A DNA stretch of 38,222 nucleotides from a virus. Shown here in pieces: positions 1 through 38,222 of the stretch. A program made the position numbers and the translations under genes. The stretch spans positions 1-38,222 of the IMG/VR virus record IMGVR_UViG_3300020347_000012; one strand, written 5' to 3'. The stretch's first letter is position 1, and the number at the start of each line of letters is the position of its first letter. A model generated the notes under the pieces. It was given only the letters and a program-made list of their open reading frames with translations, was not told where the DNA came from and did not search any database.

Positions 1-92
1 TTCCAGCAAATAGTTGGGTTTGGATAGAAACAAGTGCCGCAAGTGGAACAAGTGTTTATTTAAGTATTGACATAAGATATACAGAAGATTAG
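1..92 (+). CDS. C-terminal end of a structural-type protein (partial)
   Basis: The reading frame beginning at base 3 is open to a TAG stop at 90-92 and gives about 29 residues ending in SVYLSIDIRYTED. The alternating hydrophobic/polar pattern looks like the last beta strands of a virion protein. The start lies outside the window, so the family cannot be named. It precedes the next gene by about 20 nt in the same direction, consistent with one late operon. Confidence 0.6.
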   Translation, partial: PANSWVWIETSAASGTSVYLSIDIRYTED

Positions 93-111
93 TAAATAAG
101 ATAAATTAGAT

Positions 112-507
112 ATGATAACTATAACTTTAACAGAAGATTGTGAAATTGAGGCCGGAGGTCTTAATATTTACGCAGCCGGAATAAGAAAAATTTCTTGTCC
201 CGGAAACATAGGAACAGGAAGAGAAACAATTCAAAATTTTAATGTACCTTTTAATTGGTGTTACGGAGAAGCTAACGAATGGGATTCTAATAACACTGTT
301 CAATTAAAAATTGCAGATTCAGAAAAGAATATTATGGGACAAGACTTTGAAATGGAAAACGAAGATGGGTCTGACAAATATACATATTCTGATGGTGAAA
401 AAACTGGACTAAGTGCTCTTCATTACACAATGAGCAATTACGGTAAACAAATCATTGAAGAATTTTTTCCTAGTGTCGGTAGTGTTGAAGTAACTTATTT
501 AGATTAA
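112..507 (+). CDS. Hypothetical protein, 131 aa
   Basis: I do not recognise this family. It is acidic and soluble, with no membrane segment or signal peptide. The alternation of short polar and hydrophobic stretches suggests a mostly beta protein. The ATG follows an A/T-rich leader (aagataaattagat) with no Shine-Dalgarno sequence. It is followed after 23 nt by a second small acidic protein and then by a beta-sandwich virion protein, so a minor structural or fibre-associated role is possible. That is inferred only from position. Confidence 0.75.
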   Translation: MITITLTEDCEIEAGGLNIYAAGIRKISCPGNIGTGRETIQNFNVPFNWCYGEANEWDSNNTVQLKIADSEKNIMGQDFEMENEDGSDKYTYSDGEKTGLSALHYTMSNYGKQIIEEFFPSVGSVEVTYLD

Positions 508-530
508 TTTAAAATAATAATCGACACAAA

Positions 531-815
531 ATGAAATATTATATAATCAGCAAAATAGAATTGGAAGGAACCGATTCTCTTAAATATACCGATGTCGGAT
601 ATACCGAAGATGTTAATATAACAAACGAAATAAATGAACAATATGATATAACTTTAGGAGTTTTTTTAGGAGAAAACAGAACCAAATTAGAACTAGGAGA
701 AGTATCAATAAGTACATTTTTTAATGATATTGATTCAGTAAATGAGGCAAGAACCGAAGTAGAAAACGTAGAAGAATTAAATATTGTTCATATAACTAAC
801 CTAAACCAATTATAA
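531..815 (+). CDS. Hypothetical protein, 94 aa
   Basis: A small acidic protein beginning MKYYIISKIELEG. The N-terminal half alternates in a beta pattern and the C-terminal part (about residues 60-94) is rich in Asp, Glu and Asn and may be helical. No motif identifies a function. It ends one base before the next start codon, so it is very probably translated from the same message as the beta-sandwich protein that follows. No Shine-Dalgarno sequence is visible upstream (cgacacaaaATG). Confidence 0.72.
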   Translation: MKYYIISKIELEGTDSLKYTDVGYTEDVNITNEINEQYDITLGVFLGENRTKLELGEVSISTFFNDIDSVNEARTEVENVEELNIVHITNLNQL

Positions 816-816
816 T

Positions 817-1476
817 ATGGCGGTACCAACTAAAGGAAATGTGACTAATGCAAATCCCACACCGGGAGCTAATTCAAAAACACAAGCACATACTCAAAAT
901 ACTGGAAGTAATAGATTATTAGTTGTTCAATTAACAATGGCAAATACTGTTAATTATTCCGGTGTTACTTATGGTGGAGTTGCAATGACACAATTGCATA
1001 GTACAAACAGAAGTGGTCTTTCTCAAAGAATGGGATTTTTCTATCTAGTAGACCCACCAACGGGAAACAATAACTGTGTAATAAGTTTTACTGGAAGTCA
1101 ATGGAATCCAATAAGTATTCACATAAGAAGTTTTACTGATTGTGGTGGGGTTGGGGCATACGAAAGAAGTGGTGCATCATCAACACCAAATACTAAAAAT
1201 ATAGTAGTTGAGGAAGATTCGTTGATTATGACTACATCCTGTTCAGCTAATGTTATATCAACTCAACAGATACCACAAGGAACAAACAGAACATTTGTTA
1301 CACATAATACTAACAAACAAGTAGGAACGGGTGCAATTAGTGCTGATGCTGGACATAGTGCTGGCACAATAAGTTTAAGAGCAACATCTACGAGTGGTAG
1401 TGTATCTTTAGATAGAGTTGAAATAAAAGGTCTAAGTGGTGGAGGTTCTTCAAGAAGACGAATAATAATTTGTTAG
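817..1476 (+). CDS. Beta-sandwich virion or fibre-associated protein with Arg-rich C-terminus
   Basis: The 219-aa product is rich in Ser, Thr, Gly and Asn. It carries a segment around residues 48-58 (YSGVTYGGVAMTQ) of a type I know from jelly-roll or lectin-like domains of phage structural and secreted proteins. The remainder alternates like repeated beta strands. The C-terminus is unusual: a Gly/Ser linker then SSRRRIIIC, with three arginines, three isoleucines and a terminal cysteine. The fold is an inference from composition and the one motif; receptor-binding or decoration is the likeliest role. Start is fixed by the stop codon of the preceding gene two bases upstream. Confidence 0.65.
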   Translation: MAVPTKGNVTNANPTPGANSKTQAHTQNTGSNRLLVVQLTMANTVNYSGVTYGGVAMTQLHSTNRSGLSQRMGFFYLVDPPTGNNNCVISFTGSQWNPISIHIRSFTDCGGVGAYERSGASSTPNTKNIVVEEDSLIMTTSCSANVISTQQIPQGTNRTFVTHNTNKQVGTGAISADAGHSAGTISLRATSTSGSVSLDRVEIKGLSGGGSSRRRIIIC

Positions 1477-1486
1477 TATAAAATAT

Positions 1487-1508
1487 TTCACATTTAATTC
1501 ACATTTAA
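1487..1508. repeat. Tandem 11-bp duplication TTCACATTTAA
   Basis: Two perfect head-to-tail copies of TTCACATTTAA occupy 1487-1497 and 1498-1508 in the 56-nt gap between the beta-sandwich gene and the next gene. They are followed by an A/T-only stretch (TTAATATATATAAAA) that could contain a promoter. The repeat may be an operator or a simple slippage duplication; the sequence does not decide. Confidence 0.6.
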
Positions 1509-1532
1509 TTAATATATATAAAATTTTTAAAA

Positions 1533-2105
1533 ATGATAAAATTAGAAGATATTTGCCCTTTAACAGTACTACAATGGATAAAAGGCGATAAAGAAGGTCA
1601 AATTGAAATTGTAGATACTATTGAAACCGCTGGTGATTTTGTTTGGATAAATTTCGTAGGTGGAGGAAGAATCAACGGACATGTTGTTAATGAAATGATG
1701 GTTCATTCCGGAATTGCCGATGAAAAAGCTGTAGAAAAACAAAACCTTAGTAAACAAGCAGACGATAGTGGTTTACTAGATGCACCTTATCAATTATCAA
1801 CACCACCCCCGGTTGTACAAAAAGTAGAACCTAAAAATGAATTCGGATTTGATATTTTAGATAAAGCAAAAAGAGATTCTAAAATGCAATTAGATGTTGC
1901 TATTGATTTCTATTTTATTTCAGAAGACAAGTTAAAAATGTTGATAGAATTATATGGTAGTGAATTATTAGATTCAGTCAGAGACTATATAAGAAATCAA
2001 ATTACAGAAGAACATATCAATAATTGTATAGATAAAATAGTAGAAGAAAAGTTTTCAAATGTCGATTCATCAAAATCAGATTCATTTCCTGGAACCTTAT
2101 ATTAA
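1533..2105 (+). CDS. Hypothetical protein, 190 aa, two-part
   Basis: Residues 1-65 look like a small beta domain (SH3-like spacing: GQIEIVDTIETAGDFVWINF then GGGRINGHVV). A Pro-rich linker follows at about residues 88-100 (STPPPVVQ), then an acidic helical C-terminal domain. I do not recognise the family. It lies in a group of four small proteins upstream of the hub genes, where contractile-tail phages often place hub-assembly or tail-completion factors, so an assembly role is plausible but unproven. The start follows an A/T-only leader. Confidence 0.72.
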   Translation: MIKLEDICPLTVLQWIKGDKEGQIEIVDTIETAGDFVWINFVGGGRINGHVVNEMMVHSGIADEKAVEKQNLSKQADDSGLLDAPYQLSTPPPVVQKVEPKNEFGFDILDKAKRDSKMQLDVAIDFYFISEDKLKMLIELYGSELLDSVRDYIRNQITEEHINNCIDKIVEEKFSNVDSSKSDSFPGTLY

Positions 2106-2139
2106 TACGTAGTAAATATCATATATTAAAATTTAGAGT

Positions 2140-2403
2140 ATGCAAATCACTAGAGAACAAAGAAAATCATTTGTAAAGAATGCAAGAAAAAAAGTCAAAA
2201 AAGGATTGATGACTAATGCAGAATTTCAAGAAATCAAAAAGCAAATGGCTGAATTAGGAAAAGAACAACACGAAAATCTACAACAGCAACTAAAAGAAAA
2301 TAATGGCGTTTCTAGTCAAAAAATTCATTCGATAGATACAGAAACCGAAATAGATATTGATGCTGAATTATCGGAAGAAGACTTTACACCAGACGATTTA
2401 TAA
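2140..2403 (+). CDS. Small charged helical protein, 87 aa
   Basis: Residues 1-60 are strongly basic and helical (Lys/Arg/Gln-rich, for example KNARKKVKKG), followed by an acidic C-terminus (ELSEEDFTPDDL). There is no known motif. Its TAA stop overlaps the ATG of the next gene (TAATG at 2401-2405), indicating translational coupling. A short charged coiled-coil chaperone or scaffold-like factor would fit; this is inference. Confidence 0.68.
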   Translation: MQITREQRKSFVKNARKKVKKGLMTNAEFQEIKKQMAELGKEQHENLQQQLKENNGVSSQKIHSIDTETEIDIDAELSEEDFTPDDL

Positions 2404-2837
2404 TGAATAATTTTTTTATAATTCATACAAAAGAACATTCAGGATTCAAGGATTTTATTAAAAAGAAACCGGGTAGTATTACAGTATCTTATGTTGATAT
2501 ATTAAATCAACAAGAAAAATACTTATTATTCGGTGAAAGTAAAAACAATAGTGTTCTAAGTTGTGAACTATTCAATAAATTATATGATTCAATTACAAAC
2601 TTACACAATCTAAAGTATCATACTATATTTTATTATACAGATACTTTAGATTCTGTTATTCTTGAAAACTTTATCGGAACTATTGAAAGTTATAGAAAAA
2701 AGTTGCAAGTTGTAATGGAAATTCAGATATGCGACTTAGATGAACCTACTGAAATAAATACAGAATGCCTAAATCAAATAACAACGATAAAAAATATAAA
2801 CCAAGTAAACAAGGAATATATTCTTCAGATATTCTAA
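2403..2837 (+). CDS. Hypothetical protein, 144 aa; possible -1 frameshift donor
   Basis: A soluble alpha/beta-looking protein of unknown family. It begins MNNFFIIHTKEHSG, coupled to the previous gene by TAATG. Its last 73 nt overlap the start of the next gene, which lies in the -1 frame. Other gene junctions in the window overlap by one base or not at all, so this overlap stands out. Within it, 2789-2795 reads A AAA AAT in the zero frame (ATA AAA AAT), a sequence of the classical -1 slippery type. Either the next gene simply starts at its own ATG inside this one, or a fraction of ribosomes makes a fused protein of about 395 residues. Confidence 0.65.
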   Translation: MNNFFIIHTKEHSGFKDFIKKKPGSITVSYVDILNQQEKYLLFGESKNNSVLSCELFNKLYDSITNLHNLKYHTIFYYTDTLDSVILENFIGTIESYRKKLQVVMEIQICDLDEPTEINTECLNQITTIKNINQVNKEYILQIF

Positions 2838-3589
2838 GAGATAAAGTTTACAAAAAAGGTGATACGGTTTATTTTTTACTTTTTTCATACAACAATCCGG
2901 ATACTATAAAAGCCTTTTCTGGTGAAATCCTACGACACAAAACAAATGCTGACCATACATTAGAATACGTTATTAGAATAAAAAATGCATTCGAAAAAAG
3001 AGAAATGCTTAAAGATTTCTTTCATAACAATTGGTTCAAAACTGCAATCAAATCACACGATATTCAAGATTCTGTACTAAACGAAGGAGTTAAGATGTTT
3101 TCGTTTGTTGATTCTGAATTGGTACAAGAAATTGAAAATAAAGATTTTAGTTACGGAAAATACAAAACATTCTTTAAAAATCAATCTGATAAATTTGTTT
3201 TTTGGGTAAACGAAGCATTTGTTTTTGATAGACATTACGATTCTATGACTTATCTTAGTAAATTAAACTTTATGTCGGCTTGTAAGTGTTTAAAACAATT
3301 GCACGATATTGTAGTTTCGAAACATAATGTTCAAAGTGCAAGTAAAATATATACAAATTCTACACAAAAATTTATTCAAGAAAATAAACCTATGATATTA
3401 AAAATCATAGATGATATGGGCCCTGAATATGAACATTATAAGAAAACAAACAAAACTATTTATGATTTTTTTGATGAATATATCTTAGGTAGACCAGCAA
3501 GAAGAATCGAATTTAGTAAAAGTAGAAAGAAAAATGTTTTGTATTATACGAATCGAGACCTATATAGAGAAAAGGAAAATCGAGATTGA
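2765..3589 (+). CDS. Hypothetical protein, 274 aa
   Basis: A basic N-terminus (MPKSNNNDKKYKPSKQG) is followed by a beta segment (residues about 30-58) and a longer helical, aromatic-rich region (about 75-250). The C-terminus is Arg/Lys-rich. I do not recognise it. The start chosen is the first ATG in the frame, inside the previous gene; the same frame could also be entered by a -1 shift at 2789-2795, which would replace the first nine or so residues by those of the upstream protein. It is the last gene before the first late-promoter-like motif and the hub block, so a tail or hub assembly role is possible. Confidence 0.65.
   Translation: MPKSNNNDKKYKPSKQGIYSSDILRDKVYKKGDTVYFLLFSYNNPDTIKAFSGEILRHKTNADHTLEYVIRIKNAFEKREMLKDFFHNNWFKTAIKSHDIQDSVLNEGVKMFSFVDSELVQEIENKDFSYGKYKTFFKNQSDKFVFWVNEAFVFDRHYDSMTYLSKLNFMSACKCLKQLHDIVVSKHNVQSASKIYTNSTQKFIQENKPMILKIIDDMGPEYEHYKKTNKTIYDFFDEYILGRPARRIEFSKSRKKNVLYYTNRDLYREKENRD
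2789..2795 (+). other. Candidate -1 ribosomal frameshift heptamer
   Basis: The zero-frame codons ATA AAA AAT contain the heptamer A AAA AAT. Slipping back one base re-pairs AAA with AAA in both sites and continues as TAT AAA CCA, which is exactly the frame of the downstream gene (residues YKPSKQG). A weak hairpin could form at 2811-2825 (AAGGA / TTCTT). A-runs are common in this DNA, so chance is a serious alternative. Confidence 0.35.
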
Positions 3590-3604
3590 CCTAATTTAGA
3601 AAAA

Positions 3605-3613
3605 GATTAAATA
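3605..3613 (+). promoter_or_regulatory. GATTAAATA late-promoter-like motif
   Basis: GATTAAATA ends 20 nt before the ATG of the 521-aa protein. The same 9-mer is found at five other gene junctions in the window, mostly with 18-27 nt spacing. It resembles the T4 late box TATAAATA. It sits in the loop of an imperfect inverted repeat formed by GACCTA (3588-3593) and TAGGTC (3624-3629). Confidence 0.55.
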
Positions 3614-3633
3614 ATATAAATCTTAGGTCTTTT

Positions 3634-5199
3634 ATGAGTGCTGGCGAAACCCCAAAAAGTGAAACAACGAAATATATTGAAAGTTCAATTAAAGGAGATA
3701 CTATCAATCTACCTGAAGGACCGATGTATGATGAAAAAGGCAAAAAGACAAGTAAAAACTTTCCTGCATTAGAAGGTAAGCAATCTATGTTGCACTCTCT
3801 TTCTGTTATTCATTATAATGATATGTTTGAACAAGGAGCAAAATTATCAGCCGATTCTTTTAACATAAAAGAAAGTAGATATTTTAATGGAAAAACTGCT
3901 AAAGGATATAGAAATCCATCAGGTTCTAATATTGTTTCGGCATTTAATGAAGCACAAGTAAATCACGCAATGCAATATAAATGGGGTGACTTTTTATTTG
4001 TAGATGATTACGGAAAAGTACCTAATAACCACTTAATTACACTTAGAAGATTTCCACAACCAAGTAACGATAACTTACTTAATAATTTACAAAATCCAAA
4101 TAGAGATGTTTCTAGGTTATTGACTTATATAGATGGGGAATCAAATGCATTTGATAGTGTTTTTTCTTTTAGTGCTGGGTTTAATTGGAAAGAATTTCAA
4201 AGTGAAATTCAAACAATGGATAAATCAAAAACTGGATTCGGTAAATTAGATTTTTTAGGATATGCAGATACTAGTGGCAGTTTTGCAAAAGAAAAATTAA
4301 GAGGAGAAGCAGCAACTAATTTTGACCCGTATTCATCTCATGCCGCAAACTATACTTTTGGGCCAATAGATGTTATTGATAAAATAATGACTAGAGATAA
4401 AGGTATAAACTTTACACAAGACATAACTTTAAAATTTAGATATGCTGTTCGTTCTTACGATGGTATAACTACAAAAGTTGCATTTTTAGATATTATAGGT
4501 AACATGTTGAATATGGTTACAAATAAAGCACCTTTTTGGGGAGGAGCCGTTAGATTTACTGGTGGTGGTGGACATTCAGGACCACTAGGAGATTCTAAAA
4601 TGCTAAAAAATGGCGACGTAAGTGGGTTCTTAAAATCTTTCATGGGAGATATTACTGATAAATTATCTAAACCTTTTGAAGGTGGAATAATGAAAGGTAT
4701 AAAAACATTAGCCGGAAATGCAGCTGCATCTATGTTAGGTGGGGGAATGGATAAATTAGGTAGACCAGAAATGTTTTCTTTGCATTCGTTACTAACAGCT
4801 AATCCAACAGGAGAATGGCATTTAACGGTTGGAAACCCTTTCAATCCAGCTATGATGTATGGAAATTTGATTATGGAAGATGCATCTTTCAGTATGGAAG
4901 GACCATTTACAGCAGACGATGTTCCTAGTTATGTAAATTTAGAAGTTAAATTAAAACATGCAATGCCTAGAGATAAATATGGAATAGAAAGAATGTTCAA
5001 TTTCGGAGGTAGTAGATTTTATGGTAGTAATGCCGATTTCGAAAACAAATCTTATTATAGAAATAAGGATGGAAATAGTTCCGGAACAAAAGGAAATAAT
5101 GTTGCACTTAAAATAGCAAATCAGGCCGAGAGTGCTGCAGTTTCTTTAGTAAAAAGTGGTAGATTTCAAAGCCCTAATGCCGGTAAAGTAATAGCATAA
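3634..5199 (+). CDS. Tail/baseplate structural protein, possibly tube-initiator related, 521 aa
   Basis: The C-terminal third carries a pattern typical of tail-tube-like or baseplate inner proteins of large phages: WHLTVGNPFNPAMMYGNLIM (about residues 398-417), then a segment ending KLKHAMPRDKYGIERMFN. The middle contains a Gly-rich stretch (RFTGGGGHSGPLG, about 309-321) and a Gly/Ala/Met-rich hydrophobic helix (about 350-375). No signal peptide is present. It is the first gene after a late-promoter-like motif, and its stop overlaps the next start (TAATG), placing it in one operon with the LysM-like and hub proteins. I cannot assign a T4 gene number; equivalence to gp48 or gp54 is a guess. 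Confidence 0.6.
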   Translation: MSAGETPKSETTKYIESSIKGDTINLPEGPMYDEKGKKTSKNFPALEGKQSMLHSLSVIHYNDMFEQGAKLSADSFNIKESRYFNGKTAKGYRNPSGSNIVSAFNEAQVNHAMQYKWGDFLFVDDYGKVPNNHLITLRRFPQPSNDNLLNNLQNPNRDVSRLLTYIDGESNAFDSVFSFSAGFNWKEFQSEIQTMDKSKTGFGKLDFLGYADTSGSFAKEKLRGEAATNFDPYSSHAANYTFGPIDVIDKIMTRDKGINFTQDITLKFRYAVRSYDGITTKVAFLDIIGNMLNMVTNKAPFWGGAVRFTGGGGHSGPLGDSKMLKNGDVSGFLKSFMGDITDKLSKPFEGGIMKGIKTLAGNAAASMLGGGMDKLGRPEMFSLHSLLTANPTGEWHLTVGNPFNPAMMYGNLIMEDASFSMEGPFTADDVPSYVNLEVKLKHAMPRDKYGIERMFNFGGSRFYGSNADFENKSYYRNKDGNSSGTKGNNVALKIANQAESAAVSLVKSGRFQSPNAGKVIA

Positions 5200-5702
5200 T
5201 GGAAAATTTAAACAGTAAAATACAAATAAGTAAAGACGAAATAACTAATATAGTTGATTTTGCAGAACCTACGTTTGTTCCAGAATATAATAGCGTACAT
5301 TTTCTTGTAAAGAAATTGATAAAGGTTTCGGAAGAATATGACCGTAGAGTTGATTTAATATCTTTAGCCGTTTATAATTCAGATGATTACGTTGATATAA
5401 TTTTAAAATGTAATGAAATATCAGACCCTTTGAGTGTAAGAACTGGTGATATTATTCTTATTCCGGAATTAGATAATGCTAAGAATTTTTATAAAAACCC
5501 AAATAAAGAATCTAAGGAATCTAAACAAAAATATATTGATTCTACTAAGAAAAGTAAAGTTGATACTAAACGCTTAGAAACACTTGCAAAAATTAGTAGT
5601 AGTGTTAAAAATGGTTCGAAAGTAAACGTAAAACCTAATGAACTTAAACCAGGAGAATCTAATATTGATATAAATAAAGAAACTAACAGTATTAGTGTAT
5701 AA
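5199..5702 (+). CDS. LysM-like baseplate protein (gp53/XkdP-type)
   Basis: Residues about 49-91 fit the LysM-like core of phage baseplate proteins: DRRVDLISLAVYNSDDY, then a variable stretch, then GDIILIPE. T4 gp53 and the LysM protein next to the hub in many myophages share this layout (approximately DLIAYRVYG...GDILLIP). Residues 100-167 form a Lys/Ser/Asn-rich, probably disordered tail. Length (167 aa) is close to gp53 (about 196). It is coupled by TAATG to both neighbours, and lies directly before the hub gene, the usual place for such a protein. It probably binds in the inner baseplate. Confidence 0.6.
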   Translation: MENLNSKIQISKDEITNIVDFAEPTFVPEYNSVHFLVKKLIKVSEEYDRRVDLISLAVYNSDDYVDIILKCNEISDPLSVRTGDIILIPELDNAKNFYKNPNKESKESKQKYIDSTKKSKVDTKRLETLAKISSSVKNGSKVNVKPNELKPGESNIDINKETNSISV

Positions 5703-7177
5703 TGGTAACAGGAAGCAAGAACTCAGACATATTGACAATCAAAGAACCGGCTGTTGTTTTAGAACAAATAGAAGTAGGTAACTTTGAAGACGAAAGACAA
5801 ACAACCGCAAATAAAGAAAAATATATGGGGAATAGTACACCTCATATAAAGATTAATGGGTATGAAATGGATTCTAATACCATTATCAAATTTAAAATTC
5901 ATTCTAAAGATTTTGTACCTACAATAGATTTAGCATTCAATGATGTTTCTAAACAATTTCAAAACGATTTTCCTAAAGATGGTGATTTAATAGAATTGTA
6001 TATTAGAAGTAGAAACAATAATGCAAAAAAGAAAATAAGAATAAATTTTGATATTCTTTCTATAAAAGGTCAACCATCTAAAAATAAAAATATTTATAGT
6101 TTAACGGGTATAATGAAAGTACCTAATTTATTCAGCGAAAAACAACTATCTTTTTTAGAAGACACTTCGTACAATCATTTATTATCAGTTTGTGATGAAA
6201 CCGAATTAGGTTTTGCATCTAACGAAACGGTTACAAATGATAAAATGCCACGTTTTAATCCGAACAATACTATAAAAGATTTCATAATGAAAACAGTTGA
6301 TTATTCATATAAAGATGAAAATAGTTTTTTTACCTCTTATATCGACTTATATTATTACCTTACACTTGTAAATGTAAATACTCTTTTTTCTATGGATGAA
6401 ACTTTAGAAGATGGAATTGCCGATATAGTATCATCCGTAACCGAAGATAAAGATTCACAAAGTGAAGGTGTTAAGGGAGATGATACTAAAATTATTTTAT
6501 CTAATCACGATAATTTTAGTAATACAACTAACTATATAAAAAGTTATAATCTTTTTAATAATTCAGGTCAAATATGGATGACAAATGGATATAAAAGGTA
6601 TAGTCAATATTTAGATATGGATACTTATGAATTTCAATCTTTCTTTGTTGACCCTTTAACAACGGATGGTGCAGAAAATAATTTAGTTATCTTAAAAGGT
6701 AAAGCTGGAGATGAATCGTATCAATTACAAAATAAATTTTTATATCAAGGTAGGCAATTTAGTACTTTAAATGAAGGAAACTTACATCCAAATTATCATT
6801 ATGCTAAAATTTTGAACTATCAAAACAACGAAGAATTAAATAAAATGGGACTAAGTATAACTTTACAAGATATATCTAGTTCTATATCAAGGTATAAAAG
6901 AATTCCGGTTGCAATTTACGAAAGAGAAGTTGGATTGATAGCAAATGCTGGAATGAAATACGGAGATGCAGAAAGAGATACACAACCAGAACAAGGTAGT
7001 GATACATACGATAGACCTGAAAACTTTATTGCAAATAGTTTTATCAGTGGATTTTATGTTGTTCGTGATTTTTCTATTAATTGGGATAAAACTAATGGTT
7101 TTACACAAACAGTTAATTTGATAAGAAGAGAATGGCCAATGCCGTATAGTGCTGGAGTTGCAAAAAATAAAAATTAG
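5702..7177 (+). CDS. Baseplate hub protein (gp27/gpD-like)
   Basis: The 491-aa protein has the features of late-control-D/gp27 hubs. After a poorly conserved N-terminus comes a beta-rich domain with HIKINGYEMDS and FKIHSKDFVPTIDLAFND (about residues 48-82), in which a strand-loop pattern precedes a DGDLIELYIR segment. At about 209-225 it has SYIDLYYYLTLVNVNTLF, resembling the conserved 'iDayynLnfvEvN' element of hub proteins. The C-terminal beta domain ends near KTNGFTQTVNLIRREWP. The hub forms the trimeric ring joining tail tube and spike. A spike gene follows two genes later, which supports the call. Family-level assignment is moderate because I could not align it. Confidence 0.6.
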   Translation: MVTGSKNSDILTIKEPAVVLEQIEVGNFEDERQTTANKEKYMGNSTPHIKINGYEMDSNTIIKFKIHSKDFVPTIDLAFNDVSKQFQNDFPKDGDLIELYIRSRNNNAKKKIRINFDILSIKGQPSKNKNIYSLTGIMKVPNLFSEKQLSFLEDTSYNHLLSVCDETELGFASNETVTNDKMPRFNPNNTIKDFIMKTVDYSYKDENSFFTSYIDLYYYLTLVNVNTLFSMDETLEDGIADIVSSVTEDKDSQSEGVKGDDTKIILSNHDNFSNTTNYIKSYNLFNNSGQIWMTNGYKRYSQYLDMDTYEFQSFFVDPLTTDGAENNLVILKGKAGDESYQLQNKFLYQGRQFSTLNEGNLHPNYHYAKILNYQNNEELNKMGLSITLQDISSSISRYKRIPVAIYEREVGLIANAGMKYGDAERDTQPEQGSDTYDRPENFIANSFISGFYVVRDFSINWDKTNGFTQTVNLIRREWPMPYSAGVAKNKN

Positions 7178-7179
7178 AA

Positions 7180-8439
7180 ATGGCTGATAAATTGAACGAA
7201 CTGACAGAAGACGCAAGTAAATTTGCAGATAGACTACCTAAAAACGAAAATAATGTTTTTAGGAGACAAGCAAGAAACGATGATTTTTTATCTATGTTTC
7301 AGGACCCTACTACTTTAGGTTTTAAACTTTTTTTCATAAATATAGGTAGTGCAACGGCCACAGGAACACTAAATTTTAAAGATTTAAAAAATCTAATTAA
7401 ACCGGGAGGGTTAGAAAGTTTTTTAGAAGATTCAAATGTAGAAACTTTAAATGTTACGAACTCAACCGGACTTTTCGGTAATATAGACAATCCGAATTCA
7501 GCACTGTACTACTTAAAAAAAATGGGAGATGTTGCTCGTGTCACAATGCTTGTTGATTTTATAGAAACTTTAAGTAGATTAAATTCAGAATTTCCATGGT
7601 ACTTTCAATCAATAGATGGTTTGTCGGATGCTTGGGCAAGAGATTTTAACAAACCAAAATTTAAAAAAGAAGTAACAATTTCTTGTTTAGAATCCATTGA
7701 TTTAAGAATAACAGCATTAATGGATTTATATAGAAAAATTGCATATGATTGGAAAAATAGAAGATGTATATTACCTGAAAATCTTAGAAAATTTGAAATG
7801 ACAATAAAGGTTTATGATATTAGAAATTTTAAAAAAAGTCCTAAAAATTTAATGGGCGTTCCTACCGAATTCAATTCTAATAAGTATAAAATAAATTCAG
7901 AATTTTTAGGAGAAGATTATACTGATACTACACAAATTACATTCAATTTATCACATTGTGAATTTTTACCCGATGAAAGTGGAGCAATGTTGGGTACAGT
8001 TTCTAATTCTTCATATGAAAATGCAAGTCAATCTATTAAGATTTCATATGAAAATATAGAAGAAGATAGTATTTATAGGATTTTAGCAACTTTAAGTAAA
8101 ACAGAAAAATATTATAAAGTAAAAGATTACTTAAATGCAGAAATGGATTTTCTTAAAGGTAAAGACGGATTAAACGATTTGGCATTTCAACCACCCGAAA
8201 TGCAAGGTATTTTTGGTTCACTAATAGATGATATTACACAAAATGTTTCTAGTCAAGCTGCTAATTTAGTTAAAAATAAGTTATCATCTCTTTTTATTGG
8301 TAATGTTTACGGATTTAGTGCAAGTAATATTTTAGGAAATGCAAGAAATGCTATTGTAAATGCACCCGGTAGAGTATTGAAAGGTGCCGATAAAAAACTA
8401 AAAGATTTAGGTAATACATTCGGTAAAGATAAAAAATAA
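7180..8439 (+). CDS. Baseplate tube-initiator-like structural protein, 419 aa
   Basis: The central part (about residues 140-220) contains WYFQSIDGLSDAWARDF, CLESIDLRITALMDLYRKI and ILPENLRKFEMTIKVYDIR. Next comes a beta region with ITFNLSHCEFLPDESGAM (about 251-268) and SIKISYENIEED. A strand-turn-strand with a 'cxf/cxp' element followed by an i-sxxY strand is typical of tail-tube-fold proteins such as T4 gp19, gp48 and gp54. The last 60 residues are Ala/Asn/Gly/Lys-rich and helical. It starts three bases after the hub gene and ends two bases before the spike gene. The tube-fold reading is inference; a structural baseplate role is well supported by position. Confidence 0.55.
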   Translation: MADKLNELTEDASKFADRLPKNENNVFRRQARNDDFLSMFQDPTTLGFKLFFINIGSATATGTLNFKDLKNLIKPGGLESFLEDSNVETLNVTNSTGLFGNIDNPNSALYYLKKMGDVARVTMLVDFIETLSRLNSEFPWYFQSIDGLSDAWARDFNKPKFKKEVTISCLESIDLRITALMDLYRKIAYDWKNRRCILPENLRKFEMTIKVYDIRNFKKSPKNLMGVPTEFNSNKYKINSEFLGEDYTDTTQITFNLSHCEFLPDESGAMLGTVSNSSYENASQSIKISYENIEEDSIYRILATLSKTEKYYKVKDYLNAEMDFLKGKDGLNDLAFQPPEMQGIFGSLIDDITQNVSSQAANLVKNKLSSLFIGNVYGFSASNILGNARNAIVNAPGRVLKGADKKLKDLGNTFGKDKK

Positions 8440-8441
8440 CT

Positions 8442-9173
8442 ATGTTTAAAGATATTACATTAGGAACTATATGGGTTGGAGAAGTCATAAATACAGGAGA
8501 CCCTTTACAACTTGGAAGAGTTAAGATAAAAGTATTCGGTAAATACGATGAACTTGAAGAAGAAGTTATTCCATGGGCAATTCCTTATAATCAACTTTCA
8601 TCAGGAACAGTTTATATACCAAAAGTAGGAGAAATTTGTAATGTTTTTTTCGAAAACGGAGATGAAAATATTCCTTTCTTTATGGGAATATCTAAAACAA
8701 ATGATGACCTTTTAGGTGAATATGCCGAAGATTATCCAAAAGTTTGGTCAATAGTTTATGACAAAAGAGCCGGAGAAGATGCAACAGGAGAAGTATCCGA
8801 TGAAAGAACACTTGAAATATTTTATACAGAAACACAAGGATTAATTATTAGAAAAAATGATTCTTTTATTCAATTCAAAAATGAAGACGAAAGCATTTTA
8901 CTTACCAATGGTTCAACAGGAAAAGTTGTTCATATTTCAGATGATGGAATTAGTTTAGGTACAGAAGGAACAAGTTTAGAGCCAGCAGTTTTGGGAGATA
9001 CTTTAGAAAAACTACTTACTGAATTGATAAATGAAATAGGTCTTTTAGTAATACCTACACCAGCAGGACCCGCACCCGTAAGTAGTGCACCAAATTGGTC
9101 AAAGATACAAGGACTTAATCAAAAATGGGTAGATTTTAAATCCTTATTAGTAACCTTAGATAAAGAAAAATAA
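8442..9173 (+). CDS. Baseplate central spike, gp5-type OB-fold, no lysozyme domain
   Basis: Residues 1-85 match the OB-fold of gp5/gpV spikes: GTIWVGEVINTGDPLQLGRV, IPWAIPY, then GTVYIPKVGEICNVFFENGD and IPFFMG. Residues about 125-178 alternate as short beta strands (GLIIRKNDSFIQFKNED, GKVVHISDDGISLGTEG) followed by EPAVLGDTLEKLLTELI, a segment seen in gp5 proteins of T4-related phages. T4 gp5 has a lysozyme domain and a long beta-helix; here neither is present in 243 aa, so cell-wall digestion during entry must come from elsewhere or be absent. The C-terminus is Pro/Ala-rich (PTPAGPAPVSSAP), then helical. Confidence 0.75.
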   Translation: MFKDITLGTIWVGEVINTGDPLQLGRVKIKVFGKYDELEEEVIPWAIPYNQLSSGTVYIPKVGEICNVFFENGDENIPFFMGISKTNDDLLGEYAEDYPKVWSIVYDKRAGEDATGEVSDERTLEIFYTETQGLIIRKNDSFIQFKNEDESILLTNGSTGKVVHISDDGISLGTEGTSLEPAVLGDTLEKLLTELINEIGLLVIPTPAGPAPVSSAPNWSKIQGLNQKWVDFKSLLVTLDKEK

Positions 9174-9175
9174 TA

Positions 9176-9715
9176 ATGGGACTCAAAGAAGACTTAGAAA
9201 TTGCATTTCAAGATACAATAGACAATAGATTAGAAAGTAATGACCTTGCTACGGCAATAACGGCTGCATATAAAGATGCTTGCAAGTCCGGTTCGGATAG
9301 TATAGGTAATAGTTATGGAGGACAATTATTTCCATTAGTAGAAACTGCAATAAAAGCTGCATTTGATTTGTGTTTTGCTTTAGGAAAAACCGGAGCACCA
9401 GTACCTTTAGACCTTAATCTTGTTTCGGCATCATTAGTTGCATGTTGGACACCGGCATTATTAAAATTGCCGGCAACACATCCAGGGTTTTCATCAGTTA
9501 TATCAGGAAATGTTACTGTTTCGATACCTGTTCCTGTACCACCAATTCCAGACCCAGACCCAGAAAACCCAACTACTGAAGAAATAGTTAATGCATTTTT
9601 CAATATGTTTACTGGTCATGCAAAATCAATACAATTCTTATATTCAGGGTTGGCACTTGTCGGCTCACCACCCCCACCAATAACAATTCCGGCAACAATT
9701 TTTAACATCAAGTAA
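9176..9715 (+). CDS. Small structural protein next to the spike, 179 aa
   Basis: The N-terminal half is helical (LKEDLEIAFQDTIDNR, AITAAYKDACKSG, VETAIKAAFDLCFALG). A proline-rich segment follows (VSIPVPVPPIPDPDPENP, about residues 120-137), then a helix containing a GHAKSIQFLYSGLA element, and SPPPPITIPATIFNIK at the end. It follows the spike gene by two bases. I have seen proteins of this layout next to spike genes in large phages but cannot name a function; a spike-tip or hub-associated role is a guess. Confidence 0.65.
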   Translation: MGLKEDLEIAFQDTIDNRLESNDLATAITAAYKDACKSGSDSIGNSYGGQLFPLVETAIKAAFDLCFALGKTGAPVPLDLNLVSASLVACWTPALLKLPATHPGFSSVISGNVTVSIPVPVPPIPDPDPENPTTEEIVNAFFNMFTGHAKSIQFLYSGLALVGSPPPPITIPATIFNIK

Positions 9716-9717
9716 TA

Positions 9718-9726
9718 GATTAAATA
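9718..9726 (+). promoter_or_regulatory. GATTAAATA late-promoter-like motif before the S1-like gene
   Basis: GATTAAATA lies just after the stop of the 179-aa gene and ends 27 nt before the ATG of the S1-like protein. The spacing and sequence match the other copies. The leader between is A/T-rich (CTTTTAAAACAAATAAAAA) with no Shine-Dalgarno sequence. Confidence 0.55.
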
Positions 9727-9753
9727 ACGTATAACTTTTAAAACAAATAAAAA

Positions 9754-10872
9754 ATGAATGAGCAAAGAGTAACCTATGGTGACCCAACAAATATTTCTGT
9801 ATTTGAACAAACATCAAAAAAACCAACATTATTAGAAAACGGCAAACTACTTTCAAATGAATCATATGCCGAAGAAATGTTAAACCTTTATAACGAATCT
9901 TTTAACAAACTACCTAAAAATCTTAAATATGAAATTGGACAAACTATTGTAGGTACAATTTCACAAATTTCTAAAACTGATATACTATTAGACATTGGTT
10001 CAAAAGACTTTGCTTACATTTCATTAGAAAAAGACAAATTAAATCCAGAATCTTATAAAATAGGAGAAGAAGTTGAAGCTTCTATTGTCGATACTAAAGA
10101 TTATTTAAAAGCTAGCATTGTAGAATTCATAAAAACGAATTTATACAATGAAATGAAATATTCAGAAGAAGAAATTGTATATGATGCAGAGGTTTTAAGT
10201 TTAACAGAAAATGGATACGTTCTTAACATAGAAGGTGTTCAAGTATTTATGCCCGGTAGTTTAGGTGGAATAAACAAATTATTAGATTTTCAAACTTTAA
10301 TAGGTAAAACAATAAAAGTTATGCCAATTAAAAATGAAAATATGTATTCTAAATTTAAAGACCAATTAATTGTTTCCCATAGAGCATACTTAGAAACTTT
10401 AATTCCGTCCGAAATAGAAAAATTAGAAATAGGTGCAGTTTATACAGGAACTATAACAGGAACTAAACCTTTTGGTGTTTTTATAGAATTTAATAATGTT
10501 TTAACCGGAATGATTCACAAAGATGATTACGATGAAGTTCTACTTGAACATCTCAGTAAAGGGGAAGTTGTTCCTGGAAAAGAAATTGATTTTTATTTAA
10601 AAGAAATTGTTACCAATAGAAAAATAATTTTATCTAGGTTAGTAGTTGACCCAAATGAAATTGCAAAACCTAAATTTGAAAAAGGAGATGTTGTTGAAGG
10701 TAGAGTTGTTAAGACTGTAAAATATGGTAGTTTTATTTCTTTAGGTAAAAATGCAACCGGATTGCTTCACGTAAGTAAACTAAAAGATGGTATAGAATTA
10801 AAAAAAGGAGATAGACACAACGTAAAAATACTTGACAATAAAGATAACAAATACGTTTTAGAATTAACTTAA
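9754..10872 (+). CDS. Ribosomal protein S1-like RNA-binding protein with four S1 domains
   Basis: The 372-aa product has a 60-residue N-terminal extension and then four S1-type OB-fold repeats at about residues 60-127, 143-215, 226-298 and 309-371. Repeats 3 and 4 are textbook: GAVYTGTITGTKPFGVFIEF...TGMIHKDD, and GDVVEGRVVKTVKYGSFISL...TGLLHVSKL. Cellular bS1 of Bacteroidota normally has about six repeats and is longer, so this is a reduced, probably phage-adapted form. S1 binds mRNA at the ribosome and promotes initiation; homologues are reported in some very large phages. It sits between structural genes, with a late-promoter-like motif before it and a hairpin terminator after it, so it is probably made late as its own unit. 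An RNA-binding or anti-termination role other than initiation is also possible. Confidence 0.88.
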   Translation: MNEQRVTYGDPTNISVFEQTSKKPTLLENGKLLSNESYAEEMLNLYNESFNKLPKNLKYEIGQTIVGTISQISKTDILLDIGSKDFAYISLEKDKLNPESYKIGEEVEASIVDTKDYLKASIVEFIKTNLYNEMKYSEEEIVYDAEVLSLTENGYVLNIEGVQVFMPGSLGGINKLLDFQTLIGKTIKVMPIKNENMYSKFKDQLIVSHRAYLETLIPSEIEKLEIGAVYTGTITGTKPFGVFIEFNNVLTGMIHKDDYDEVLLEHLSKGEVVPGKEIDFYLKEIVTNRKIILSRLVVDPNEIAKPKFEKGDVVEGRVVKTVKYGSFISLGKNATGLLHVSKLKDGIELKKGDRHNVKILDNKDNKYVLELT

Positions 10873-10897
10873 AATATAATTATCATAAAATCGTTAC

Positions 10898-10928
10898 AAA
10901 AGGCAATCGAAAATGGTTGCCTTTTTTT
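10898..10928 (+). terminator. Rho-independent terminator after the S1-like gene
   Basis: AAAAGGCAA (10898-10906) pairs perfectly with TTGCCTTTT (10917-10925) around a 10-nt loop, followed by a run of T. It ends the S1-like transcript. The next late-promoter-like motif begins at 10929, directly after the T run. Confidence 0.8.
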
Positions 10929-10937
10929 GATTAAATA
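10929..10937 (+). promoter_or_regulatory. GATTAAATA late-promoter-like motif before the amidoligase gene
   Basis: GATTAAATA begins at the last base of the terminator T run (TTTTTTTGATTAAATA) and ends 18 nt before the ATG of the amidoligase gene. Terminator followed at once by this motif is also seen at 20155-20196 and 26485-26524. Confidence 0.58.
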
Positions 10938-10955
10938 AGAAAACTAACGCATTTT

Positions 10956-12266
10956 ATGAACCAAGAAAGAGATATGGAATTACACAATACTAAAGTTGGT
11001 TTAGAAATTGAATTTGTAAGAAAACCTACCTTTAATTTAGGAGAAATTAAGAAACAATTTTCAAAACTTTTAAAGGTAAAAATTAATATAGAAAAGGAGC
11101 ATCATTCTGAATTCGTTCCTACCGATAACCACTATAAAATAGAACCGGACTTTTCTTTAGGAGACCATTCTGTTGAATTAGTAACCGGACCACTTGATTA
11201 TAATCACGCAAAAATAGTATTAATAAAAGTACTGAGGTGGATTAGAGAAACACCAGAAGTAAAAACCACTGATAGATGTGGTGTTCATTTGAATTTGAAT
11301 TTTCCTGATACTGATTACATACAGCAAATTGACATTCTTAATTTTATTTTGAATTTTGATGAAGAAGAAGTTTATAGTAGATTTCCTAAAAGGAGAGATA
11401 ATATATACACAAAATCAATAAAAGAAATAGTTCCATTACATAGTAACTTTGATTTCAAAACAATAAGTACTAATAGAACTAGTTTTGTTTATCCTATTAG
11501 CAAGTACTATGGTGTTAATTTTGAAAAGTTAAAAAGTAATTATTTAGAATTTAGATATATAGGTGGTAGAAAATACGAAGAACAACAATCTGATATCTTA
11601 TATCTTTTAGATTATTTTTTATTGAGCATCAAAGAATCTTACGAAAAAGACGATAGTGAAATAAAAGAAAAACTAATTAAATTATTAGAACCTAAGAAAA
11701 ATGTATTTTTGGCAGGACAAAATTATTTTAATTTCAACAATATATTCAAAAATATAGAATTCAAAGTAGATACCAGAAATGATGAAGAAACACTAAAATT
11801 ATTTTTTCCTTTGATGTGGAAAGATTTTTTTCCTATCCTTATTAGAATGAAAGAAGTTAAATTCAACATGAAAGGAATAATAAATTATGATACCGATAAT
11901 TCTTGTATTGAATTTGCTGGATTTATATTTAGAAAAACAATAGTAGAGAATCCTAGAATTCTTTTTTATAATTGTAGATTATTGAATGTTGTTATGATTC
12001 AAACACCCGTACACGATTGTGTAATATCTGGTTCGGATTTAGATAGATGCGAAACTGGTAATTCTAAATTCAAAGATAGTAGAATAAAAAATGGTAAAAA
12101 CACATATGCAGAATTTAAAAATTGTTATTTAGATGGTGTTGAAGTATTAGATTCCTATGTAGATGGTGGTATTTTTAGGAAAGGTTCATATTCTAATACC
12201 GAAATTACAGAAAATACTATTGTAATTGATAAAGATGTTGAAAACCTGGACGAAAAGGAAGATTAA
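10956..12266 (+). CDS. Predicted amidoligase (COOH-NH2 ligase, glutamine-synthetase-like) fused to a C-terminal beta-solenoid
   Basis: Residues about 14-20 read VGLEIEF. They are followed by EPDFSLGDHSVELVTGP (about 62-78), TTDRCGVHLNLNF (about 103-115) and YLEFRYIGG (about 194-202). These are the signature elements, in order, of the amidoligase_2 family described by Iyer and colleagues: GxExE, D-S...ElvsgP, cGxHxH-like, and ExR, which bind ATP, metal and the carboxylate substrate. The family is predicted to form amide or peptide bonds. The usual second His of the GxHxH element is Asn here (GVHLNL). Residues about 310-430 are a different domain with short repeating strands (FYNCRLLNVVMIQ, VISGSDLDRCETG, AEFKNCYLDGVEV), like pentapeptide or beta-solenoid proteins. 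It has its own promoter-like motif and runs on into the wedge genes 17 nt later. The substrate is unknown; a virion or cell-envelope target is inference. Confidence 0.75.
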   Translation: MNQERDMELHNTKVGLEIEFVRKPTFNLGEIKKQFSKLLKVKINIEKEHHSEFVPTDNHYKIEPDFSLGDHSVELVTGPLDYNHAKIVLIKVLRWIRETPEVKTTDRCGVHLNLNFPDTDYIQQIDILNFILNFDEEEVYSRFPKRRDNIYTKSIKEIVPLHSNFDFKTISTNRTSFVYPISKYYGVNFEKLKSNYLEFRYIGGRKYEEQQSDILYLLDYFLLSIKESYEKDDSEIKEKLIKLLEPKKNVFLAGQNYFNFNNIFKNIEFKVDTRNDEETLKLFFPLMWKDFFPILIRMKEVKFNMKGIINYDTDNSCIEFAGFIFRKTIVENPRILFYNCRLLNVVMIQTPVHDCVISGSDLDRCETGNSKFKDSRIKNGKNTYAEFKNCYLDGVEVLDSYVDGGIFRKGSYSNTEITENTIVIDKDVENLDEKED

Positions 12267-12283
12267 AAGAAATTAAATAAAAT

Positions 12284-13057
12284 ATGACTAAACAAGAATT
12301 TTACGATGAACTTAATACAGCAATAACTGTTGGATGTAGTTTACCATTTTCTGTTCCAGAAAAAGCAATAGACAATTTAGTAAAATATTCAGCTCAATGG
12401 TTTCATAGAAATTGGGATGATGGTGTAGAAAATATTTACCTATCAATTCCAGCATCCGTATGGAGTACAAGTGAAGAATTTAAACAAACTAGGAAATTAA
12501 CATTACCCAAGTGTGTTTATTCAGTAAATGCAGTTGCAAAAGACCGGTCTTCAAAAAATAGAATGGGAGGTGGAAGTGCTGATTTTTCTTTTGATAAATA
12601 TATGAGTTCTAATTGGGGAGTGAATGGTGGAATGTCAGGAACCGAAGATTTGATGGGTACAGATGCTGTTTTAGGATACGTAATTGCATCTAGTTGGGGA
12701 GATTTGACCGACCTTATTTTAAAATACCCTATAACATATACATACAGTAGACAATCAAATAAATTATTTTTAAAAGGTTCTTTAGAGCATTCACCAGATT
12801 TTTTATTAGATTGCGAAGTAAGAGCACCTTTAGAATCGCTTTATAATTTAGATTTATTTTTTCATTATTGTTTAGGTCAAACTAAGATGCAACTTGCAAA
12901 TATATTAGGTACATTTTCTATGGACTTACCGGGAGGAGCTTCTATAAATTTTGATAGGTTTTATGACCAAGGAAAAGAAAGTGTAGATGAAGTAAAAGAA
13001 GAAGTTAAAAGTATGAGAGGAGGTAGTGATTTTATCTTTCATACTAATGGATTATAA
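12284..13057 (+). CDS. Conserved virion protein of unknown function, 257 aa (neck or baseplate)
   Basis: Recognisable elements include AQWFHRNWDDGVENIYLSIP (about residues 37-56), a hydrophobic patch around TLPKCVYSVNAV, and a C-terminal segment LGTFSMDLPGGASINFDRFY (about 205-224) followed by a charged helix. Similar proteins occur in the structural modules of other large phages, but I do not know an established name. It lies immediately before the gp25-like gene, so a role in the outer wedge, neck or tail terminus is possible. Its start is 17 nt after the amidoligase stop, so the two are probably co-transcribed. Confidence 0.6.
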   Translation: MTKQEFYDELNTAITVGCSLPFSVPEKAIDNLVKYSAQWFHRNWDDGVENIYLSIPASVWSTSEEFKQTRKLTLPKCVYSVNAVAKDRSSKNRMGGGSADFSFDKYMSSNWGVNGGMSGTEDLMGTDAVLGYVIASSWGDLTDLILKYPITYTYSRQSNKLFLKGSLEHSPDFLLDCEVRAPLESLYNLDLFFHYCLGQTKMQLANILGTFSMDLPGGASINFDRFYDQGKESVDEVKEEVKSMRGGSDFIFHTNGL

Positions 13058-13071
13058 AAATAAAGGAATAA

Positions 13072-13437
13072 ATGGGCGCAACCGATATATACATAAGAAG
13101 ACCACAACGTTCTTTATATAGTGAAAAAGATATAGAAATCAACGATATGTTAACTATGTTTTTGCAACAAATAGAAATGGTTTTATCAACACCACCTTCA
13201 ACAGTTTTAGGTAGAGCAGATTTCGGAGTTGGATTGCGTTCTTATTTATGGGATTTTAATGTAGGTGAAAGTGAATTAAAACAAGCTATAAATGAACAAA
13301 TAGGATTAAATTGCTCATTATCAGGGGAATTTAGTTATAAAATAGATGTTCAATTCTATGAAGTAGGTAATAGTGATTCTGCAATTATTGATATAACCGT
13401 AGAAGATGACAATTTAGTTAGAATGGTCATCAATTAA
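13072..13437 (+). CDS. Baseplate wedge protein, gp25/gpW-type
   Basis: The 121-aa length matches T4 gp25 and P2 gpW. Residues about 38-63 contain LSTPPSTVLGRADFGVGLRS followed by YLWDF, the diagnostic 'ilTpkGerv..pdfG..l...lfe' region of the family. The flanking amphipathic N-terminal helix (INDMLTMFLQQIEMVL) and a final beta strand also fit. gp25 is the central wedge organiser that nucleates sheath contraction. It is followed by a gp6/J-like gene, the standard gp25-gp6 neighbour pair of contractile tails. A weak AAGGA lies upstream of the ATG. Confidence 0.85.
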   Translation: MGATDIYIRRPQRSLYSEKDIEINDMLTMFLQQIEMVLSTPPSTVLGRADFGVGLRSYLWDFNVGESELKQAINEQIGLNCSLSGEFSYKIDVQFYEVGNSDSAIIDITVEDDNLVRMVIN

Positions 13438-13440
13438 ATA
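13432..13440 (+). promoter_or_regulatory. AATTAAATA variant of the late-promoter-like motif
   Basis: AATTAAATA overlaps the stop codon of the gp25-like gene and ends 19 nt before the ATG of the gp6-like gene, the same spacing as the GATTAAATA copies. The A variant also occurs inside genes (for example near 16272), so this copy may be chance. Confidence 0.28.
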
Positions 13441-13459
13441 CAAAAAGAATTGTTCGTAG

Positions 13460-15268
13460 ATGTCAAAGAAAGCAAAAGACCAAGTTAATAAGATTATAGA
13501 CAAAAGTAGACTGTTTGATGGTCAATTAAAAGAGCAAATAGAACTATACTTAATCAAGGAATATGAAAAAAGAGATTTAAACTTTTCTCCTTCAAGTCCG
13601 TATGGTCAAATTATTGATGTACTTAACGAATTAAACAAATTACAATACTTTTATTTAGAGGATTCTTTAAATGAAAGAAATCTTTTAACAGCATTCAAAG
13701 AAAATTCTATTTTAGGATTATCAAGATTAACGGGTCACAACCCCAGTAGACCGGTTAGTGCAAAAGGTGAATTATCATTAAAGATAAAACCTGGAATGGC
13801 AAATGAAATACCAGGCGCTAATATACAAATTCAAAATTACAGTAAAATATTGTGTAAAAACAATCAAAAAAATTATGTAATCATTTTAGATTCAGATTCT
13901 GTTTATATACCTAAAACAAGTTCAAAACTATTTAAGTTTCAAGTTGTTGAAGGAGAATTGAACACTTCAAATTTTACAGGGGACAATACTGATTTACAAT
14001 CTTTTAATATTCCGACTAGATTTGCACAAATAGAAAATGATATAATTACTGTTTTAGTAAATGGTCAAGAATTTAAAAATTTCGAATCTCTTTATGATAT
14101 TAAGAAAAACGAAAAAGGGGTAATAATAAAAACAGGAATTAATGGTGGGGTTGATATATATTTTGGCAATAAAGATTATGGTTATATACCAGATTCTGGA
14201 GAAAAAATCCAAGTGGAGTGGATTGCTTCAAATGGTTCGGGTGGTAATATTGGGGAATCATCATCTTCTATTTTGCTTGAATTTGTCGATGAGGTTTCTG
14301 ATGGATTTGGTGGTGAGTTGGATTTGAATGAAATTTTCGATATTAGCGTATCTAAGAAAATAACAATGGGTGCTGATGCAGAAGATAAAGAACTTACAAG
14401 ATTTTTACTTAATAAAAATAGTAGAGGATTAGTTCTTGCAAATCCTACAAATTATACAGCATTCTTATCTAAATATAATCAATTTAGTTATATTGATGCA
14501 TTCAATACCTTTGGAGATGAATATTTAGATGATGATAATATAGTTTATCTTTTCTTGTTACCAGATATCACTAGAAAGGTACAAAGTAATTCTGATTACT
14601 TTAGTACCGATATTAACAACTTCTATCTTTCTAAAGAAGATAAAGATGCTGTTTATGATGTAATCAACAAAAGTGGTAGACAATTAATTTCAACAGAATT
14701 AGAAATAATTGACCCAGTTATTACAAATTATGCATTGAATGTTTTCATTAGAGTTTACGATGACATTATTAGTGAAGATACTATAAAAGCAGAAATAACA
14801 AATGCATTAGGAGAATACTTTTTATCTTTACAAAGAAGGGATAAAATACCTCGTTCAGATATTATTAAAATGATGGAAAAGATTGATGGTATTGATTCAG
14901 TTTATGTTGATTTTATTTCTAAGGCCAACGAAGAAGCTATTTTTAATGGTTATTATTTCAAGAAAATTGATTATAATAACACAGATGCAACTAGTGCTTT
15001 AATAGAAGCAGTTAGAAAAAATAATGATGTACCTAACTTAAATGCAAGTAATTCAATAGAAACAACTGAAAAAATTACTCTTAAATCAGGAGAAAATCCG
15101 AATTTAGGTTTAGATGAATTCGGTGACATTACAATAGGAAACAAAGAATTGCCAATTATTAGAGGTGGATTTACTGACAGGAACGGTGTTGAATACGCTG
15201 ATGGAATAAATGGGACTAATTTATCGGCACTAAATATTGTAATTAGAGAATCTATACCGAGAAAATAA
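13460..15268 (+). CDS. Baseplate wedge protein, gp6/baseplate-J-type
   Basis: The 602-aa protein has the two-ended layout of gp6/J wedge proteins. The N-terminal helical part (about residues 42-100) includes SPYGQIIDVLNELNKLQYFY and LGLSRLTGHNPSRPVSAKGE, the element in which the first beta domain begins after a conserved helix-turn. The middle (about 110-290) is beta-rich and variable. The C-terminal part (about 400-490) contains YALNVFIRVYDDIISEDTIK and YFLSLQRRDKIPRSDIIKMM then IDGIDSVYVDF, typical of the baseplate J C-terminus. gp6 dimers form the iris ring around the hub. It lies directly after the gp25-like gene, as expected. T4 gp6 is about 660 aa. Confidence 0.8.
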   Translation: MSKKAKDQVNKIIDKSRLFDGQLKEQIELYLIKEYEKRDLNFSPSSPYGQIIDVLNELNKLQYFYLEDSLNERNLLTAFKENSILGLSRLTGHNPSRPVSAKGELSLKIKPGMANEIPGANIQIQNYSKILCKNNQKNYVIILDSDSVYIPKTSSKLFKFQVVEGELNTSNFTGDNTDLQSFNIPTRFAQIENDIITVLVNGQEFKNFESLYDIKKNEKGVIIKTGINGGVDIYFGNKDYGYIPDSGEKIQVEWIASNGSGGNIGESSSSILLEFVDEVSDGFGGELDLNEIFDISVSKKITMGADAEDKELTRFLLNKNSRGLVLANPTNYTAFLSKYNQFSYIDAFNTFGDEYLDDDNIVYLFLLPDITRKVQSNSDYFSTDINNFYLSKEDKDAVYDVINKSGRQLISTELEIIDPVITNYALNVFIRVYDDIISEDTIKAEITNALGEYFLSLQRRDKIPRSDIIKMMEKIDGIDSVYVDFISKANEEAIFNGYYFKKIDYNNTDATSALIEAVRKNNDVPNLNASNSIETTEKITLKSGENPNLGLDEFGDITIGNKELPIIRGGFTDRNGVEYADGINGTNLSALNIVIRESIPRK

Positions 15269-15277
15269 TATATAAAT

Positions 15278-15499
15278 ATGTCAATTAAAAAATCTCAAAT
15301 AAAACAAGCGTATGAACCAGCGGTTCAAGAAGAATTAGACATATTCAAAAAAACTATGTCTCCGTATTTGACTGGAACTGAAAATGAAATTATGCAAGGA
15401 TTTTTAAAAAGATTGGAAATGATTAAAATGAATAATTATTATTCAGTTAAACTTATTGAAAATTTATATAACTATACAGAAGAAAATCCAAATAAATAA
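15278..15499 (+). CDS. Small helical protein, 73 aa
   Basis: A short, charged, helical protein (MSIKKSQIKQAYEPAVQEEL at its start) with no recognised motif, between the gp6-like and gp7-like genes. Its first 15 nt (ATGTCAATTAAAAAA) are identical to those of the next gene. It may be a wedge assembly factor or minor structural protein; nothing in the sequence decides. Confidence 0.65.
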   Translation: MSIKKSQIKQAYEPAVQEELDIFKKTMSPYLTGTENEIMQGFLKRLEMIKMNNYYSVKLIENLYNYTEENPNK

Positions 15500-15505
15500 T
15501 ATCAG

Positions 15506-18500
15506 ATGTCAATTAAAAAAGAAAACTTACATTTCTTTAATAAAAAAGGAAACAACCTAAACTTATTTTATGATTCTGTTTCTGGATTGTACAGAGGAAA
15601 CTATGTTCTTAGTGAAAATGCCATTTCGGTAGATTTAATTGAATCGGAACAAATAATTATATTAGAAAAAGTTTATAGTGCAGAATATCAAAAATTTATG
15701 TACGTAAAACCTACGAATGTAGATAACGATGCACAAGAAATATTATTTGAAATAGATAAAACTTCAACAGACGAATTCTTTACGTTTGACATCACTTTAG
15801 ATGATAAAACATACTATATAGACAAAGGAACTAATCAGTCCGTAGAAGCGACCTATGATGCCTCATTTACGAATGTTTCAATAGCAGGGACTACCTATAC
15901 AAATATACCGAATTCTTTTGAAATAAACAAATTACAAGAGAACTATTCAACGGCAAATATAGGGTTTTCATCGAAAGTTGAAAATTCATTTGTAGGTAAA
16001 GTAAACATGTATTTCAAAACAGGGGCAACTAAAGTTCAGATAGGAGAATTATTTTTATTTGTAGATACAGTAGCGGAAGATACAAGATTACCCCTGATGT
16101 TAGAAACACTAGGACATACTTTGAATACCAAAGATTTCTTGATATTTGATTCTACGAATGTAAATGAAGAAGATATTGATTTTGCAATTGTTAACAAAAA
16201 AAGAAAAGAACTTTTACTTGAATTTCATAATATTTTTCCGTATCTTGGTTCATATAAAGCACTCATTAATATAATTAAATATTTCGGTTATGAATCGGTT
16301 GCCATAAAAGAGTATTGGAAAAATGTAAAAGTTGATTCAGCCAATTTTGGTAAACTAAGACCGGTTGATATAGAAAGTGTATTATTGAATTCTAATAATA
16401 CAAAAGAACTTTCTGACTTATTCCCATCAAAAGTATATTCAAAGACTAATAAATTTGGTATGTACTATCAAATCACAGAAGAAACTGGACAATATGATGA
16501 GGATGGTTTACCTATAACTAAAGAATCTTTCGAATTTACAATTGATGAAATATTAGTTAAATTATATGCACTTAAAGATAAGTTAAAGAAATATTTCTTA
16601 CCACTAAACAGTAGAATAATTGATATTGTAGGGGAAGCACTTTATTATACAAAGGTAGAATTGAATTATTGGAATTCAGTTAATAGAGTTGATGATGTAG
16701 ATATAAATATAAATCCGACCTTTGAAGTGTTTCCACGTAAACATGGATTCATAGAAGATTTGAGACCACTACAATGGTTAGGTGTAAAAATAAGCCCTGA
16801 CTTATTATTAGATGGTTCAGCAAATTTAAAAGTACGAGAATTTACTCTTACTAATTCATTTTTTCGAAATAAATTAAAAATATTTGATAGTGTTTCTGGA
16901 GTAGGTTTCGAAATAGAAGCTGACTATAAAAGTACAAATAAATCAAACGCACTAAAATTATACGAAGGTCTTATTAAATTAGGAGCACCTTTCGATGAAT
17001 TTTATATAACAGTAGATGACAATAAAATACTTTTTGTTGAAAAAGAAAATACTGGTGCCGTTTTAACATCTTATGTAGAACAAGGTGCATATGCATCATC
17101 TATACCTGTACTTTCTTTTCAAGATTACCTAAACGGAGCTCAACCAATAAGTACGTATCAAAAAGCATATTTACAATTCTTTTTTGATAGAGATTTTAAA
17201 TTGTCTGAATTAGACAATAATGAAAATATTCCTGTTGGATATCCTATAATTTTAAAAAATACAAGTTTTGATATTACTTGGTCAGATGCAAATCTTACTT
17301 GGAATAGTGTAGATGAAAAAAGAAATTACAATGATTTCAATTTTTCAAGTGCATCAGGATTTCCAACATCGGCATATAATAGTGGCGTTGACCCATTTAG
17401 TGGAGTTTCTTGGGATGATATAGGTAATGCTAATTTCTACGAAATACAATGGTATATTTACAAAGAAGCAAATTCAGTTTCACCTTTTTGGTCAAGTACT
17501 GTAAAAGGGTCACTATCTGATTTTAAAGAATGGGCGGTTAATTTACCTCATCCAGGAGATTATACGGTTGAATTGACTTTATTTGATATGTACGGTTCAT
17601 ATAGTAAAAATACTGAAATAAATCATATTACAGTTGAACAAAAGAATCCTAACTTTACGGCTTGGAAAATAAAAGATTTAAGTGATGTTAAATGGGATGA
17701 CTTAGAAGATTTAACTTGGGATGAAATGGGCAGTTCTTGGGAATTACCTTTCTTACCGAATACAAATACAGACGATGCTATTTTAGCATGGCATAGTATA
17801 GATAGAGTAGAATTTTATCAAAACTTAGTTAAACAAAATGCTGTTTTACGAAGTAAAGGAGATATAAATTCAAAAACTTGGAAAAACATTGGAGATAATG
17901 TTACTTGGGATGATGTTGACCACTTATATTGGGATGATTTAAGTAGTACTTATACTAAATTCTATATCAAAGATTTGAATTTATTAAGTGCTGGAAATGA
18001 TATTACAGTAAAAGATAGTGCTGGAAACACATTAGAAAATTGGAGTGAATTTACATTGAATCTGACGGGAAATAAATACGTTGATTTAGTTCAACAATTA
18101 AGTTCTTTAAGTGAAACTACAAATCCTATTTTATCAAGTTTTATTTATGAATACAGACCAATAATAAAATACGGAGTTCCGACTATTCATCAAATAATTG
18201 CAGTATCTAAGAATTTTGAAAAACCTAAAAAATATTTCTTTAGTAGTTCTTCTATTAACGATATTTCAAATTTCAATACACCAATGAATGGATTCGGTGC
18301 TGTTGGTGATGCCGGTTCTAGTTTTGATATTTACGGATTCAATAATTTTTATGCAATAGGTGGAACAGGAGCTACAGACCAATCTATAACTATTGATAAT
18401 ATATCTTATACTATTCCATCAAGTATTCAAACTTTATCAGCATTGGCTACTGATTTGAATACGAATTCTCCATTTGATGAATGGGGATTTAATATAGTAC

Positions 18501-18928
18501 AATCTTATCAAGGTGCAACAGCACCATATAACGATGAAAAAATATTGGCATTTAAAAAATTGTTGTCGAGTAACGAAATTAATATTATTAAATACAATAA
18601 GGTTTATGGAACTAAATACGCAAGAAGCATTACAACTAATGCAACTTGGAATAGTTTAGATGTTCTTTACTATCAAAGAGATGTAAAGCCATTTACTCAA
18701 ATTTATTTTAATTACGACATTTCGTGGATGCCTGGATTTAAAAATCCTAAATGGAAAATAACGAAAGTTGGAACAGGAGAAGAAGTATTTAGTTGGTTGA
18801 ATAAATATATGGTATACCTTTTTACTGATGAAGGAGAATATAATATTTCTTTAGAATTAGAAGATACCAACGGAAATAAAAAAACTATAACAAAAAACGG
18901 ATTGATTAGAGTAAAATCATACGAATAA
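15506..18928 (+). CDS. Large baseplate wedge protein, gp7-like/tail-protein-I-like, 1140 aa
   Basis: It follows the gp6-like gene and has the size of T4 gp7 (1032 aa). Residues about 236-272 (ELLLEFHNIFPYLGSYKALI, then YFGYESVAIKEYW) resemble the P2 gpI / gp7 helical core that docks on gp6. Residues about 590-820 and 1048-1060 carry a degenerate W-D/N-D/S repeat: GVSWDDIG, VKWDDLEDLTWDEM, VTWDDVDHLYWDDL, ATWNSLDVLYY. Two PKD/Ig-like strand clusters are seen, at about 682-710 (GDYTVELTLFDMYGSY) and at the C-terminus (GEYNISLELEDTNGNK). The Ig-like domains point to exposure on the baseplate rim. The gp7 equivalence rests mainly on position, size and the helical core. Confidence 0.6.
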   Translation: MSIKKENLHFFNKKGNNLNLFYDSVSGLYRGNYVLSENAISVDLIESEQIIILEKVYSAEYQKFMYVKPTNVDNDAQEILFEIDKTSTDEFFTFDITLDDKTYYIDKGTNQSVEATYDASFTNVSIAGTTYTNIPNSFEINKLQENYSTANIGFSSKVENSFVGKVNMYFKTGATKVQIGELFLFVDTVAEDTRLPLMLETLGHTLNTKDFLIFDSTNVNEEDIDFAIVNKKRKELLLEFHNIFPYLGSYKALINIIKYFGYESVAIKEYWKNVKVDSANFGKLRPVDIESVLLNSNNTKELSDLFPSKVYSKTNKFGMYYQITEETGQYDEDGLPITKESFEFTIDEILVKLYALKDKLKKYFLPLNSRIIDIVGEALYYTKVELNYWNSVNRVDDVDININPTFEVFPRKHGFIEDLRPLQWLGVKISPDLLLDGSANLKVREFTLTNSFFRNKLKIFDSVSGVGFEIEADYKSTNKSNALKLYEGLIKLGAPFDEFYITVDDNKILFVEKENTGAVLTSYVEQGAYASSIPVLSFQDYLNGAQPISTYQKAYLQFFFDRDFKLSELDNNENIPVGYPIILKNTSFDITWSDANLTWNSVDEKRNYNDFNFSSASGFPTSAYNSGVDPFSGVSWDDIGNANFYEIQWYIYKEANSVSPFWSSTVKGSLSDFKEWAVNLPHPGDYTVELTLFDMYGSYSKNTEINHITVEQKNPNFTAWKIKDLSDVKWDDLEDLTWDEMGSSWELPFLPNTNTDDAILAWHSIDRVEFYQNLVKQNAVLRSKGDINSKTWKNIGDNVTWDDVDHLYWDDLSSTYTKFYIKDLNLLSAGNDITVKDSAGNTLENWSEFTLNLTGNKYVDLVQQLSSLSETTNPILSSFIYEYRPIIKYGVPTIHQIIAVSKNFEKPKKYFFSSSSINDISNFNTPMNGFGAVGDAGSSFDIYGFNNFYAIGGTGATDQSITIDNISYTIPSSIQTLSALATDLNTNSPFDEWGFNIVQSYQGATAPYNDEKILAFKKLLSSNEINIIKYNKVYGTKYARSITTNATWNSLDVLYYQRDVKPFTQIYFNYDISWMPGFKNPKWKITKVGTGEEVFSWLNKYMVYLFTDEGEYNISLELEDTNGNKKTITKNGLIRVKSYE

Positions 18929-18946
18929 AAATTAAAATTAAAAAAG

Positions 18947-19471
18947 ATGGCGATAACAATTACAACATTACAAGGTACAAATTCATTATCAGCAGATAGA
19001 ATAACTATTAATGATAATTTTAAGATAAATACCGATGCTATCAATAATATTTTAGGTGTTGTTGATACAACGATTGGTTTGATTGACAATACTGGATTAG
19101 GTGGTTCAAATCAAACTATTAAAACTGAAGGTATTGTTCTTACTACTTCAGGAGTTGATGTTCAAGGTGGAAATGTAAGTATTTCATCGGGAAGTTTTAA
19201 AGCAACAACCAATGGTTCTTTTTTACAACTAGGTGCAGACAATTCTAAAATTATTGATACAATTATTACTGTTGGTGCTGTAAATAAACACTTTATTGGT
19301 GCGACTGGATTTGATGGAATTCAAATTTCAGAAATGACAACTGCAGAAATTACTGCAATAACAAGTTTATTAACAACAACTAGTCCAAAAATACTTACTT
19401 TCGATTCAACACTTAAAAAATTGAAGTTCTGGAATGGTACTGCTTTTGAAACTATTACAAGTGCTGTTTAG
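18947..19471 (+). CDS. Short fibre-like protein, 174 aa
   Basis: The N-terminus (about residues 14-36) contains SADRITINDNFKINTDAINN, like the virion-attachment segment of phage fibre proteins ('iNdNF..l...in'); a related segment, EKVNFNFDQLILAGGG, begins the 1257-aa fibre later in the window. Residues about 60-100 show repeated short strands (GIVLTTSGVDVQGGNVSISS) as in trimeric beta-helical fibres. It ends with a compact KLKFWNGTAFETITSAV unit, typical of phage fibre tips. A small trimeric baseplate fibre or plug is likely. Confidence 0.6.
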   Translation: MAITITTLQGTNSLSADRITINDNFKINTDAINNILGVVDTTIGLIDNTGLGGSNQTIKTEGIVLTTSGVDVQGGNVSISSGSFKATTNGSFLQLGADNSKIIDTIITVGAVNKHFIGATGFDGIQISEMTTAEITAITSLLTTTSPKILTFDSTLKKLKFWNGTAFETITSAV

Positions 19472-19477
19472 AATGAT

Positions 19478-19485
19478 TATAAATA
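19478..19485 (+). promoter_or_regulatory. TATAAATA, exact T4-type late box
   Basis: GATTATAAATA lies just after the stop of the 174-aa gene; it contains TATAAATA, identical to the T4 late-promoter consensus. It is about 97 nt before the next ATG, so it would give a long leader. A TATTAAATA copy lies much closer to that start. Confidence 0.35.
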
Positions 19486-19506
19486 ACGACCTATTTTTAA
19501 AATAAC

Positions 19507-19537
19507 TTGCAATTGTCGAATATTATTCGTATATTGT
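19507..19537 (+). promoter_or_regulatory. Possible host-type promoter (TTG ... TATATTGT)
   Basis: TTG at 19507-19509 and TATATTGT at 19530-19537 are about 20 nt apart. This approaches the Bacteroidota primary-sigma pattern TTG-N19-TAnnTTTG, but one T of the -7 box is missing. A short hairpin, CGAAT-ATT-ATTCG, lies between the two elements (19518-19530). Weak evidence. Confidence 0.25.
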
Positions 19538-19554
19538 ATAATGGGGGTTTAAAA

Positions 19555-19563
19555 TATTAAATA
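19555..19563 (+). promoter_or_regulatory. TATTAAATA variant late-promoter-like motif
   Basis: TATTAAATA ends 19 nt before the ATG of the 166-aa gene, matching the preferred spacing. It differs from the main motif only in its first base. Confidence 0.42.
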
Positions 19564-19582
19564 TAGAAAATAAAAAATAAAA

Positions 19583-20083
19583 ATGAAAAACTTAGAAGAA
19601 TTTACAAGTCTTAACGAAAGTGGATATAACCCTGAAAAGGAAAGACCTAAAAATAGAGAAGAAGCTATCGCTATTTTGGTAAAGTATTTTAATAAAGATG
19701 AAAGGTCTTATAATAATTCACCTACTAATAAGCAAACGGAGAAAAAATGGACTTATAATAAATTAAAAAATTACATAGCTGATTTACATAGTGGAAAAAC
19801 ATTCTATATAAAAGAAGAATTTACAGTAGATATAGGAGGTGGAATTGCTACATCAAATCCATTTTACGATGAATCTGGTAGACAGTATTCAGAAAAATTA
19901 TCTCCTAAAGCAATGAGAGCACTAAAAGGAACTGAATTAGGTAGAGCAATTCTTGCTTTTGAAGATATAGTAGATGAATATATAAATTGGAAACAATCAG
20001 CTCCAGGTGGAGAAGAAGATGATTACTTAGATGTAAGAATAAAAGGATTAAAAGATTCAATCAAATATCTTAATAGTATTTAA
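19583..20083 (+). CDS. Hypothetical protein, 166 aa
   Basis: The protein begins MKNLEEFTSLNESG, then a Lys/Glu-rich helical region, a Gly-rich turn (DIGGGIATSNPFYDESG, about residues 93-109) and further helices. I do not recognise it. It stands alone between a 111-nt upstream gap holding several promoter-like elements and a 135-nt downstream gap holding two hairpins, so it is probably a single-gene transcript with its own control. That isolation suggests a regulatory or accessory role, or a virion protein needed at a different level from its neighbours. Confidence 0.7.
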   Translation: MKNLEEFTSLNESGYNPEKERPKNREEAIAILVKYFNKDERSYNNSPTNKQTEKKWTYNKLKNYIADLHSGKTFYIKEEFTVDIGGGIATSNPFYDESGRQYSEKLSPKAMRALKGTELGRAILAFEDIVDEYINWKQSAPGGEEDDYLDVRIKGLKDSIKYLNSI

Positions 20084-20111
20084 GTAAAGCTATTTTTTAC
20101 ATTAATGACAC

Positions 20112-20137
20112 TTTTTGTAAATTATAGTTTACAAAAA
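20112..20137. terminator. Perfect 10-bp A/T-rich hairpin
   Basis: TTTTTGTAAA (20112-20121) pairs perfectly with TTTACAAAAA (20128-20137) around a 6-nt loop. It is not followed by a T run on the + strand, so on its own it is more likely an RNA-stabilising or processing hairpin than a terminator. A true terminator follows 17 nt later. Confidence 0.45.
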
Positions 20138-20154
20138 CAACTAATTTTAATTTT

Positions 20155-20184
20155 AAAACCTACTACAATTAGTAGGTTTTTTTC
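20155..20184 (+). terminator. Rho-independent terminator, copy 1 of repeated stem
   Basis: AAAACCTACTA (20155-20165) pairs with TAGTAGGTTTT (20170-20180) around the 4-nt loop CAAT, followed by TTTC. The same 11-bp stem with a different loop recurs at 26485-26511. Both copies are followed within a few bases by GATTAAATA. Confidence 0.82.
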
Positions 20185-20187
20185 TTT

Positions 20188-20196
20188 GATTAAATA
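20188..20196 (+). promoter_or_regulatory. GATTAAATA late-promoter-like motif before the 697-aa gene
   Basis: TTTGATTAAATA directly follows the terminator T run and ends 22 nt before the ATG of the 697-aa structural gene. Confidence 0.58.
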
Positions 20197-20218
20197 AATA
20201 AAACTAATATAAAATAAT

Positions 20219-22312
20219 ATGGCTACACCACTATTAAGACCTTTACGCACACAAGGTGGAACAATTTATGTTTTTAACAGTGCAGCAAATGATATTGCAA
20301 AAACTTTTAGTGATGATAATGTTAGATTTACATTTAGTAAATTTGCAGCTTTAGATTTACCTAAAGTTAATATTCCAAGTAGTAATTCTAACAATATAGT
20401 TTGGCAAGCATTAGGAAACAGAGCAAATACTACCGGAGCAACTGCTTGGAGTAGTAATACGGTTATTACCGATTTACTTGGTGTTAATCAACAACAAAAT
20501 ACATATATTGCAAATAGTTTTCAAAATTATGTTTTGAATTGGGAAAACATAGTTCTTAATAAACAAAATTCTATTGGTAATTTATACGATACAAGCACTA
20601 ATCAAACAGTAACAGAAAGAATATTTTGGAAATGGTTGGCTGATTTAGGTGCAATAAGATTTGATAATGCAACTTTGAATGTAGATTCAAATGTTGCTAA
20701 TATGTTTGTAGAAGAAGGACAAAATACTACCGATTCTAGCAAAGATACTTATAATAGGGTAGTAAAATATTTAGGTGATATTGATTTGATTAACAATGTC
20801 AATAGAGGTGGAGAAGCATATACACAAGTTTACTTACATATGCCATCAGAACACGGAAACACACCTACGGTTTTGTTTAATACTCTTTCTGATGCTAATT
20901 ACAATACTAATATACAATGGTCAGGTACAAATGGAGATGACATCGAAGGTAGAACTGCAGCCGCAGACCCGAGAATGTCAATCAATGCATATTTTGCCAA
21001 TAGTACAAGTGATTATTATACAACAGAAAATACATTTGGTGCAACAGCAAATACGACTATAAAAGTTGCAACCGATTTAAGTTTTACTAATCAATTTAAT
21101 GTAAAGGTATCCAATATGGATGGTGCAATCATTGATTGGGATAGTGCAAAATATACTAAAGTAACAAGTAATGCAAGTGTAAATTCTATTGCAGAATTAA
21201 ATGCAACAGCAGAAGCTGAAAATTTTGCTTTCAATACCGTATTACTTTATTATGATATTTTTAATGAATCGGATGGTTCTCTTGTAAAAAGAAACCTTTA
21301 TGGTGTTTTGTTTATTGATGATTTCGAAGAAACTATAAGTGCAGGTTCAGAATTAAAATCGTTTTCTAAATTTAAACCTAATCCAATAACTAAATTAAAC
21401 GGAAATGCATATTCATTAAAAACAAATATAAAATTTGATACTAGTGCTGATAATGTAGGTGTAGAAAGAAGTATAAATGAATATTCAACATTTTCTATGG
21501 ATTTGTTTTCGGACGCAATGGTTCAATTACAAGATGCAACAGAAAATTTTGTTACTCAACAACTTTCAATATTAGATATAACTACTAAAGTAGATAATTT
21601 AGAAAAGTTTTATTTCAATCAAGCAACTATTGATGAATTGAATGCTAAAATTACTGCACTACAAACCTCTGTACAAAATTCATTAATTGCATTAGAAAGT
21701 CCTACTACTATAATTGAATTAATTAGAAATAATAGTACAAGGTTAAACAAATTGGCAGCTGGGGAATTAACAAGTGATTTATCTTATGATTTAAGTCCTT
21801 TCGTACAAGGACCTGGATTGAAATTAGATAAATCCGTTCCTGATAAAGTAATACTTAGTAACGTAGTTCAAAAATATAACTATTTCCCTGTATGTTATAA
21901 TGTTTCAAAAAATTTGAATTATACATCCGGAAATGGGATAACAGATACAACTTCAGTTTCTTATAGTACAAAAAACAATATAATTAATTTAGGTCAATTT
22001 ACGAATTACTTTAAGAATGATTCGACTGAAAGTTTAAATATAGACAATGATGTTATTATAAATATAGATGATACGGTTGAAAAATTTCAAACCGGTCAAG
22101 TTTATAGAATTGTTTTTGATAAAGGTTTCTCATTAGCAAGCACTAGAAATCTGTACATATATACAGATGCCGAAAATAAAAGAAACTTAGGTTCATACAA
22201 ATGGTTAATGACTAAATTAAGTAATGTTGATTTATCAGGAACTAGACCTATAATTGAAATAATTTGTACAAATGCCAATACGTATTCATTTACAATTGAC
22301 ATTTTAAGATAA
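20219..22312 (+). CDS. Virion structural protein, 697 aa, with central coiled coil
   Basis: The N-terminus (TQGGTIYVFNSAANDIAKTF, then FSKFAALDLPKVNIP) and the segment GVERSINEYSTFSMDLFSDA (about residues 415-434) are of a type I associate with baseplate or tail proteins of very large phages. Residues about 434-495 form a coiled coil (QQLSILDITTKVDNLEKFYF, ELNAKITALQTSV), and the C-terminal 150 residues are beta-rich. There is no enzymatic motif. It begins a new transcript after the duplicated terminator-promoter arrangement. A peripheral baseplate role is likely; I cannot match it to a T4 protein. Confidence 0.65.
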   Translation: MATPLLRPLRTQGGTIYVFNSAANDIAKTFSDDNVRFTFSKFAALDLPKVNIPSSNSNNIVWQALGNRANTTGATAWSSNTVITDLLGVNQQQNTYIANSFQNYVLNWENIVLNKQNSIGNLYDTSTNQTVTERIFWKWLADLGAIRFDNATLNVDSNVANMFVEEGQNTTDSSKDTYNRVVKYLGDIDLINNVNRGGEAYTQVYLHMPSEHGNTPTVLFNTLSDANYNTNIQWSGTNGDDIEGRTAAADPRMSINAYFANSTSDYYTTENTFGATANTTIKVATDLSFTNQFNVKVSNMDGAIIDWDSAKYTKVTSNASVNSIAELNATAEAENFAFNTVLLYYDIFNESDGSLVKRNLYGVLFIDDFEETISAGSELKSFSKFKPNPITKLNGNAYSLKTNIKFDTSADNVGVERSINEYSTFSMDLFSDAMVQLQDATENFVTQQLSILDITTKVDNLEKFYFNQATIDELNAKITALQTSVQNSLIALESPTTIIELIRNNSTRLNKLAAGELTSDLSYDLSPFVQGPGLKLDKSVPDKVILSNVVQKYNYFPVCYNVSKNLNYTSGNGITDTTSVSYSTKNNIINLGQFTNYFKNDSTESLNIDNDVIINIDDTVEKFQTGQVYRIVFDKGFSLASTRNLYIYTDAENKRNLGSYKWLMTKLSNVDLSGTRPIIEIICTNANTYSFTIDILR

Positions 22313-22321
22313 TATTAAATA
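22313..22321 (+). promoter_or_regulatory. TATTAAATA variant late-promoter-like motif
   Basis: TATTAAATA begins at the first base after the stop codon of the 697-aa gene and ends 24 nt before the ATG of the 1151-aa gene, consistent with the common spacing. Confidence 0.42.
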
Positions 22322-22345
22322 CATAAAGAAAATACAATAAGCGAT

Positions 22346-25300
22346 ATGTCAGACGTAAAGAATAGTTTAAGTTCAATTGTGGACAATCTTATAAAACTAC
22401 AAAGAAACAACACCGAAATTTTAACAAAACTTTCTGCGGTTGTTAATAGTGATGCAGATGTAGTAACATTAACTTTAGAAGATATTGCAAATGACAATAT
22501 CAAAACAGTAACTATTCCAAGTTTCGGTGCCTTAAAAAAAGATATCGAAAGACTTGATGAAAACATAACGCAAATATCAGCATTGAATAATAAAGATGCT
22601 AGTGTTCAATTACCGGACGGAACTTTTAGAACTATTGTAAAATCTACACTAAAGAAAAGTGCTGATGATATAGTAAAAGTTCAAACACCTACTGGTTTTA
22701 AATCTAAAAGTAATTGGTTCTTTGAATCTTTCTTGAATCCTTTATTGTATGTTGGATTAAATTTTCCAACCCAGTTAGACCCTGATACAACAAAGGTTAA
22801 AATGCAAAAGTTTATTTTGAATCTAGATACCGAAGCAAAATTAAATATTTTCAATTTGCAAATCAAGAATAATCCTGATTTGTCTTATGCAGACTTTTTA
22901 GACCTTATCAATACAAATGGTATTTTATATACAATTGATGATGATGTTTTAGACTTACCACCCGTAGAACCTAGATTTTACGGAAACTTTTCTGTATTAA
23001 GAGTATTTGAATCAACAGAAAATATAGTAGTTGATGGTGTTGATACTACCAAGAAAACGCAAAAGTTTCAATTAGATAAAATAACCTACAATGATAAAAA
23101 TTCTAGTACTTTAGAAACTCAACAATTAAAAGTTGGTGATTCTTTACTAGTTAATAAAAATGATAAAAGTACAAGATATAAAGTTACGGGAATAGATTTC
23201 GAAACATTTACGATTTCTGTTATTCTTGCAGAAGGTTATGATTCAGTTAATATAGGGGCTGATAATTTATCTTTTTATCCTGTTGAAGCAATATCACCAG
23301 AAATTAGAGTTGGAATTGGATTCAACGAATACCTTTCTGTATTTTTAAAACCTATAAATCCGGATTCAAATAGACCAGCTGATAACTATTCTCCTGGAAT
23401 TAGTTTTTATTCTAATGAATTGACAATAAAAGACACGGATAGTGTAGTTAAAACATTAGATACTTACTATCAAGAAAAAGTAGTAGATTTTGGTGCCGTT
23501 TTATTTTCTATGACACAAGAAAATATTCCACCAGTTTCAAAAGCAATCGTTCCAAATGTTCCACAAGCAGTAGTAAACGATTTTAAAGTTGTTCAAATTA
23601 ACAAACATGCAACTGACGGACAATCTAACGAAGATATTAAATCACTTAATAAAGAAAAGTTATCATTAAAAAGTGAACTAGGAGATTTAGACAAAGCAAT
23701 TTCTACGAAAAGACAACAAATTTCTACTAAGAATTATAAGTCAGACATTGAAAGAGATTCGGATAACAACCAACTACAAACTTTAATAGAAAAAAGAGCT
23801 GCAACCGAATCACTTTATAATTCAGTAGTTTCTGATATTCTAACAAAAGCAGAAGATAAAACAACTTCAACTGCCAATGCAAAATATAGAGTTAGAGGTT
23901 TTTGGCCTTTACCTGAAAATAGAATTGCAACCGATGGTTCGGAACAAAGTGTAATTCAATTTAAGATTCAATATAGATATCTTACAAAAGGAGGTGCTGC
24001 AAATAATTTACAAGAATTTGACTTTTCGGATGCAGATGGAAATACTCAAAAGGGAGTTTATTCTAATTGGGTTTCTATGAAATCGCCTTTAAGAGAAAGA
24101 TATTTCGATGCTGATACCGGTAGGTATTATTGGAAAGAACAAGATACTGAAAACGGAGAACAAGTTAATATAAATCAACTTGATATTCCAATTAGACCAA
24201 ATGAAACAGTAGAAATAAAAATAAAATCACTTTCGGAAGCTGGTTATCCAGCAAATCCTATTGAATCTGAATTTTGTAATATTATATCTATTGAATTTCC
24301 AGACGATTTGGGTATTTCTAAAGATATTTTATCAATTATTGATGAAACTAACAACGAAAAAGTAAAAGTTAGGTTAAATGAAGATTTAACTGAAAGAGGA
24401 GTTTATACTCATATCAATGACCAATTTGTTCAAAATAGTATAACTTGGAAACACCAATCGGCAAATATTGCTTCTGGTTTTCTTTCCGAAGAAAGAAATG
24501 TAATTAGTTTATTAGATTACTTGAAAAGTTTAGAAGATAAAATTTCATCTTTAGAAGCACAAATAAATAAGACCGTTGGTATTTTACTTATTAAAGTAGA
24601 GGATGAAAGTGGTAATCAAAAAATTGTTCAAAATAATACAACAGTTCCGATTTTTGCCGGAAACTATAAAGATGAAGTTTCTTCTTTGGATGAACCTAAA
24701 GGAACTATAATAACTAAAAACTATTTTATTAGAATAGAAAATGATGCTGCAACACCTATTCAATTATCGGCTGCTTTAAAAAGTAATGTTTCATCATTGG
24801 CTTTTGATAATGATGGGAGTAAATTTGAACAAGCTTCAACTCAATATAGTACTTTACCATCTTTGGGATTAAGTAATCCAGCAAATGAAGATATTACTAA
24901 TCCCAATCATACTGCTTATAATTTACCTTATCAGAGTGCACAAGTAAAAGGTCAATTTATATATTCAAGGGGTAGTGATATTACTACTACCAAAGACCTT
25001 TTTGAAGCACCTAATACTATTTTAGGTAATATGCATAGATTTGAAAATAATATTTCGACAACAACTATTAATAACTATAAAGTAAATAGTAATTTCTTTA
25101 TTTGGGATGGTGTTCAAACAACATCGGGCGTTGTTAATGGTCACGAAGCAAGTACTGTAACCTTTGACCCTAATCAAGTATATGTACATTGTCAACATCC
25201 GGATTTATTCAATACAAATACAATAGTAAATGATGAATGGATAGATAAAAACACTTCTATTTCAAGAGCTAGCAATCTAAATGTTTTTGCCAACCCAACA

Positions 25301-25801
25301 GATTTTTATAAACAAACTGCCTTTGGTCAAGGTTCGATAGGTGCTATTACAGATACTACAAATAAAATATCTTTTCAAGAAAATGATAAATATTTATTAG
25401 GTGAACGTTCTTGTGGTTGTTATTTATACCTAAGTCCTTTAGGATACGAAAATATTAGAGTTGAAGGAAACGATAAGATAAGTAAAAAAGAATTATCACT
25501 TGGGAGTTCAAATGCAATTGTTTTACAAGTTGTATATCAATATAGAATGACAGATTATTTTGGTGCTGGTAAATTAGGTATAGGTAAAATATCAGGAAAA
25601 GATGGTATTACTCAATTAGAATATAGAAAAATTTTAGGATTAGATTTATATTATGATGAAAGTAAATTTTCTTTTGATATCGAAATAACATCAAGATACA
25701 AATCTAATTCTATTAGTGCATCAGATGTTCCGAGTTCGACATTTCAAAATACTATAAATCAAACTACAAATAACGTAAATCAAATTACACCTAACATATA
25801 G
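22346..25801 (+). CDS. Large virion structural protein, 1151 aa
   Basis: A helical N-terminus (SSIVDNLIKLQRNNTEILTK) is followed by a beta-rich region. A long coiled coil lies at about residues 430-500 (LNKEKLSLKSELGDLDKAIS), then an element RERYFDADTGRYYWKEQDTE with VEIKIKSLSEAGYPANPIES, a fibronectin/Ig-like arrangement seen in baseplate or fibre proteins of large phages. A second short coiled coil is at about 718-745 (LLDYLKSLEDKISSLEAQIN). The C-terminal 300 residues are beta-rich and may form a receptor or sheath-contact domain; two adjacent cysteines occur in ERSCGCYLYLS (about 1020-1030). I do not recognise a named family. Confidence 0.65.
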   Translation: MSDVKNSLSSIVDNLIKLQRNNTEILTKLSAVVNSDADVVTLTLEDIANDNIKTVTIPSFGALKKDIERLDENITQISALNNKDASVQLPDGTFRTIVKSTLKKSADDIVKVQTPTGFKSKSNWFFESFLNPLLYVGLNFPTQLDPDTTKVKMQKFILNLDTEAKLNIFNLQIKNNPDLSYADFLDLINTNGILYTIDDDVLDLPPVEPRFYGNFSVLRVFESTENIVVDGVDTTKKTQKFQLDKITYNDKNSSTLETQQLKVGDSLLVNKNDKSTRYKVTGIDFETFTISVILAEGYDSVNIGADNLSFYPVEAISPEIRVGIGFNEYLSVFLKPINPDSNRPADNYSPGISFYSNELTIKDTDSVVKTLDTYYQEKVVDFGAVLFSMTQENIPPVSKAIVPNVPQAVVNDFKVVQINKHATDGQSNEDIKSLNKEKLSLKSELGDLDKAISTKRQQISTKNYKSDIERDSDNNQLQTLIEKRAATESLYNSVVSDILTKAEDKTTSTANAKYRVRGFWPLPENRIATDGSEQSVIQFKIQYRYLTKGGAANNLQEFDFSDADGNTQKGVYSNWVSMKSPLRERYFDADTGRYYWKEQDTENGEQVNINQLDIPIRPNETVEIKIKSLSEAGYPANPIESEFCNIISIEFPDDLGISKDILSIIDETNNEKVKVRLNEDLTERGVYTHINDQFVQNSITWKHQSANIASGFLSEERNVISLLDYLKSLEDKISSLEAQINKTVGILLIKVEDESGNQKIVQNNTTVPIFAGNYKDEVSSLDEPKGTIITKNYFIRIENDAATPIQLSAALKSNVSSLAFDNDGSKFEQASTQYSTLPSLGLSNPANEDITNPNHTAYNLPYQSAQVKGQFIYSRGSDITTTKDLFEAPNTILGNMHRFENNISTTTINNYKVNSNFFIWDGVQTTSGVVNGHEASTVTFDPNQVYVHCQHPDLFNTNTIVNDEWIDKNTSISRASNLNVFANPTDFYKQTAFGQGSIGAITDTTNKISFQENDKYLLGERSCGCYLYLSPLGYENIRVEGNDKISKKELSLGSSNAIVLQVVYQYRMTDYFGAGKLGIGKISGKDGITQLEYRKILGLDLYYDESKFSFDIEITSRYKSNSISASDVPSSTFQNTINQTTNNVNQITPNI

Positions 25802-25828
25802 GTAGTAACTAATATACGAAAATAAATT

Positions 25829-25850
25829 AAAATAAACAACTTTATTTTTT
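25829..25850 (+). terminator. Possible weak A/T-only hairpin terminator
   Basis: AAAATAAA (25829-25836) pairs with TTTATTTT (25841-25848) around CAAC and is followed by TT. All pairs are A-T, so the stem is unstable, and chance is likely in this DNA. It lies between the 1151-aa gene and the oxygenase gene. Confidence 0.25.
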
Positions 25851-25883
25851 ACTTTAATATACATATATTAACTCAATTTATTA

Positions 25884-26480
25884 ATGAAAAAAACTGTAAC
25901 TAATCACGGCAACTTTATATTGAGTGCTGAACTAGTATCAAAAAAAGATTGCAAAGATATAATTAAATTTATAGATACGTACGAAAAGGAACATAGTACA
26001 ATAAGAAATTATTCGGAAAAAAATAGAAATACAAAATCTAAAGAAATAATACTTTCAAGGGTAATGAATTTACCTAAAGCAAAGGAAATTGATGATATCA
26101 TATTTAAAAGAGTAGGTGAAGCCATAAAGAAATTTATAGTACAAAATGTTCCTAATTTCGAAGATTTAACTAATAACCTAGCTGATACTGGTTATCAATT
26201 AAGAAAAATAGTTGGACCTACTTTAGAACATCAAGATGGAATAGAGGTAGATGTTTTTAAACATAGTTATCAATATAGAGTAGGAACAATTATAATTTCA
26301 CTTAAAGATACTGGTGATGAAATAGTATTTCCACATCTAGACGTAACCGTTCCTTTGAAACAAGGGACTATTCTTTTCTTTCCACCTTATTGGACCCACG
26401 TACATTATAGTAATTGGGCTGAACAGGAAGGATATAGGATTCAAACTTGGCTTACAAATAAAAAATCTTTACGAAAATGA
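25884..26480 (+). CDS. 2-oxoglutarate/Fe(II)-dependent oxygenase (prolyl-hydroxylase-like)
   Basis: The 198-aa protein has the double-stranded beta-helix signature of this superfamily. The Fe-binding HxD is H116-Q-D118 in LEHQDG, the distal His is in YWTHVHYS (H172 or H174), and the 2OG-binding Arg is R185 in GYRIQTWL. The strand KQGTILFFPPYWTHVH matches the 'G..l.FP....H.v' segment of prolyl-4-hydroxylase-like enzymes, which are common in marine phages. The enzyme hydroxylates a peptide or small molecule using O2 and 2OG. It is followed by its own terminator and lies among fibre and baseplate genes, two genes before a collagen-like fibre. A virion-protein substrate is therefore an attractive inference; nucleotide or host targets are not excluded. 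Confidence 0.82.
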   Translation: MKKTVTNHGNFILSAELVSKKDCKDIIKFIDTYEKEHSTIRNYSEKNRNTKSKEIILSRVMNLPKAKEIDDIIFKRVGEAIKKFIVQNVPNFEDLTNNLADTGYQLRKIVGPTLEHQDGIEVDVFKHSYQYRVGTIIISLKDTGDEIVFPHLDVTVPLKQGTILFFPPYWTHVHYSNWAEQEGYRIQTWLTNKKSLRK

Positions 26481-26484
26481 TTAC

Positions 26485-26511
26485 AAAACCTACTATTTTA
26501 GTAGGTTTTTT
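26485..26511 (+). terminator. Rho-independent terminator, copy 2 of repeated stem
   Basis: AAAACCTACTA (26485-26495) pairs with TAGTAGGTTTT (26499-26509) around a TTT loop and is followed by more T. The stem is identical to that at 20155-20180. It ends the oxygenase transcript. Confidence 0.82.
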
Positions 26512-26515
26512 GTTT

Positions 26516-26524
26516 GATTAAATA
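26516..26524 (+). promoter_or_regulatory. GATTAAATA late-promoter-like motif before the 1555-aa gene
   Basis: TTTGATTAAATA follows the terminator T run and ends 20 nt before the ATG of the 1555-aa gene. Confidence 0.58.
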
Positions 26525-26544
26525 TTGAAAATAGTTATATCGGA

Positions 26545-29500
26545 ATGGCGAAGGTATTTACAAACAAAACATCATATTCTTTATTAAAAACTAATCCTAA
26601 ACTTACAGGAAATATCAAAATGGTAGTTGATAGTAAAGGAGATATTTTTATTGAAACTATTGATGCTAGTCCAGAACTTACAAGAAACAAATACAAAAAG
26701 GTTAAATTAGACTTAGAAAATAGTTGGTCTAGTTCAATTTATAATTTTTTCAATAAAGGTTCTATACCTAAAACACTTTTATATGCATTAAAAGATGTTG
26801 AAGATTTCTATTCTATAAAAACAGATTTTAGTAAACAATACTATACTGATTATCAACAAGGAATAAAACCAAAGATTTCTAAATTATATGATGAACAAAT
26901 TTCTTATTTTGCACCGATATGGTTAGAACCGAATGACATTCCTGAACATTTTGCAATTTTCAAGATACCCGAACCAGTTTCAGTTTCTACGAAAAACGAA
27001 GAAAATTCTTTCAATGCTGATATTGAAAAACAAATTTACGATGCTAACTATTTTGATACTTTTTCAGGAGCAACTGCTAGTGATTATTTTTTCAATACTG
27101 TACTTTCTAAGGCAAAATTACATAAAGTTTTTGACTTAGGAGCTGATTCTACACTAGGTAAGTATTTAAGAAATCATATAAATGATGTAGAAATGCCAGA
27201 AAGTTCTTTGACTATTGATTGGAATATAAATTCTAATAGTACAGTCAACGGTATTTCATTAGAAAAAAGTGGGTTTACAAAAGAAGCAATGGATATGTTT
27301 AGTGAAGCATTTCCGGTAGATAGAACAGTAACTGAATTTGATAATTATATTACAAATCAATTTCAAAATAAAGGAGTTGTACACCCTAATATCATAAATT
27401 TAGAATTTTTATTTGATGATGAAGAAGATGCTGATTTTACGGTCAATAGATATTTCGGAATATATTTCAATAAAAATGATATATCTAAGTTCAATTTAGA
27501 TAGTAAAGCATTTTATGATAAAAAATACGATAATATAAAACAAAACAAGGATATTGAATCTGTTTCTTCCGTAGATGTTCTTTCCGATTCTAATATTGTA
27601 TTAGAAAATAAAGATGGAATAAAATTATTTGTAGATTACGGAACAGAATATAATGTACCTAGTTCTGATATAAAAGGAAGTAACTTTTTACCTTATGTTT
27701 ATTCAACAGATAGAAAATTTTACGATTTAGAAAATAATTTAGATTGGCAAAGTAATGAATTAATTCTAAAAGATACTATTATAAACACAAGAGATTTCAA
27801 AGGGTTTACAAAAGATAGTGTAGGTATAATTCCTTCGACCAAAACAAATAAGTCAGGTAGGTCTTATTTCGAATTTAAAATTACAGGAACTACAAATTCA
27901 TTTGAATTAAGAATAAAAGATGTAGATGAATATAAAACTGATTTTAATCTCAATCAAGTTTTTGTAGGAAATACGGGACTTACAAGAGGAACTTTTGATG
28001 GAAACCAATTTTCTTTACAAGGAACACCGGATGAAGTTGCAAATGCAATAGTTTCTGCAATAAATTCATATTCGCAAATAGATGAAGACTTCAATATTAA
28101 TGCAATTGCTAAATTTGATAAAGTTGTTGTATTTACCAGAGGTATTAATGAATATTGGAACAAATACAAATACTTAATTTATAGTGATGATATTAATTTT
28201 CCTAATACAATTGATGTTCCTTATAAAACTTTTGATAATCTTGTAGATTTCAATACAAAAAGAGGAACAGGGTTTTCATTTTTAGATTATAATTCAGTTG
28301 TTGCTGGTGCAACATCTATGTTTATTAGTTCAGATTTTAGTATATTAGAAAGTAATTTAACGAATGGAAATAATGAAAGTAAAAATAAGATAAGAATTCC
28401 TATTGAATTTACTAGTTATTTTAATACATCTTTATTTCTAAAAACACAAACTTGGTATTCTAAAATTGTTTCGATTGATGCATATTTAGATGAACCCGTT
28501 TATGAAAATGGTAGAATCGTAGATTTTACAAATTTCGATAGTTATAAAACTATAAATTGTACAGGAGATGTTTGGGTATCACCGGGTGCTTATTCTGAAT
28601 TATATGAAATAGAAACTAACAAAGTTGGATTGATGTCTATGTATCCAATTAAACAATTTGATTATGACCAATTTAGAAGTGAATACGGAAAGGATGGTGA
28701 TGGTTATATTGAAAAATTAGATAAACAATATTGGCAAAAAGGTGGAACAAGTACGAATACTTCAGGAAATCCAATCTATCCAGATGCAAATAATATTCAA
28801 TTTTCAATAAAAAATTTTAGAGACACAGGATTTAAAAGACTAACAGGAAAAATAGATGAAGTAACTGGTGACATTCCGACTATTACTAATGAATATGATA
28901 GACTTTCGGAAAATGGGTTACCGGAATTATCCATAAAGGGTAGAATTATACCTTATATCAATAAGTGGGTTTATGATGACGATGGGAAAGATGTTAGAGA
29001 AAATAATTATAGAATGACTAGTAATAGTGCATTTAGTTATGATAATTTTTCTCCTTCATCCAAAAATGTTTTACCTGATTTTAGATTCTTTACACACGAA
29101 TGGTACTATCTACAAAAATATCCATATTACTTAACTACAAAAGAAAAAATTGAATCATTTTCATATTTTGAAAATGCAATAGAAAAGGGTAGTTATGCAA
29201 TAGGTGCTACAAATAATTTAGGAGTAAAAGATATAACAGAAGATAAATTTTTAGAATACTTTACGGAATATAAAGTAGGAAATTACTATTTTCCAGCAAA
29301 AAGAAAATATTCTATAATAAGTGGAGGTAACGAAGATTCTTTTGGGGAAACTTTTTTTAGAGGAACTAAAATAAAATTCAAAAGAAGGGTTGAAAGTGAT
29401 ACACCACTAAATTCTAATATAGAAAACATAGGAGTTTTTAAAAGTGATGAATTCAACGGATATAAATTTAGTGCTATCTTAACTAACAATACCGATAATG

Positions 29501-31212
29501 CATTGAATTATTCTATAATTGAAAACAAGAAATATAAAACTATAACTATGATTATAGAAGCTCAGTTGCAAGATTATTACTTGAACTATGATAATTCAGG
29601 AGCAACCGGAGCAACGGCTTTACATTTAGATAGAAGTTCATTATATGTTTTAGAAGATAAATTTGATAGTACAGGAAATTATGATGATGTTGAATTAAGT
29701 GGTTCAATATCTCCGTTTATAGAAGATGGAAGTATTAATATTGCTAATTTTACAAATGATGGTACTTTTTATACAATAAATGGTACTCAAAATACTGCAA
29801 ATAATTCTATACCTAATTTCATAAATCAAATTGTACCGACTACAAACGGTAAATACGAAAAAATATTAATAGTAGTTCCTGGAGGAACATTAGAAATAGA
29901 TGAAATAGGTTCTGTAACTAAAAATACAATAAAAGCTAAAGAATTTAATTTTATAACAGGAACGGGTTCTACACCGATACCAAATATACATGATTCTACT
30001 TTACCTTTTCCAAATCAATGTTTGGATAAAATACCTATATATCAAAAAGGTGGGTATAATGCATATAAAGGTTTAATAAATGATATAAGTTTTGCAACTA
30101 TATTTGACAAGGTTAATTCAGGAAGTCCTGATATTAATTATATTACGGTAGATGAAGTAGGTGGAACGGCAATAGGTGCTACAAATACATTCCTAATAGA
30201 ATTCGAAGATTATTCTACGAATGTAAAAGCTGATTACATAACCACTGAACCGATTATATTTAACGGGTTAGCAAATACTAATTTTGAACCAATAGGTTCT
30301 AAAACAATAGGTTTGAATAGTACTTATTTTTCAACTATGTTTAGATTCAATGGAAACTACAATCCAAAGGTTAATGATGTAATATACTTTAGTGAAGATT
30401 TTGATACAAAATTTACAGATGCAATAAGAAAACAATTAAGGTTTACTAATACAAATTTCTTTAGTACTTATCCAGGTTTTGGATTGTATAAACAATTATA
30501 CATAAATAAAATTAACGAACAAAACCCTTTAACTATATTAGATTTAAACAAAGAAAGTGCGTTAAGACCGGAGTTTTGGAAAGTAGGAGAAATTTCTATT
30601 GATAAACAAGATTCTTATATTTTTAGAAGTTGTTGGGACCATAATTTTCATAAAAGATACGAAAGTAAAACCGATTTTACAAGTTTTCCGGGATATATTG
30701 AACCTAAAGAAGTAGGAAGTTTTTTAGCATCTACAATTATGAATATACCTGATGATGTAAAAATTGAAAAGTACGGTTCTTCAAATATTGTTATTGATAC
30801 AAATTCTAACAATGTTATTTCAGGTCAAATAAAAAATACACAAGAATTGATTGATAAAATTAATCCAAGTTTAAAACCATTATTTGATAAGTATGTAAAT
30901 AGTTCTTATAACTTTCAAAAACTAGATACCTTAGATGATGATATCGAAAGATACATAAAAACAAATATTTTACCTAGATATTTTTCAAGGGAAATATATG
31001 CCTATGTAAAGTATAGTTCTAAATTATCAAATGAACCAGTTTTAGAAACAAGTAAAACCGAACAAGAATTAATATTAGATGGATTTATTAGATTGGAAAA
31101 CATAAGTTTTGTTCAACAAAAATTTAATGATTTTGATTTCAACTTTACTTATAATAAACCAAGTGATAAAAATGTAACTCTCGCTTTCATTACTAAAGTA
31201 ACTACGGTTTAG
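26545..31212 (+). CDS. Very large virion structural protein, 1555 aa
   Basis: This is the largest gene in the window. The N-terminal 150 residues (LLKTNPKLTGNIKMVVDSKG, YFAPIWLEPNDIPEHFAIF) are of a type that I recall from structural modules of large Bacteroidota phages, but no function is established to my knowledge. The rest is beta-rich and Asn/Asp/Ser-rich with no transmembrane segment and no enzymatic motif. Several Gly-Ala-Thr turns (SGATGATALH, about residues 1020-1030) are typical of fibre-like proteins. The size and its place between the oxygenase and the collagen-containing fibre suggest a peripheral baseplate or long-fibre scaffold component. Confidence 0.65.
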   Translation: MAKVFTNKTSYSLLKTNPKLTGNIKMVVDSKGDIFIETIDASPELTRNKYKKVKLDLENSWSSSIYNFFNKGSIPKTLLYALKDVEDFYSIKTDFSKQYYTDYQQGIKPKISKLYDEQISYFAPIWLEPNDIPEHFAIFKIPEPVSVSTKNEENSFNADIEKQIYDANYFDTFSGATASDYFFNTVLSKAKLHKVFDLGADSTLGKYLRNHINDVEMPESSLTIDWNINSNSTVNGISLEKSGFTKEAMDMFSEAFPVDRTVTEFDNYITNQFQNKGVVHPNIINLEFLFDDEEDADFTVNRYFGIYFNKNDISKFNLDSKAFYDKKYDNIKQNKDIESVSSVDVLSDSNIVLENKDGIKLFVDYGTEYNVPSSDIKGSNFLPYVYSTDRKFYDLENNLDWQSNELILKDTIINTRDFKGFTKDSVGIIPSTKTNKSGRSYFEFKITGTTNSFELRIKDVDEYKTDFNLNQVFVGNTGLTRGTFDGNQFSLQGTPDEVANAIVSAINSYSQIDEDFNINAIAKFDKVVVFTRGINEYWNKYKYLIYSDDINFPNTIDVPYKTFDNLVDFNTKRGTGFSFLDYNSVVAGATSMFISSDFSILESNLTNGNNESKNKIRIPIEFTSYFNTSLFLKTQTWYSKIVSIDAYLDEPVYENGRIVDFTNFDSYKTINCTGDVWVSPGAYSELYEIETNKVGLMSMYPIKQFDYDQFRSEYGKDGDGYIEKLDKQYWQKGGTSTNTSGNPIYPDANNIQFSIKNFRDTGFKRLTGKIDEVTGDIPTITNEYDRLSENGLPELSIKGRIIPYINKWVYDDDGKDVRENNYRMTSNSAFSYDNFSPSSKNVLPDFRFFTHEWYYLQKYPYYLTTKEKIESFSYFENAIEKGSYAIGATNNLGVKDITEDKFLEYFTEYKVGNYYFPAKRKYSIISGGNEDSFGETFFRGTKIKFKRRVESDTPLNSNIENIGVFKSDEFNGYKFSAILTNNTDNALNYSIIENKKYKTITMIIEAQLQDYYLNYDNSGATGATALHLDRSSLYVLEDKFDSTGNYDDVELSGSISPFIEDGSINIANFTNDGTFYTINGTQNTANNSIPNFINQIVPTTNGKYEKILIVVPGGTLEIDEIGSVTKNTIKAKEFNFITGTGSTPIPNIHDSTLPFPNQCLDKIPIYQKGGYNAYKGLINDISFATIFDKVNSGSPDINYITVDEVGGTAIGATNTFLIEFEDYSTNVKADYITTEPIIFNGLANTNFEPIGSKTIGLNSTYFSTMFRFNGNYNPKVNDVIYFSEDFDTKFTDAIRKQLRFTNTNFFSTYPGFGLYKQLYINKINEQNPLTILDLNKESALRPEFWKVGEISIDKQDSYIFRSCWDHNFHKRYESKTDFTSFPGYIEPKEVGSFLASTIMNIPDDVKIEKYGSSNIVIDTNSNNVISGQIKNTQELIDKINPSLKPLFDKYVNSSYNFQKLDTLDDDIERYIKTNILPRYFSREIYAYVKYSSKLSNEPVLETSKTEQELILDGFIRLENISFVQQKFNDFDFNFTYNKPSDKNVTLAFITKVTTV

Positions 31213-31217
31213 TTATT

Positions 31218-31226
31218 GATTAAATA
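31218..31226 (+). promoter_or_regulatory. GATTAAATA late-promoter-like motif before the fibre gene
   Basis: TTGATTAAATA begins five bases after the stop of the 1555-aa gene and ends 43 nt before the ATG of the fibre gene, a longer leader than at the other copies. Confidence 0.52.
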
Positions 31227-31269
31227 TTCTAAGTTCGGATATTATATCCTTTAAAATAAAGTTGATTGC

Positions 31270-34200
31270 ATGGCAAATATACACATAAAAGAATTATTCG
31301 GTTCTGATAACATCACAGATTTAACAGAAAAAGTTAATTTTAATTTTGACCAATTAATATTGGCCGGAGGTGGACCCGAAGGTCCGATTGGACCAACGGG
31401 AAATAATGGAGTTTCTGGACCTGAAGGAGTAAGAGGTTCGCAATGGGTAGCCGGAAGTGGGGCAACTACGATTAATTTACCAACAGACGGAGTTTATAGA
31501 AAAAATGACTTTTTATTGAATGATGGTGGTAGTTTTGTCGGTGGTGCAACTGGTCAAGTATGGTACTACGGAGCAACCCAATGGTTTGATACCGGAATTA
31601 ACTTAATAGGACCACAAGGACCACAAGGTGATGTTGGTGATGGTTCTATTAATATATTAGGTGGATATTTACAACAAGTAACAAATATAGATTCACCATT
31701 TAATGCATTTGTACCTAATTTTGGTTCTACAAATCCAACACCTACCGGTGACACTTATACACTTGGTACATATTTATCACAAACGTTTTCTAAAGACAAA
31801 GATGACTATTCTACTAATGGAAATTTTATAAACGCTGGATTAGATTTTATAGGAATAGGAAGGGGAAATAATTCACTTGTTTTAGGTAGATATGCAACAC
31901 TTTTTCAATCAGGTTCTGCTGGAGCAACATATTCACCACCTGGAAGTAATAAAGTAATGAAGAATTTTCCTCAACTAGAGGCTGATGTTCCTATGCTTTT
32001 AATTTCTCAAAATGATTACAAAAATCCTTCAACTGGTTCCCCAACTTATTCTAATGGAATTTCAATAGGTTTAACAAAAACACATCCAGATGCTTCTTAT
32101 GGTTCTGGAGACCCATATAGTGGTCAAGAAATGGATTATTTTAAAAATGCAAACATAAGTATAGAAAATAAATATCACGATTTAAAAATTAGTTCATCTA
32201 ATTTACTTTCTCTACAATCTGTTTCTGGTGCTGGTGGATTTTTTAGATTAGGTTCATCTACGGTTAGAACCGGTTATAATAGTGTTGATTTTCGTTCTAC
32301 TAAATTACAAACGGTTGCATATACTAATTTCAAAATTAGTGATAGTTTTTTTATAGATTTATCGGATTCTACTGGAAGTGTTAGTACTAATGAATTAATA
32401 CATAATGCCCAATCTACTTTCTTTCAAAATTCTAAATTTTACGTATCGGATGCGTCTACTACCGATAACGATACTCGACAAGAAACTGCAAAAACTTTTA
32501 TCGGAACAAGAAATGATACTAGTGGAAAAATAGGTGCTAACGAATTAGTGTTTTTTAATGGTGATTCGCTTACAACCGATGCTGATGATAAAACCATTTC
32601 CAAAACACTTGACCCAACTACATCTGGGTCTACACCTTCCGATTTTAATACACGTTCTATATTCGATTCAGATAATAAAAATTTTGTATTTAGAATCGGT
32701 CAAACTACTGTACAACCGGGATATATGGAAGGTGGTACTACTGGTGAACCTATTTTAAAAAGTGGATATAGTAATAAAATAAATATAACTTATCAAGGTC
32801 AAGGATATGATACGCCTTTTATACAATATTCTGGTATAGATATATTTAACACATATAACAATTCTATAAATAGTGGCACATATGACCATTATTCTCCATA
32901 TGCGACTATTCCTAATAATTCTACTTTATCACAAGCATTAGGTTACGATATAAGAGAACCGTTGCAATGGAATAATACTAATAATAAAGAAGGTTCAATA
33001 TCAATGACTAGAATGGGTATTTATCCAGGATTTTTTAGAAAAGATAAATCAAGTAATACCTATATCGGTGATTCTAATGCAAGACAAAAGAAATTCTTTG
33101 ATGTTGCGCATAGAATGATGCCAACTGGTTCATTGGATGTTTTCGGAACAGTAAGAATAAGAGAACAAGAAACAACAGATAATGGTGCAAAAGATGGATG
33201 GATTGCTGTAAACAAAAAAGATGGTATTATAGGATTCCAAGAACCATCACAAGCAAGTTCAACACCTACATTTTCTATTATTATGTTTCCAGAAATGGCA
33301 TCAAATAAATTTAGTTTCTATATAGAATCAAGTAAACAATTTGGAGCATCTTCTGCACAAGTTGGAGACGGAAAAGCATATAACTATGTACCACCAATAG
33401 GAGGTACATCAAGACCACCTTTTGCAGCATTTCCAGGAAAAGGTTCTGATGAATTAAAAGATTACTATATTTGTAATGGTGCTGTACTTGCCGATTCTAG
33501 AGATTGTATTGCAACAGGACCATTTTCAAAGATGAAAGGAATGAATGTTTCTGCTGATAATGGAAATAGTAAAGTTCAAAATGGAACATTGGTATCATCA
33601 GGAACACCTAGTGATTATGATTATGAACCTAATCCAGATTTTATAGGAATTAATGGTGCAACGCATGGTTCGTCTCCACAAATACCAGCAAGTGCTGGAA
33701 ACTGGACTGATTATGTATGTGATTTTTTTAATGGTATGGGTTCTATGAGCAATTCATTAGGTTCTTGGGGTTGTAGTGTTTTAGCTGGTGAACTTGCGGA
33801 TTCAAAATTTAGAATTATTTTACCTAATTATTTTGGTAGAGTTGCAAAAATGCAATTCCCAGATTCTGATTTGATGGTAAGGGCAATTTCGGGTCATAAA
33901 TTAGATAAAAATCAACATTTACAAGGTGCATATACTGCTTCTGGTTATCCAAATGGAGAAGAAAGAGATAGTGGATATATTTATCATAAAGCAAATGGAA
34001 AATATAATGCTTCTTGGATGATGAAAGGAATGTTTGATTCGGCTGGATTTCCTTATCTAAGTGGTTCACAAACCCCTAAGATGGCAATGCCTAAACATAG
34101 ACACAAATCTGGTGCTTTGATTACTGATTCACATGTTCAAGGAGACCATAATCACTCAGTATCTATTGATACTAATGATGATTCTAATGGAGGTTCTAAT

Positions 34201-35043
34201 ACTTCTGAAGGTGCAACTACCTCGCAAGGTTCTTTTAATTCCGGACAAGCTGGTGGATTTACACATTCTCACGTTGTTACCGGTACTACTGACTATACTG
34301 GAGATTTTGCTATATCTAGTAATCCGAATCCTGACAATGACTATGATATAGAACATTATTATGTTACAGGAACTGGATTTAGTAATAATCAATTTCTCGT
34401 AGTAGGACATTTCGGATATGATATTTTCGGTAATGATGGATTTAATGTTAGTCCATCAATTCAATATTCTAATTTTAGTAACTGGCTAAATTACAAGAAA
34501 AGTGTAGTTGTAGATAGTGATGAACAAGCAAAGGCTGATTCATCAGGACAAAAATTTATTACAGCACCATTTAAAGGTACTATAATGGCAATTAACCTAA
34601 AAGGAGTAAGAAATCCAAATAGAAATAATACAGTAATAAAAGATTTACATTATATTGCTGGTGTTCCTGTATGTGGGGTAAATTATCATCACAGTGCTGG
34701 TTCTCCACCAGAAGCGGATATGTCTTGGTATTCAAATGCATATTCTCAAGGGGTTAATGGTCCGAATTTATTTGCTACGGCAAAAATATATGTTGATGGT
34801 AGATTTGGTCCTACTACGGGAGCAAAATCTAATGAATGGTGGGTTGATAATTTCTATGAATATGGATATAAAGATATGTCAAGAAATGACGATACTATGC
34901 ATCCTTATACATTCGTTAATTCTAGTAGAACTGAAAATACATCACAATTAGATTATAATACATATAGTCCTACGTTTGCACAAAAATATACTTATGATTT
35001 ATATAAAACTAACATAACAAGAGAAGACGATTTTGATTTATAA
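31270..35043 (+). CDS. Collagen-containing tail fibre with collar-type and HxH metal-binding tip (gp12-like)
   Basis: Residues about 15-31 look like an attachment segment. Residues 33-56 are collagen-like Gly-X-Y triplets (GPEGPIGPTGNNG, SGPEGVRG), with a second short run GPQGPQGDVG near 114-123. Beta-rich shaft material follows. At about 730-740, DYYICNGAVLA, with FRIILPNYFGR at about 847-857, fits the phage tail-collar domain (PF07484 type). Downstream lie three HxH motifs: H943-R-H945 (MPKHRHKSG), H960-N-H962 (GDHNHS) and H999-S-H1001 (THSHV). In T4 gp12 and gp37, His pairs of this kind bind metal ions inside the trimer. The protein is probably a trimeric receptor-binding fibre. Its stop overlaps the next start (TAATG). 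Confidence 0.78.
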   Translation: MANIHIKELFGSDNITDLTEKVNFNFDQLILAGGGPEGPIGPTGNNGVSGPEGVRGSQWVAGSGATTINLPTDGVYRKNDFLLNDGGSFVGGATGQVWYYGATQWFDTGINLIGPQGPQGDVGDGSINILGGYLQQVTNIDSPFNAFVPNFGSTNPTPTGDTYTLGTYLSQTFSKDKDDYSTNGNFINAGLDFIGIGRGNNSLVLGRYATLFQSGSAGATYSPPGSNKVMKNFPQLEADVPMLLISQNDYKNPSTGSPTYSNGISIGLTKTHPDASYGSGDPYSGQEMDYFKNANISIENKYHDLKISSSNLLSLQSVSGAGGFFRLGSSTVRTGYNSVDFRSTKLQTVAYTNFKISDSFFIDLSDSTGSVSTNELIHNAQSTFFQNSKFYVSDASTTDNDTRQETAKTFIGTRNDTSGKIGANELVFFNGDSLTTDADDKTISKTLDPTTSGSTPSDFNTRSIFDSDNKNFVFRIGQTTVQPGYMEGGTTGEPILKSGYSNKINITYQGQGYDTPFIQYSGIDIFNTYNNSINSGTYDHYSPYATIPNNSTLSQALGYDIREPLQWNNTNNKEGSISMTRMGIYPGFFRKDKSSNTYIGDSNARQKKFFDVAHRMMPTGSLDVFGTVRIREQETTDNGAKDGWIAVNKKDGIIGFQEPSQASSTPTFSIIMFPEMASNKFSFYIESSKQFGASSAQVGDGKAYNYVPPIGGTSRPPFAAFPGKGSDELKDYYICNGAVLADSRDCIATGPFSKMKGMNVSADNGNSKVQNGTLVSSGTPSDYDYEPNPDFIGINGATHGSSPQIPASAGNWTDYVCDFFNGMGSMSNSLGSWGCSVLAGELADSKFRIILPNYFGRVAKMQFPDSDLMVRAISGHKLDKNQHLQGAYTASGYPNGEERDSGYIYHKANGKYNASWMMKGMFDSAGFPYLSGSQTPKMAMPKHRHKSGALITDSHVQGDHNHSVSIDTNDDSNGGSNTSEGATTSQGSFNSGQAGGFTHSHVVTGTTDYTGDFAISSNPNPDNDYDIEHYYVTGTGFSNNQFLVVGHFGYDIFGNDGFNVSPSIQYSNFSNWLNYKKSVVVDSDEQAKADSSGQKFITAPFKGTIMAINLKGVRNPNRNNTVIKDLHYIAGVPVCGVNYHHSAGSPPEADMSWYSNAYSQGVNGPNLFATAKIYVDGRFGPTTGAKSNEWWVDNFYEYGYKDMSRNDDTMHPYTFVNSSRTENTSQLDYNTYSPTFAQKYTYDLYKTNITREDDFDL

Positions 35044-35831
35044 TGAAAATAGGTAAATTTGAAATATCGACAAACACATTTATTATTGCTTTACTAGTAG
35101 GGGTTATTATCCTACTAGTAAAATGCAATAGTGATTCAAGAAAAGATTTAAAGGCACAAATTATAATAAGTCAAAATAATATACAAGTGCTGAATGATTC
35201 TGTAAAATACTTGAAGGGGAAAAACGGTCAATTTATTGCCGAAAGAGGTGTTCTTATTGCCGATAAAAAAAGTTTAAAGGAATTAAATTCTGAATTGTAT
35301 GATAAGGTAAATGGGTTAGAAAAATCTATTCCTAATCTTAAACCAAAAGTAGTAATTGATTATAAAACCAAAATAGAACACGATACAATTTACATAAGTT
35401 CTGATTTAAAAACAGTCAATGATAGCTCATATATTGTAAATTTTAAAAAAGATACAGTATATGATGAAAATAATTCTAGAAGTTTAGCCGGAGAAATATC
35501 TATTGGATTACTTGTTGATAGTATTTCTAAATACAATAATGTAAAAGTTAGTAATGTAAAACTAACTAAAGATATAATAGATATGAACGCAACTTTAGTT
35601 TTAGGAACAAAGGATAAAGAATTAAAAGTTTGGTTAGAAAGTAACTATCCAGGATTTGAAGCTAGTAAAATAGACGCAGTAACTTTAGACCCATCAATTC
35701 ATCCTGAATTAAAGAAATTAAATAATAAAAAGTACAGTGTTGGTCCTTACGTTGGTTTGGGAATAGGTCAAAATTTATCTATCTTACCCTCTTTCGGAAT
35801 TGGAATACAATATAGTATCTTCAAATTTTAA
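35043..35831 (+). CDS. Membrane-anchored coiled-coil protein with outer-membrane-like C-terminus (spanin-like candidate)
   Basis: Residues about 11-27 form one transmembrane helix (TFIIALLVGVIILLVKC). Residues about 30-95 are a coiled coil. The middle is mixed, and the last 32 residues alternate as two beta strands with a Gly-rich turn (SVGPYVGLGIGQNLSILPSF) ending IQYSIFKF. A C-terminal aromatic strand ending in Phe is the hallmark of outer-membrane beta-barrel signals. Proteins with this layout are frequent in Bacteroidota phages. It could span the envelope and act in lysis as a one-piece spanin, but no holin or endolysin gene is visible beside it. It is translationally coupled to the fibre gene by TAATG, so a virion or entry role is an alternative. 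Confidence 0.6.
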   Translation: MKIGKFEISTNTFIIALLVGVIILLVKCNSDSRKDLKAQIIISQNNIQVLNDSVKYLKGKNGQFIAERGVLIADKKSLKELNSELYDKVNGLEKSIPNLKPKVVIDYKTKIEHDTIYISSDLKTVNDSSYIVNFKKDTVYDENNSRSLAGEISIGLLVDSISKYNNVKVSNVKLTKDIIDMNATLVLGTKDKELKVWLESNYPGFEASKIDAVTLDPSIHPELKKLNNKKYSVGPYVGLGIGQNLSILPSFGIGIQYSIFKF

Positions 35832-35840
35832 CAAAAGACA

Positions 35841-38087
35841 ATGAACGTATTTCTAAATTTAGACAGTTCTGATTTCTTACTCGAGTACATTTACTACGAT
35901 TCTGCAAGTCCAGAAATAATAAACACAACTAATGCACCTTTTTATTTGATGCAAAACGGTCACGATGGTAGTTCATTGGTAATGAATCAAGATGCTTATG
36001 GTGCAACATCAAATAATACAAGAAGTCGTTCTGTTGTTCAAATTGATACACAAACAAAAGAATTTGCTCTTTTAACAACTAATAAATTAGGTACTGTTTA
36101 TAATGACTATGATAGTAAGTTAACAAATACATCAAGTTTACCTTTAACTTTTTCATCACCCGAAGGTGTAATATACGATACAGTTAGATTACATTTTATT
36201 CAAGGTTTTACCTTTAATGATTTTTTCTCAGGAATAAACATTGATATTAGTGCTAAAGATAAAGTAGATAAAAAAGTAAATTTATTAAGTGCTATTTATA
36301 GAGTTGAAGATAATTTTGAAATAATGAATCCTAATCCGTTTTTGTATTCGGGTAGGCAATATTCATCTTATATAGAATTCAAGATACCGTCTTTAAGATA
36401 TTTGATTGATACCTCTGATGGGACAGTTGATAGACTTGCATATAAAATTACTGATGGTAATGGTTTTTATGCAAATACCTTGTTAGATATTAGTGTAGGT
36501 AAATTTTCGGATATAACATCATTAGACAATCAACTTTATACTAAAAGAATTACTGGAGGTACTACATCTATTTCAACAAAAGATGATTTTTCAGATGTAG
36601 GTTTGTATATCAATGAAAGTTCAAGTGGGGACTATATAGAATTCTACGGAACTTATAATGGTGCTATATTTGGTGATTACATACAAAATTTAAACAGTAG
36701 TGGTATAGGTAATCACATTGCAATACATAAATTGAATATATCGGAACAATTACCTAATACAATAGGAAGTTATAATATTGTAGGTAGATATAATCCATTA
36801 ACTAATGTGCCAGATTTAAGTAACAATACTTACTTAGCAAGTTTTACAGATGGTGATTATTGGGTAGCAACAGAAACAGGATTTTCTTCTCAAATAAATG
36901 CAAATGTGAAAAAAGGTAATTTTGTTGTCTATAATTCTAGTTTAGCAGGAGTAATAAAAGTTGAAGTTATTGATTCTTACGATATTCAAAATTATTCAAA
37001 TATTTCGCAAATAATTAGAACAGGAGAACAAGAATTTATACAAGATAGTGATTATGGGGAAGCAAATACGTTTAGACCGGTATTGAAATTCGGAGGTAGT
37101 GCATTATCTTACAAATTAGATTATACATTACAAATATTCAATACAACCACTAATAGTACTATTGAAAAAAGAGGTTCTTATGTTAGTTTTGAACCACAAA
37201 AATATGGAAAGGAATTATTGAAATTGAATACTAGAGATAATATTCAAGTATTTAACGTATTCAATAAGAAACCAATAACAACAATAACAAATACAAGTAC
37301 AGCAACTATAAGTAATGGTATAGAAGGTACAGATTTATATAGTAAAAATTTAACTGCATTCAAACAAGTTAAAAATGTTTATTCAGGTGTTACCGAAGTA
37401 AACATAGATGCAGATGGTAAAATAACACCAAATGTAAATCCGGATTCTGTTACAAATATTAAAGGACAAGGAACCGCGTCTGTTTACATATCACCGTTTG
37501 ATACCTTTTTGCAATTTGCATTATATGAACAAATAGAAGATAAATCATTTAGAAGTATTGATTTGAACAAGGTAGGACAAATTTTTATGAATTTTACTAA
37601 TAAGAAAGGTGAAATCATAAAAATAGAAAGTACTAAAAATCAAAACATAGACGAATCAAAAGGTCAAGTTCTTTTTAGAGTTAAATCTGAATTGTACAAT
37701 CAAGTAATAGATTCTGGAAATGATGTATTTTTTATAACTTGTAAAGTTGGTGATAATAGTCCAGAATCTCCTTTATATACAGGAAGATATAAAGAATATT
37801 CTAAAATTGTAGATGATGAAATTGAAATATTAATAAATCAACAAAGACAAGCAATAAGTGATTTGAATGAAGAAGTTGCTGAATTAGAAAAAAAGTTATT
37901 GGCTGCAATAACATCAAATTTATCTGAAACTGTTACGAAAAAAGAAGGTTCAACAGCAGATGACAAATCAATTGATGATAATTCTATGGATATAAAATCT
38001 AGCACATTTAACCCATTTGGACCAACCAGTATTGTTGGACCAACTAGTAATCCTTTTAGTATTTCAGGACCAACTAGTAATAACTAA
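35841..38087 (+). CDS. Virion structural protein, 748 aa, with GPTS repeats at the C-terminus
   Basis: The N-terminal part is beta-rich and Asn/Ser/Asp-rich. Elements such as VRLHFIQGFTFNDFFSGINI (about residues 115-134) and DGDYWVATETGFSSQINANV (about 336-355) are typical of tail-associated structural proteins. A coiled coil lies at about 655-690 (QQRQAISDLNEEVAELEKKL). The last residues contain three copies of GPTS (FGPTSIVGPTSNPFSISGPT), a short tandem repeat that could be a flexible or modified tail. I do not recognise the family; its position after the fibre gene favours a peripheral tail component. Confidence 0.62.
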   Translation: MNVFLNLDSSDFLLEYIYYDSASPEIINTTNAPFYLMQNGHDGSSLVMNQDAYGATSNNTRSRSVVQIDTQTKEFALLTTNKLGTVYNDYDSKLTNTSSLPLTFSSPEGVIYDTVRLHFIQGFTFNDFFSGINIDISAKDKVDKKVNLLSAIYRVEDNFEIMNPNPFLYSGRQYSSYIEFKIPSLRYLIDTSDGTVDRLAYKITDGNGFYANTLLDISVGKFSDITSLDNQLYTKRITGGTTSISTKDDFSDVGLYINESSSGDYIEFYGTYNGAIFGDYIQNLNSSGIGNHIAIHKLNISEQLPNTIGSYNIVGRYNPLTNVPDLSNNTYLASFTDGDYWVATETGFSSQINANVKKGNFVVYNSSLAGVIKVEVIDSYDIQNYSNISQIIRTGEQEFIQDSDYGEANTFRPVLKFGGSALSYKLDYTLQIFNTTTNSTIEKRGSYVSFEPQKYGKELLKLNTRDNIQVFNVFNKKPITTITNTSTATISNGIEGTDLYSKNLTAFKQVKNVYSGVTEVNIDADGKITPNVNPDSVTNIKGQGTASVYISPFDTFLQFALYEQIEDKSFRSIDLNKVGQIFMNFTNKKGEIIKIESTKNQNIDESKGQVLFRVKSELYNQVIDSGNDVFFITCKVGDNSPESPLYTGRYKEYSKIVDDEIEILINQQRQAISDLNEEVAELEKKLLAAITSNLSETVTKKEGSTADDKSIDDNSMDIKSSTFNPFGPTSIVGPTSNPFSISGPTSNN

Positions 38088-38106
38088 AAATTAAAAAATA
38101 TATTTT

Positions 38107-38222
38107 ATGCGCCACCTTGCAAGGAAAGATTTATTTTATATTGAATTTACTAAAAAGTTTATTCCTGATACGATTGAAGAATTCTATAAACCATATGTAA
38201 AGAATATGCCTACACAATTAGA
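38107..38222 (+). CDS. N-terminus of a further gene (partial)
   Basis: An ATG at 38107-38109 opens a frame that runs past the end of the window, starting MRHLARKDLFYIEFTKKFIP and continuing DTIEEFYKPYVKNMP. It is helical and aromatic-rich, with no motif in the 38 codons visible. The leader is A/T-only (AAAAATATATTTT), as for its neighbours. The function is unknown. Confidence 0.55.
   Translation, partial: MRHLARKDLFYIEFTKKFIPDTIEEFYKPYVKNMPTQL

Follow-up and report, generated by a model that had tools for sequence, protein, structure and literature searches.

In the longer early RNAs of phage T4, the starts of genes e, soc, 49 and I-TevI are hidden by a hairpin, and the late transcripts of gene e begin within that hairpin (PMC3014915). 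Here we describe an amidoligase gene of another phage clade with a similar arrangement, namely a late-promoter-like box in a hairpin predicted to mask the start, a likeness drawn from folding and a match to the box. The leader differs from those of T4 e, soc, 49 and I-TevI in its box, which is TATATA or TTAAATAA, in the gene that it precedes and in the phage clade.

The enzyme belongs to the same Pfam family, Amidoligase_2, as proteins of Geobacillus phage GR1, Bacillus phage 035JT001, Arthrobacter phage Salgado, Pseudomonas phage PA11 and the LUZ24-like phages, with which it shares invariant G, D, S, E, H, R, N, E and R positions. Those proteins are ~250–390 aa long, lack the solenoid found here and retain a GxHxH element. 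Many classical phage amidoligase genes adjoin genes for GGACT, glutamine amidotransferase, ATP-grasp or COOH-NH2_lig proteins, and in the LUZ24-like phage UFV-P2 the amidoligase lies in the early region, whereas the gene described here lies in a late operon. Two jumbo phages carry proteins matched by our family profile, AUZ94978 of Agrobacterium phage Atu_ph07 (E 1.8e-18) and gp125 of Salicola phage SCTP-2 (E 2.0e-10). AUZ94978 has GxHxN, as in the present clade, and is encoded near portal and prohead genes, but both matches are limited to the ligase part (profile columns 23–266 and 34–271, respectively), and size, strand and context differ. Published ideas on phage amidoligases include cell-wall change with superinfection exclusion, or secondary metabolites, in phages that have partner enzymes, and a cell-envelope proposal for the phiEco32 amidoligase and glutamine amidotransferase is among those cited in PMC10580990.

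Results

The window analysed here spans 38,222 bases and is a virus record of IMG/VR. A first-pass annotation, made from the letters alone, had proposed that one of its genes encodes an amidoligase fused to a beta-solenoid, based on VGLEIEF, D-F-S...VELVTGP, CGVHLNL and YLEFR elements occurring in that order. Every one of these motifs is found in a 436-aa ORF with the following features:

10956..12266, + strand: coding sequence, Amidoligase_2 domain plus pentapeptide-repeat-like solenoid; single ORF, 436 aa (Pfam; 88 copies alike)
10986..11855, + strand: glutamine-synthetase-like amidoligase domain, residues ~11–300 (PF12224, AlphaFold2, Foldseek)
10998..11015, + strand: G15-x-E17-x-E19-F motif; G, E and E invariant in 44/44 members
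11148..11192, + strand: D65-x-S67-x-G69...E74-L-V-T-G78-P79 motif; D65, S67, G69, E74 and G78 in 44/44
11280..11294, + strand: G-x-H111-x-N113 element (C-G-V-H111-L-N113); H111 in 44/44, N113 in 43/44
11544..11555, + strand: L-E198-F-R200 motif; E198 and R200 unchanged throughout the family and in each of the 12 phage amidoligases aligned
11874..12227, + strand: beta-solenoid, residues ~307–424 (AlphaFold2 strands; pentapeptide-repeat matches; N310, G405, R408 and G410 in 44/44)

The Pfam profile PF12224 (Amidoligase_2) matched residues 11–162 at E 1.4e-9 with 38.7 bits, over the curated cut-off of 22, and the concordant PHROG 7469 is labelled 'amidoligase enzyme'. At E ≤ 0.01, PF12224 was found in 24 of 39 family members. 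A full-length AlphaFold2 model built from these 39 members (mean pLDDT 88.4, pTM 0.81) has a mixed alpha/beta ligase portion up to approximately residue 300 followed by stacked short strands, so that the predicted division into a glutamine-synthetase-like part and a separate solenoid is seen in the model; the ligase domain modelled alone gave a pLDDT of 89.9. In Foldseek searches against the PDB, the whole protein retrieved pentapeptide-repeat proteins and glutamine synthetases, while for the ligase domain alone glutamine synthetases came top (prob 1.00, E 3.7e-5), with YbdK (1r8g) and gamma-glutamylcysteine synthetase lower down the list. The TM-scores of the ligase domain to glutamine synthetase are just 0.3–0.4 and the global superposition is weak, which backs the superfamily rather than any pocket in detail. 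The top match among predicted viral structures was a 439-aa uncultured phage protein aligned over its full length (TM 0.73), followed by numerous phage amidoligases. The 436-aa protein is a member of Amidoligase_2 with a glutamine-synthetase-like fold, and judging from its sequence it is probably active as an ATP-dependent amide ligase.

Relatives of the fusion are encoded in at least 485 stretches found in IMG/VR scans. The two-part layout is retained in all 88 gene copies examined, a set that takes in the window gene and its re-fetched copy, with lengths of 429–471 aa. When conservation was scored over 44 non-redundant members, G15, E17, E19, K61, D65, S67, G69, E74, G78, H111, R146, K153, K156, K183-Y-Y-G186, N188, E198, R200 and G203 were invariant, as were N310, G405, R408 and G410 in the solenoid and linker. 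The G, D, S, E, H, R, N, E and R positions stayed invariant upon alignment with 9 other phage amidoligases. Sequencing error, a pseudogene and chance motifs were considered as explanations and are rejected by the 88 gene copies and the invariant residues.

Attention had been drawn at the outset to the replacement of the second His of the GxHxH element by Asn. This replacement is fixed clade-wide, with N113 in 43/44 members and Ser in the remaining one, and the first His (H111) is present in 44/44. The second His was found in 8/8 classical phage amidoligases aligned, and is Asn in Atu_ph07; it is a common feature of classical Amidoligase_2 members and no strict definition of them. As GxHxN also occurs in Atu_ph07, we regard it as a clade variant of Amidoligase_2 rather than a ground for exclusion. 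A degenerate active site or local decay through the His-to-Asn change is rejected, since the change is clade-wide and the other core catalytic-type residues are all kept.

The C-terminal ~120 residues, described at first as short repeating strands, are modelled by AlphaFold2 as a pentapeptide-repeat-like right-handed beta-helix with short strands spaced by ~5 residues, edged by conserved I-N310-Y-D and G-G405-x-F-R408-x-G410 elements. Their match to pentapeptide-repeat proteins is weak by single sequence and clear by profile, the profile-to-PDB search returning MfpA/AlbG/Qnr and designed pentapeptide solenoids with a best E of 4.6e-8. The Pfam model PF13599 matched at E 1.9e-5, under its curated cut-off. 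MfpA, AlbG and QnrB1 are stand-alone gyrase-interacting proteins. The solenoid here has the same type of four-sided right-handed helix (profile, Foldseek), but it is short and fused to an enzyme. Its invariance across the family suggests a protein partner.

Turning to the surroundings of the gene, the first-pass annotation had placed it in an operon with gp25-, gp6- and gp7-like baseplate wedge genes. The neighbouring genes are:

8442–9173: gp5-like spike gene (matches to several spike structures)
9754..10872, + strand: S1-domain RNA-binding protein gene, upstream neighbour (PF00575, E 2e-22)
12284..13057, + strand: gp13-like neck protein gene, next downstream after a 17-bp gap (9mkb, E 1.5e-4; phrog_211 head-tail adaptor, E 2.2e-10)
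13072..13437, + strand: gp25-like baseplate wedge gene (phrog_43, E 0.0036; PF04965, E 0.038, below cut-off)
13460..15268, + strand: gp6-like baseplate wedge gene (phrog_219, E 2.7e-30; solved gp6 9f4a, E 9.3e-6)
15506..18928, + strand: gene for a 1140-aa protein in gp7 position (phrog_28177, of unknown function, E 5e-36)

The gp25 and gp6 assignments hold. The name gp7 gains no support, as the 15506–18928 product had no significant profile match to solved gp7 or any other solved structure, and the gene directly next to the amidoligase is the gp13-like one, called by its profile match to the solved T4-type gp13, 9mkb. We counted synteny over 82 IMG/VR loci, the window among them. The proposed gene order recurs throughout: the gp13-like gene lies directly downstream of the amidoligase in 82/82 loci, gp25 is at most four genes downstream in 78/79 and gp6 at most five genes downstream in 67/67, and an S1-domain gene lies within four genes upstream in 77/78. 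Gaps in the amidoligase-wedge operon are mostly 1–17 bp. The amidoligase also co-varies in pairwise distance with its neighbours, with correlations of 0.945 for the gp13-like protein, 0.936 for gp6, 0.927 for S1 and 0.918 for gp25, at similar rates, which argues that the amidoligase was inherited as a core gene of its clade.

The synteny and the co-inheritance with structural genes are also what one would expect of a mainly structural or chaperone protein, in which the ligase fold had turned into a binding platform and the solenoid served as a spacer in the neck or baseplate. However, the core catalytic-type residues, needless for a pure scaffold, are all invariant, and the gene is out of the operon in most huge phages; we find such a role improbable.

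Some loci depart from the common layout in other ways. Past the gp13-like gene, an ORF of ~400 aa is inserted in two separate lineages (L001, 15047–16252; L016, before the gp25 gene), and the L001 ORF has repeated (R/K)YGV(D)-type segments; these inserts could be homing endonucleases. The S1-domain gene of L012 is in two ORFs of 179 and 120 aa, and the gene in gp7 position is in two ORFs of 468 and 595 aa in L077 and L084, with frameshift, insertion or assembly error as possible causes.

Several unrelated proteins of these loci begin with a common N-terminal peptide, M-K-(Y/H/N)-(I/L)-K-x-Y-x-x-F-(L/I/V)-N-E (L001 at 1766, 10916, 16591 and 20947; L002 at 13814; L004 at 9499; L005 at 11220; L015 at 12048; L016 at 10239), and in the window the 19583–20083 product starts with a peptide of this type, MKNLEEFTSLNES. 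By eye we take this peptide to resemble those that direct internal proteins of T4 to the capsid, and it may mark packaged internal proteins. A targeting sequence is described in PMC3012670. The amidoligase itself was considered as a capsid-targeted internal protein and rejected, because N-termini in the window clade lack a targeting-like peptide.

Next, we analysed the leader of the amidoligase gene, which contains these elements:

10883..10896, + strand: 5' arm of a start-codon-sequestering hairpin (folding of the read-through RNA)
10898..10925, + strand: intrinsic-terminator-like hairpin in the spacer between the S1 gene and the amidoligase gene
10931..10938, + strand: TTAAATAA box, candidate late promoter, placed by eye; TATATA in most relatives
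10945..10959, + strand: 3' arm of the hairpin, including the AUG at 10956–10958; unpaired in a transcript starting past the box

Given the terminator-like hairpin at 10898–10925, with comparable ones in L008, L010, L012, L014, L015, L016, L026 and L058, the amidoligase gene probably begins its own unit rather than continuing that of the S1 gene. The read-through RNA of the window (10873–10961) folds at -22.2 kcal/mol, a value that includes the contribution of the nested terminator hairpin, with a z of -4.67 and none of 200 shuffles as stable, and the AUG lies within the stem. An RNA beginning at 10940, past TTAAATAA, is unstructured (-0.4 kcal/mol, z 0.64).

The same pattern is seen across the family. 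TATATA occurs in 79% of amidoligase family leaders, and among gene families with at least 10 leaders the amidoligase leader alone shows consistent structure (mean z -2.8, 76% below -2); the S1 leader has a mean z of +0.5 despite a box about as frequent. Using dinucleotide shuffles, we found the box enclosed by at least 7 pairs, with the 3' arm reaching the start, in 25/26 TATATA-bearing amidoligase leaders (mean z -2.47), compared with 6/24 for S1 (z +0.45) and 5/14 for gp25 (z -0.46). The 3634-type gene has an enclosing stem in 7/10 leaders, with weaker folds (mean z -1.2). As the leaders are mutually related, these counts are descriptive and not independent trials. Because the box and the arms lie at different places in different lineages, we compared the arms pair by pair: there are 22 distinct 5' arms among the 25 leaders, every one complementary to its own 3' arm. 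Arm sequences that diverge yet stay complementary point to pairing rather than to a protein-binding site.

A TATATA box inside the start-codon hairpin of amidoligase leaders is new in the present analysis. Outside the amidoligase family, TATATA is present in 62–75% of S1, gp25 and 3634-type leaders versus 0–27% in most other families with at least 10 leaders, which suggests that it is a common late-promoter motif of the clade. A sigma-70 promoter scan gave no more matches than in shuffles. We infer that the TTAAATAA/TATATA box acts as a late promoter, and the leader as a whole looks like a late-expression gate on the amidoligase gene. Late synthesis had initially been deduced from the operon; the box in a start-hiding hairpin, and the folds of window and family leaders, lend it independent support.

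The S1 gene upstream raises another reading, namely that the ligase would take part in host takeover together with the S1-domain protein, joining amino acids to a ribosomal or translation protein in a RimK-like manner that would favour late phage mRNAs. Beyond its place upstream in 77/78 loci and the distance correlation of 0.927, the S1 gene is present in 4/4 huge phages tested with the fusion and missing from 5/6 relatives without it, the exception being Lak-B6 (records W03, which is Lak-B6, W07 and W10–W12 were examined). This co-occurrence possibly reflects a functional link, or else ancestral linkage. Against a joint role, Lak-B6 has S1 without the enzyme, a terminator separates the two genes in the window, they are unlinked in 3 of the 4 huge phages, and the leader would bar expression early, when takeover would be most useful. 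We therefore rate it as quite unlikely.

Lastly, we examined the distribution of the fusion and of partner enzymes. Homologues in bacteria were limited to two among ~85,000 species genomes (L103, L104), both in metagenome-assembled genomes on contigs under 6 kb, and these are likely misbinned phage fragments. Huge phages of ~460–735 kb carry the fusion, in most cases away from the wedge genes; LR756500 is an exception, with the fusion near a gp13-like gene. By profile, the amidoligase is absent from the cultured T4-like phages PTm1, PAU, pT24, MaF61 and MA9V-2 and from Lak-B6, each of which encodes homologues of gp13 and gp6. The T4-like tail programme has thus gained the enzyme in a lineage-specific way, and tails of this kind can generally do without it. 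In Lak-B6 (W03), the gp13 homologue at 262821–263540 has 7 TAG codons read through. Lak phages have TAG reassigned, and the 7 codons are consistent with this. Relatives by gp6 include T4-like phages infecting Bacteroidota (Tenacibaculum PTm1, PTm5 and pT24, Chryseobacterium MA9V, Flavobacterium MaF61 and Prevotella Lak) as well as PAU, whose recorded host is Sphingomonas. The fusion belongs to a large family of uncultured T4-like phages, probably infecting Bacteroidota, in which its gene opens the tail-assembly operon.

The partner search covered three families on contigs that may be incomplete, with phages PA11, Salgado, GR1 and RHph_N3_19 as positive controls. Class II glutamine amidotransferase and COOH-NH2_lig (PF13522, PF14395) were found in 0/9 relatives. 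GGACT (PF06094) was absent from five marine contigs (123–176 kb) and from LR756500, and was found in 2/4 huge phages.

These results bear on two further readings. In the first, the enzyme would be a cell-envelope modifier, acting late in infection on the stem peptides of peptidoglycan or on some other polymer of the host surface, with superinfection exclusion or lysis timing as the outcome, and its place in the operon would merely secure late expression. Precedent for this comes from the phiEco32 proposal as cited in PMC10580990; moreover, the gate resembles that of the T4 lysozyme gene e, a product not to be made early, and the cultured relatives by gp6 have mostly Bacteroidota hosts. We nevertheless consider it unlikely, because the partner enzymes were missing (class II glutamine amidotransferase and COOH-NH2_lig from all 9 relatives, GGACT from every marine one) and because the invariant solenoid hints at a protein partner. 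In the second, the enzyme would be a small-molecule ligase forming a gamma-glutamyl or other amide metabolite, unconnected with virion proteins. Its Foldseek neighbours, glutamine synthetase and YbdK, with gamma-glutamylcysteine synthetase further down, would fit, as would GGACT in 2/4 huge phages, but the conserved docking-like solenoid and the strict late-operon tie would be left unexplained, and the marine contigs lack GGACT; this, too, seems to us a rather poor prospect.

Discussion

The interpretation that we prefer, though tentatively and at somewhat less than even confidence, is that the gene encodes a soluble, active amide ligase that is late-gated, docked by its solenoid and acting on a late phage protein. 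It joins what was computed (family, active-site-type residues, fused solenoid, synteny, co-inheritance and leader fold) to a catalytic activity, docking, promoter use and substrate that would go with it. RNAs reading in from upstream would be terminated, have their start codon folded away, or both, so that no early protein is made, while RNAs begun at the box inside the hairpin would lack the 5' arm and be translated late. The ligase domain would hold ATP and metal via the E/E/D/S/E/H/R set, activate a carboxylate and join it to an amine, with the pentapeptide-type solenoid acting as a rigid arm for docking, through which one specific protein would reach the active site. The least certain step is the target, which would be a phage protein made late, either encoded in the same operon, the simplest case, or assembled simultaneously; a virion protein would be a plausible substrate. 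The chemistry could then be addition of an amino acid or peptide, or an isopeptide link, in tail or neck maturation. The gene would have passed vertically with the neck-wedge operon of a Bacteroidota-type T4-like clade.

Several observations weigh against this preferred interpretation. The gene is apart from the wedge genes in most huge phages, and relatives with gp13 and gp6 homologues do without the enzyme. Late timing is equally consistent with cell-wall or host targets, T4 gene e itself encoding lysozyme, and Foldseek gives low TM-scores (0.3–0.4) against glutamine synthetase. In a search for substrates, neighbouring late proteins had no unusually conserved C-terminal tail. The more specific proposal, that the gated ligase makes a covalent change to a protein of the neck or baseplate in a widespread phage clade, with the solenoid setting substrate choice, is doubtful at present, if worth entertaining.

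Amidoligases are often catalogued among auxiliary metabolic genes whose use is unknown. In this clade, the amidoligase is tied to a late tail operon (82/82 loci), has its own docking-type domain, occurs without any of the partner enzymes that we looked for and is apparently late-gated. The late tie and the gating narrow the search for a substrate to proteins present late, and replace a vague annotation with an enzyme that can be tested. The leader would extend the timing control known from T4 gene e to a new gene in a distant phage group. Should modification of a neck or baseplate protein prove true, an amide-ligation step would be part of tail maturation in tailed phages.
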